DNA of 64,000 bases, taken from the NCBI GenBank assembly GCA_948144175.1, contig CANXME010000812.1, positions 992,001-1,056,000 of the forward strand, read 5' to 3'. Below are positions 1-64,000 of this stretch, piece after piece. The DNA comes from Closterium sp. NIES-65 (lineage: Eukaryota; Streptophyta; Zygnematophyceae; Desmidiales; Closteriaceae). The notes below the pieces were generated by a model. That model was not told the DNA's origin and did no database searches. It saw nothing but the letters and a program-made list of their open reading frames with translations. The translations under genes were made by a program, and so were the position numbers. Every line of letters starts with the position of its first letter. Positions within the stretch are counted from its first letter, which is position 1.

Positions 1-3000
1 GGAGGAGGCGGAGGTGGAGGAGGCAGCGGAGGCGGGGGCGGCGGTGGCGGTGGTGGAGCGGGTCGCGACTCTGCGCAGAGGAGTGGCTCAGGTGGTGGCC
101 CGCGCCCGCAGCAGCGGAGTGGTGTGACCCTGTCCCCTCAGCAGCTTCGTGAGTGGTACACTGCGCGTCAGCGCGGTGGGGGTTTTGGTCCCTGCACTTA
201 CGTCCTCCGTACCCGCGACCGAGCACGTGAGCAGTGCGGGGGCCCGCACTCCACCCAGCGCTGCTTTGGTCGCCTGACAGACGCGTGGCGTCGCCAGTTC
301 CCTGAGGCGTCAGAGATCCCTCGCTGGGGAGATCTGTCTAGGGCGGAGGTTGCCGTCTTTGATCTTGACTATGATGCTATCCTTGCTGCCATGTATTCTG
401 TGACTACTAGTGTTGAGGGTGACTGTTACCTGTGTGTACCGCCTGACCCGGGCATCGAGGCCACTGCTCTAGGAGCTGGTGAGGCTGCTGCTCTAGGTGC
501 TAGTGCGTCTGCTGCCCCAGGTGCCAGTGCGTCTGCTGCCGCAGGTGCCAGTGCGTCTGCTGCCCCAGGTGCTGGTGAGTCTGCTCTCTCAGGTACTACG
601 TCGGCTCAGGCCTTCTACACCTTCACCCTTGACTCGGGTGCGTCCCGCTCCTTCTTTCGAGACCGCACCACTCTTACGCTGCTCAATCGGCCGGTTGCAG
701 TCTCCCTGGCAGACCCCTCTGGGGGTCCTGTCCTTGCTAGCTTCTCCACTGTCTTACCGTGCCCGGCAGCCCCCTCTGGCACCCTGTCAGGTCTCTACCT
801 CCCCTCGCTCTCTACGAACTTGGTGAGTGGAGCGGACCTACAGGATAGGGGGGTTGACCAGTTCACTCCTACGAGTCAGTGAGTGACCCACTGCACGTGT
901 GCTCGGACAGGCCGACACTTGGCCACGTTCACCCGTCGGCCAGGGTCGAGCCTGTACACCCTTACTACTGAGTCTCCTCCGGCCTCTGAGTTTGGCCAGG
1001 TAGCTGCGTCGAGTCAGGTGTTTGCTGCAGCGTCCAGGTCTGGTCCTGAGTCTGCTCCCTGCTCGTGTCGTCTCCTGTCCCACCAGACTCTCCTCTAGCA
1101 CCACCGCCTTGGTCACCCCTCCCTGCCTCGTCTCCGAGGCATGGCCTTCCATGTCCTTGTCTCTGGTCTCCCTCGGCCTCTCCCTCCCCTACCTCCGGGG
1201 CCTGGCCCTACCTGCGTCCCCTGCGTCGAGGGGCGACAGCGCGCCGCCCCTCACTCCTCCGAATTTCCTCCGACAGAGGCTCCGCTACAGACCCTCCACA
1301 TGGACGTGTGGGGCCCGGCCCGCGTCAGTGGACAGGGGCACGAGCGTTACTTCCTGTTGGTGGTTGACGACTACTCGCGTTACACCACGGTCTTCCCCTT
1401 GCGCAGCAAGGGTGACGTCACTCAGGTGTTGATCGACTCGATCCGCGCAGCTCGTCTCTAGCTCAGAGAGAGTTTCGGCTCGGACTTTCCTGTTCTACGT
1501 CTGCACTCGGACAGAGGCGGGGAGTTTTCCTCTGCCCGTCTGGGAGCCTTCTGTCGTGCACAGGGCATCCGCCAGACCTTCACGCTTCCGGCCTCTCCAC
1601 AGCAAAATGGGATTGCTGAGCGCCGCATTGGCATGGTCATGGACGTCGCTCGTACGTCCATGATGCATGGGGCTGCCCCCCATTTTTTGTGGCCGTTTGT
1701 GGTTCAGTACGCCGCGCATCAGCTCAACCTTCAGCCCCGGGTTTCCTTGCCAGAGACCTCCCCCCCCTTGCGGTGGACTGGGAAGGTTGGAGATGCGTCT
1801 GCGTTTCGGGTCTGGGGATCTCGGGCGTTTGTCCGCGACTTGTCTGCGGACAAGCTGTCCCCCCGTGCTGTTCCCTGCGTCTTCCTTGGCTTCCCCCCTG
1901 ACGCACCTGGGTGGCAGTTTTACCACCCCACCTCGCGCCGTGTTCTGTCCTCCCAGGACGTCACCTTTGACGAGTCGGTGCCTTACTACCGTCTCTTCCC
2001 CTACCGCGCTGCGCCCCTCCCCCCGCCGCCGCTCTTCCTTGCACAAGGTCCTCCCCCGGTAGACCCCCTCCCCCTGCAGGGTCCTGGCCCGTCAGGTGTG
2101 TCCCAGGTAGACGCAGTCGAGCCTGTCGAGGTAGCTGTTGACTTTGGTGCTGCTAGAGGTGCTGAGCCTTCGGTTGCCGGGTCTGGGGGTGCTGAGACTA
2201 GGGGTGCTGACCCTGGGGGTGCGGAGTCTGGGGCTGCTGAGTGTGGGGGTGCTAAGCCTGGGGGTGCTAGGTCTGGGGGTGCGGAGCCTGGGGGTGCGGA
2301 GCCTGGAGGTGCGGAGCCTGGGGGTGCCAAGCCTGGGGGCGCTGGGTCTGCTCGTGTGGCCGCCGGCGGTGCTTCGTCGAGGCGGGAGCCACTCTCTCCA
2401 CAGGAGCTGCGCGAGTGGTTTGCCCGCCGCTAGAGACGTGCTGCTGAGATTGGGGGTGCTGCTGGGGCTACTGGAGTTGGTCCTGCTGGAGCTGGAGCTC
2501 CTGGGGGTGTTGGCGCTGGTGTTTCTACTGGCGCTGGTGCATCTGGGGGTGCTGCTGAGGCTGATGGAGCTGACGGTCCTACTGGAGCTGGTGCTACTGG
2601 AGCTGGAGCTGCTGGGGGTGTTGGCGCTGGCGGTGCTGCTGGTGCTGGTGCTTCTGAGGGTGCTGGAGTTGGCGCTGTTGGAGCTGGAGGTGCTGCTGGC
2701 GCTGGTACTGCCGCTTGGGGTACTGGTGCCGTCCTTGCTGGCTCTAGAGGCGCTGAGCGGCCGAGGCCGTACTTCGTTCCGCTCCTGGAGCAGGTTCTTG
2801 GTCTCCCTCCCTCTCCTGGTCCTGCTCCTTCCTTAGAGTGTCCACAGGCCGTCCACTCGCAGTCACAGTTACAGCCCGCCTCCCCACTACCTGCTCCTTC
2901 TCCCTACACTGGTCCTACTGGAGGTCTTGCTGAGCGTCGTGCGCCCGCGTCTCGTCCTGCGTCGCCTGTTCGTGCTGCTCGCACTAGTGGTCGTACTGCG

Positions 3001-5350
3001 CGTCCGCGTCCTCCTGCGGTCCACGGCACACACCAGATGGCGCTGCGTCCTTCCACTGCTCCCCTGCGTGTCCCGTTGCCGTCTCCTCCAGAGTCCTCTC
3101 TTCCTACTCTTGCTGACCCGGAGTCTGACTCCCTTCGTGCTGCTAGTCCTTCGGTCACGCGTCTCCTTGCTATAGTTGTCACTGACCCTTCCTTTGAGTC
3201 CACTGCTGCGTCTGCCCTAGTTGATGAGCTTGTCGACTTCGCTGCTCGCTGTCGTCTAGACTACGCTGCCAGTCTCGTTGCTGAGTCTGAGTCTGTCTGT
3301 CCTCCGTCCGTCGGGGGTGAGTTTGCTCTTAGCACGGACGTCCTTGAGGACAGGCAGGAGGAGTTCCAGTGCTTTGCTGCTGCTTTGCCCCATCTTGTGT
3401 CCACGCTGATTGCCCCTGAGGGAGACCCGGATGCACCAGACATCCCGACTCCTCGATCGTACGCTGAGGCGATCGAGGGTCCCTACTCCTCTCAGTGGCA
3501 GTCAGCCATGGACGCAGAGATGGCTTCCTGGAAGTCCACAGGCACCTACGTCGACGAGGTTCCCCCACCGGGGGCGAACATTGTCAGTGGCATGTGGATT
3601 TTGAGGGTGAAGCGGCCTCCGGGTTCTCCGCGTGTCTTCAAGGCGCGGTACGTGGCTCGAGGCTTCAGTCAGCGGCAAGGAGTTGACTACTTCCAGACCT
3701 TCTCTCCCAACCCGAAGATGACCACTCTTCGGGTGCTGCTGCACATAGCCGCTCAGCGCGACTACGAGCTTCACTCTCTCGACTTCAGCACAGCTTTCCT
3801 GCAGGGCAGCCTTCATGAGGAGATCTGGGTGCGCCGCCCACCTGGCTTCACTGGGTCGTTTCCTCCTGGTACCCAATGGAGCCTCCGGCGGCCAGTCTAC
3901 GGTCTCCGCCAGGCGCCCCGTGAGTGGCACGACACACTGAGGACTACACTTGCGGCTCTTGGGTTTGCTCCTTCTACAGCCGACCCATCGCTGTTTCTGC
4001 GCACAGATACCTCTTTGCCGCCGTTCTACATCCTCGTGTACGTCGACGACTTGGTCTTTGCCACTGCTGACACTGCTGGACTCGCCCACGTGAAGTCCAA
4101 GCTACAGAAGAGACACACGTGCACAGACCTGGGTGAACTGCGCAGCTACCTTGGCTTGCAGATCACCCGGGACAGAGCACAGCGCACCATTACTCTGACT
4201 CAGTCACACATGGTGCAGCAGGTCCTTTAGCGCTTCGACTTCACGTACTCCTCGCCTCAGGCCACTCCTCTGTCTACTCGCCACTCGCTCTCGGCTCTTC
4301 CTTCGGACGAGTCCGTAGAGCCGAGTGGCCCGTACCCAGAGCTTGTTGGCTGCCTCGTGTACCTGATGACCTGCACACGACCTGACCTTGCATACCCTCT
4401 TAGCATCTTAGCACGCTATGTTGCTCCTGGGAGACACCGACCAGAGCACATGGCTGCAGCGAAGAGGGTGTTGCGCTACGTGTGCAGTACCTCGGGCATG
4501 GGGCTAGTGCTTGGAGGGCGACGTCGAGTGGTCCTCACAGGTCACGCTGACGCTTCTTGGGCTGACGACCAGGCTCTGCAGCGGTCGTCACAGGGTTACA
4601 CCTTCAGCCTTGGCTCCGGCTCTGTTTCGTGGCGGTCTACCCGCTCGTCTTCTGTTCTCAGCTCCAGCTGTGAGGCTGAGATCTACGCAGGGGCCATGGC
4701 TGCATAGGAGCTACGCTGGCTCACCTACCTACTGACTGGCCTAGGAGAGTCGCCTCGTTCTCCTCCAATTCTGTACGTAGACAACAAGGCCATGCTGGCC
4801 TTGTGTCGGGAGCACAGACTGGAGCACAGAACGAAGCACATTGCTCTCCGCTACTTCCTGGCTCGTGAGCTGCAGCACCGTGGTGAGCTCCGCCTCACCT
4901 ACGTGGCCTCTGAGGCCAACACTGCTGATATCTTCACCAAGGCCCTTCCGCCTTGTGATCATCAGCGCTTCTGTACTTTGCTAGGTCTTGTGCCTACTTG
5001 GCCTCACTTGCTCACTTCTTGATCTTGTTTGTACTGTACTCTGTCTATACCTGCACTTGCTTGTTTACCTTTATAGATGATCTTACATGTGAACTGGCCT
5101 TGTGACCTTGCTCTTGTGCTCGGACTGTGTGGTGACTTTGTGATCCACCCTGAGCTTGCTTTGCTTTGCTTGACTGGTCTTGCGACCACTTGTTCTCCCC
5201 CACTTTGCCTATGGGGGTGTGTCAGAACATTATAGCTTATACATCTGTGTAGGCTGTAGTGGGGTAGCCCATAAGGGGTACACTCCAATTAGGGTTAGTA
5301 CTTGTACCCAACTGTTTCATAGTTCAATCATTCTCTCGTTCTAAACTTCA
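1..5350 (+). mobile_element. Copia A: Ty1/copia LTR retrotransposon, cut by window edge
   Basis: Fossil Ty1/copia element that enters the window inside the glycine-rich tract of gag. Parts in order: a Cys/His motif of gag (about 193-264, C-X13-C-X3-H-X4-C), aspartic protease around 615-850 (DSGA), integrase about 1090-1700 (HHCC zinc region, D,D,E core with the SPQQNG motif), an Ala/Gly/Glu/Pro repeat linker about 2150-2340, reverse transcriptase about 3440-4110 (YVDD), RNase H about 4510-4990, purine tract 5211-5219 and 3' LTR 5220-5350. The order protease-integrase-RT-RNase H defines copia. It is broken, with several interruptions of the reading frame. It abuts gypsy-2a, into which it appears to be inserted. 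Copies B, C, D and D' are close relatives. Confidence 0.93.
5220..5350 (+). repeat. 3' LTR of copia A
   Basis: It begins TGTCAGAACATTATAGC directly after the purine tract ATGGGGGTG and ends in CA near 5350-5352. It matches the 5' LTR of copia D at 35369-35495, including the core GTGGGGTAGCCCATAAGGGG, so A and D are one subfamily. The right flank is the reverse transcriptase region of a minus-strand gypsy. Confidence 0.85.
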
Positions 5351-5352
5351 CA

Positions 5353-8207
5353 GAAAGCTTCGTTCATGGTCATTTGAAAAGTGGCGGGGGCGTTGGTCAG
5401 TCCGAAGGGCATGACGGTGTATTTGAAGGATCCGTAGCGTATTCGAAATGCGGTCTTAGGGCAGTTGGGCGGATTGACGCGAATCTCGTGGTAACCCCCT
5501 CGGAGGTCGATTTTCAAGAAAACCCGGGCTGTGCACAGTCGGTCGATCAGTGCATCGGCTCGCGGGATGGGGTAACGGGATTTGTTGGTAACCCTGTTCA
5601 GTGCTCTGTAATCTATGCACATGCGAAATCCCTCGTCTTTTTTCGGTGTGAACAGTATCGGTGCTGTGAAGGGCGACGAACTAGGGCGAATGAATTCCTT
5701 CTCGAGCAGGTAATCGAGCTGCTTCCTCAGTTCGTCCAATTCGGGCTGGGTCAATCGGAACTGTCGCTGTATTGTTGGCTGTGCCCCCGGTTCTAGTTCT
5801 ATCCTGTGGTCGTGCGGTCGCTGAGGTGGCAGTCCCGTCGGTAAATCGTCCGGGAAAATGTCGCTGTACTGCTTCAACAGTGCTGCGAGGTCGCTCGGTA
5901 CGTCGGCTAGCAGTTTCTGTAAATCCCCTCCTTTGTCTGCTGCCTCGGCTTCCCGAATGTCGACCGCGTACACGTCAGCTCCTGCCGCTACGGCGGGTTT
6001 CATCGTGATCGCGTTGACATGCACCGACAAAGACTCAGGTGAGCCCCAGCGAGGTAAGGCGATGTTGTTACCGTTCACTCGCACGGTGCAGTCACCCGTC
6101 ATCCTGTCGATTCGCGGATTGTGTCGTCGCAACCAATCACGCCCGAGTAAAACATCGGTTCCGTCGACGGTCGTTGCGAGCATTTCCTGGCTAAACGTGA
6201 AGTTACCCCCACATCGAATCCGAACCCGGTCTACGCGTTCCCGTATCGCCAGCGGCGTACCGTCTACCAGTCTTGCATTGATCTCAGGTAAGCATCTGTC
6301 CAGTGGCAGTCGCAGTTTTCGTGCTGTGGCAGTGTTGATGAGGCTGTGGCTGGCTCCCCCGTCTACGAAGATTTTAACTAAGTCCGTCTCGATTTTCCCA
6401 CTAAGCAGTTGGGGCTGCCTACCGTAGTCCCCTCCTTATTCGGCCGAGTGTGGTCGATTGCGTGAACCTGCACAATCACTCGGTGATGGTCGGTTGGGTC
6501 GGGCGAGCGGCGTGACCTGTTAGTAGAGGGCTCGTCTGCTACTGACTCCCATTGTTTCCCTGCTTCTTGGTCTGTTTCTGCTACTCAGCTTCCCCCTTTC
6601 CCTTAGCGTTTTTCGGGCATTCGCTCTTGCGATGTCCCGATCGATTGCACGCAAAGCAGCGCCCTTTGAACGGTGCGGCAGCGGCATTTGCGGCGACGGC
6701 ACGTATCGTGGCGCCCTCGTTCGTCCCACGAGGCCGATGTCCCCAATGGCTGCTTCCGTAGGACCCCGGTCTCGGTCGGCGGAAGAAATCAAGTTTCTCC
6801 GCCATGGCGAGAATTTCTTGATAGTCGGTGACACCGCGGAGCTGGATTTCCTGAGAGATGTCCTGCTTCAGGCCGCCAATGTAGTGGTCGATGCGTTCAC
6901 TCTCGTGCATATGTCCCACTTGTTCGCATAGCGCCAGAAATCCGCTCGTGTAATCTTGGACGGAACCGAGTTGGCGCCAAGTGCGGAGCTTCTGTCGCGC
7001 CGCGATCGAAGCCGCAATTGGCTCGAAACGAGCGCGCAGACCTGCGCACCACGCGTCCCACGTGCGATACTGGGGCACCTCCACGAAATACGGCGGTGCC
7101 CAGGGTCCGGTTTGTCCTTCCCTTGTCGGTAGAGTTGCGTAGTCCGCCGGCTTCGTGACGATGACGCGCCACCAGTCCATGGCGGGTCCTCGCAGCAACG
7201 ACACGGCGTAACGAATCTTCGCCGTATCCTTCGAACGTAGTTCGCGTCGAAGAAAACGTTCAACGTGAAGAGCCACGCCTGAACGGTAGGACCACCCCGC
7301 TGACTTGGGTCAAAGCATGGCGGACGCTGCGGCTTTAGCGGCATCGGCGACGGAAGAGTTAATCCGCCGGCCGGCACTGAAATCATGACTTGAGGCTGAG
7401 TCCTGGCCGCATTCGTCGCGTCGGGGTGTGTCGTGCCGTGGTCGTCGTCTCCGTCATGGCGGACGACGCCATCACTTGCGGCGCTCGCGGGTTGCCCCAC
7501 ACTTCCGTGCTGTGATGTTTGTGGTGCGGGCTGAATCGTAGTGCCAGGTGCTTGGGATTGTGCTCGTGTGAGGTCGTTTTGCAGGGACGCGCGTTCTGCC
7601 GTTAGCGTCGCGATTTCCTCGGCGCTCTCGCGGATTTGTCGCAGCAGATCGTTCAAGTGCTCCTGCGTGAGAGTCGTCACGTCGATGTGTTCAGCCATTT
7701 TGAAGAGCGTCGGCTCGTCTTAGTCTAGGCGCAGTCGTGGCTGCACGCGTTTACGAGTGAACGCGAGGACAGCGGCTCCTTGGTGCTAAGGTACGTGAGT
7801 CCCTTCGAGTGAAAAATCAAAAGTTGATTTCCTGGGGTGCGGAGATGCGCGGTCCGAAAGAAAGGGGCTCTGAATACCAAGTGTTACGGGTGCAATGAAT
7901 CAAAGTAGCAAGGATTGCACTAAGGTGTCAAACGAGTACAAAATGTGAGCGAAGGCATGAGCGAACATTTATATGCGAAACATGCAAACGGTATCGCGGT
8001 GCGTGCGAGCTAGTTAGTACTACGCTGAAGCAAGGCTCGGGCTAGTCCCGAAACGTAGGCCGACACAGCCAGGCCAGCAGTGCGAGGTTTGGTGAAACAG
8101 TGCGCGCGAAGTCGGCGAAGCCCCGTTAGCAGTAACGGGCGAACAACGGCTGTTGCTGTACGCGATGTAGTCGGGCTCCGTAAGGAATGCCAAGAAAATT
8201 CCTTACA
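5353..8207 (-). mobile_element. Gypsy-2a: 5' portion of a Ty3/gypsy element
   Basis: Fossil Ty3/gypsy element on the minus strand. Parts from its 5' end: LTR 8207-7882, primer-binding site just inside it (about 7881-7865, reads TTGGTATTCAGAGCC), short leader, gag about 7698-6581 with a canonical CX2CX4HX4C zinc knuckle (CFACNRSGHRKSEC), protease about 6450-6050, and the N-terminal part of reverse transcriptase to about 5353. The remainder would lie beyond copia A. The pol region closely matches gypsy-2b at the right end of the window. It is broken, with several interruptions. Its LTR abuts the copia F remnant at 8208. Confidence 0.9.
7882..8207 (-). repeat. 5' LTR of gypsy-2a
   Basis: On the minus strand it starts TGTAAGGAATTTTCTTGG and ends CGTAACA next to the primer-binding site. 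It shares the near-palindromic TGTAAGG...CCTTAC start, a GAGCGAAGGCATGAGCGAA block and a TATA-like box (minus strand, plus coordinates about 7968-7973) with the gypsy-2b LTR at 60484-60821. Overall divergence from that copy is substantial, so the two copies are not recent sisters. Confidence 0.82.
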
Positions 8208-8547
8208 ATAGGCTTGAGTTCGGTACACGTAACCTGGTTTAGTGCTATAACTATAATAATTATAGGAATGCACATAACCTAGGAAATCAAGCAAATCTAT
8301 GCATTTTAAATATAACCCAAGCTAGATATAGCATAATAAAGTCTAGGCAAGCTAGCAAAGCCAGCATAAGCCGTCGTACTCTCACACCAGAGGGAACAGC
8401 CGGGCACGTAAGCGTAGTAGTGTAGCGAGCAGTGATTCGTCTTGTAGTGGGATCAACCAGTGCCACCAGCGCAGGAAGTGGAGCAAGAGTGGTGTGGTCG
8501 CAGGAGAAACAGTGTGAAGCTCCGGAGCCCAGCGTAAAAGTCAACAA
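8208..8547 (-). mobile_element. Copia F remnant, piece 1 (protease region)
   Basis: Minus-strand fossil copia fragment. The minus strand of about 8530-8340 reads FTLGSGASHCFSCDHTTLAP and CPAVPSG, matching the protease region of the other copia elements here at clearly lower similarity. The left part (8208-8340) is AT-richer and unassigned. Copia B lies immediately to the right and separates this piece from its continuation at 16043. The five bases AACAA (8543-8547) are repeated after copia B. The remnant is heavily decayed. Confidence 0.75.
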
Positions 8548-8673
8548 TGTCAAATTATAATGTTGTCTAGGAAATTACAGTGTGGGGTAGCCCATATGGG
8601 GTACACATTTCTAGGGTTGCATATTTGTATCACTTTCATTCCATAGTCATTCATTCTCGTTCTAATTTCCTCA
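8548..8673 (+). repeat. 5' LTR of copia B
   Basis: 126 bp, TGTCAAATTATAATG...TTTCCTCA. It differs from the 3' LTR mainly in one short patch and one substitution. It is very short for an element of 7.5 kb. Confidence 0.93.
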
Positions 8674-8829
8674 TTGTATCGAGCCGGTTCCCCCGTGGGA
8701 ACTGTGCCTAGGGCCCACCACATCGAGATTTTTTTTCCTGCCCGAAGCACGCTCACCCGAGTCGCGCTCCGGGCTCTCACTTCGTCGAGCCGCCCTAGCG
8801 GCCCCAACGCCCTAGCGGCCCCGCAGCCC

Positions 8830-9380
8830 GTCGATTCGGCCCCGCCGCCCTTTGCTGCGGCCCCGCCGCCCTTCGCTGCGGCTCCGCCGCCCTTCGCTGC
8901 GGCCCCGCAGCCCTTCACTGCAGCCCCGCCCCCCTTCACTGCGGCCCCGCCGCCCGTCTCAGCGGCCCCGCCGCCCTTTGCTGCAGCCCCGCCGCCTCTC
9001 TCGCTGCGGCCCCGCCGCCCTTCTCAGCGGCCCCGCCGCCCTTCGCTGCGGCCCCGCCGCCCGTCTCAGCGGCCCCGCCGCCCTTCGCTGCGGCCCCGCC
9101 GCCCTTCGCTGCGGCCCCGCCGCCTCACACTGAGGCCCCGCCGCCCTTCGCTGCAGCCCCGCCGCCCGTCTCAACGGCCCCGCCGCCCTTCGCTGCGGCC
9201 CCGCCGCCTCTCTCGCTGTGGCCCCGCCGCCCTTCTCAGCGGCCCCGCCGCCCTTCTCTGCGGCCCCGCCGCCTCTCTCACTGCGGCCCCGCTGCCCTTC
9301 TCAGCGGCCCCGCCACCCTTCACGGCGGCCCCGCCGCCCTTCACTCCGGCCCCGCCGCCCCTCCCACTACGGCCCCGCCA
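8830..9380 (+). repeat. 21-bp GC-rich minisatellite in the copia B leader
   Basis: Tandem units of about 21 bp (consensus CCGCCGCCCTTCGCTGCGGCC, with TCTCAGCGG and CTCTCGCTG variants) lie between the primer-binding site and gag. They grade at about 9430-9610 into 9-bp GAGCCGCCC units. Long frames across it (Ala/Pro or Arg/Pro repeats) follow from the repeat and show no independent coding signal. Other copia copies carry different units at the same place. Confidence 0.85.
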
Positions 9381-12300
9381 CCTACCTTGCGACCCCGCCG
9401 CCCTACCAGCGGCCCTACCGCCCTACACCGCTCGCGCCGCCCGAGCCGCCCGAGCCGCCCGAGCCGCCTGAGCCGCTGAGGAGCCGAGCCGCCCGAGCAA
9501 CCCGAGCCGCCCGACCTGCCCAAGCCGCCCGAGCCGCCTGAGCCGCTGAGGAGCCGAGCCGCCCAACCCGCCCGACCCGCCCGAGCCGCCCGAGCCGCCC
9601 GAGCCACCTGAGGAGCCGAGCCGCTGGTGCCGCGGAGCCGCAGTTGCTGCTGAGCCGTCCGAGCAGCCGTGTTGCCGTGTTGCTGTGCTACTGAGCTGCC
9701 CGAACCGCCCTGTCTGGTGAGAGCAGCGCTTCTGTCACTGCACTGCCCCTGTCCTACAGTTGGTACTGCTAGTCTAATATTGTCATGGCTACCCCTAGTG
9801 TCCTCGCGTTTGACGCTGAGGGTCGAGCCATTGACTTTGAGGTCTGGGTCGACGACCTGCAGCTGTTCTTACAGTGCGATAGGGCAGACGGTCTCTCTCT
9901 CTTTGACCTCACCTCTGGCGCCTCTCCTGCCCCTGCTGCTGATGCTGACCCCACTATTCGCTCCGAGTGGGCCACGCGCGATGCTGCTGTACGTCTTGCT
10001 GTGCGTCGCCACCTGCCTACCACTGAGCGCGTGCACTTTAGTCAGTATAAGAGTGCTCAGACCTTGTACGACGTTGTAGTTGCGCGCTACTCTTCCCCTG
10101 CCACTGCTGCACTGAGCCGCCTCATGCTACCGTACCTCTTCCCTGACCTTACTGCCTTTCCCACAGTCGCTGACCTCATTACGCACCTCCGCACTAGTGA
10201 CACTCGCTACCGCGCCGCGCTTCCTGCTAAGTTCTGCGCCAAGAACCCCCCCCCCATGTACATCACTCTCTATTATATAGTCACCCGCCTCCCTGACTCC
10301 CTTCGTATAGTCAGGGACCACTTCCTCTCAGTCTGTCCCACCACTCTCACTATTGACCTCTTAGAGAAGGCCCTCCTAGCAGCGGAGAAGAGCATAGTCG
10401 CTGTAGGAGCCTCTCGTGGTGACCCTCACACCCCCATCTTTGAGGGGTGTTCTCCTTCCCCCCTTTTGCCCTCTGTCGCCTCTGCCGCTGCGGCCGACCT
10501 CGTTGGTCTTGAGTCGGTCGGTGCGGCGTCTGCCCCTAGCGGGAGACGCCGCTCTGGCAAGGGCAAGGGGGGCAAGGGCGCGGGTGGAGTTAGCGGGGGC
10601 GGTGGAGGTGGCGGTGGAGGCGGCGGAGGGAGTGGGGGTGGCGGTGGGAGTGGTGGCGGGGGTGGAGGTGTCGGTGGCAACAGTGGAGGCGGAGGCGGCG
10701 GAGGCGGCGGCGGTGCTAGCGGAGGTGGCGGTGGTGGCGGAGGTGGAGGAGGCGGTGGTGGAGGAGGTGGCGGTGGTCGGGGTGGCGCTTCGCAGCGGAG
10801 CAGCCCTGGTGGTGGTCAGCGCCAGCACCAGCAGCAGCAGCAGCGTTCTCGGGACATTCCCCCTCCTCAGCAGCTCCGTGAGTGGTACACGTAGCGTCAG
10901 CGTGGTGGGGGTTTTGGTCCGTGCACCTACGTCCTTCGCTCCGGCGATCGCGCGGGTGAGCAGTGTGGGGGTGCCCACCCCACCCAACGCTGCTTTGGCC
11001 GCCTGACGGACGCTTGGCGTCAGCAGTGTCCGGAGGCCAGTGAGATCCCCCGCTGGGGAGGGCTTTCTAGGGCAGGCGTAGCTATCTATGATCTTGACTT
11101 TGATGCTATCCTTCCTGCCATGTATGCTGTGACTATTAGTGATGAGGGTGACTGTTACCGGTGTTTCCTGCCCGACCCGGGCATTGATACTGCTGCTCTA
11201 GGTGCTGGTGAGGCTGCTGCTCTAGGTGCCAGTGCCTCTGCGCCCTCAGGTGCTGGTGAGTCTGCGCTCTCAGGTACCACGTCGGCTTCGGCCTCCCTCA
11301 CCTTCACACTTGACTCAGGGGCTTCTCGCTCCTTCTTGCGAGACCGCACCACACTCACGCCGCTTAGTCGGCCGGTTGCAGTCTCCCTGGCAGACCCCTC
11401 TGGGGGTCCTGTCCTCTCTCACTTCTCCACTGTCCTCCCGTGTCCGGCTGCCCCCTCTGGCACCTTGTCTGGTCTTTACCTCCCCTCGTTCTCTACGAAC
11501 TTGGTGAGTGGTGCTGACCTGCAGGATACGGGGGTTCACCAGTTTACTCCTGCGAGTCAGCGGGTGACCCACTACTCGGACGCTCGCACAGGCCGGCACC
11601 TGGCCACGTTTACGCGTCAGCCGGGGTCGAGCCTCTACACCCTGACCACTGGGTCTCCTCCTGTCCCTGCGTCTAGCCAGGTAGCTGCGTCGGGTCAGGT
11701 GTTTGCTGCAGCGTCCAGGTCTGGTCCTGAGTCTGCCCCCTGCTCGTGTCGCCTCCTGTCTCACGAGACTCTCCTGTGGCACCACCGTCTTGGTCACCCC
11801 TCCCTGCCTCGTCTCCGAGGCATGGCTTCCCGTGTCCTTGTCTCTGGTCTCCCCCGGTCCCTCCCTCCCCTTCCTCCAGGGCCTGGTCCTTCCTGTGTTC
11901 CCTGTGTCGAGGGGCGGCTCCGGGCTGCCCCTCACTCCTCTCAGTTTCCCCCGACAGAGGCCCCGCTGCAGACGCTTCACATGGACCTGTGGGGCCCGGC
12001 CCGCGTCCGTGGACAGGGTCACGAGCGCTACTTCCTGCTGGTGGTTGACGACTACTCGCGTTACACCTCAGTCTTCCCCTTGCGCAGCAAGGGTGATGTC
12101 ACGGAGGTGTTGATCGACTGGATCCGCGCAGCTCGTCTCCAGCACAGGAGGAGCTTCGGCTCGGACTTTCCTGTTCTGCGTCTGCACTCTGACTGAGGCG
12201 GAGAGTTCTCCTCTGGCCTTCTGCGAGCCTACTGCCGTGCGTGAGGCATCGGCCAGACCTTTACACTTCCGGACTCTCCAGAGCAAAATGGGATTGCTAA

Positions 12301-15300
12301 GCGCCGCATTGGCATGGTCATGGACGTCGCTCGTACGTCCATGATGCATGCAGTTGTCCCCCATTTTCTGTGGCCGTTTGCGGTTCGGTACGCGGCGCAT
12401 CAGATCAACCTTCACCCCAGGGTCTCCATGCCGGAGACCTCCCCAGCTTTGCTGTGGACGGGGAAGGTTGGCGATGCGTCTGCGTTCCGTGTCTGGGGAT
12501 CTCGGGCGTTTGTCCGCGACTTGTCTGCGGACAAACTGTCCCCTCGTGCTGCTCCTTGTGTCTTCCTTGGCTTCCCCTCTGACGCACCAGGGTGGCAGTT
12601 CTACCACCCCTCCTCTCGTCGTGTTTTGTCCTCCCAGGACGTCACGTTTGACGAGTCGGTCCCCTACTACCGCCTCTTCCCCTACCGCACTCCTTCCCTC
12701 CCCCCGCCGCCGCACTTCCTTGTGCCAGGTCCCACCCAGGTAGACCCCCTCCCCCCTCAGGGTCCTAACCCTTCAGGTGTGTCCCAGGTAGACGCAGTCG
12801 AGCCGGTCGAGGTTGCTGGTGACTCTGGTACTGCTGCGGGTGCTGAGCCTGGGGGTGCTGACTCTGGGGGTGCTACGCGAGTGGGTGCTGAGCCTGGGGG
12901 TATTGAGCCTGGGGGTGCTACGACTGAGGGTGCTGAGCCTGGGGGTCCTTCGCCTGGGGGTGCTGCGTCTGGAGCTGCTGAGCCTGGGGGTGCTGCGTCT
13001 GGAGCTACTGAGCCTGGGGGTAGTGAGTCTGGAGCTGCTGAGCCTGGGGGTGCGGAGCCCGCGGCCGCTGGACCTCCTCGTGTGGCGTCGGGCGGTGCTG
13101 GGCCTGGTGGTTCTCCGGGTGCTTCATCTCGGCGGGAGCCACTCTCTCCACAGAAGCTGCGCGAGTGGTTTGCCCGGCGCTCGAGGCGTACTGCTGGAGC
13201 TGGTGCTTCTTCGGCTGCTGAGGGTGCTGGTGCCGCCGGTCTCGGAGGTGCTAGCCCTGGGAGTACTGGAGCTGCTGGGCCTGCGAGTGCGACTGGAGTC
13301 GGAGCTGCTGAGGGTGTTGGCGCTGAGGCTACTGCTGTAAGTCCTAGCGGCGGTCCTGCTGCGGGTGCTGCTGGTGCTGCTGGAGGTACTGGAGCTGGAG
13401 GTGCTGTTGGCGCTGGTGCTGCCACTGGGGGTGCTGGTGCTGTCCCTGCTGTGTCTGGAGTCGCCGCGCGGCCTCGGCCGTACTTTGTTCCGCTCCTTCA
13501 GCAGGTTCTTGGTCTTCCTCCTCCCTTAGAGTGTCCACCGCCTGTCCAGTCACAGTCACAGTTACCGCCGGCCTCCCCACTGCCTGCTCCTTCTCCCTAC
13601 ACTGGTCCTACTGGAGGTCTTGCTGAGCGTCGTGAGCCTGTGTCTCGTCCTGCGTCGCCGGTTCGTGCTGCTCACGGTAGTGGTCGCGGTTCGCGTCAGC
13701 GTCCTCCTCCTGTCCCTGGCATGCACCAGATGTCTCTGCGTCCGTCCACTGCTCCTCTGAGTGCCCCTTTGCCTTCTCCTCCTCCTCTCTCTTCCTGCCC
13801 TTGCCGACCCGGAGTCGGACTCTCTTCGTGCTGCCAGTCCTACTGACACGCGTCTCCTTGCTACTGTCGTCACTGACCCCTCTTTTGAGTCCACTGCTGC
13901 GTCTGCTCTTGTTGCTGAGCTCGTCGACTTTGCTGCTTGTTGTCGTCTAGACTACGCTGCTAGTCTCGTTGCTGAGTCTGCGTCTGCCTTTCCTCCGTCC
14001 GTCGGGGGTGAGTGTGCTCTTGGCACGGACGTCCTTGAGGACAGGCAGGAGGAGTTCCAGTGTCTGGCTGCTGCTTCACCTCATCTCGTGTCCGTACTGC
14101 TTACCCCTGAGGGAGACCCGGATGCACTTGACATCCCGACTCCGCGCTCTTACGCGGAGGCGATAGAGGGTCCCTACTCCTCTCAGTGGCAGGCAGCTAT
14201 GGATGCAGAGATGGCTTCCTGGAAGTGCACAGGCACCTACGTTGACGCGGTTCCCCCACCTGGGGCGAACATCATCAGTGGCATGTGGATCTTCAGGGTA
14301 AAGCGGCCGCCGGGCTCTCCGCCTGTCTTCAAGGCGCGGTACGTGGCTCGTGGCTTCAGTCAGCGGCAGGGATTTGACTACTTTCAGACCTTCTCTCCCA
14401 CCCCGAAGATGACCACTCTTCGGGTGCTGCTACACATAGCCGCTCAGCGTAACTACGAGCTTCACTCCCTTGACTTCAGCACTGCTTTCCTGCAGGGGAG
14501 TCTGCACGAGGAGATCTCACTGCCCCGCCCACCTGGCTTCACTGGGTCTTTTCCTCCTAGTACCCACTGGAGCCTCCGGCGGCCAGTCTACGGTCTCCAC
14601 CAGGCGCCCCGTGAGTGGCACGACACACTGAGGACTACACTTGCGGCTCTTGGGTTTGCTCCTTTTACAGCCGACCCGTCGCTGTTTCTACGCACCGATA
14701 CCTCTTTGCCGCCGTTCTACATCCTCGTGTACGTCGACGACTTGGTCTTTGCCACTGTTGACACTGCTAGACTCGCCCACGTGAAGTCCGAGCTGCAGAA
14801 GAGACACACGTGCACAGACCTGGGTGAACTGCGCAGCTACCTTGGCTTGCAGATCACCCGGGACAGAGCACGCCGCACCATTACCCTGACTCAGTCACAC
14901 ATGGTGCAGCAGGTCCTTCAGCGCTTCGGCTTCACGTACTCCTCGCCTCAGGCCACTCCTCTGCCTACTCGCCACTCGCTCTCAGCTCTGCCTTCGGATG
15001 AGTCCGTAGAGTCGAGTGGCCCGTACCCAGAGCTTGTTGGCTGCCTCATGTACCTGATGACCTGCACACGACCTGACCTTGCATACCCTGTTAGTAATCT
15101 TGTACGCTATGTTGCTCCTGGGAGACACAGACCAGAGCACATGGCTGCAGCGAAGAGGGTGTTGCGCTACTTGTGCAGTACGTCGGGCATGGGGCTAGTG
15201 CTTGGAGGGCAGAGTCCAGTGGTCCTCACTGGGCACGCGGACGCTTCTTGGGCTGACGACCAGGCTACGCAGCGGTCGTCACAGGGTCACACCTTCAGCC

Positions 15301-15921
15301 TTGGTTCCGGCTCTGTTTCGTGGCGGGCTACTCGCTCGTCTTCTGTTCTCGGCTCCAGTTGTGAGGCCGAGATCTACGCCGGGGCCATGGCTGCACAGGA
15401 GCTTCGCTGGCTCACCTACCTGCTGACCGACCTTGGAGAGCCGCCTCGTTCTCCTCGAGTCCTGTACGTAGATAACAAGGCCATGCTGGCCTTGTGTTGA
15501 GAGCAGAGACTGGAGCACAGAACAAAGCACGTTGCTCTTCGCTACTTCCTTACTCGTGAGCTACAGCAGCGTGGTCAGTTGCGGCTTGCGTACGTGGCCT
15601 CTGAGGCCAACACTGCTGATGTTTTCACCAAGGCACTTGCGCCTTGTGATCATCAGCGCTTCTGTACTCAGCTTGGTCTTGTGCCTGTCTTGCCTCACTT
15701 GCTCACTTCTTGACCTTGCTTGTACTGTCACATATATATACACCTGCTCTTGTTTGCGTAGCCTCTTATATATATATGTGCTCCTGCATGTGAACTGGCC
15801 TTCTGGCCTTGAACTTGTGCTCGGAATGTGTGGTGACTTTGTGATCCACCCTGAGCTTTGCTTTGCTTTGCTTGACTGGTCTTGTGACCCCTTGTTCTCC
15901 CCCACTTTGCCTATGGGGGTG

Positions 15922-16042
15922 TGTCAAATTATAATGTTGTCTAGGCTTTAGTGGGGTAGCCCATATGGGGAACACATTTCTAGGGTTGCATATTTGTATC
16001 ACTTTCATTCCATAGTCATTCATTCTCGTTCTAATTTCCTCA
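15922..16042 (+). repeat. 3' LTR of copia B
   Basis: 121 bp, preceded by the purine tract ATGGGGGTG and followed by the target duplication AACAA at 16043-16047. Its near identity to the 5' LTR indicates a young insertion. Confidence 0.93.
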
Positions 16043-16360
16043 AACAATGCGTCCTCCTGAGCAGCACCTGAACTAGTACCTAAGCAAGTACCTACACTAG
16101 CAACTGGCATAGGATCAACACTAGCACCTAAGCAGAAAACACGAGAGTAAACAAAGTCAGAAACACTAGAGTCAACAACAACATACATAGGATGAGGAGT
16201 TCCTAAGAGATGAAGCAACTGAGAAGCAGACATGTCCCACAGAGCGGCACCGTGCGAGTGAACAAGAGGAAGCCAGTCAGGGGCAGGGTCGTTGACGCCG
16301 TAGGCCGTGCATAGAGTGTTAGTGAGCTGAGCAAAGCACTAACCCGGTAGGTGGCGGCGA
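16043..16360 (-). mobile_element. Copia F remnant, piece 2 (gag/protease junction)
   Basis: Minus-strand fossil fragment lying between copia B and the 3' LTR of copia E. The minus strand carries a gag C-terminal-like segment (SQLLHLLGTPHPMYVVVDSS, then SDFVYSRVFCLG) whose position corresponds to the FDLDYEAILAAMY region of the E gag. It begins with AACAA, the right copy of the copia B duplication, and ends with GGCGA (16356-16360), the left copy of the copia E duplication. It therefore continues both piece 1 and piece 3 of the same old element. Confidence 0.75.
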
Positions 16361-16494
16361 TGTTAAAGCTTATGCAAGGTGAGTTTGGACTATCGAGAGT
16401 TTGGTACAAAAGGAAAAGCCTAAGGGGTTGTACCCCACAGTGAGTGCCCCACTAAAGCCTACCTAAACTACAACATATAAACATATGTTTCACA
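16361..16494 (-). repeat. 3' LTR of copia E
   Basis: 134 bp. On the minus strand it starts TGTGAAACATATG after the tract ATGGGGGTG and ends GCTTTAACA. About 5 of 134 positions differ from the partner LTR at 47705, which suggests an older insertion than copia B. Confidence 0.88.
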
Positions 16495-19400
16495 CACCCC
16501 CATAGGCAAAGTGGGGGAGAACAGCGGGTCACAAAACCAGGCAGGAAGTGCAAAGCAAGCTCAGGGTGGATCACAACGTCACCACGCAGTCTGAGCACAA
16601 GCAAAGGGCCACAAGACCAGTTCACATGCACAGATATATATGTAACAACAACAGCACAGTGATATCTACCTACAAGAGCAAGCATGCAGGTATACATATA
16701 GATCAGAGTACAAACTAAGCCTACAGCAAGTGAGGAAGTGTGGGCACAAGGCCTAACAAGGTGCAGAAACGCTGATGATCACCAGACGGAAGCGCCTTGG
16801 TGAATATATCAGCAGTGTTGGCCCAAGTGGCCACGTAAGCAAGCCGAAGCTGGCCACGCTGCTCCAGCTCTCGAGCAAGGAAGTAACGCAGAGCGATGTG
16901 CTTCGTTCTGTGCTCCAGTCTGTGCTCCTGACACAAGGCAATGGCGGCCTTGTTGTCGACGTACAGAACTTGAGGAGAACGAGGCTGCTCTCCCAAGTCG
17001 GTCAGCAGGTAGGTGAGCCAGCGTAGCTCCTGTGCAGCCATGGCTGTGGCGTAGATCTCGGCCTCACAGCTGGAGCTGAGAACCGAAGACGAACGTGTAG
17101 AACGCCAGGAAACTGAACCAGAACCAAGGCTGAAGGTGTAACCCTGTAACGACCACTGCATAGCCTGGTCGTCAACCCAAGAGGCGTCCGAGTGACCAGT
17201 GAGGACAACGTCACCCCGTCCTCCAAGCACGAGCCCCATGCCCGATGTACTGCACAAGTAGCGTAGTACCCTCTTAGCAGCATCCATGTGCACCTTTCGG
17301 TGCCGACCAGGAGCCACGTAGCGAGCCAGAAGACCAAGAGGGTACGCAAGGTCAGGACGAGTGCAGGTCATCAGGTACATGAGGCAGCCCACTAGCTCTG
17401 GGTAAGGACCACTCGGCTCTATGGACTCGTCCGAAGGTGGAGCTAAGACCAGTAGACGACAGGAGGCTAAGAACCTGGCGAAGCACGGAGTCAGGCGGTG
17501 GCAGAGACGACGGAGACGGCGGAGCAAAAGAACATGCGCGGCTGTGCTGTGCCACCAGCACCAGCAGCTCCAGCACCCTCAGCAGCTCTAGCACCTCCAG
17601 CAGCTCCAGCACCCTCAGCAGCTCCAGCACCTCCAGCAGCTCCAGTACCCTCAGCAGCTCCAGCTCCTCCAGCAGCTCCAGTACCCTCAGCAGCTCCAGC
17701 ACCTCCAGCAGCTCCAGAACCCTCAGCACCAGCCCCACCTAGTGTAGCACCCCTAGAACCGGCACCTCCAGTCCCAGGGTCTCCAACCGCAGTGCCACCA
17801 GCAGCAGCACCCTCAGACACGCCACCGTCAGCCCCAGCAGCTCTAGTACTCCCAGTACGAGCACCTCCAGGACCAGCGACACCAGCACCTCTAGCAGGCA
17901 AAGGACCAGCACCACTCCTAGTTCCAATGACGCTAGCAGAACAACCCCCAGCAGTAGAGCCCTGAGGTGCAGAAGCGCGACGCTGACGGCGACCGTACCA
18001 GACGTGCAGCTGCTGGGAGGTGAGAGGCACACACGGACGAAGACGGCTACTCCAAGGAGACCGCCTAACAGCAGTCTCAGGACCCTCAGGCGACTCACCC
18101 CCAGACTCAGCACCCCCAGGCTTCGCACACGCAGGCTTAGCACCCCCAGACGCAGCACCCCTAGACGCAGCACCTCCAGGCTCCTCACGCGCAGGCTCAG
18201 CACCTCCAGGCGCCGTACCCTCAGGCCCCTCACGCCCAGCGCCCCCAGACTCAGCACCCCCACGCTGCGCACCCCCAAGCTCCGCACCCCCAAGGACAGC
18301 ACCACCACCAGCAGGACCTGAGTCACTAGTGACCTCAACAGGCGCAGGAACGGGAGGGTCTACCTGAGAAACACCTGAAGGAGCAGGACCTGGCGCGGGG
18401 AGTGGGTCTACCTGGGGAGGACCTGGGGCAAGAAAGAGCGGCGAGAGAGGGCGAGAAGCAGTGCGGTAGGGGAAGAGGCGGTAGAAGGGGACTGACTCGT
18501 CAAAGGTGACGTCTTGGGACGCAAAGACACGGCGCGAGGCGGGGTCGTAAAACTGCCAGCCAGGCGCGTCAGGGACAAAGCCAAGGAAGACGCAAGGAAT
18601 GGCGCGAGGGGAGAGCTTGTCCGCGGTGGTATCACGAACAAAGGCACGAGCACCCCAGACCCGGAAACGCGACGCGTCGCCAACCTTCCCCGTCCACACC
18701 AGTGTGGGCGAGGTCTCCGGCAAGGAGACACGGGGCCAAAGGTTGAGCTGATGCACGGCGTACCGGACCGCAAACGGCCACAGAAAATGGGGGGCAGCCG
18801 CATGGATCATGGAGGTACGAGCGACCTCCATGACTAAGCCAATGCGGCGCTCAGCAACCCCATTCTGCTGTGGAGAGGCCGGAAGCGTGAAAGTCTGGCG
18901 GATGCCGTGCTCCTCACAGAAGGCGGCCAAGAGGTCCGAGGAGAACTCACCACCTCTGTCAGAGTGCAGACGCAGGACAGGAAAGTCCGACTGGAACCGC
19001 TCGCGGAGCTGGAGACGAGTAGCGCAGATCCAGAGGATCAAAACATCAGGGACATCCCCCTTGCGCTGCAAGGGGAAGACCGTGGTGTAGCGCGTGTAGT
19101 CGTCGACAACCAGCATGAAGTACCGCTCGTGGCCCTGTCCACGGACGCGGGCTGGGCCCCACACGTCCAGGTGGAGAGTCTGCAGTGGAGCCTCTGTGGG
19201 AGGGAACGAGGAGGAGTGAGGAGCGGCGCGCTGCCGCCCCTCGACGCAAGGAATGCAGGGCGGCGCAGGCGAGGGAGGGAGGGCAGGTAGAGACCTAGGA
19301 AGACCAGAAACCAGAAAGCGAGAGTGCATGCTACGAAGGCGAGGCAGGGAGGGGTGTCCCAAGCAGTGGTGCCAAAGGAGGGTGTCGTGAGATAGCCAGC

Positions 19401-21275
19401 GACACTCACACTGGGTAGCTACCTGAGCAGACGCGTGCAGCTGGGGAGACAAAGGGGTGAAGCGGGACCCAGTGGTGAGGGTGTACAGACTTGACCCTGG
19501 CGCACGTGTGAACGTGGCCAGGTGGCGGCCAGTCTGGGAGCACGTGCAGATTGCCACACGTTGTCGGCCAGGGGTGAAGGTGTCAACACCCGCATCCTGG
19601 AGGACAGGGTTGCTCACCAAGTTCGTAAAGAACGAGGGGAGGTGGAGACCAGACAGCTCACCAGACGGGACCGCCGGACACGGAAGCACAGTGGAAGACT
19701 GTGCAAGCACTGGGCCCCCAGAGGGGTCAGCCAGTGAGACAGGAACAGGTGCAGGAAGGGGAGTGACTGTGGTACTGTCGCGAAAGAAACAGCGGGAAGC
19801 ACCAGAGTCAAGTGTGAAGGTGTGCAAGGTCTGTGCAAGCGCAGTACCAGGGGGAGCAGACTCACAAGCACCTAGTGCTGCAGGGGCTATACCTGGGGCT
19901 ATACCAGGATCCGGCGGCACACACAAGTAGCAGTCACCCTCAGCACTAACAGACAATGCATACATAGCAGCAAGAATAGCCTCATAGTCAAGATCAAAGA
20001 TTGGTACATCACGCCTAAGCAAGTCTGCCCAGTTGGGGAACTCAGTAGCATCAGGAAACTTGGCACGCCAGGCGTCGCTAAGTCGAGCGAAGCAGCGCTG
20101 CTCAGTGTGAAACCCTGTGCACTGGCGATTAGCGCGGGGACCTGTGCGGATCATATAGGGGCAGCGACCAGGACCCCCAGAAGCCCCACGCCCGGCAGAC
20201 CAGTCAAGAAGCTGCTGGGAAGTGGGGGTCTGGCGCTGACGCTGCTGCTGCTGCTGCGGCTGCTGCTGGCCCTGACCACCACTGCCACCACCGCTCCCTC
20301 CTCCCCCACCGCCGTTGCTGCCCCCTCCACCGCCCCCAGTGCCTCCGCCGCCCCCACCACCACCTCCACCACCTCCACCCCCATGACCACCCCACCACCT
20401 CCACCGCCCCCGCCGCCTGCACCACCGCCACTTCCACCGCCGCCCCCACCTCCCCTGCCACCCTTGCCGCCCCTGCCGCTGCAACGCTTCCCACTTAGAG
20501 CGGAAGCAGCCCCGACCTCCTCAACACCAAGGTAGTCGTGAGCAGCAGCTGCGGAGGCGTAGGAGGGGGTGAGAGGGGAGGGGGAGCACCCCTCAAAGAG
20601 GGGAGAGCGCGGAGTGCCACGAGCAGCACCTACAGCGAGAATGTTCTTTTCTGCTGCTAGGAGGTGCTTCTCGAAGTCGTCGACAGTGAGAGTAGGGGGG
20701 TCGAGCGCTAGGAAGTGGTCCCTGACCGAGCTAAGAGTGTCAGGGAGGCGGGTGACGAGGAAATAGAGAGTGAAGTACATCGGGGGGGGGGGGGGGGGGG
20801 TTGCATCACAGAACTCGGCTGAAAGGGCGACACGAAAGCGGGAGTCAGTAGCGCGCAGGTTAGAAATGAGGTCCTCAGCAGTGGTGAACGAGGAAAGGTC
20901 AGGGAATAGGTAGGGTAGCTTGAGCCGACCTATGGCTGCAGTGGCCGGGGAGGGGTAGCGTGCAACTACAGCATCGTACGGTGCCTTAGCAGTTTTGTGC
21001 TGGCTGAAATGCGCGCGCTCAGGAATCGGCAGATGGTTCCTAATAGCTAGGCGTGTTGCAGCATCGTGAGTCTGCCACTGTGAGAGTTCGAGAGCAGGAG
21101 CATCGGCAGTAGGGGCAACGGCAGTGCCAGACACGTAATCGAACAGTGAGACACCCTCTTTAGCATCAGTCAGAAGGAACAGTTGCAGGTCGTCGAGCCA
21201 CACAGCGAACTCTATGGGGCGACCGTCATGCTCGAGCGCAAGATAATTAGGCGTCGTCATATCGGTAGCAGGCAA

Positions 21276-21786
21276 AGGCAGGTAGGAAGCAGGTAGCTGA
21301 CAGGGGGCACTAGACAGTAGGCTGCAGGCAAAGACAGAGACAGCAGGCAGTAGACAGCAAGCTCAGACAGAGGCAATAGGCAGTAGGCAACACAGGCAAC
21401 GTGCTGGGCAGTAGCAGGCCGCAATCGAGCTCCTAAGGTGGCGCTCTAGACAGTAGCAGGCCGTGCAACCCTAAGGCAGCGGGCTCGGCAGCAGCAAGCC
21501 GCACAGGCAGGCACACGAGCAGGGCACGCGCGGCTGCTGGCTGCGTGCGGCTGAGGGTTGCGCGCGGCTGCTGGCTGCGCGCGGCGACGAGCTGCGCGCG
21601 GCTCCTGGCTGCGCGTGGCGACAGGCTGCGCGCGGCTCCTGGCTGCGCGTGGCGACAAGCATCGCGCGCGACTGCGTGCTGCGTGCGGCAACGGGCCGCG
21701 CGGGCGTAACCTAAGCAGGCTGTGCGCGGGCGGCGTAAGGGGCGCACGGGCGGGGCCGAAACGGGCGTCGCGGGTGGGTCTAAAAC
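21276..21786 (-). repeat. Leader of copia E with 34-bp GC-rich tandem repeats
   Basis: Untranslated leader of copia E upstream of its gag start at 21275. Positions about 21530-21665 hold roughly four 34-bp units (CCTGGCTGCGCGTGGCGACA plus 14 bp). Positions 21290-21420 are purine-rich with repeated CAGGCAGTAG words. Gypsy-1 begins at 21787. The remaining E leader is the 33-bp stretch next to the 5' LTR at 47672-47704. Confidence 0.7.
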
Positions 21787-22188
21787 TGTGGGAGGACGTC
21801 CCCGTTATAATATTTTCTCACTATTATATTTTTCCGTTATCCTATTCTCCCTTTTCTCCTCTTTATTTTCGTCTTTCTCTCATCTCAATCGGCCTACTAT
21901 TCTATTTTCTAGAGCCTTCTAATTATTTCTCTTATTTCCTACTTTTCCCACCGACATACCTATTATACGGCACCGAGAGTGCCGACAGTGGTGTATACGG
22001 TGTAATCTGGGCGTAATCCCAAGTGCCAATAGCCTTGCGTGCTTGTGCGCACTTGTGATTGTAGTATTGGGAAGGGCGTGTTCCCGAAGGTTCGTTTTAT
22101 CTCGTTTATCCTTGTATTTTCCGAGTATAAAAATGCCTTGTATTCAGTTTTAGTGACAAGTTTCGATTGAGAATTCGATCTTGTGACA
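21787..22188 (+). repeat. 5' LTR of gypsy-1
   Basis: About 402 bp, TGTGGGAGGACGTCCCC...ATCTTGTGACA, followed two bases later by the primer-binding site. It is AT-richer than the surrounding copia sequence. A TATA-like GAGTATAAAAATG lies at about 22117-22129. The left limit is inferred from the TG...CA rule because no partner LTR is in the window. Confidence 0.72.
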
Positions 22189-22611
22189 CTTGGTAATCAG
22201 AGCCGTTCTCACTCGACGACTCTCGGCTAAGCAGCGGTCGCAGAAAAAATCGCCTCGAAGAACCGCCGGGGGCGACCAATTCGACGCCGATTTCTGGTAA
22301 GCACCAGTTCCGCGCTTTTCGAATTAACCCCCTCGCGTGGTTTTTGAACAGGATGGGTTCGCCGGCGACCGACGACGTTACGCAGCAGCTCTTCGCGCAA
22401 ATCGCCAAGATGGAAGCGGAGATGCGAGCGACGACTGAACGGTCGCGATTGGAGAACGAGCAGCTGCGAAACAAACTGCAGCGCGTTACGCAGCTCCTCT
22501 CGACCATGAACATTCCTGCTTCGACGACTTCGCAGCAGTCGCAGCGTCAGTTCGAGGTTCCGAAACTTTGCTCGCCGGAATCGTTCGACCCTAGCGATCG
22601 AAAATCCGACG

Positions 22612-25600
22612 TCAGGCCCCGACCCCGCCTTCATTCAGCTCCGCCGAGCTACTGCCGAGCCGCCAGCGCCACCCGAGCCGCCGCGCCACCTGAGCCGCCC
22701 GAGCCACCGTCCCGCCGAGCCGCCTGAGCCGCCCGAGCCGCCCGAGCCGCCGACCCGCTGAGCCGCCCGAGCCGCCCGAGTCGCCGTAGCCGCCCGAGCC
22801 GCCCGAGCCGCCCGAGCCGCCTGAGCCGCAGAGTAGCCGAGCCGCCGAGCTGCAGTTCCTGCCGAGCCGCCCAAGCTGCAGTTCCTGCCGACCTGTCGAG
22901 CCGCCGAGCCGCCCGAGCCGCCCTGTCCGATAAGAGCACCTCCCTGTCCGATAAGAGCAGCGCCTCTGTCACTGCACTGCCCTTACCCCACTATTCGCGC
23001 TACTAGTCTGCTACTGTCATGGCTACCCCTAGTGTCCTAGCTTTTGACGCTGAGGGTCGGGCCATTGCCTTTGATGTCTGGGTAGATGACCTGCAGCTTT
23101 TCCTACAGTGCGATAGGCCAGACGGTCTCTCCCTCTTTGACCTCACCTCTGGTGCCTCTCCTGCCCCTGCTGCTGATGCTGACGCCACTGTTCGCTCACA
23201 GTGGGCCACACGCAATGCTGCTGCACGTCTTGCTGTGCGTCGCCACCTGCCTACCTCTGAGCGTGCGCACTTTAGTCAGTACAAGAGTGCTCAGACCTTG
23301 TACGACGCTGTAGTTGCACGCTACTCCTCCCCTGCCACTGCTGCACTGAGCCGCCTCACGCTACCGTACCTCTTCCCTGACCTTGCTGCCTTTCCCACAG
23401 TCGCTGACCTCATTACGCACCTCCGCACTAGTGACACTCGCTACCGCGCTGCGCTTCCTGCTGAGTTCTACGCCAAGAACCCCCCCCCCCATGTACATCA
23501 CTCTCTACTACATAGTCATCCGCCTCCCTGACTCCCTTAGCGTAGTCAGGGACCACTTCCTCTCAGTTTGCCCCACCACCCTCACCATTGACCTCCTCGA
23601 GAAGGCCCTCCTAGCAGCGGAGAAGAGCATAGTCGCTTTAGGAGCCTCTCGTGGTGACCCTCGCACCCCCATCTTTGAGGGGTGTTCCCCCTCCCCCCTT
23701 TTGCCCTCTGTTGCCTCTGCTGCTGCGGCCGACCTCGTTGGGCTTGAGTCGGTCGGTGCGTCGTCTACCCCTAGCGGGAGACGCCGCCCTGGCAAGGGCA
23801 AGGGGGGCAGGGGCGCTGGAGGAGCTTGCAGGATCAGTGGAGGCGGCGGTGGAGGCGGTGGAGGGTGTGGGGGTGGCGGTGGGGGTGGTGGCGGGGGGTG
23901 GAGGTGTTGGTGGCGGCAGTGGAGGCGGAGGAGGCGGCGGTGGCGGTGGGAGCGGAGGTGGTGGCGGAGGTGGCGGCGGTGGAGGAGGCGGTGGCGGAGG
24001 AGGTGGAGCTGGTCGGTGTGGCGCTGCGCAGAGGGTCAGCTCCGGTGGAGGTCAGCGCCAGCAGCAGCAGCAGCACCAGCGCAGTCGTGACATCCCCTCC
24101 CCTCAGCAGCTCCATGAGTGGTACACTGCACGCCAGCGGGGTGGGGGTACTAGTCCGTGCACCTACGTCCTCCGCACCGGCGACCGCGCGGGTGAGCAGT
24201 GCGGGGGTGCGCACTCCACCCAGCGCTGCTTTGGCCGCCTGACGAACGCTTGGCGTCACCAGTTCCCGGAGACCACCGAGATCCCCCGCTGGGGCGAGCT
24301 GTCTAGGGCGGGAGTAGCTGTCTTTGACCTTGACTTTGATGCTATTCTTGCTGCCATGTATGCTGTGACTATTTGTGATGAGGGTGACTGTTACCGGTGT
24401 TTTCCGCCCGACCCGGGCATTGAGACTGCCGCTCTAGGTACTGGTGAGGCTGCTGCTCTAGGTGCTAGCGAGGTTGCTGCTCTAGGTGCTCGTGCGTCTG
24501 CTCCCTCAAGTGCTGGTGATTCTGCTCTCTCAGGTACTGCGTCGGCTTCGGCCTCCCACACCTTCACCCTTGACTCGGGGGCTTCTCGCTCCTTCTTTCG
24601 AGACCGCACCACACTCACGCCGCTTGGCCGGCCAGTTGCAGTCTCTCTGGCAGGCCCCTCTGGGGGTCCTGTCCTTGCTCACTACTCCACTGTCCTCTCG
24701 TGTCCGGCGGCCCCCTCTGGCACCCTGTCTGGTCTTTACCTCCCCTCGTTCTCTACGAACTTGGTGAGTGGTGCTGACCTACAGGATACGGGGGTTCAGC
24801 AGTTCACTCCTGCGCGTCAGCGGGTGACCCACTGCACGGACGCTCGGACAGGCCGACACCTGGCCACGTTTATACGTCGGCCGGGGTCAAGCCTGTACAC
24901 ACTGACCACTGCGTCTCCTCCAGTCACTGCGTCTGGTCAGGTAGCTGCGTCGGGTCAGGTTTTTGCTGCAGCGTCCAGGTCTGGTCCTGAGTCTGCCCCC
25001 TGCTCGTGTCGCCTCCTGTCTCATGAGACTCTCCTCTGGCACCACCGCCTTGGTCACCCCTCCCTGCTTCGTCTCCGAGGCATGGCCTCCCATGTCCTTG
25101 TCTCTGGTCTTCCCCGGTCCCTCACTCCCCTTCCTCCTGGGCCTGGCCCTACGTGCGTCCCCTGTGTCGAGGGGCGCCAGCGGGCTGCCCCTCACTCCTC
25201 CCAGTTTCCTCCGACAGAGGCCTCGCTGCAGACGCTTCACATGGACGTGTGGGGCCCGGCCCGCGTCCGTGGACAGGGTCACGAGCGCTACTTCCTGCTG
25301 GTGGTTGACCACTACTCGCGTTACACCACAGTCTTCCCCTTGCGCAGCAAGGGTGATGTCACTGAGGTGTTGATCGACTAAATCCGTGCAGCTCGTCTCC
25401 AACTCAGGCAGAGCTTCGGCTCGGACTTTCCTGTTCTGCGCCTGCACTCTGACAGAGGCGGAGAGTTCTCCTCTGGCCTTCTGCGAGCCTAGTGCCGTGC
25501 ACGAGGCATCCGCCAGACCTTCATGCTTCCAGACTCTCCACAGCAAAATGGGATTGCTGAGCGCCGCATTGGCATGGTCATCGACGTCGCCCGTACGTCC

Positions 25601-28600
25601 ATGATGCATGCGGCTGCCCCCCATTTTCTGTGGCCGTTTGCGGTTCGGTACGCGGCGCATCAGATCAACCTTCACCCCAGGGTCTCCATGCCGGAGACCT
25701 CCCCAGCTTTGCTGTGGACGGGGAAGGTTGGCGATGCGTCTGCGTTCCGTGTCTGGGGATCTCGGGCGTTTGTCCGCGACTTGTCTGCGGACAAGCTGTC
25801 CCCTTGTGCTGTTCCTTGCGTCTTCCTTGGCTTCCCCCCTGACGCGCCAGGGTGGCAGTTCTACCACCCCACCTCTCGCCGTGTTTTGTCCTCCCAAGAC
25901 GTCAGGTTTGACGAGTCGGTCCCCTACTACCGCCTCTTCCCCTACCGCACTCCGTCCCTCCCCCCGCCACCGCTCTTCCTTGTGCCAGGTCCCCCCCCGG
26001 TAGACCCCCTCCCCCCTCAGGGTCCTGCCCCTTCAGGTGTGTCCCTGGTAGACGCAGTCGAGCTTGTCGCGGTTACTGGTGACTCTGGGTGCTGAGCTTG
26101 GGGGTGCTGACTCTAGGGGTGCTGAGCGTGTGGATGCTCCGCGTGGGGGTGCTGAGCTTGAGGGTGCTACTACTGGGGGTGCTGAGCCTGGAGGTGCTAC
26201 CACTGAGGGTGCTGAGCTTGGGGGTGCTACGCCTAGGGGTGCTACGCTTGGGGGGTGCTGAGCCTGGGGGTGCTACGCCTAAAGCTGCTGAGCCTGGGGG
26301 TGCGGAGCCTGGGGGAGTTGGGCATGCTCGTGTAGCATCTGGCGGTGCTGGGCCTGGAGGTTCTCCGGGTGCTTCATCTCGACGGGAGCCCGTCTCTCCA
26401 CAGGAGCTGCGCGAGAGGTTTGCCCGGTGCTGGAGGCGTAATGCTGGAGCTGGAGGTTCTTCGGCTGTTGAGGGTGCTGGTGCCGCGGGTCCCGGAGGTG
26501 CTCGTACTCGGAGTACTGGAGCTGCTAGGCCTGCGGGTACGACTGGAGCTGGAGCTGCTGAGGGTGTTGGCGCTGAGGCTACTACTATCGGTCCTGGAGG
26601 AGGTCCTGCTGGGGGTGCTACTGGTGCTGCCAGAGGTACTGGAGCTGGAGGTGCTGCTGGCGCTGGTGCTGCCTCTGGGGGTATTGGTGCTGTCCCTGCT
26701 GTGTCTGGAGTCGCCGCGCGGCCTCGGCCGTACTTCGTTCCGCTCCTTCAGAAGGTGCTTGGTCTCCCGCCTTCTACTAGTCCTCCTCCTCCTTTAGAGT
26801 GTCCACGGCCTGTCCTGTCACAGTTACAATTACAGCCGGCCTCCCCACTGCCTGCTCCTTCTCACTACACTGGTCCTACTAGAGGACTTGCTGAGCGTCG
26901 TGAGCCTGCGTCTCGCCCTGCGTCGCCTGTCCGTGCTGCTCGCACTAGTGGTCGTGGTTCGCGTCACCGTCCTCCTTCTGTCCCTAGCACGCACCGCATG
27001 TCCCTGCGTCCGTCCACTGCTCCTCTGCGTGCCCCTTTGCCTTCTCCTACTGAGTCCTCGCTTCCTCCTCTTGCCGACCCGGAGTCGGACTCTCTTCGTG
27101 CTGCCAGTCCTACTGTCACGCGTGTCCTTGCTACTGTCGTCACTGACCCTTCCTTTAAGTCCACTGCTGCGTCTGCCCTAGTTGCTGAGCTCATCGACTT
27201 TGCTGCTCGCTGTCGTCTAGACTACGCTGCTAGTCTTGTCGCTGAGTCTGAGTCTGTCTGTCCTCTGTCCGTCGGGGGTGAGTGTGCCCTTGGCACGGAC
27301 GTCCTTGAGGACAGGCAGGAGGAGTTCCAGTGTTTGGCTGCTGCTTCACCTCATCTCGTGTCCGTACTGCTTACCCCTGAGGGAGACCTGGATGCACTTG
27401 ACATCCCGACTCCGCGCTCTTACGCGGAGGCGATAGAGGGTCCCTACTCCTCTCAGTGGCAGGCAGCTATGGACACAAAGATGGCTTCCTCGAAGTCCAC
27501 AGGCACCTACGTTGACGAGGTTCCCCCGCCTGGGGCGAACATCGTCAGTGGCATGTGGATCTTCAGGGTGAAGCGGCCGCCGGGTTCTCCGCCTGTCTTC
27601 AAGGCGCGTTACGTGGCTCGTGGCTTCAGTCAGCGGCAGGGAGTTGACTACTTTCAGACCTTCTCTCCCACCCCGAAGATGACCACTCTTCAGGTATTGC
27701 TGCACATAGCTGCTCACCGTGACTACGAGCTGCACTCTCTTGACTTCAGCACTGCTTTCTTGCAGGGCTGCCTGCACGAGGAGATCTGGCTGCGCCGCCC
27801 ACCTGGCTTCACTGGGTCGTTTCCCCCTGGTACCCAGTGGAGCCTCCTGCGGCCACTCTACGATCTGCGCCAGGCGCCCCGTGAGTGGCACGACACACTG
27901 AGGACTACACTTGCGGCTCTTGGGTTTGCTCCTTCTACTGCCGACCCGTCGTTGTTTCTGCGCACCGACACCTCTTTGCCGCTGTTCTACATCCTCGTGT
28001 ACGTCGACGACTTGGTCTTTGCCACCGCTAACACTGCTGGACTCGCCTACGTGAAGTCCGAGCTGCAGAAGAGACACACGTGCACAGACCTGGGTGAACT
28101 GCGCAGCTACCTTGGCTTGCAGATCACCCGGGACAGAGCACAGCGCACCATTACCCTTACTCAGTCACACATGGTGCAGCAGGTCCTTCAGCGCTTTGAC
28201 TTCACGTACTCCTCGCCTCAGGCCACTCCTCTGTCTACTCGCCACTCGCTCTCAGCTCTGCCTTCGGATGAGTCCGTAGAGCCGAGTGGCCCGTACCCAA
28301 AGCTTGTTGGCTGCCTCATGTACCTGATGACCTGCACACGACCTGACCTTGCATACCCTCTTAGCATCTTGGCACGCTATGTTGCTCCTGGGAGATACCA
28401 ACCAGAGCACATGGATGCAGCGAAGAGGGTGTTGCGCTACTTGTGCAGTACGTCGGGCATGGGGCTAGTGCTTGGAGGGCGACGTCGAGTGGTCCTCACA
28501 GGTCACGCAGACGCTTCTTGGGCTGACGACCAGGCTACGCAGCGGTCGTCACAGGGTTACACCTTCATCCTTGGTTCCGGCTCTGTTTCGTGGCGGGCTA

Positions 28601-29293
28601 CTCGCTCGTCTTCTGTTCTCGGCTCCAGTTGTGAGGCTGAGATCTACGCCGGGGCCATGGCTGCACAGGAGCTTCGCTGGCTCACCTACCTGCTGACTGA
28701 CCTCGGAGAGCCGCCTCGTTCTCCTCCAGTGCTGTACGTAGACAACAAGGCTATGCTGGCCTTGTGTCGAGAGCAGAGACTGGAGCACAGAACGAAGCAC
28801 ATTGCTCTCCGCTACTTCCTTGCTCGTGAGCTAGAGCAGCGCGGACAGTTGCGCCTTGCGTACGTGGCCTCTGAGGCCAACACTGCTGATATCTTCACCA
28901 AGGCACTTGCGCCTTGTGATCATCAGCGCTTCTGTACTCAGCTGGGTCTTGTGCCTACCTTGCCTCACTTGCTCACCTCTTGACCTTGTTTGTACTGTTG
29001 CATATATATATACACCTGCCCTTGCTTGTCTAGCCTTATATGTATATGTAATCCTGCATGTGAGCTGGCCTTGTGGCCTTGAACTTGTGCTCGGAATGTG
29101 TGGTGACTTTGTGATCCACCCTGAGCTTGCTTTGCTTTGCTTGACTGGTCTTGTGATCCCTTGTTCTCCCCCACTTTGCCTATGGGGGTGTGTCAGATTT
29201 ATATGACATAGCTACTGTAGGCTATAGTGTGGTAGCACTTGTACTTGTACCCAACTTTCCCTTAGTCATTTCATTCTCGTTTCAGTTTTCTCA
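22612..29293 (+). mobile_element. Copia C: Ty1/copia element inserted in gypsy-1 gag
   Basis: Fossil copia on the plus strand. Parts: GC-rich leader with 9-bp GAGCCGCCC units about 22640-22930, gag from 23019, glycine-rich tract about 23840-24010, C-X13-C-X3-H-X4-C motif about 24157-24230, protease about 24550-24800, integrase about 25020-25640, linker repeat about 26090-26320, RT about 27430-28080, RNase H about 28480-28980, purine tract 29182-29190 and 3' LTR 29191-29293. I recognise only the 3' LTR. Gypsy-1 gag resumes directly after it, and AGGC occurs at both junctions, consistent with a partly preserved target duplication. It is broken, with several breaks. Confidence 0.9.
29191..29293 (+). 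repeat. 3' LTR of copia C
   Basis: 103 bp, TGTCAGATTTATATGACATAG...GTTTTCTCA. It matches the 5' LTR of copia D' at 47547-47671, so C and D' are one subfamily, distinct from A and D. Confidence 0.87.
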
Positions 29294-29744
29294 AGGCGGT
29301 GGCTCGCAACGATGGAAATTTATTTCGCGGCGATCGGATGGTCGACGACGGAGTACGACGGCGAGAAAATTCGTCTCGCGACAACGTTGATGCGCGGTCC
29401 AGCTCTCGAGTGGCTCGGAAGCAACAGTAGCATTTTCCAAGGCGAAGCCACGTGGCAGCAGTTCCGGGCAGACCTTCTCAAACGTTTTGAGCCGTTTAAT
29501 TCCACTTATATTGCGCGCGAAAAAATACATCACCAAAGGCAATTCGGGAGTGTCGCGCAATACACGTAGCAGATGGAGGAATTTTATAATCGCATTCCCG
29601 ACATTACCGAGGGCGAAAAAATTCAGTCCTACATCGCGGGGCTGAAAACCGACATTCGGCGCCAGGTTGCAGCAGCGAATTGCAGCACCTAAAGCGAAAT
29701 CGTATCGGCCGCGGAGCGTTTTGACTTGGTCAACTCCGGAACAC

Positions 29745-29955
29745 TGCCAGAATGTATTTGTTGTCTAGCCTGCAGTGGGGTACTCTGTAATGAGTACAAC
29801 CCAATTTAGGGTGTTGTACTTGTATCCCAACTCTTGCTAGTGAAACCACTCATTCTCCTTTCAACTTTCTCGACATTGATCTCACACCCTAAAACTCGAA
29901 CTCTCTCCTAAGCTTCCATGGCTCCTAAGCCTAAGTCACGCTAGTTATTTTAACA
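29745..29955 (+). repeat. 5' LTR of the non-autonomous element
   Basis: 211 bp, ending TTATTTTAACA immediately before the primer-binding site. It shares the core GTAGCCTGCAGTGGGGTA with the copia LTRs (GTAGGCTATAGTGGGGTA) but is about 80 bp longer at the 3' side. Confidence 0.94.
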
Positions 29956-30011
29956 TGGTATCAGAGCAGGTGCCTTCCTGCTGCCTTCTTGCTTCCGCTG
30001 CCTATCGTCTT

Positions 30012-30119
30012 GCCGCGCGCCGGAGGCGCGCGGCGTATTTTTCTCGCCGTGCGCCCCGCCGTGTGCTCGGGGCGCACGGCGGTTTTCTGCCCGCCGTGCG
30101 CCCCGAGGCGCGCGGCGGG
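30012..30119 (+). other. Three consecutive stem-loops after the primer-binding site
   Basis: Stem 1 is 30012-30034: 10-bp perfect arms GCCGCGCGCC / GGCGCGCGGC with a 3-nt loop. Stem 2 is 30046-30080: 13-bp perfect arms GCCGTGCGCCCCG / CGGGGCGCACGGC with a 9-nt loop. Stem 3 is 30090-30119: 13-bp arms with one G-U-compatible mismatch and a 4-nt loop. They lie 56-164 nt downstream of the 5' LTR, where retroelement RNAs carry packaging and dimerisation structures. That role is inference. Confidence 0.6.
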
Positions 30120-30125
30120 TTCCTA

Positions 30126-30355
30126 CCTCGTCGCGGCGTCTTGGGGGCCCGCGCACTGGCCCCGACCGTCGCCTCGTCGCGGCGTTTTGGGGGCCCGCAC
30201 GCAGGTCCCTCCCGTCGCCTCGTCGCGGCACTTTCGGGGCCCGCGAGCCGGCCCCTCCCGTTGCCTCGTCGCGGCGCCTTAGGGGCCTGCGCGTGGTCCC
30301 CTCTCGTCGCCCGTCGAGGCACTTTCGTGGACCTGCGCGGCTCCCTAGCACGTCG
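30126..30355 (+). repeat. 46-bp tandem array in the non-autonomous element
   Basis: About five units start near 30126, 30172, 30218, 30264 and 30310, with consensus start CCTCGTCGCGGCGTTTTGGG. The period is strikingly constant. No coding signal is visible. Confidence 0.85.
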
Positions 30356-30409
30356 CCCTTCAGGGCACAATGGGGGCCGCACCCTTCCCCTCCCCTCCCT
30401 CCTACTTTC

Positions 30410-30930
30410 CGCTGCATCAGCCGCCCCTGGAGCAGCCGCCGCTGCAACAGCAGCCCCTGGAGCAGCAGCAGCAGCCCCAGCAGCAGCAGCCCCGGGACCA
30501 GCCGCCCCACCAGCAGCAGCCCCTGGAGCAGCAGCCCCAGCAGCAGCAGCCCCTGGAGCGGCCACCCCAGCAGCAGCAGCCCCTGGAGCAGCCGCTACTG
30601 CAGCAGCCGCCCCAGCAGCAGCAGCCCCTGGAGCAGCAGCCCCAGCAGCAGCAGCCCCTGGAGCCGCCCCAGCAGCAGCAGCCCCGGGAGCTGCCGCCCC
30701 AGCAGCAGCCCCGGGACCAGCCGCCCCAGCAGCAGCAGCCCCTGGAGCAGCAGCCCCAGCAGCAGCAGCCCCTGGAGCAGCCGCCCCAGCAGCAGCAGCC
30801 CCTGGAGCAGCCGCCCCAGCAGCAGCCCCTGGAGCAGCAGCCCCAGCAGCAGCAGCCACTGGAGCAGCCGCCCCAGCCGCAGCAGCCCCTAGAGCAACCG
30901 CCGCTGCAGCAGCCGCCCCTGGCCCCTGCA
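30410..30930 (+). repeat. 27-bp CAG/CCC-rich repeat in the non-autonomous element
   Basis: Units of about 27 bp (CAGCAGCAGCCCCTGGAGCA plus GCCGCCC) with shorter variants. All forward frames are open and give Pro/Gln, Ala/Pro or Ser/Pro runs, which a repeat without stop words produces by itself. I therefore do not call a gene here. Confidence 0.85.
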
Positions 30931-31516
30931 GCAGCCGCTCCTGGACCCGGTGCAGCCGTGGGGGGGTGGGTGTGGGGGTGATAGTTGTGGGGGTGTCGAT
31001 TGTGCGTGTCGTCCCCTCCTCCTCCTCCTCCTTCGTCTCCCACTGCTGCAGCTCTCGCTGAGGGGGGTGGATGTGTGGGAGTCTGGGGTTTAGGGTTTAA
31101 GGGGGTGCTGTGGGTGTAGGGCTAGGGTTTGAGCAGGGGGTGTGTGAGAGGGGTGTTGGGCAGCTGGGGGAGGTTGAGTGGAGGCAGCAGTCTTGTCGTC
31201 TACAGCAGCAGCAGTCCGGAGGCTACAATCTCCGGTAGTCGCCAGTCGCCCGTGGGTCCGTTGCTCATCTGCCGCTACTTTTAGCCGCGGGGCCAGTTAC
31301 TCCAGTAGTCCAGAGCGCTGTTCCGGTAGCCACTGAGCCAGCAGCTCGTCTGTGTGTCTGCAGCGTCAGCAGACGCCTCCCATCTTCTCTCCCCCACAGT
31401 CTCTCCTCCTCCTCACTTGCCCTCTATGATTAGCTCTAGCCTTACTTACCTATTGTGAACTCTTGCTCTATGCTTGCTCATTGTGCTGATCGCTCCCCAC
31501 TTTGGCTATGGGGGTG

Positions 31517-31727
31517 TGTCAGAATGTATTTGCTGTCTAGCCTGCAGTGGGGTACTCTGTAATGAGTACAAGCCAATTTAGGGTGTTGTACTTTTATCCC
31601 AACTCTTGCTAGTGAAACCACTCATTCTCCTTTCAACTTTCTCGACATTGATCTCACACCATAAAACTCGAACTCTCTCCTAAGCTTCCATGGCTCCTAA
31701 GCCTAAGTCACGCTAGTTATTTTAACA
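31517..31727 (+). repeat. 3' LTR of the non-autonomous element
   Basis: 211 bp, TGTCAGAATG...TTTTAACA, followed by the target duplication AACAC at 31728-31732, after which gypsy-1 gag continues. Confidence 0.94.
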
Positions 31728-34700
31728 AACACGACGGCCCCACGTCGTCGGATCACAACAAGGGGATCGCTCGGCTTCAACCACGTTCGCCGACCCCATG
31801 GAAGTCGACAAATTCGACGTGAATTCACGACCTGCAAAAAACAAAACGTTTTGCGGATTTTGCGGCGGAAACGGACATCGGATTGTCGACTGTTTTCACA
31901 TGAAATCTGCACGTGCGGCATTCCGAGCTCATGGGAGTGACGAAACTAAAGACAAAAAGGTCAAAAACGGATCTCGCCAGTGATTGCGGATTGTGCTGGC
32001 GAGGAAAAGCAGATCCGAAAGCGTCAGCGCAATCTGGACCGAATCGAAATTGAAGGACAGCATTGGGCGCGAGATTTGGAGAATCAAGGGCGAAATCCCA
32101 AGCCCCTTGACCGAAATTTGTCAGAGGGATTCGCCGAGGAAAAGAAAACCTCCGCGAAAACAGACTCGACCAAGACGGGAACTCTCCAATTCGACCCCGG
32201 AAAAAAACAGAATTCGTTAAAGTTATCTTTCAAAGATGCTTTAATGAAGACTGGTGATTTTCGCGAGTCCGGAGCCATAAACAAATTCCAGGAAGAACTC
32301 CAGAGGAAGCAGACAATTAAAGAAGTGGTACCGGTGCCTACGGAGCTGGGGAAAAAATTAAGGAGTGTGGAAAGGAGTAGACCTTTTCACGGCGTCAACG
32401 TCCTCTCTCGGAACCAGCCCAAGACGACTCTCCACTCCCCATGGAAGAAGTCTATGGAGCTGAAGCAGCTGAAGAGGCAGCTGGGAGTTCAAAAGAAGTT
32501 GCGGAACCTCCGAAAACCCCTCCAGGATGCATCCAGTGGATCGCAGGCGTCGACCGGATCCACCCCCTCAGGGTCAACCTGTACGGTTACTACCTCTACT
32601 CCTGGCGTTGGAGAGGAGCTTTTCTCCACGCAGCCCAGGCCAGCTGGTTGTCCAGGAGCAAACAGTGGAACCACGGTGTGTACTGAATATTGGGATGTAC
32701 CCTATGATCCTATTAATGAGACTATTTTTTGGTACTCCGAGCAACGCTCACCACTCCTGCTCGAGGTGATCTGCAACGGACAGCGCCTCCAAGCACTTGT
32801 GGACAGCGGGGCGTCGCACAGCATCTATGATAAAAAGGCAATCAATCGACTCGGAGGTGAAATCAAGTCCTCAAGCTTCTGTGCAACGATGGTGGATGGC
32901 AGTAAGCTACCTATCTATGGGGAAACACGGTTACTACTCCAGATTGGACCCCTTCGATGGAAGCCTGCTCTCCCCGTCACAAATATCAAAGGACTCGACG
33001 TAATCTTCGGGAGAGACTTTCTTAAAAAGTTCAACCCCGAGATCAACTGGGTTAACCGGACGGCCAACATCAACAACAACGGGAGGAAAATCAGCCTTCC
33101 CAAATGGGACGACACGGGAAATATTCCAGTCGAGACACTCGCACGCTTTGAAAAGGACGTCAAACGGACCACGGCGGGATTCATGGCGATAGTCAACGAA
33201 GCAGACAACGGAGAGAAGCAGACCCAGGAACTTCCTCCAGCAGTCAAGAAAATTCTTGAAGAGTTCCAGGACGTTCTCCCCGACGATTTACCTGATCAAC
33301 TACCGCCATACCGAACACATCAACACGAGATCGTAGAAGAGCCGGGGTCCAAGCCAAAGTTCCGAGCACCATACCGGCTGAGCCCGACAGAGCTTGCCGA
33401 TATGAAAAAACAAATAGAGTATCTCCTGGAGAAAGGGCTGATTCGACCTTCGACTTCGCCGTACGGAGCTCCAGTTCTCTTCACTCCGAAGCCAGACGGA
33501 AGTCTGCGAATGTGCATCGACTACCGAGCCTTGAACAAGCAGACTGTAAAAAATAAATACCCGATACCACGGATCGACGACTTACTCGATCAACTTCGCG
33601 GTGCTACGGTATTCTCCAAGCTCGACCTCAGATCGGGATACTGGCAAATTCGTATGGCGGACAACTCTATCCACAAAACCGCCTTTCGAACTCGGTATGG
33701 GTCATACGAGTATCTCGTGATGCCGTTCGGACTCACTAACGCACCAGCCACAGTTCAGGCAGAAATGAACCACATCCTTCGGCCCCTTCTGGACGAGTGC
33801 GTGGTGGTATATTTGGACGATATCCTGACCTACTCAAAAGACATGAAGAAGCACGTTGAGCATCTGCGACGGGTGTTTGAAATTCTTCGACGAGAACGCT
33901 TCTACGTGAAACTATCCAAGAGCGAGTTTGCGTTGGAAAAAGTCCAGTTCCTTGGACATATGGTGAGCGCTCAAGGAGTTCACCTGGATCCTAAGAAGAT
34001 CGAAGCAGTGCGAACGTGGAAGACCTCTGAGAACGTGAAGGAGTTACAACAGTTCCTTGGATTCGCCAACTACTACAACTGGTTCGTACCGAACTACGCC
34101 AAGATTGCCGCACCATTAACGAACCTGTTGAAGAAGAATACACCATATCAATGGGAGGCGAAGCACCAGGAAGCCGTGGAACAACTTAAAACCGCACTCA
34201 CGTCCGCACCTGTCCTTATCCTGCCAGACCCTGAACTTGACTATGTCATCGAGGCCGATGCTAGCGATCAAGCAGTGGGCGCAGTACTCATGCAGGATCA
34301 AGGGAAGGGACTGCAACCCATTGCATACCTCAGTAAAAAACTTCATGGGGCAGAACTCAATTACCCCATCCATGACAAAGAGGCCCTCGCCATCGTCAAC
34401 GCATTTAAGGCATGGAGGTGTTATCTCGAAGGAAGAAAAACGACCGTCTACACCGACCACTGCAGCCTCAAGTATCTGAAGACCCAACCAACACTCTCTA
34501 GGCGGCAGGTCCGGTGGATTGACTTTCTCGAAACCCACTTCCATTACATCATCGTGTATAAGCCGGGGCACAAGAACAAGGCAGACGCACTCAATCGCCC
34601 TGCACACGTTGCCGCCCTACAAGTCGATGGCATGAACCCACTTTTGAAGGGACTCTTCACGCATGGATACACCATCGACCCCGAAGTCTCTGTAGCAGAA

Positions 34701-35368
34701 AAGCGCCATCTTCTACATTGGGATCAAGACATCGCATACCGCAAGGGATCCACAAAAATATGGGTACCTAATTACCCTCCTTTACGCCAGTTACTGCTCG
34801 AAGAATATCATGATGTTCTCTACGCGGGCCACTTCGGTAGTAACAAGACGCTTGCCGGTATTGCGAAGCATTATTATTGGCCCCACATGGCGGATGACGT
34901 ACAAAAATTCGTCACCTCGTGCGACACATGCCAACGGATGAAGAGCAGCAAACAGAAGAAAGCAGGGTTACTACAGCCTCTTCCAGTCCCTGAACAGCCT
35001 TGGCAAGTGGTTAGCCTCGACTTCATCACCGGGTTACCACCTACCAAAGCTGGTTACGACGCCATTCTAGTCGTCATCGACAAATTCTCCAAAATGGGAC
35101 ACTTCATTCCGACACACACAACGGCTCGCACCGAGGAGACAGCGCAATTATTCTTCCGCTACGTCATCTCGCAACATGGCATTCCAACCACGCTGATCTC
35201 CGACAGAGACCCGAAATTCACGAGAAAATTCTGGAAGGAGCTCATGTCGCTCATGGGGACCAAACTCGCCATGTCATCAGCCTATCATCCCCAAACGGAT
35301 GGTCAGACAATGCGCCTCAACCAGATTGTCGAACAGCTTCTGCGAGCAGCGTGTAAGGACGATATCTA

Positions 35369-35495
35369 TGTCAGAACATATAGCTTGTGCTTATTGTGTA
35401 GGCTATAGTGGGGTAGCCCATAAGGGGTACAACCCAATTAGGGTTAGTACTTGTACTCAGTTCATTCATAGTTTATTCATTCTCGTTTCTTCTCA
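35369..35495 (+). repeat. 5' LTR of copia D
   Basis: 127 bp, TGTCAGAACATATAGC...TTTCTTCTCA. The five bases to its left are ATCTA. No matching duplication was found near 47672, so D and D' are not two ends of one insertion. Confidence 0.86.
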
Positions 35496-35649
35496 TGGTA
35501 TCGAACAGGTTCCCTCGTGGGAACTGTGCCTAGGGCCCACCAAGTCGAAAGTTTTTTTTCCTGCCTGGAGCGCGCTCAGCCCGAGTTGCGCTCCCTTCCT
35601 TGACTGAGCCGCGCCGCCTTAGCGACCCCTGATTTGTCGCCCTAGCGAC

Positions 35650-36220
35650 CCCGTCGCCCTACCTGCGCCCCGGCCCCGTCGCCCTACCTGCGCCCCGGCC
35701 ACGTCGCCCTACCTGCGCCCCGGCCCCGTTGCCCTACCTTCGACCCGGCCCCGTCGCCCTACCTACGGCCCGGCCCCGGCCCCGTCGCCCTACCTACGGC
35801 CCGGCCCCGGCCCCGTCGCCCTACCTTCGACCCAGCCCCGTCGCCCTACCTGCGCCCCGGCCCCGACCCCTTCGCCCTACCTGCGCACCGGCCCCGTCGC
35901 CCTACCTTCGACCCGGCCCTGTCGCCTTACCTGCGCCCCGGCCCCGGCCCCGTCGCCCCACCTGCGCACCGGCCCTGTCGCCCTACCTTCGACCCGGCCC
36001 CGTCGCCCTACCTACGACCCGGCCCCGGCCCCGTCGCCCTACCTACGACCCGGCCCCGGCCCCGTCGCCCTACCTACGGCCCGGCCCCGGCCCCATCGCC
36101 CTACCTTCGACCCGGCCCCGTCGCCCTACCTGCGCCCCGGCCCCGGCCCCGTCGCCCTACCTGCGCACCGGCCCCGTCGCCCTACCTTCGACCCGGCCCC
36201 GTCGCCCTACCTACGGCCCC
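35650..36220 (+). repeat. Minisatellite in the copia D leader
   Basis: Tandem CGGCCCCGTCGCCCTACCTG-type units of about 22-28 bp with alternating TGCGCCC, TTCGACC, TACGGCC and TGCGCAC variants, followed at 36235-36340 by 9-bp GAGCCGCCC units. It occupies the same position as the unrelated-unit arrays of B, D' and E. Confidence 0.82.
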
Positions 36221-39200
36221 GCCCGAACGCCTACGCAGCCGAGCCGCCCGCGTCGCTAAGCCGCCCGAGCCGCCCGAGCCGCCCGAGCCGCCCGAGCCGC
36301 CCGAGCCACCCAAGCCGCCCGAGCCGCCCGAGCCGCCTGAGCAGCTGAGGAGCCGAGCCGCGGGTGCCGCAGAGCCGCAGTTGCTGCCGAGCCGCCCGAG
36401 CTGCCCGAACCGCCCTGTCTGGTGAGCGCAGCGCCTCTGTCACCGCACTGCCCCTGCTCTACAGTTAGCGCTGCTAGTCTACTTCTGTCATGGCTACCCC
36501 CAGTGTTCTCACTTTTGACGCTGAGGGTCGGGCCATTGACTTTGACGTCTGGGTAGATGACCTGCAGCTTTTCCTACAGTGCGATAGGGCAGACGGTCCC
36601 TCCCTCTTTGACCTCACCTCTGGTGCTTCCCCTGCCCCTGCTGCCAATGCCGACGCCACTGTTCGCTCACAGTGGGCCACTCACGATGCTGCTGCACGTC
36701 TTGCTGTGCGTCGCCACCTGCCTACCACTGAGCGCGCACACTTTAGTCAGTACAAGAGTGCTCAGACCTTGTACGACGCTGTAGTTGCGCGCTACTCTTC
36801 CCCTGCCACTGCTGCACTGAGCCGCCTCATGCTACCGTACCTCTTCCCTGACCTTGGTGCCTTTCCCACAGTCGCTGACCTCATTACGCACCTCCGCACT
36901 AGTGACACTCGCTACCGCGCTGCGCTTCCTCCTGACTTCTGCGCCAAGAACCCCCCCCCCATGTACATCACTCTCTACTACATAGTCACTCGCCTCCTTG
37001 ACTCCCTTCGCGTAGTCAGGGACCACTTCCCCTCAGTCTGTCCCACCACCCTCACTGTTGACCTCCTCAAGAAGTCCCTCCTAGCGGCCGAGAAGAGCAT
37101 AGTCGCTGTAGGGGCCTCTCGTGGTGACCCGCGCAGCCCCATCTTTAAGGGGTGTTCCCCCTCCCCCCTTCTGCCCTCCGTTGCCTCTGCTGCTGCGGCC
37201 GACCTCCTTGGTCTTGAGTCGGTCGGTGCGGCGTTTGCCCCTAGCAGGAGACGCCGCTCTGGCAAGGGCAAGGGGGGCAGAGGCACTGGAGGAGGGAGCG
37301 GGGGCGGTGGAGGTGGAGGTGGAGGCGGCGGGGGGAGTGGGGGTGGCGATGGGAGTGGAGGTGGGGGTGGAGGTGTCGGTGGCTACAGTGGAGGCGGAGG
37401 CGGCGGCGGCGGTGGCGATGGGAGCGGAGGTGGCGGAGGTAGTGGCGGTGGAGGAGGCGGCGGAGGCGGCGGCAGTAGCGGAGGCGGCGGAGGCGGTGGA
37501 GGCGGCGGGGGTGGCGGTGGAGCTGGTCGCGGGTCTACGCAGAGGTGTGGCTCCGGTGGTGGTCCGCGCCAGTAGCAGCAGCGCGGTCGTGAGACCCTGT
37601 CCCCTCAGCAGCTCCGTGAGTGGTACACTGCACGCCAGCGGGGTGGGTTGTTTGGTCCGTGCACCTACGTCCTGCGCACCGGCGACCGTGCGGGTGAGCA
37701 GTGTGGGGGTGCGCACCCCACCCAGCGCTGCTTTGGCCGCCTGACGGACGCGTGGCGTCACCAGTTCCCGGAGGCCACAGAGATCCCTCGCTGGGGCGAG
37801 CTGTCTAGGGCGGGAGTTGCCATCTATGATCTTGATTTTGATGCTATCCTTTCTGCCATGTATGCTGTGTCTATTAGTGACGAGGGTGACTGTTACCGGT
37901 GTTTCCCGCCTGATCCGGGCATTGAGACTGCTGCTCTAGGTACTGGTGAGGCTGCTGCCCTGGGTGCTTGCGACGCTGCTGCTCTAGGTGCTAGTGATTC
38001 TGCGTCCTCAGGTACTGGTGAGTCTGCGCTCTCAGGTACTGCGTCGGCTTCAGCCTCCCTCACCTTCACCCTTGACTCTGGGGCTTCTTGCTCCTTCTTT
38101 CGGGACCGCACCACACTCACGCCGCTTAGTCGGCCGGTTGCGGTGTCTCTGGCTGACCCCTCTGGGGGTCCTGTGCTTGCTCACTTCTCCACTGTCCTCC
38201 CGTGTCCTGCGGCTCCCTCTGGCACCCTGTCTGGTCTCTACCTCCCCTCCTTCTCTACGAACCTGGTGAGTGGTGCTGACCTACAGGATGGGGGAGTACA
38301 CCAGTTCACTCCTGCGCGTCAGCGGGTGACGTACTGCACAGAGGCTAGCACAGGCCGACACCTGGCTACGTTTACCCGTCAGCCGGGGTCGAGCCTGTAA
38401 ACACTGACCACTGCGTCTCCTCCACTTGCTGAGTTAGGTAGGGTAGCTGCGTCGGGTCAGGTGTTTGCTGCAGCGTCCAGGTCTGGTCCTGAGTCTGCCC
38501 CCTGTTCGTGTCGTCTCCTGTCTCACGAGACTCTCCTCTGGCACCACCGCCTTGGTCACCCCTCCCTGCTTCGGCTCAGAGGCATGGCCTCCCGTCTTCT
38601 TGATTCAGGTCTCCCCCGGTCCCTCCCTCCCCTTCCTCAGGGCCCTGGCCCTACCTGTGTCCCCTGTGTCAAGGGGCGCCAGCGGGCTGCCCCTCACTCC
38701 TCCCAGTTTCCTCCGAAGAGGCCCCGTTGCAGACGCTTCACATGGACGTGTGGGGCCCAGCCCGCGTCCGTGGACAGGGTCACGAGCGCTACTTCCTGCT
38801 CGTTGTTGACGACTACTCGCGTTACACTGCAGTCTTCCCCTTGCGCAGCAAGGGTGATGTCACTGAGGTGCTGATCGACTGGATCCGCGCGGCTAGTCTC
38901 CAGCTCAGGCAGAGCTTTGGCTCTGACTTTCCTGTTCTGCGTCTGCACTCGGATAGAGGCGAAGAGTTTTCTTCTGGCCTTCTAAGAGCCTACTGTCGCG
39001 CACGAGGAATCCGTCAAACCTTCACGCTTTCGGACTCCCCGCAGCAAAATGGGATTGCTGAGCGCCGCATTGGCATGGTCATGGACGTCGCTCGTACGTC
39101 TATGATGCATGCGGCTGCTCCCCATTTTCTGTTGCCGTTTGCGGTGAGTTATGCGGCGCATCAGCTCAACCTACATCCCAGGGTCTCGAGGTCGGAGACC

Positions 39201-42200
39201 TCCCCAGCCTTACTGTGGACGGGGAAGGTTGGCGATGCATCGGCGTTCCGGGTCTGGGGATCTCGGGCGTTTGTCCGCGACTTGTCTGCGGACAAGCTGT
39301 CCCCTCGTGCTGCTCCTTGCGTCTTCCTTGGCTTCCCCCCTGACGCGCCTGGGTGGCAGTTCTACCACCCTACCTCTCGCTGTGTTCTGTCCTCCCAGGA
39401 CGTCACGTTTGACGAGTCGGTCCCCAACTACCGCCTCTTCCCCTACCGCACTCCGTCCCTCCCCCCGCCGCCGCTCTTCCTTGTACCAAGTCCCCCTCCG
39501 GTAGACCCCCTCCCCCCTCAGGGTCCGTCCCCTTCAGGTGTGTCCTAGGTAGACGCAGTCGAGCCTGTCGAGGTCACTGGTGACTCTAGTGCTGCTGAGG
39601 GTGCTGAGCCTGGGGGTGCTAAGCCTAGGGGTGCTGAGACTGGGGGTGTTGAGCCTGGGGGTACTGAGCCTGGGGGTGCTGCGCCTGGGGGTGCTGAGCC
39701 TGGGGGTGCTGAGCCTGGGGGTGCTGAGCCTGGGTGTGCTGAGCCTGGGGGTGCTGAGCTTAGAGGTGCTCCACCTGGAGGTTCTCCAGGTGCTTCGTCT
39801 CTGCGGGAGCCACTCTCTCCACGGGAGTTGCGCGAGTGGTTTGCCCGGCGCTGGAGGCGTGCTGCTGGTGCTGGAGGTTCTTCGGCTACTGAGGGTGCTG
39901 CTGTCGCGGGTCCCAGAGGTACTCGTACTGGGAGTACTGGAGCTACTGGGCCTGTGGGTTCGACTGGAGCTGGTGCTGCTGAGGGTGTTGGAGCTGAGAC
40001 TACTGCTGGCGTTCCTGTTGCGGGTACTCCTGGTACTGCTGGAGGTTCTGGCGCTGCTGGAGGTGCAGATGGAGCGGGTGCTCCTGCTGGGGGTACTAGT
40101 GCTGTACCTGCTGTATCTGGCGTCGCCGCGCGGCCTCGACCGTACTTCGTTCCACTCCTGCAGCAGGTTCTTGGTCTTACGCCTTCTACTGGTCCTCCTC
40201 TTTCTTTAGAGTGTCCACAGCCAGTCTCGTCACAGTTACCGTTGCAGCCTACCTCCCCTTTGCCTGCTCCTTCTCCCTACACTGGTCCTACTGGAGGTCT
40301 TACTGAGCGTCGTGAGCCTGCGTCTCGCCCTGCGTCGCCTGTCCGTGCTGCTCGTGCTAGTGGTCATGGTTCGCGTCAGCGTCCTCCTCCTGTCCCTGGC
40401 ACGCACAGGATGTCTCTGCGTCCGTCCACTGCTTCTCTGCGTGCCCCTTTGCCTTGTCCTCCTGAGTCCTCTCTTCCTGCTTTTGCCGACCCGGAGTCGG
40501 ACTCTCTTCGTGCTGTCAGTCCTACTGTCACGCGTCTCCTAGCTACTGTCGTCACTGACCCTTCTTTCGAGTCCACTGCTGCGTCTGCCCTAGTTGCTGA
40601 GCTCGTCGACTTTGCTGCTCGCTGTCGCCTAGACTACGCTGCTAGTCTTGTCGCTGAGTCTGAGTCTGTCTGTCCTCCGTCCGTCGGGGGTGAGTGTGCC
40701 CTTGGCACTGACATCCTTGAGGACAGGCAGGAGGAGTTTTAGTGCTTGGCAGCTGCTTCACCTCATCTCGTGTCCGTACTGCTTACCCCTGAGGGAGACC
40801 CGGATGCACTTGACATCCCGACTCCGCGCTCTTACGCGGAGGAGATAGAGGGTCCCTACTCCTCTCAGTGGCAGGCACTTATGGATGCAGAGATGGCTTC
40901 CTGGAAGTGCACAGGCACCTACGTTGACGCTGTCCCCCCTCCTGGGGCGAACATCGTCAGTGGCATGTGGATCTTCAGGGTGAAGCGGCCGCCGGGTTCT
41001 CCGCCTGTCTTCAAGGCGCGTTACGTGGCTCGTGGCTTCAGTCACCGGCAGGGAGTTTACTACTTTCAGACCTTCTCTCCCACCCCGAAGATGACCACTC
41101 TTCGGGTACTGCTGCACGTTGCTGCTCACCGTGACTACGAGCTGCACTCTCTCGACTTCAGCACAGCTTTCTTGCAAGGCAGCCTGCACGAGGAGATCTG
41201 GTTGCGCCGCCCACCTGGCTTCACTGAGTCTTTACCTCCTGGTACCCACTAGAGTCTCCGGCGTCCAGTCTACGGTCTCTGCCAGGCACCACGTGAGTGG
41301 CACGACACACTGGGGACTATGCTTGCGGCTCTTGGGTTTGATCCTTCTACTGCCGACCCGTCGCTGTTTCTGTGCACCGACACCTCTCTGCCGCCGTTCT
41401 ACATCTTCGTGTACGTCGACGACTTGGTCTTTGCCACAGCTGACACTGCGTAGCCTGGTCGTCAGCCCAAGAAGCGTCCGCGTGCCCAGTGAGGACCACT
41501 GGACTCCGCCCTCCAAGCACTAGCCCCATGCCTGACCTACTGCACAAGTAGCGCAACATCCTCTTCGCTGCAGCCATGTGTGACTGAGTCAGGGTAATGG
41601 TGCGCCGTGCTCTGTCCCGAGTGATCTGCAGGCCAAGGTAGTTGCGCAGTTCACCCAGGTCTGTGCACGTGGGCGAGTCCAGCAGTGTCAGCTGTGGCAA
41701 AGACCAAGTCGTCGACGTACACGAGGATGTAGAACGGCGGCAAAGAAGTGTCGGTGCGCAGAAACAGCTACGGGTCGGCAGTAGAGGGAGCAAACCCAAG
41801 AGCCGCAAGTGTAGTCCTCAGTATGTCGTGCCACTCACGCGGTGCCTGGCGGAGACCGTAGATTGGCCGCCGGAGGCTCCACTGGGTGCCAGGAGGAAAA
41901 GACCCAGTGAAGCCAGGTGGAAGACGCAGCCAGATCTCCTCGTGCAGGCTGCCCTGCAAGAAAGCAGTGCTGAAGTCAAGAGAGTGCAGCTCGTAGTCAC
42001 GGTGAGCAGGTATGTGCAGCAGTACCCGAAGAGTGGTCATCTTCGGCTTGGGAGAAAGGGTCTGAAAGTAGTCAACTCCCTGCCGCTGACTGAAGCCACG
42101 AGCCACGTAACGCGTCTTGAAGACAGGCGGAGAACCCGGCGGCCGCTTCACCTTGAAAATCCACATGCCACTGACAATGTTCGCCCCAGGCGGGGGAACC

Positions 42201-45200
42201 TCGTCAAGGTAGGTGCCTGTGGACTTCCAGGAAGCGATCTTTGTGTCCATAGCTGCCTGCCACTGAGAGGAGTAGGGACCCTCTATCGCCTCCGCGTAAG
42301 AGCGCGGAGTCGGGATGTCAAGTGCATCCGGGTCTCCCTCAGGGGTAAGCAGTACGGACACAAGATGAGGTGAAGCAGCAGCCAAACACTGGAACTCCTC
42401 CTGCCTATCCTCAAGGACGTCCGTGCCAAGGGCACACTCACCCCCGACGGACAGAGGACAGACAGACTCAGACTCGGCGACAAGACTAGCAGCGTAGTCT
42501 AGACGACAGTGAGCAGCAAAGTCGATGAGCTCAGCAACTAGGGCAGACGCAGCAGTGGACTTAAAGGAAGGGTCAGTGACGACAGTAGCAAGGAGACACG
42601 TGACAGTAGGACTGGCAGCACGAAGAGAGTCCGACTCCGGGTCGGCAAGAGCAGGAAGCGAGGACTCAGGAGGAGAAGGCAAAGGGGCACGCAGAGGAGC
42701 AGTGGACGGACGCAGGGACATCCGGTGCGTGCGAGGGACAGGAGGAGGACGGTGACGCGAACCACGACCACTAGTGCGAGCAGGACAGACAGGCGATGCA
42801 GGGCGAGACGCAGGCTCACGACGCTCAGCAAGACCTCCAGTAGGACCAGTGTATGGAGAAGGAGCAGGCAGGGGGGAGGCGGGCTGTAACTGTGACTGCG
42901 ACTGGACAGGCGGAGGACACTCTAAGGGAGGAGCAGGACCAGTAGAAGGCGGAAGACCAAGTACGGCCGAAGCCGCGCGGCGACTCCAGACACAGTAGGG
43001 ACAGCACCAGTACCCCCAGTGGTAGCACCAGCGCCAGCAGCACCTCCAGCTCCAGCACCCCCAGCAGCTCCAGTAGCTCCAGGACCTCCAGCAGCACCAG
43101 TAGCACCCCCAGCAGGACCGCCTCCAGGACCGACAGCAGTAGCCTCAGCGCCAACACCCTCAGCAGCTCCAGCTCAAGTCGTACCCACAGGCCCAGCAGC
43201 TCTAGTACTCCCAGTACGAGTACCTCCGGGACCCGCGACACCACCACTCTCTGTAGCCGAAAAACCTCCAGCTCCAGCAGCACGCCTCCAGCGCCGGGCA
43301 GACCACTCGCGTAGCTCCTGTGGAGAGAGTGGCTCCCGCCGAGACGAAGCACCCGGAGAACCTCCGGGCATAGTACCTCCACACGCGACACGAGCAGTCC
43401 CAGCTCCCTCAGGCTCCGCACCTCCATGCGCAGCACCCCCAGGCTCAGCACCCCCAGTCGTAGCACCCCCAGGCTCAGCACCCCCAGGCGCAGCACCCCC
43501 AGGCTCAGCAACCCTAGGCTCAGCACCCCCAGTAGTAGCACCCTCAGGCTCAGCACCCCCAGGCGTAGCACCCACACGCTCAGCACCCCCAGAGTCAGCA
43601 CCCCCAGGCTCAGCACCCTCAGCAGCACCAGAGTCACCAGCAACCTCGACAGGCTCGACTGCGTCTACCTGGGACATTCCTGAAGGGGCAGGACCCTGAG
43701 GGGGGAGGGGGTCTACCGGGGGGGGACCTGGCACAAGGAAGAGCGGTGGCGGGGGGAGGGACGGAGTGCGGTAGGGGAAGAGGCGGTAGTAGGGGACCGA
43801 CTCGTCAAACGTGACGTCTTGGGAGGACAGAACACGGCGAGAGGTGGGGTGGTAGAACTGCCACCCTGGAGCGTCAGGGGGGAAGCCAAGGAAGACGCAA
43901 GGAGCAGCACGAGGGGACAGCTTGTCCGCAGACAAGTCGCGGACAAACGCCCGAGATCCCCAGACACAGAACGCAGACGCATCGCCATCCTTCCCCGTCC
44001 ACAGCAAAGCAGGGGAGGTCTCCGGCATGGAGACCCTGGGCTGAAGGTTGATCTGATGCGCCGCGTACCGAACCGCAAACGGCCACAGAAAATGGGGGGC
44101 AGCCGCATGCATCATGGACGTACGGGCGACGTCGATGACCATGCCAATGCGGCGCTCAGCAATCCCATTTTGCTGTGGAGAGTCCGGAAGCGTGAAGGTC
44201 TGGCGGATGCCTCGTGCACGACAGTAGGCTCGGAGAAGGCCAGAGGAAAACTCTCCGCCTCTGTCAAGGTGCACACGCAGAACAGGAAAGTCTGAGCCGA
44301 AGCTCTGCCTAAGCTGGAGACGAGCTCCGCGGATCCAGTCGATCAACACTTCAGTGACACCACCCTTGCTGCGCAAGGGGAATACTGTGGTGTAACGCGA
44401 GTAGTCGTCAACCACCAGCAGGAAGTAGCGCTTGTGACCCTGTCCACGGACGCGGGCTGGGCCCCACACGTCCATGTGAAGTGTCTGCAGTGGGGCCTCT
44501 ACGGAGGAAACTGGGAGGAGTGAGGGGCAGCACGCTGCCGCCCCTCGACGCAGGGGACGCAGGTAGGGGCAGGCCCCGAGGGAAGGGGAGGGAGGGACGG
44601 GGGAAGACCAGAGACAAGGACACGGGAGGCCATGCCTCCGAGACGAGGCAGGGAGGGGTGACCAAGGCGGTGGTGCTAGAGGAGAGTCTCGTGAGGCAGG
44701 AGGCGACACGAGCAGGGGGCAGACTCATGACCAGACCTGGACGCTGCAGCAAACACCTGACCCAACGCAGCTACCTGACCAGACGCAGTGACAGGAGGAG
44801 ACTCAGTGGTCAGTGTGTACAGGCTCGACCCCGGCCGACGTGTAAACGTGGCCAGGTGTCGGCCTGTCCAAGCGTCTGTGCAGTGGGTCACCCGCTGACT
44901 CGCAGGAGTGAACCAGTGAACCCCGGCATCCTGTAGGTCAGCACCACTCACCAAGTTCGTAGAGAACGAGGGGAGGTAAAGACCAGACAGGGTGCCAGAG
45001 GGGGCCGCCGGACACGGGAGGACAGTGGAGAAGTGAGCAAGGACAGGACCCCGAGAGGGGTCTGCCAGAGAGACTGCAACTGGCCGACCAAGCAGCGTGA
45101 GTGTGGTGCGGTCTCGAAAGAAGGAGCGAGAAGCCCCCGAGTCAAGGGTGAAGGTGTGGGAGGCCGAAGCCGACGCGGTACCTGAGAGAGCAGACTCACC

Positions 45201-47019
45201 AGCACCTGAGGAAGCAGACGCACTGGCACCTAGAGCAACAACCTCGCTAGCACCTAGAGCAGCAGCCTCACCAGTACCTAGAGCAGCAGTCTCAATGCCC
45301 GGGTCGGGCGGAAAACACCTGTAACAGTCACCCTCATCACTTATAGTCACAGCACACATGGCAGCAAGAATAGCATCAAAGTCAAGGTCAAAGATAGCTA
45401 CTCCTGCCCTAGACAGCTCGCCCCAGCGAGGGATCTCAGTGGCCTCAGGGAACTGGTGACGCCAAGCGTCTGTCAGGCGGCCAAAGCAGCGCTGGGTGGA
45501 GTGCGCACCCCCGCACTGCTCACCCGCGCGGTCGCCGGTGCGTAGGACGTAGGTGCACGGACCAGTACCCCCACCCCGCTGGCGTGCAGCGTACCACTCA
45601 CGGAGCTGCTGCTGCTGGCGCTTACCACCATCCGAGCCGACCCTCTGCGCAGCACCACCCCGACCTGCTCCGCCTCCTCCGCCGCTGCCTCCTCCTCCGC
45701 CGCCACCTCCGCCACCTCCGCCCCCACCGCCACCGCCGCCTCCGCCTCCGCCTCCACTGCCGCCACTGACACCTCCACCCCCGCCACCACTCCCACCACC
45801 ACCCCCACCCCCTCCACTGCCTCCACCGCCACCTCCGCCACCCCCGCCAGCCCCTCCAGCGCCCTTGCCCCCCTTGCCCTTGCCGGTGTGGCGTCTCCCG
45901 CTCGGGGCAGACATAGCGCCGACCGACTCGAAACCAACGAGGTCGGCCGCAGCAGCAGAGGCAACAGAGGGCAAAAGGGGGGAGGGGGAACACCCCTCAA
46001 AGACGGGGGTGCGAGGGTCACCACGAGAGGCTCCTACAGCTACTTTGCTCTTCTCTGCCGCTAAGAGGGCCTTCTCGAGAAGGTCAACGGTGAGAGTGGT
46101 GGGGCAAACTGAGAGGAAGTGGTCCCTGACTACGCAGAGAGAGTTAGGGAGCCGGGTGACTATGTAGTAGAGGGTGATGTACATGGGGGGGGGGGTTCTT
46201 GGCGCAGAACTGAGCAGGAAGCGCAGCGCGGTAGCGAGTGTCACTAGTGCGGAGGTGCGTAATGAGGTCAGTGACTGTGGGAAAGGCAGAAAGGTCAGGG
46301 AAGAGGTACGGTAGCATGAGGCGGCTCAGTGCAGCAGTGGCAGGGGAGGAGTACCGTGCAACTACAGCGTCGTACAAGGTCTGAGCACTCTTGTACTGAC
46401 TAAACTGCGCACGCTCAGAGGTAGGCAGGTGGCGACGCACAGCAAGACGTGCAGCAGCATCGCGTGTGGCCCACTGTGAGCGAACAGTGGCGTCAGCATC
46501 AGCAGCAGGGGCAGGAGAGGCACCAGAAGTGAGGTCAAAGAGGGAGAGACCGTCTGCCCTATCGCACTGTAGGAAAAGCTGCAGGTCATCTACCCAGACG
46601 TCAAAGTCAATGGCCCGACCCTCAGCGTCAAAAGCGAGGACACTAGGGGTAGCCATGACAGCAGTAGACTAGCAGCGCGAACAGTAGGGTAAGGGTAGTG
46701 CACTGATAGAGGTGCTGCTCTTACCGGACAGGGCGGCTCAGGCGGCTCGGCGGCTCGGCAGGAAATGCAGCTCGGCGACTCAGCGGCTGTGGCGGCTCGG
46801 GCGACTTGGCGGTACGGCGGCTCGGCAGCAACTACGGCTCGGCGACTCGGCAGCTCTGGCGGCTCGGGCGGCTCGACGGTACGGCGGCTCGGCAGCTCGG
46901 CGACCCGGCGGCTTGGGCGGCTCAGGTGGCGCGGCGGCTCGGGCGGCTCGGGTGGCTCGGGCGGCTCGGCTGTAGCTCGGCGGCGCCGGCGGCTCGGTGG
47001 TGACGGCGGGGCCGCGTGG

Positions 47020-47340
47020 GGACGGCGGCGGGGCCGGTAGAGGCGGCGCCGGGGCCGGGAAGGGTAGCGCCGGGGCCGCAGGGTAGGCGACGGGGCCAGC
47101 AGAGGCGGCGCCGGGGCCGTAAGGGCGGCGCCGGGGCCGCACGGGTAGGCGACGGGGCCAGCAGAGGCGGCGTCGGGGCCGGGAAGGGCGGCGCCGGGGC
47201 CGGGAAGGACGGCGCCGGGGCCGCAGGGTAGGCGACGGGGCCAGCAGAGGCGGTGCCGGGGCCGGGAAGGGCGGCGCCGGGGCCGCAGGGGTAGGCGACG
47301 GGGCCAGCAGAGGCGACGCCGGGGCCTGGAAGGGCGGCGC
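47020..47340 (-). repeat. Minisatellite in the copia D' leader
   Basis: Repeated GGCGCCGGGGCCG and GGCGACGGGGCCAGCAGAGG words with a mixed spacing of about 20-60 bp. It lies between the primer-binding site and gag, the same place as the leader arrays of copia B, D and E. Confidence 0.75.
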
Positions 47341-47546
47341 GACGCGGCCGCTAGGGCGGCGCGACGTGACGGGGCCGCGAGGGCGACGCGACGGAGCTGC
47401 AAGCGCGACGCGACGGGGCCGCTAAGGCGGCGCGACAGGGTCGAAAGAGAGAAGCGCGACTCGGGCAGAGTAGAGCGCGCTCCGGGCAGAAAAAATAGGT
47501 GGTGGGCCCTAGGAACAGTTCTGACAGGGGAACCTGCTCGATACCA

Positions 47547-47671
47547 TGAGAAAATGAACGAGAATGAATTGACGAAGGGAAAGTTGGGTACAAGTACAAA
47601 CCCTAGAAAGTCGTACCCCATATGTGCTACCCCACTATAGCCTACAACAGCTATGTCATATAAATCTGACA
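47547..47671 (-). repeat. 5' LTR of copia D'
   Basis: 125 bp. On the minus strand TGTCAGATTTATATGACATAG...TTCATTTTCTCA, next to the primer-binding site. Its right neighbour is the 33-bp remainder of the copia E leader. Confidence 0.86.
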
Positions 47672-47704
47672 CCTAGATCCTAAGGACCTATGCTCTATAT
47701 GCCA

Positions 47705-47838
47705 TGTTAAAGCTTAGGCAAGGTGAGTTTGGACTATCGAGAGTTTGGTACAAAAGGAAAAGCCTAAGGGGTTGTACCCCACAGTGAGTAACCCACTAAA
47801 GCCTACCTAAACTACAACAAATAAACATATGTTTGACA
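47705..47838 (-). repeat. 5' LTR of copia E
   Basis: 134 bp. On the minus strand TGTCAAACATATG...GCTTTAACA, followed by TGGCATATAGAGCATAGG, a decayed primer-binding site. The right flank GGCGA matches the left flank of the partner LTR at 16361. Confidence 0.88.
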
Positions 47839-48350
47839 GGCGATGACAGTGGAAGCTGTTGCGAGTACCTGTCTCAATGATATAGGGCCAGGGAGGGTGG
47901 GCGTCACCAAGCGAGAGCTGACGCGGTCCTGACCCCTGCTGCTGCCCCTGCTGCTGCTGTCGCGGAGCTAGGTACCAAGCCGCCACTCCAGTACCTGCAG
48001 CTGGCAGTCTCGCAGGTGCCCGAATAACCCAAGCGGCACCTCCACTAGCCGCTGTGGGGGAGTCACTAGACATGGCACCAGGCGAGGTCATGAAACAGGA
48101 AGGGAGGAACAGGAGACCAAGAGAGACAGTGGTGGGAGTAGTCTAGTGGGCCTTGATCGCCGTCTGGAACTCACTAGCCTTGCGAAACTGGGTGAAGTGG
48201 GTCATCTCAGTCTCAGGGAGGAGGCTGCTGAGGGCGATGCAGGTTGCAGTGTCGCGCGACTCCTAGGCAGTCAAGGCAGCACGGTAACATGCAAAGCGAT
48301 CTCTATCACTAGGAATACAACGTCTGACACTTTCCTACATCTTGTACCCC
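47839..48350 (-). mobile_element. Copia F remnant, piece 3 (gag)
   Basis: Minus-strand gag fossil. It reads ALSSLLPETEMTHFTQFRKA (compare the RRHLPTSERAHFSQYKSA region of the other copia gags), then a Gln-rich stretch and PPWPYIIETGTR, matching the CPYMIRTGPR start of the Cys/His motif in copia E. The left edge is the GGCGA duplication of copia E; the right limit is approximate. It has several breaks. It is the element boundary nearest to CesA. Confidence 0.72.
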
Positions 48351-48704
48351 TCTCAATATTGCAACCCCCTTCTTTGTTGGCCAACTTCTCTCACTCCCCA
48401 AACTCTATTGCTCCTAACTAGCCTACTACCTTGACAAGTCACACCACCTTGTGGCGGTTTATTCGCGTAGATTTGACAATGAGTAGTATGGTATGGGACT
48501 ATGATAACAGGATGAAGGATTTAAATGCTTAAAAGGGCAAGAAATGTTATTATTGGAGGGTGGAACGCCCTTTATATTGTACGCATCCACATTTATAGCT
48601 TATACAAGAGACAGGATGCAATTGTCAACTGAATATAAGCCATAGTTAACTTTCTTGTATGCGTTCCATCTATCCCACCTGAATGCTAGGCGCACTTCAG
48701 ACGA
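48351..48704. other. Unassigned AT-richer spacer between the transposon cluster and the CesA promoter
   Basis: About 350 bp without recognisable coding, LTR or RNA features. Base composition shifts from the GC-rich cluster to a more balanced, host-like sequence. It has no counterpart in the inverted promoter copy downstream of CesA. Confidence 0.5.
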
Positions 48705-49523
48705 CTTTGTGATTGAATCAAGAGAACCCACTTCGCTGCAACGCACCGCCCCCCCGTTTGTGCCTGCATATTCGATAAGAAAACGGTTGCGATACGCCAT
48801 TGTCAAGCTTACTAAGTCACAGGACCAATCAGAGCTAGCATGGCGCACAGCCATTGGCTGCTACATGTTCGCGTGTCGAATGGGTCGCATAACGACACTT
48901 GTGTCCTCCCGAGAAGTCGCATCAACCCTTGACCAGGCTCGGCTTGTGCCATCCATCGACAGTCGCAGCGGATGTACTGCGACCGGGACGCATAACCCTG
49001 GGTCGCATGGTCGTCCACGCGACCATCTCTACCGCACGATGCGGGGTCAAGAACGCCTTCTGATTCGTCATCCCAGCCCTGACGCGTCCTACCTGTCATT
49101 CACCTCAACTGCGCTTTGGCTGTCCCGAGTCGCATCTCTAATTTCTCCATTCGAATTGTGATTCAATCTGCTTCCTCTTCGACTCCCCCACCCAACCACT
49201 CCATCCACTTGCACGAAGATTCTGAATCGCCCAGTCGCCTCTAGCCTTCCGCGCATGTGCCGCTCCCGTCAATCCCAGCCAAGCCCCCAGCTACCCTTGT
49301 CGCCCCTCCACCACCTTCACTGTCTCACTTGCCATCCGAACAACCTCCTTTTCTTATAATGTGAAAACATTCCACACTTCACCCAGTGAGGCGGCAAAAA
49401 GCTGCTAGAAGCTTCTGACATCGTAGTGGTTGTAGCTGACATTGCGAATTCGGCTCGGTCGATTGAGTATCCTAGAGTGATAGAAAGGAAGCGCCCCCTG
49501 CGCGTTTGAGCTGGGAGGCCGCT
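48705..49523 (+). promoter_or_regulatory. CesA upstream region, conserved with an inverted copy at 54307-54765
   Basis: The 820 bp before the CesA start codon align in blocks with the reverse complement of 54307-54765. Shared blocks include TGTGATTGAATC (48708-48719), AAGTCACAGGACCAATCAGA with a CCAAT box (48814-48833), GTCGAATGGGTCG (48875-48887), CTGTCCCGAGTCGCATCTCT (49120-49139) and AGGAAGCGCCCCCTG just before the start codon (49486-49500). Two stretches, about 48896-49073 and 49223-49425, occur only here. The second contains TTCTTATAATG at about 49352, a weak TATA candidate. The promoter role is inferred from position and conservation. Confidence 0.65.
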
Positions 49524-52500
49524 ATGGAGCACAACACGGGTCTAGTGGCGGGCAGCCACAACCGGAACCACCTAGTCGTTATCCGGAAGGATTCCCAAGT
49601 GGTAATTCATCCATCCGTTCCACTTTACTAGTTTCTCTGGGGTCGACTGGAATTTATAACTCCTGAGTTCGCGGCTGTCGAAAGGATCGTTACCGATTTA
49701 CGAATCGTCACAGAACGGAGACTAGCAATTGTTACCGCACTTTGCACGCATTCCTCGTCAATAATATTCTTACGTGCAATTATCCACATCCTCTCGGATT
49801 CTCTCTTTATTCTGCTGCTGATTGTATGTCCTCTCCGCAGCCGCTGAACCAAGTGCTTTTTGTCATTGGCCCCACATTCCTAACGACCTTACTGTATTTC
49901 TGTTGCTATTTCTACATTTGTTGATCCGCAGTCGCACAACCCGACGTTTAATCCGATCATCTGCCAAATCTGTGGCGACGACGTGGGCCAGTTCGTAGAG
50001 GGCGGCATCTTCGTGGCGTGCCACGAGTGCGCGTACCCCGTGTGCCGCCCCTGCTACGACTACGAGCGCAAGGAGGGCAGCCGCGCGTGCCCGCAGTGCA
50101 AGACGTTCTACAAGCGATATAAGGGTATGTGCTACTAGCGAGTCAATGCGAGCATGTGCCCGGAGCGCAGACGTGTCGTGTGAACGACGTAGTATTGCTC
50201 GCACTTCTACCTTTTTCTTACCGTGCAGCTTTCGCACCGGAAGCCCATACATTCACGACGACAGCTTGCGTTTCGCCTCTAACATAGAAGCCTCTATTCA
50301 CACGCGATTTCCCCACAGGGAGCCCGCGCATTGACGAAGATGACGACGACGAGGACGACGATGAGGAGAGGAGCGACCGCGGAGGCGACAGGGGCGGCGC
50401 ATCGCTGGACGTCCCTACGACGTCGTACGCGTCGTACGTGTCACACAACGCGCAGGCGTCGTCGCAGTATCCGATGCTGACGTCCAACCAGGTCAACCCG
50501 GATCAGTCCGTCGCAACGGAGTACAACCCCGGCGCTATGGTGCCGGCCGGTACGATTCCGCCGCCCTCGGATTACAACAAGTACGAGCGTACGCCTAGCC
50601 GTGCGCCCAGCCAGACACCGAGCGCCAACGACATGGCCAGTAAGTTGACGCCGAAACGCTAATGGCATACATATGGCCTTTGAAAACCAAGAAATATAGA
50701 TTCTAGCAACTGCTACCTTCGTAAACTCTCTGCTATCGCTTTCATCTAATCATATGTACTTCCGCGTCTGTCTGCAGTGGAGCTCCGTGCCCCCAGCTAC
50801 GGGTACGGCAGCGTTGTCTGGAAGGATCGCGTGGAGTCGTGGAAGCAGCAGCAGGGTCGCATGGTAGTCGGCGACGGCAACGGAGCAGAGGAAGTTTCCG
50901 CAGGCGCCACTGCGGAAGGCGATCTCCCGTCCATGGACGAATCCCGTCAGCCTCTGTCGCGCAAGGTTCACTATCCGTCATCTCTCATCAGTCCGTACCG
51001 TCTGGTTATCGTGATTCGGCTGGCGGTTCTCGTTTTCTTCCTTCGCTGGCGGTGCCTGAATCCCGTCGACGGGGCGTGGTGGCTGTGGCTGATTTCGGTT
51101 ATCTGCGAGGTCTGGTTCGCGTTTTCGTGGATTCTCGATCAGTTCCCGAAGTGGATGCCAATCAAGCGAGAGACGTATCTGGACCGTCTGTCGCTGCGTT
51201 TCGATCGGAAGGGCGAGCCTTCGCAGCTGGCGGCCGTAGATCTTTTCGTGTCGACGGTGGATCCGCAGAAGGAGCCCCCGCTCACCACGGCGAACACGCT
51301 TCTCTCCATCCTGTCCGTTGATTATCCCGTCGACAAAGTTTCGGCTTACGTGCACGACGATGGTGGCGCGATGCTGACTTTCGACGCGATGGGCGAAACG
51401 GCGGAATTCGCGAGGCGCTGGGTTCCATTCGCGAAGAGATACAGCATCGAGCCGCGGGCACCCGAAGTGTACTTCACGCAGAAAGTTGACTACCTCAAGG
51501 ACAAGGTTGACCAGGATTTCGTCAAGGATCGTCGCCAAATGAAGGTGCGTTTCGGTTCGGGTGACAACCATTCTCGAAATTAATTTAGCACGAGACGCGC
51601 CTCAGAATATTCTATGTTGTCCCTTTTTTCTCTCGAAATTGAATGCGCACCTCTACGCAGATAGTCATCGAATTTCCCACTTCCCCGGGTCTCTGATTCT
51701 GTTTCCTGGTACCCATCCCTCCTGCTACAGAGGGACTACGAGGAGTTCAAGATCCGCATCAACTCTCTCGTCGCGCGCTCGCACAAGATGCCTGAGGACG
51801 GCTGGGTGATGCAGGACGGCACGCCGTGGCCCGGCAGCAAATCCCGCGACCATCCCGGCATGATCCAGGTTTTCCTCGGCCCCAGCGGCGGAACCGACGT
51901 GGATGGTAACCCGCTTCCGCGACTGGTGTACGTGTCTCGCGAGAAGCGCCCGGGTTACAACCACCACAAGAAGGCCGGTGCTATGAACTCGCTGATTCGC
52001 GTGTCGGCGATTCTGTCCAACGCGCCGTACATGCTGAATCTGGATTGCGATCATTACCTCAACGACAGCAAGGCGCTGCGCGAGGCCATGTGCTTCATGA
52101 TGGACCCGAACGTGGGCAAGAAGTGCTGCTACGTGCAGTTCCCGCAGCGATTCGACGGCATTGACCCCAACGATCGTTACGCCAACCACAACACCGTCTT
52201 CTTCGATGTAAGCCTCTTCCCATCCTCTCCATAAGCTTCTTCGTTTCACTTTCCATTTATGCCCGTCCGTTTTCTCCGTTGCACTACCAGCTGTGGCATT
52301 GGCTTGCGGTGCTGACTGCTGCTAACCCTCTCGTTCATCCTGATTCTCACTCCAACAGATCAACTTGCCAGGGCTCGACGGTATTCAGGGCCCATGCTAC
52401 GTGGGTACCGGTTGCTGCTTCCGTCGCCACGCGCTGTACGGCTACGAGCCGCCCAAGAAGGAGAAGAAGGCGCGGTGCGGCGGGCTCATGTGCTCGTGCT

Positions 52501-54007
52501 TCAGCTGCTGCGCGGGCGACCGCGGGAAGGAGGGCGGAGGCAAGCGCAAGAAGCTTCCGGACGGCACGCCGCTGCCCGCCGGCGCTGAGGCCTTCCTGGG
52601 AGACGACGATGGTGAGTTGACTCGTGGATTCGTTGCCTGTAATATTGAATCTGGTTTGAGAATAGGAGAAGTTGCCTCGCACTCCTCCCCTCCCCTTGCC
52701 AGTCATAATTTTCTCCTCTTCGTGTTCTCTGTTCTGTTCCACAGTTGAAGGCGACAGCCTGTTGGCGCTCAAGAAGTTTGAGAAGAAGTTCGGCCAGTCG
52801 CCCGTCTTCGTGCTCTCTACGTTCCACGAGGAGGGCGGCGGCGTGGCTTCTGCCAGTCCCGGGTCCACTCTTAAGGAGGCCATCCACGTCATCTCGTGCG
52901 GCTACGAGGAGAAGACGGAGTGGGGCAAGGAGGTATGCCTCGTCCCCATCCATACCATCTCGTTCGTTGCCCTTTTCTATTGTGTCCAGTGTCCATGTCT
53001 CATGCTATCTTTTCTCTGCACCCGTACCAACATGTTTTCTTCCCTCCACCCTCGTTCCCTCTCCCTTACAGCTTGGCTGGATCTACGGGTCGGTCACTGA
53101 GGATATTCTGACGGGCTTTAAGATGCACGCACGCGGCTGGCGCTCCATCTACTGCAAGCCGAAGCGCGCCACCTTCAAGGGAGGAGCGCCTATTAATCTG
53201 TCCGACCGTCTGCAGCAAGTGCTTCGGTGGGCGCTTGGGTCAGTGGAGATCTTCCTGTCCCGCCATTGCCCCATCTGGTACGGCTGGAAGGGCAACCGCC
53301 TCAAGATGCTTCAGCGGCTCTCTTACATCAACACCGTCGTTTACCCGTTCACGTCCTTCCCGCTGCTCATGTACTGCATGCTGCCCGCCATCTGCCTGCT
53401 GACCAACAAGTTCATCATCCCGTACCTGGATACAGTTTCCACGCTCTACTTCATCGCGCTTTTCCTCAGCATCTTTGCAACGGGTCTGCTTGAAATGAGG
53501 TGGTCCAAGGTCAGCATGACCGAGTGGTGGAGAAACGAGCAGTTCTGGGTCATCGGAGGGGTGTCGGCGCATCTTTTCGCTGTTTTCCAGGGCATGCTGA
53601 AAGTGCTAGCTGGTATCGACACCAACTTCACGGTTACAGCTAAGCAGGCGGAGGACGGCGAGTTTGCTGAGCTGTATCTGTTCAAGTGGACGTCGCTGCT
53701 CATCCCTCCTCTCTTCCTCATCATCTTCAACGTCCTCGGGATTGTCGCGGGAGTTGCAGTCGCGATGAATTCCGGAACCGCGGAGTGGGGCGATCTGTTC
53801 GGAAAGCTCTTCTTCGCCTTCTGGGTGATTGTTCACCTTTACCCCTTCATGAAGGGTCTCGGTGGGCGCAACGCCAAGATCCCCACGATCGTGATCGTGT
53901 GGTCGGTGCTGCTCGCCTCCATCTTCTCCCTCCTCTGGGTCAAGATCAGCCCCTTCGCCCCTAAGAGCGAGGGCCCCTCGCTCGAGTCCTGCGGCATCTC
54001 TTGCTAA
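49524..54007 (+). CDS. CesA: Cellulose synthase catalytic subunit, 8 exons, 1070 aa
   Basis: Family 2 glycosyltransferase that makes beta-1,4-glucan from UDP-glucose in plasma-membrane rosettes. Exons: 49524-49601, 49932-50124, 50319-50639, 50778-51544, 51731-52207, 52359-52611, 52745-52932, 53072-54007. All introns are GT-AG, phases agree, and the total is 3213 nt. The start is set by the plant-type N-terminus [10 protein letters not shown]. Domains: RING zinc finger 37-82 (four CX2C pairs), acidic variable region about 92-110, helices 1-2 about 272-318, first Asp in DDGG 391-394, P-CR about 410-520, DCD 558-560, class-specific region about 645-696 with a cysteine cluster CSCFSCC, TED 768-770, QVLRW 808-812, then six C-terminal helices and FTVTAK. 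All catalytic motifs are present and the length is normal for plant CesA. It looks functional. Introns are short (133-330 bp). Confidence 0.97.
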
Positions 54008-54244
54008 GTGTTGGTCATCTGCAGTGGCGCTTCCCCCAAGCGAGTTCCCTCACTCCACGATTTAGAATAGAGTCAGCAACAGCAGCAACAGAGGTAGCAA
54101 GAACAAGGTTGTGGTTCTCATAGCTTTTGTTAGGGATGTTGGTTTTGAGGGATGCTATTTAGGCCTAGAGAGATGTACTTATGCTGTTTTCTTTGGTGAT
54201 TGCCTTTCAAGTCCTTGTATTGCTATGCAAGCAAAACAATCATT
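54008..54244 (+). other. CesA 3' untranslated region (inferred)
   Basis: AT-richer stretch after the CesA stop codon (TAA 54005-54007) with a CAGCAACAGCAGCAACAG run at about 54072-54089. There is no clear AATAAA. It ends where the inverted CesA first-exon copy begins. Confidence 0.5.
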
Positions 54245-54306
54245 TTGTTCTGTCCGTTACCCAGAACTAGGTGGCTGTCCGCCACAAGGCCCCTGTTGTG
54301 CTACAC
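54245..54306 (-). pseudogene. Decayed inverted copy of CesA exon 1
   Basis: The minus strand matches CesA exon 1 and its leader: AGGAAGCGCCCCCTG, GAGCTGGGAGGCCGCT, then a start-codon equivalent that is GTG (54306-54304) followed by TAG where CesA has ATG GAG, then AGCACAACA and GTGGCGG-CAGCCAC. It lacks about 10 bp present in exon 1, and similarity fades near 54245. No later exon follows. It is a truncated pseudogene of the host's own CesA, lying about 240 bp beyond the CesA stop on the opposite strand. Confidence 0.8.
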
Positions 54307-54765
54307 AGCGGCCTCCCAGCTCAAGAGGGCAGGGGGCGCTTCCTGTCTATCACTCTTGGAAATACTCAACTCGACTGATCCAAAATCGAAAGAACTACAA
54401 CCACTGTGGGGTTTCACTGGCTTCGAGAGGATGGAGTGGTTTGGCTGGGGAAGGCGAAGAGGAAGCAGATTGAATCAAATCGAATGGAGAAAATAGAGAT
54501 GCGACTCGGGACAGCGAAAGCGCAGTTGAGCTGCATCACAGGTAAAACGCGTCGGGGCTGGGCTGTCGCTATACGACCCATTCGACGCGCGAATATTGAA
54601 CAATCAATGGGTGTGCGCCATAACAACTCTGATTGGTCTGTGACTTTGTAAACTTGACGAAGGCGTATCGCAGCCCTCTCTTATTGAATAGACGGGCTCG
54701 AGGGGGCGGTGCCCCTGAGCTATGCGCCTATTCTCGATTCAATCACAGAGCCCTTCGAGAAAATG
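54307..54765 (-). promoter_or_regulatory. Inverted copy of the CesA promoter, pointing into CesA
   Basis: The reverse complement of this stretch aligns with CesA upstream DNA (48705-49523) in order: TGTGATTGAATC, GCGATACGCC, AAGTCACAGACCAATCAGAG, ATGGCGCACACCCATTG, GTCGAATGGGTCG, GCCCCGACGCG, CTGTCCCGAGTCGCATCTCT, GATTCAATCTGCTTCCTCTT, CCACTCCATCC, GTGGTTGTAG and AGAGTGATAGACAGGAAGCG. Best blocks look about 85-95% identical by eye. It lacks two stretches of the CesA promoter (about 180 and 200 bp). If active it would transcribe leftward, antisense to CesA. Confidence 0.8.
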
Positions 54766-55122
54766 ACAAACCAAACCATTTACATCTATCTTACAAGAGT
54801 ACAGCGCTCAAGATGCGGTATAGTCTGTTGATAATTATTTTGCCAGCTACATCCTCTACTGATTGTACGTGTTTAAGTGTGGTTCAAAACTTTAGAGCTG
54901 ACATACATCATACTACCACCATCAACGTTAGGGGCAAAGTCATTGCAACAATATACCTGAGAAAAAAATGTAGATACATATGTGCACATTAGCTATATGA
55001 GTGTGAAACAGCTGAAATTTAGCTGCTGTCTTCTTGTCAAGCAGAGACCGCTCCAAGGTCTACATGATATTGTGCTGCACAGCACATAACCCCCTCATAT
55101 TCCACAGTACCTTCATCCTCCC
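54766..55122. other. Intergenic stretch between two convergent genes
   Basis: About 360 bp of balanced composition between the inverted CesA promoter copy and the stop codon of the minus-strand gene. It probably includes the 3' untranslated region of that gene. I see no RNA gene or further reading frame. Confidence 0.5.
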
Positions 55123-58100
55123 TCAGTCATATGTCTGCCTCAATTGCATCTCAGTCTCACTCTTCCATGTGGCATGCGATGATTGGCCCTTCATTCGCTT
55201 CGATTTCTCCTTGTCCTTGACTTTACTGTCCCCTTCCCGCCTTTTTGATTTCTCTCTGCCCGCTGCCACGTCAGCGTCCCCTGCTGGCCTATCGCGGCAA
55301 ATCGGGCAGACCACACCCTGCCCCGAGGAAGGAGTTTTAGGAACCTGACAGGTCGGGCAGATCCTGCAGTGTTTGGGGCGTTCGGGCAGAGTGAGAAAGG
55401 GGAAAAGGGAGAGGTGTGGGTGAAGTTATTACTAAAACAAAAACAAGACTAAATGAAGTCAAAACTGGGACTAGATGATAAAACTTGAAAAAACTGCCCA
55501 GCTCGACCACCAAGCCAGTTTGAGACGTCTCAAAACTAATGAAGTCAAAATCTGGGAATATACAATTGTAAACAAGACTTAAATCAAGTCAACAGTAAAA
55601 CTTGAGAACAACTGCCCAGCTCGACCACCAAGCCCACCTTTTCTCCCTCCCCCCACCCCCCATCCCCCTTCCCCCTACTCTCCCCTTCACTTACCCATTG
55701 TTACCCATTTTTTTTGTCCAAAAAATCACCCACCCCAACAACACCTTTCTGCACCTCTTTCCACCTTTCAACCCCAGACCGGAACATTACTTTCCTCACC
55801 TCCCCCCCAACCCTACCCGCAAGAGGCGATCCACAGCATCGGCTTCAGAAGGCATTTACACCTCCCTCCATACACCTTGCACCACTCTGCACCTCTACCC
55901 ACCTGAGGAGATCCACAGCATCGGCTTCAGAAGGCAAGGACCCATACTTACCTCCCTGCAACCACTACCCATTTGCACCACTCTGCACCTCTACCCACCT
56001 GAGGAGATCCACAGCATCGGCCTCAAAAGGCAAGGAACCATACTTACCTCCCTGCAACCAGCCCTTACGCACCTCCCTGCACCTCTCTGCACCTCTCTGC
56101 ACCTCTCTGCACCTCTCTGCACTTCTCTGCACCTCTTCCTCCCGACTAAACCGTTTCATATTCATTATTCCCCGTATCCCACCCACCTGAGTAAATCCAC
56201 TGCATCTGCTTTAGGTGGCATTGAAACGCCCACTGCCTTTCTGCCACGTGTCGCATCCCCATTTGCTGCGTTGGAGCCTTCTGCTCCCTCTTCCCCCCCT
56301 TCCACAGCAGCAGGTTCAGCAGCAGGGGCGTTAGGGTTTCTCACAGGTGCTGCTACAATCTCCCGTGCTGGAAGGGGGGAGATTACAGGGAAGGGAGGCA
56401 AGGGAATGGGTGAATGAAGGGACATTATATTTTGCACTGCAGCAGCGGCAGCAGCAGGGGCGTTAGGATTTCTCACAGGTGCTGTTACGATCTCCCGTAC
56501 TGGAAGGGGTTACGGGGCAGAGATAGAAGAGGTGAAGGGAAGGGGCGGTATGTTTTTCCAAAGCAGCAGCAGCAGCAGGTTCAGCAGCAGGGGCGTTCTG
56601 GTTTCTCACAGGTGCTGCTACGATCTCCCGTACTGGAAGGGGGAGGGGGAGGCAAGGGAATGGGTAAATGGAGGGACAGATTATATCTTGCACGGCAGCA
56701 GCTGCAGCAGCAGGGTCAGCAGCAGCAACAGCAGCAGCCGCAGGGGCGTTTGGGATTCTTACAGAAACCCCGGAAAGAGGGAGATAACAGGTGGGAGGGG
56801 GCAAGGGAATGGATTAATAGAGGGTCATATGTATTAAGACCCAGCACTGCAGTAGCAGCAGCAGCAGCAGCAGCAGGGGAGTTTCGGTTTCTCACAAGTG
56901 CTGCTACGATCTCCCGTACTGGAAAAGGGGCGAAGGGGGGGAGAGGGCAGGAGCAGAAGAGGGAGCAAGCAGGAGGCAGAGGAGATGGGCTAAAGAGCGT
57001 TTCCACTGCAGCAGGGTTAGCAGCTGCAGCAGCGGCAGCAGCATTGTGCAGCTGCAGCCGCGACAGCAGCGGCAGCAGCATTGTGCTGTACCGATCAAGG
57101 CGTGATTGGTTCGCCCATCCGCCGAAACTAGTTTACGCAAGGAGGCTTTTCGGAAGCTAAGGGTTTTTCCAGATCTGCATTTTTCACACTCGTTTTTTAA
57201 CTGTTGATCCTTTGCTTAAGCGTCTTTACAACTACTGCAGCCCTTCAAGTATGAGTCAAGGTGACCCTTGAGATGGGCTAAAGAGCGTTTCCACTGCAGC
57301 AGGGTTAGTAGCAGCTGCAGCAGGGTTAGCAGCTGCAGCAGCGGCAGCAGCAGGGGCAGCAGGCGCAGGTGCAGTGACAGCGTGTGGAAGGGGCGCTGAA
57401 AGATCCAGGGAATGAAGGTTCGGGTTCTGAAGGAGGCGACTCAAAAGTCGTCTCATGTCTCGCGGTTTTTATATGGCGCGCTGGAAGATTCAGGGAATGA
57501 AGGTTCGGGTTCAGCAGAATCTAGAAAACTCACCCCCACCACCAACCCCCTAAGACCCCCTCTCTCGGTACACCACCGTCGCAGGAGCAGGAGGCAAGAG
57601 ATATAAGGTGCTCTTAGAGATTCAAGCCTGAAGGTTCGGGTTCAATACAAGTTCAAAGACTCACCCCCTGCCTGCCTGTCTCGGTACACCACCACTGCAG
57701 AAGCAGCCGCAGCCACCCCTAAGAAGCGGTGGAGAAGAGTGTCTCTTCGCAGCCACCCGAGAAGCGGTGGAGAAGAGTGTCTCTTCGCAGCCACCCCTGA
57801 GAAGCGGTTGAGAAGAGTGTCTCTTCGCAGCCACCCCTGAGAAGCGGTTGAGAAGAGTGTCTCTTCGCAGCCACCCCTGAGAAGCGGTTGAGAAGATTGT
57901 CTTCGCAGCCACCCCTGAGAAGCGGTTGAGAAGAGTGTCTCTTCGCAGCCACCCCCACAACAGACACACTGAGAAGAGGATAGTGCACGGCCACTCTGTC
58001 TCACTCACCCCAACCCCCACACCACCCACTCACCCCCACCACCAACGCCTCCTGCTCGTCTTTCTCGGTACACCACCGCTGCAGGAGCAGCCGCAGTCAC

Positions 58101-60415
58101 CCCCACAACAGACACACTGAGAAGCGGATAGTACACGGCCACTCTGTCTCACTCACCCCAACCCCCACACCACCCACTCACCCCCACCACCGACTCCCCC
58201 AGCCCGCCTCTCTCGGTACACCACCCACCGCTGCAGGAGGCCTGTGGTGTGAAGGTGTGCGGTGTGGTGTGGAGGGTTCTAAGTGTGATCTTTAAACTCA
58301 CCCCCACCACCGACTCCCCCAGCCCGCCTCTCTCGGTACACCACCGCTGCAGGAGCAGCTGCAGGCGCCCCCGCGACAGTCACGATGCCACGTGGCGCCT
58401 CCTCATTGGCCGATCCCATGGCAACGAGCTTCCCGGCGCGGGCTATATGCATGTGGTGGGATAGGGCCGTGGGGGCGAGGAAGGATGGCGGCCCCCCTAC
58501 CTGAGGGAATGCATCAGAGGGGGGAGGTCAAGGGAGGGGGGAAAGGAAACAGTTATCGGTTTGCTAGTGCGGGCTATACGCATGTGGTGGGATAGATAGG
58601 GCCGGTGGGACAAGGAAGGACGGTTGGTCTTCCTACCTGAGGGAATGACACTGACAGGGAGGGAGGGAGTGGAGGGTGGGGAAGGGGAAATGAGGGAAGC
58701 GAGGGAGGCAGCAACGAGCTTGCCGGTGCGGGCTACATGCATGTGGTGGGATAGGGCCGTTGGGGTGAGGAAGGACGGTGGTCCTCCAACCTGAGGGAGA
58801 GATAAAGACAAGGAGGGAGAGGAGAGGAGTGGAAATGAGGGAAGAGAGGGAGTGGCAATGTGGAAATGAGCTTGCCGGTGCGGGGTATGTGCAGGTGGTG
58901 GGATAGGGTCGTTGGGGCAAGGAAGGACGGTGGTTCCTCCACCCAAGAGGAGGACAAACAGGGGGTGAATAAGTTTGGCAGTGCGAGCTATATGCATGTG
59001 GTGGGATAGGGCCGTTGGGGTGAGGAAGGACGGTGGTCCCTCCACCTGTAAAATAACTAAGACAGGGAGGGAAGGAGAGGAGGGCAGGGGATTGAGGGAA
59101 GAGAGGGAGTGGCAACGAGCTATGTGCATGTGGTGGGATATGGCAGTGGCTGCGAGGAAATTCGGTAGCCCCTCCAAATGGGAAATGCTTTTGAGTCGAC
59201 TCAAAAGTCGCTATGTGCATGTGGTGGGATAGGGCAGTGGCTGCCTGCGAGGAAGGACGGTAGTCCTTCTTTATGGGAAATAGCACAGACAAGGAGGGAG
59301 AGGACAAGGGGTAGGGAAGTGAGGGAGGAGACGGCACTCTTCATACCCTAGCTTTCATTTAGGTGAGTTTTGAGGTGCCTCAAAACTCACCTCAAGGCAG
59401 GGAAGTGAGGGAGGAGGGCGCACTCTTCATACCCTAGCTTTCCCCCACCTCACCCCACCTTCTGCTTCCAATACCCACCCCGCTTGCTCTCCCTGTCCCT
59501 CATCACCTCCGCACCTTTACCGCAGCACCGGCCTAGAAGCACGAGTTACCGCTTCGAACCAAACCGTAATCCCGTGTGTCCTTTACCACTCCTCTCACCC
59601 ATTCACTACCCCCTCCTCCTCCTTCCCAACCCTAATTTCCTCTACCCTCTTCCATCCCTCCCTCCCACCCCTTCCTCCTCTCCTCCACGCCATTGCCACA
59701 GCACCGGAATAGAAGCTCCAGTCACCACTTAGAAGCTCCTCTCCTCCACTTCCATTCCACTCACCCATTCGCTACCCCGTCCTCTCCCCCCCCCCCCCCA
59801 CCCCCCCTTCTATCCAGAATTTCCCGGTCCTTCTTCCCTCCCTCAACCCCAACCCCTCCTCCTCTCCTCCACACCAATTGCCGCCGCACCGGAATAGAAG
59901 TGCACCGCTTCGAACCGGACCGTAATCCCGAGGGTCCTTTCCCGTACCTCTCCCTCACTCGGTATAACCTCTTCCCCCCCTCTACTAACCCTAAATTTCC
60001 CTCCCCTCTTCCCTCCCTCCCATCGCCCGTCCTCCTCTCCTCTATTCCATTGCCGCAGCACCGGCCTAGAAGTACCACGCACCGCTTCGAACGCCGCTGC
60101 AGCGGACGGCAATCCCGAGGGTCCTTTCTCCGGCAAAAACCCAGCAGCCGTTCGTCTCACGCCGCCTATTCTACCGGCCGCCAGCGCTCCTCCGTCATTC
60201 CTACCGGCCGTCGCCGCTCCTCCCGCGTTTTCCTTCCCGCCACTATTTTCTCCGTTCCGCGAAGCGTCTTCTGCCTCCACATCCTCCGCATCTTCCGCGT
60301 CTTCGGAATCGCTGCCTGATGAATCCGACGAATTGTCTCCTTGCTCGAAAGCAGCGCTCTTTAAACGCGCTTCGTCCTCGTCTGAATCGTAGCTCTGAAC
60401 GAGCTGAAGGCTCAT
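55123..60415 (-). CDS. Conserved protein of unknown function, C-terminal zinc motif, 4 exons, 317 aa
   Basis: Exons on the minus strand: 60415-60083, 58500-58302, 56367-56187, 55363-55123. All introns are GT-AG (GTGCGT, GTGAGT, GTGGGT donors), phases match, and 954 nt give 317 aa. Seen: acidic serine-rich N-terminus (YDSDEDEA at 9-16, D/E/S run to about 55), Ala/Gly region, LPSAAAAFEAV-GGPPSFL across the exon 1/2 junction (102-119), Ala/Pro/Gly linkers, ADAVDLLR (231-238), C240-X2-C243-X13-C257-X2-C260, a Lys-rich tail and the ending KGQSSHATWKSETEM. From memory, uncharacterised land-plant proteins share this PPSFL motif, Cys pairs and KGQSSHATWKSETE tail; this is unchecked. The function is unknown. 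Introns of 1582, 1934 and 823 bp hold arrays copying the exon edges. A gypsy LTR lies 68 bp upstream. Confidence 0.8.
55480..55645 (-). repeat. Duplicate inside intron 3 of the 317-aa gene
   Basis: Two copies of AACTGCCCAGCTCGACCACC at about 55493 and 55609, each preceded by AAACTTGA and related AAGACT/AAATGAAGTCAA words. Period about 116 bp. The copied sequence is intronic, not an exon edge. Confidence 0.7.
55820..56225 (-). repeat. Array of exon 3 3'-edge copies in intron 3 of the 317-aa gene
   Basis: The true exon 3 end (56187, minus GCAGATGCAGTGGATTTACTCAG then GTGGGT) has three related copies to its left at about 55996-56035, 55899-55940 and 55825-55855. Each reads SEADAVD-type codons on the minus strand (GAAGCCGATGCTGTGGATC). 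The copies at 55.90 and 56.00 kb keep CTCAG|GTGGGT as a donor. Spacing is about 80-190 bp. Confidence 0.78.
56322..56935 (-). repeat. Array of exon 3 5'-edge copies in intron 2 of the 317-aa gene
   Basis: The true exon 3 start (56367, minus CTTCCAG then CACGGGAGATTGTAGCAGC) is repeated to its right at about 56473-56510, 56606-56645, 56755-56780 (poor) and 56893-56930. Each is followed by codons for VRN-NAPAA and a GCTGCTGCT run. Three copies keep CTTCCAG or TTTTCCAG followed by TACGGGAGATCGTAGCAGCA, a plausible acceptor in the same phase. Period about 130-150 bp. Confidence 0.82.
56985..57365 (-). repeat. Two copies of a GCAGCAGGGTTAG-rich block in intron 2
   Basis: GGGCTAAAGAGCGTTTCCAC followed by TGCAGCAGGGTTAGCAGCTG-like sequence occurs at about 56987 and 57272. 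The CAG/GCAGC-rich tail resembles the sequence downstream of the exon 3 5'-edge copies. Confidence 0.65.
57525..58395 (-). repeat. Array of exon 2 3'-edge copies in intron 2 of the 317-aa gene
   Basis: The true exon 2 end (58302) is preceded on the minus strand by GCAGCGGTGGTGTACCGAGA (AAVVYRE codons) and followed by the donor GTGAGT. Copies of this edge lie at about 58176-58250, 58025-58110, 57653-57715 and 57528-57595. All four keep GTGAGT directly after the Gly/Pro-coding stretch. Spacing about 120-370 bp. A further 150-bp duplication (57968-58030 versus 58118-58180) accompanies the two nearest copies. Confidence 0.82.
57717..57958 (-). repeat. 40-bp tandem repeat in intron 2
   Basis: About six units of GAAGCGGTTGAGAAGAGTGT + CTCTTCGCAGCCACCCCTGA with a constant 40-bp period and few differences. 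Its regularity suggests recent expansion. It is not an exon edge and not a CRISPR array (eukaryotic intron, no spacers). Confidence 0.88.
58430..59285 (-). repeat. Array of exon 2 5'-edge copies in intron 1 of the 317-aa gene
   Basis: The true exon 2 start (58500: CCCTCAG then GTAGGGGGGCCGCC, coding VGGPPSFLAPTALSHHMHIA) is followed to the right by six related units centred on GTGGTGGGATAG at about 58583, 58742, 58892, 58995, 59132 and 59219. Spacing is 90-160 bp. Units at 58.79 and 59.05 kb keep both a pyrimidine-AG acceptor and open VxGPPSFLTPTA codons in phase. One keeps the AG but is out of phase, and three have lost a clear AG or are diverged. Confidence 0.85.
59510..60135 (-). repeat. 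Array of exon 1 3'-edge copies in intron 1 of the 317-aa gene
   Basis: The true exon 1 end (60083: minus TTCGAAGCG then GTGCGTGG) and its surroundings CTTCTAGGCCGGTGCTGCGG recur at about 59880-59945, 59690-59740 (poor) and 59518-59590. Two copies keep TTCGAAGCG|GTGCAC or TTCGAAGCG|GTAACT. Spacing about 180 bp. The stretch between copies is polypyrimidine-rich on the plus strand. Confidence 0.8.
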
Positions 60416-60483
60416 GGCAGCGAAAATCCTAGTAACTACTACAAACGTCGCTGGTTCTTGCTGCGTATAAGAATGTTTCCCCC
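60416..60483 (-). promoter_or_regulatory. Short leader between a gypsy LTR and the 317-aa gene
   Basis: Only 68 bp separate the ATG at 60415-60413 from the outer end of the gypsy-2b 3' LTR. Whatever native promoter existed was displaced beyond the element. The reading frame stays open from the ATG back into the LTR, so no stop separates them. Confidence 0.55.
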
Positions 60484-60821
60484 TGTTACGTGTGCAATTG
60501 AGTGAAGGAACGAGAATTGCACTATCGAAGCAAAAGTACAATGAGCGAAGGCATGAGCGAAGGATTATATAGCGAAACAATAGTGGTAACGGTACTGTGG
60601 TTGTCGCGCGTCGAGCCTGGGACTGAGGTTGGGAAAGTGTCGAAGCGTAGGCCCGGAGCGCGGGTTACCAGCCGAGCCGTGAGGTCGGGATGCGATGTGC
60701 GAAAAAAGGCGGGATGATGAATGATGCGATGGTCGCGAGTGGTAACGGTGCTGACTGAGGTGCTACAGTGACGTACGCGCTGGGCAGGGACGCGAAGTAA
60801 GGAAAAGGGAATTTCCTTACA
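60484..60821 (-). repeat. 3' LTR of gypsy-2b
   Basis: 338 bp. On the minus strand TGTAAGGAAATTCCC...CACGTAACA, preceded by the tract GGGGAGGGGGGTAG. The start is nearly palindromic (GTAAGGAAAAGGGAATTTCCTTAC, plus 60797-60820). Homologous to 7882-8207. Confidence 0.88.
60565..60571 (-). promoter_or_regulatory. TATA-like box in the gypsy-2b 3' LTR
   Basis: The minus strand reads CGCTATATAATCC here. The gypsy-2a LTR has CATATAAAT at the matching place, so the box is conserved between copies. It lies about 150 bp upstream of the start codon of the 317-aa gene, in the same orientation, so an LTR-initiated transcript could enter that gene. Confidence 0.55.
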
Positions 60822-63800
60822 CTACCCCCCTCCCCAAGGAGGCCCCTCTTACGAGAGCGCATGGACGTCGCGGAAATTTCGGCTTCGCAGATACTCGGTG
60901 AAGACAGGGTGGTTCTCAATTTTATCCAGGGGGACCCAGTTGTCTTCTGTTGGCGTTCGGTCCTTCCAGCGAATTAGGAACTCGATCCTTCGGGCTCCCC
61001 GAGGGTCGCGGACGCGGTGGCTGAGGATTTTTTCAGGGGTGATGAGTGGTTCGGTTGGGGGACGTGTCATGCTGGCTGGGCGATTTCGTGGCAGTTGGCT
61101 CGTGGATGGGATGTAAGGGCGAAGTAGGCTGACGTGGAATGACGGGCTGACGTACCAGTCAGCGGGGAGGAGGAGGTGGGCGGTGACGGGTGTGATCATG
61201 TGGCTGATGCGAAATGGCCCACAATATCGGGGGCGAAGTTTTGGAGTGATGGGCAGGCGAAGGTTCTGAGTGTCGAGTAAAACGAGGTCGTCGGGCTGAT
61301 AAGTAACGGGTCTGCGATGTCGATCGGCGTTGCGTTTAGCGATGATGTTTGATTTTTTTATTGCTTCTGCTGCCCTGGTCCGTGCTGCTTGCAGGATCTC
61401 GGCGAACTGTTGTGCTCGTGGGACGGGGTTGTCGGGATTCGGTGTCATGGGTACTGTTGGGTCCTGTCCGTAATTTAGATAAAACGGCGACTGTTGCGTC
61501 GTGGCTGATGGTGCGTTATTGTATGCGAACTCAATGAGTGGCAGTTGCTGTTCCCACGTATTCGGGTCGTCGCACGTGGCTCGAATCAGCTGCTCCATGG
61601 TCTGATTTGTCCGTTCCGTCTGTCCGTCGGTTTCGGGGTGATAGGATGAACTGAACTGTAGGCGCGTGCCGAACTGCTGCCACAGGTTCCGCCAGAAGTT
61701 GCTGGTGAATTTCGTGTCCCTGTCGCTGATGATCGACGCGGGTATCCCGTGCAGGCGTACGACGGTGGAGATGAATAGTCGGGCGGTTTCCTCGGCTGTG
61801 ATGGATTTCCTGCATGCTGCGAAATGAGCCATTTTCGTTAGTCGATCGACGACGACCAGGATCGCGTCATTCCCACTCGCCCCAGCTGGTAACCCCGTGA
61901 CGAAGTCCATCGTCACCTGCTGCCAAGCACGCTCTGGAGGCGGGATGGGTTGTAATTGCCCTGCTGGTCGCTTCCTGCTTGTCTTCATGAGCTGGCAAGT
62001 GGGACACGATGCCACGTGTCGTTGCACGTCAGTCAACATTTCTGGCCAGTAGTAGTACCGCTGCAGCTGCTGTCGTGTTTTTTCTACCCCGAAATGTCCC
62101 GAGGTAACTCCGTCGTGTGCTTCCTGTAACAGTAGTTCCCGAAGTAACGTGTATCCCGGTACCCAGATGCGGTCGGTTCCAGTTTTTACGTAATAGACTC
62201 CTTTTGCCGCTGCGAATTGCTGTGAGTTGCCTCCTGTAAAGAACGGGTCTGTTTGATATCCGTGGGTAAATAGGCCGGTAAGCAGTGGGCTGGTCTGGGC
62301 GAGTAGTATCGCGTGGATCTGGGCAGTGGGGCGGGTCAGTGCGTCGGCGATATTCGATGCTCCTTTTTTGTATGTGACCGTATAGTGAAAATTCGACTCG
62401 AGGAAATCGAGCCATCGAATCTATCGTGGGTTGAGGTGGGGCTGTGCGCGGAGGTACTGTAGAGATCGGTGGTCTGTCCGTACTGTCACGTCTGCGCCAG
62501 TCAAGTAGCAGCGCCAAACTTTGAATGCATGCACGATCGCGAGCATTTCGCGGTCGTGTATCGGATAATTTCGCTCAGGCGGATGTAGTTTTCGTGATTC
62601 GTAGGCGATGGGTTGGAGGCCGTTGCCGAAGTCCTGTAACAGTACAGCTCCGATGGCGATGTCACTTGCGTCGGTAACCACTTCGAAAGGGCGGTGGGGA
62701 TCAGCGATGCGTAGGACGGGTGGTGAGCAGAGAACGTTTTTTAGGGCAGAGAAGGCAGCATGCTCTTTCTCCCCCCACGTAAAAGCGACCCCCTTACGCA
62801 GTAAATCAGTTAGTGGGGCGGTTAAACGTGCCATGTCGGGCACGAACCGTCGAACGTAATTAACAAACCCTAAAAAACTCTGCAGTTCCGTGATGTTCGT
62901 CGGGGGGCGCCACGCTTTTACCGTGTCCAGCTTCTTTGGGTCAATCTCAACCCCAGCCTCTGAAATGACGTGACCTAAAAACTCTAGCCTATCCCTAAAA
63001 AACTCGCACTTGGAGCCCTTGGTGAGCAGCCGATGTTCCTCTAAAACCTTAAAAACTGCTTCAAGATCTGCTAAGTGTTGCTGCTTATCCCGACTGTAAA
63101 CGAGGATATCGTCTAGGTAAACGATGACGCATTTATCTAAAAGTGGCCTAAATGCCTCGTTCATGGTCATCTGAAAAGTCGCAGGCGCGTTCGTCAACCC
63201 GAAGGGCATTACTGTATACTCGAATGACCCGTACCGAGTCCTAAATGCTGTTTTTGCGCAGTCCGATGGTTCGACGCGAATCTGATGGTAACCTCCTCGT
63301 AAATCTATTTTCGAAAAGACACGTGCTGTTCGCAGTTGGTCAATCAGTTCGTCGGCGCGGGGGATGGGGTATCGCGATTTGACTGTTACTCGGTTAAGCG
63401 CTCGGTAGTCGATGCACATGCGAAAACCTCCGTCTTTTTTCGGTGTGAACAGTATGGGTGCGGCGAACGGTGACGAGCTCGGTCGAATAAACTGCTTCTC
63501 TAACAGGTAATCTAACTGCTTCCTTAACTCGTTGAGCTCGGGCTGTGTCAGTCGAAATTGCCGCTGTACTGTTGGCTGTGCCCCCGGTTCTAGCTCGATC
63601 CTATGGTCGTGCGCTCGCTGAGGTGGCAGTCCCTGTGGTAAATCATCCGGAAATATCCCCGGGAACCGTTTCAGTAGTGCTTGTAATTCGGTCGGTACGG
63701 CTGCTAGTAGTTTCTGTAAATCGTTCTGCTGCTCGTCTTTTTCTACCACTGCGATATCCACTGCGTACACGTCAGCTCCAGCAGCGACAGCCCGTTTCAT

Positions 63801-64000
63801 CGCGATGGCGTTGACCTGGACTGTCGAAGATTCGGGTGGCCGCCAGCGAGGTAGGACGACCCAGTTACCGCTACTTCGCACTGTGCAGCTCCCCGTCGTC
63901 CAGTCGATCCGTGGGTTGTACCGTCGCAGCCAATCACGTCCCAGTAAAATGTCGTGCCCATCCAGCGTCGTTGCGAGCATTTCCTGTGTAAACCCGAAGT

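Follow-up and report, generated by a model that had tools for sequence, protein, structure and literature searches.

How introns come to be long, and how the spliceosome chooses among near-identical neighbouring splice sites, are open questions. Both are raised by one gene of Closterium sp. NIES-65, a streptophyte alga, whose introns are crowded with tandem repeats. What are these repeats copies of, and did they make the introns grow? The window, the whole stretch of DNA that was analyzed, covers 64,000 nt of contig CANXME010000812.1 (positions 992,001-1,056,000, forward strand). The gene, hereafter the host gene, is on the minus strand of the window and has four exons encoding a product of 317 aa (a slash marks the splice junction):

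60083-60415, minus strand: exon 1, donor GCG/GTGCGT
58302-58500, minus strand: exon 2, acceptor CTCAG/GTAGGG, donor GGGG/GTGAGT
56187-56367, minus strand: exon 3, acceptor TTCCAG/CACGGG, donor CTCAG/GTGGGT
55123-55363, minus strand: exon 4 with stop, acceptor TGCAG/GATCTG

The exon boundaries were predicted from sequence alone, by ortholog alignment (FEA/VxGPP and LLR/ICPTC), codon phase, and the GT/AG dinucleotides. Introns 1-3 are 1582, 1934, and 823 bp long; for four Closterium-complex genomes, the available part of the genome report gives mean intron lengths of 485-554 bp (PMC10407611). With a 324-aa early model as query, the closest proteins among the matches listed are from Closterium Naga37s-1, Yama58-4, NIES-68, and NIES-64. 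Many land-plant proteins rank after these relatives, one of them named like AT5G64160 (best 120 of 263 matches). Land plants conserve the residues at the exon 1/2 and exon 3/4 edges but not those at the exon 2 donor and exon 3 acceptor. A Pfam scan of an incomplete 308-aa early model gave no match, a search of IMG/VR and GTDB contigs with the 317-aa protein found no relative, and Rfam at gathering cut-offs gave 0 matches in 54000-61500.

Each exon edge (60 nt of exon and 60 nt of intron) was locally aligned to the rest of its own intron, with 200 dinucleotide shuffles per edge. Copies of five of the six edges are observed directly:

59853-59941, 59669-59734, 59498-59559, minus strand: three exon 1 donor copies, junction spacing 177, 180, 176 bp; GT in 3/3
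58572-58685, 58731-58798, 58883-58933, 58987-59048, 59119-59159, 59210-59260, minus strand: six exon 2 acceptor copies; AG in 3/6
58176-58239, 58028-58091, 57664-57707, 57526-57590, minus strand: four exon 2 donor copies; GT in 4/4
57708-57955, minus strand: 40-bp tandem array between exon 2 donor copies
56440-56509, 56573-56678, 56729-56828, 56859-56933, minus strand: four exon 3 acceptor copies; AG in 3/4
55993-56021, 55897-55936, 55829-55856, minus strand: three exon 3 donor copies; GT in 2/3
55441-55634, minus strand: tandem duplication within intron 3, close to the exon 4 acceptor, without an exon edge

No copy of the exon 4 acceptor was found in its intron by local alignment against dinucleotide shuffles, and the duplication near it (55441-55516 / 55570-55634) ends ~78 nt before exon 4. 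These counts reproduce a preliminary description of the 317-aa gene, which had given 3, 6, 4, 4, and 3 extra copies and had named the exon 4 acceptor as the sole edge without clear ones. The copies also withstand comparison with chance. Their scores are 31-152, the top shuffle is 25-34 depending on the edge, and every counted copy beats the maximum of 200 shuffles of its own edge. In the antisense direction, the best scores do not exceed the highest shuffle. Local alignment spans the junction in 14 of the 20 copies and matches the exon side only in the remaining six (58883, 58987, 59119, 59210, 57664, and 55829). The junctions of these six are visible in a multiple alignment or by motif, which bears out the claim that the copies span the coding end together with its splice site. 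Five short hits that are wholly exon-like or intron-like were left out (59736, 59568, 58097, 57336, and 56708), of which 59736 also beat the shuffles.

GT or AG is retained in 15 of the 20 copies (donors GT 9/10, acceptors AG 6/10). Retention had been put at about two thirds. The copies had further been said to lie on the intron side only, which holds, partly by definition, because the outermost copy is called the exon. Exon parts of the copies are 53-96% identical to the true edge. Besides the spacing listed for exon 1, tandem intervals include 133/132/134/154 bp, and some acceptor positions are accurate to a few bases. With their limits set by hand, the arrays make up ~90%, 70%, and 45% of introns 1-3. 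Introns 1 and 3 pass from a purine-rich donor half to a pyrimidine-rich acceptor half; the change in intron 2 is weak and not clean. It is as though a single short intron had been multiplied half by half. In an alignment target that held the intron but not the opposite exon, matches of each edge are confined to its own intron half; traces of an old origin could have been lost to decay.

Other elements lie among the repeats. Two near-consensus donors, GAG/GTAAGTAT, occur at 55951 and 56047 in intron 3 repeat units in which no exon edge is copied. The window's three TTTGAG-N4-CTCAAA palindromes (55519-55534, 59190-59205, and 59369-59384) are all in the host gene's introns, each between two adjacent repeat copies, and a related hairpin lies at ~57435-57456. 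With up to one mismatch allowed, 0.05 such palindromes are expected; those seen may have been added as filler where duplications join, or may represent a tiny mobile element.

The neighbouring gene served as a negative control:

49932-54007, plus strand: cellulose synthase (CesA) gene, first coding part outside the model

The six well-modelled CesA introns are 133-194 bp long. CesA has no direct self-repeats at E 1e-6, and none of its 14 edges (two at a guessed first intron) scored near the host gene's edges when aligned to its own introns. One CesA donor scored 22, above the highest of 50 shuffles (18). Elsewhere in the window, 1-48000 and 60849-62420 contain retroelement-like frames with long low-complexity coding repeats. 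Four of the five retroelement-like frames scanned gave reverse-transcriptase, protease, integrase, or retroviral SH3-like Pfam hits.

The preliminary description knew of no named mechanism for such arrays, and here it was mistaken. In amphioxus, tandem repeats of the exon-intron boundary in BflGb6, BflGb9, and Adh3 are called 'mirages' (PMC3087553). As described in the available part of that report, globin mirage units are 150-160 bp, many but not all copies retain AG/GT, unit numbers vary between haplotypes (6 and 3), and BflGb6 units are 81-100% identical among themselves. In the host gene, tandem units likewise span the exon-intron boundary at five of six edges (three donors and two acceptors), many but not all copies (15/20) retain AG/GT, and unit number varies between homeologs at three of five edges. 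Judged by these sequence features, the Closterium arrays are of the mirage kind. They differ from those of amphioxus in belonging to a streptophyte alga, in affecting five of six edges of one gene, in being known from sequence alone where amphioxus has RT-PCR, and in being more diverged (53-96% to the true edge vs 81-100% among BflGb6 units). The arrays of the host gene were probably built as mirages, that is, by tandem duplications spanning exon edges, after which the copies in the introns were amplified and decayed.

Related cases are known, as far as the available parts of the reports go. In potato RdRp (PMC4974935), a tandem duplication also crosses an intron-exon border; one event created a new intron there, whereas in Closterium the introns that grew were already present, with no sign of a new one. 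Intron gain in Drosophila (PMC2891723) likewise involves tandem duplication of sequence holding splice signals, but there exonic proto-splice sites give new introns. The internal tandem repeats of human segmental duplications (PMC2812944) are minisatellite expansions at exon-intron boundaries that alter intron structure; unlike the Closterium units, they have a mean unit of ~30 bp and are recent and polymorphic. Edge copies in Closterium or other algae were not found among the titles and abstract openings listed in a literature search.

How might such arrays begin? Tandem duplications of ~80-190 bp would have fallen by chance across an exon-intron border. If the ancestral introns were short, like those of CesA, a segment of this length would nearly always include one exon edge. 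Such a duplication would be tolerated because the outermost splice site still yields the old mRNA; the outermost donor or acceptor presumably stays in use. Later copies would arise mainly by unequal exchange among units and would be near-neutral. A geometric model of our own, which uses the observed unit lengths and treats the six arrays as independent, gives the share of tolerated duplications that span one edge as at least 91% for introns of up to 150 bp, 39% at 500 bp, and 15% at 1,500 bp. Under this model, the probability of at least five of six edges being affected is 0.90 at 150 bp, 0.04 at 500 bp, 0.006 at 800 bp, and 0.0004 at 1,500 bp. Growth starting in short introns would explain the five-of-six-edge pattern without targeting. 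The earlier proposal that duplication enlarged the introns is upheld: their growth came from tandem duplication of pieces that span the junctions.

Three other origins were considered. Insertion of a transposon or introner is ruled out, as the copies are exon edges of the host gene. Derivation of the exon edges from intron repeats is rejected on the conservation of the exon 1/2 and 3/4 edge residues in land plants, an argument limited to those edges. The AGGT intron-gain model (Rogers), in which duplication of an AGGT segment creates an intron with similar ends, is not favoured as the origin of these introns.

A second copy of the gene allows the arrays to be compared:

contig C2061, locus L009: homeologous gene, intact, 314 aa, with CesA also nearby

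Copies are present in the homeolog at the same five edges as in the window. Unit numbers differ at the exon 1 donor (3 in the window vs 1 clear copy in the homeolog), the exon 2 acceptor (6 vs 4, with a period of 117 bp in the homeolog), and the exon 2 donor (4 vs 5). They are equal at the exon 3 acceptor (4, with two short homeolog hits left out by the same rule as in the window) and the exon 3 donor (3), both in the ~97% identical part. This part, window 54572-57427 against L009 731-3566, is 96.9% identical over 2,877 columns; divergence is far greater in the 5' part. Identity between the homeologs drops sharply from 97% to about 76-86% within intron 2, close to a tandem joint, a break resembling the edge of a conversion or crossover tract. 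In both homeologs, several copies of the exon 2 acceptor depart from the exon sequence near GTTGC. Among the exon 2 donor copies, some pair across homeologs (c4/P_c5 with support 100, c1/P_c1 with 74, and c3/P_c2 with 55), and W_c2, P_c3, and P_c4 have no cross-homeolog partner. The pairing indicates that the arrays arose in part before the homeologs split and that gain or loss continued afterwards. Intron 1 of the homeolog also changes from a purine-rich donor half to a pyrimidine-rich acceptor half. It contains a perfect 16-bp tandem array of 17.8 copies (L009 gene-strand TRF positions 4462-4745), which TRF did not list in the window gene. Of the exact palindromes, the one in intron 3 alone is present in the homeolog (L009 1678).

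States common to the copies record how they multiplied. Exon 1 copies c1 and c3 have in common a 10-nt deletion that is absent from the exon and the orthologs, and so these copies multiplied as intronic copies. Direct repeated copying from the exon is not needed for most copies. The exon 3 donor copies have a common sequence unlike the present exon, and three of the four exon 3 acceptor copies read TACGGGAGATC, also unlike the present exon. Such states may have arisen in a founder copy, or the exon itself may once have had them. Codon 2 separates the exon 2 acceptor copies into two proximal ones with GGN (Gly), like the exon, and four distal ones with GAR (Glu), which Yama58-4 and NIES-68 also have. 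This array was therefore built up in two or more layers of different age. Copy c1 of the exon 2 donor is a mosaic: its exon side has the exon's letters (60/60 aligned, with a 4-nt insertion), and its intron side has the letters of c2 (32/32 near the junction), which points to exchange between units. Differences between exon and copies number 55, 47, and 105 by codon position and are concentrated at third positions. The minimum changes among copies number 34, 30, and 43 and are about even (p=0.30). The exon is thus under protein selection, and the copies are not detectably so. Two figures are less favourable to neutrality: when the copies of both exon 2 edges are pooled over the homeologs, their changes are 42/28/47 by codon position (p=0.09), and a dN/dS-like ratio taken copy to copy by pairs, which are not independent, is 0.57, below 1.

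Three observations fit simple decay poorly, and they lend themselves to another reading, in which selection maintains the copies as working splice sites, decoy or alternative, or as cassette exons, to tune splicing of the host gene. Retention of GT/AG in 15/20 copies exceeds the prediction from flank divergence (P=0.017 or 0.0009 for an assumed retention of 0.49 or 0.38, with copies that are not independent). Mismatch between copies is 0.35-0.37 in the 40 intron nt next to the junction, against 0.14-0.23 in the 60 exon nt next to it. A purely neutral array predicts no divergence step at the junction, so this step counts against simple decay and agrees with selection on the exon-side parts; poor alignment of low-complexity intron sequence may also cause it. 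Exon 2 donor copy c2 (58028-58091) differs from the true edge at seven sites over the last 16 codons, all of them third positions, unlike what neutral decay predicts. Use as an exon would explain this pattern, as would exchange with a diverged functional exon. Pairing with U1 equals or exceeds that of the real donor for several copies at exons 2 and 3 (-11.5 vs -10.4 and -13.0 vs -12.5 kcal/mol), but the copied donors of exon 1 pair more weakly (-4.0 to -5.2 vs -6.1 for the real donor). These intronic copies are read through in the annotated proteins P0001 of Naga37s-1 and P0005 of NIES-64, which favours the mirage-type reading; P0005, with in-frame stretches built of such copies, also speaks for a splicing role. 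The annotation of NIES-64 combined Augustus and RNA-based PASA models in EVidenceModeler, according to the available part of the report (PMC10407611). However, P0005 is without the conserved C-terminus and may be a wrong gene model. Selection for splicing is also at odds with the exon-frame stops in three copies, the 4-nt insertion in one, the loss of GT/AG in 5/20, the lack of a significant codon-position bias among copies, and the unequal unit numbers of the homeologs at three edges. In amphioxus, RT-PCR suggests that regular splicing is undisturbed by mirages, at least in the part of the report available (PMC3087553). A splicing function for the copies is, on balance, unlikely.

Similar arrays occur elsewhere in the genome. 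A PF00225 search gave 135 kinesin matches, and 16 regions were fetched, the first eight picked with a lean to wide spans. Edge-spanning copies are present in seven of the 16 chosen regions (6/8 in the first set and 1/8 in the second), which is not a random-sample rate, and at ~13 of 98 HMM-match edges, with low-complexity pairs removed by eye and with match ends that are not exact exon ends. Examples are ACTCTCAG/GTGAGTG (L046), CTCAG/GTGGGC (L050), CTGCAG/TACCT (L045), and CCAG/GCATCCAC (L052). One low-complexity pair each was excluded by eye in L046 and L050; in L052, one repeat-rich edge is uncounted, and five of seven flagged pairs are among the matches listed. No edge-spanning copies were found in L051, L053, and L055, where all gaps between matches are at most 283 bp, nor in L043, L048, L054, L056, L057, and L058, where a longer gap is present. 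Applied to the host gene, the homeolog, and CesA, the same rule gave 12, 10, and 0 pairs. Among 30 short kinesin loci with one exon match each (L013-L042, many of them mutual homeologs), it flagged 10 (L020-L022 and L035-L041), which belong to gene groups already among the 16 regions; the pairs flagged in L020-L022 include the CAG-rich pair excluded in L046.

The kinesin regions bear on the proposal that the junction itself was the target of repeated duplication. Here the exon edge would be a master that emits copies repeatedly into the intron, for instance through R-loops or splicing-caused breaks. That five of six edges are affected in one gene fits this proposal, as do the Gly codons of the two proximal exon 2 acceptor copies and the Glu codons of the four distal ones. 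A constrained master that released copies at different times would likewise produce the divergence step at the junction. But in a coverage test on the first eight of the 16 regions, which misses some edges, repeats cover 8 of 34 intron-facing edges, 19% of intron points, and 12% of exon interior points. The edges are in repeats about as often as intron points, and duplication is thus seemingly not aimed at junctions. By the same test, the values are 4/6 edges and 76% of intron points in the host gene, 3/6 and 55% in the homeolog, and 0/10 and 0% in CesA. The deletion common to exon 1 copies c1 and c3 also speaks against a master, as does, in a weak test, the evenness of codon positions among copies; the trees of copies are poorly supported and decide little. 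The claim of junction targeting finds no support in this comparison, and a master edge is very improbable. Assembly of tandem repeats is difficult, but with many substitutions separating the copies, and similar copies in the homeologous contig and in annotated proteins of two other strains, the chance that the arrays are an assembly artefact is negligible.

The mirage-type reading may reach beyond the host gene. Tentatively, and with the balance tilted slightly against it, edge-spanning tandem duplication could be a main route of intron growth throughout the Closterium genome. A large share of its long introns would then be fossil junction copies, and the spliceosome would routinely find the outermost site among intact look-alikes. 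The introns of the host gene preserve a readable record of their own growth, and the many tandem copies are natural tests of splice-site choice. In this land-plant relative, mirages mark five of the six edges of the host gene and occur in seven of 16 chosen kinesin regions, which suggests a general and possibly neutral route by which introns grow.
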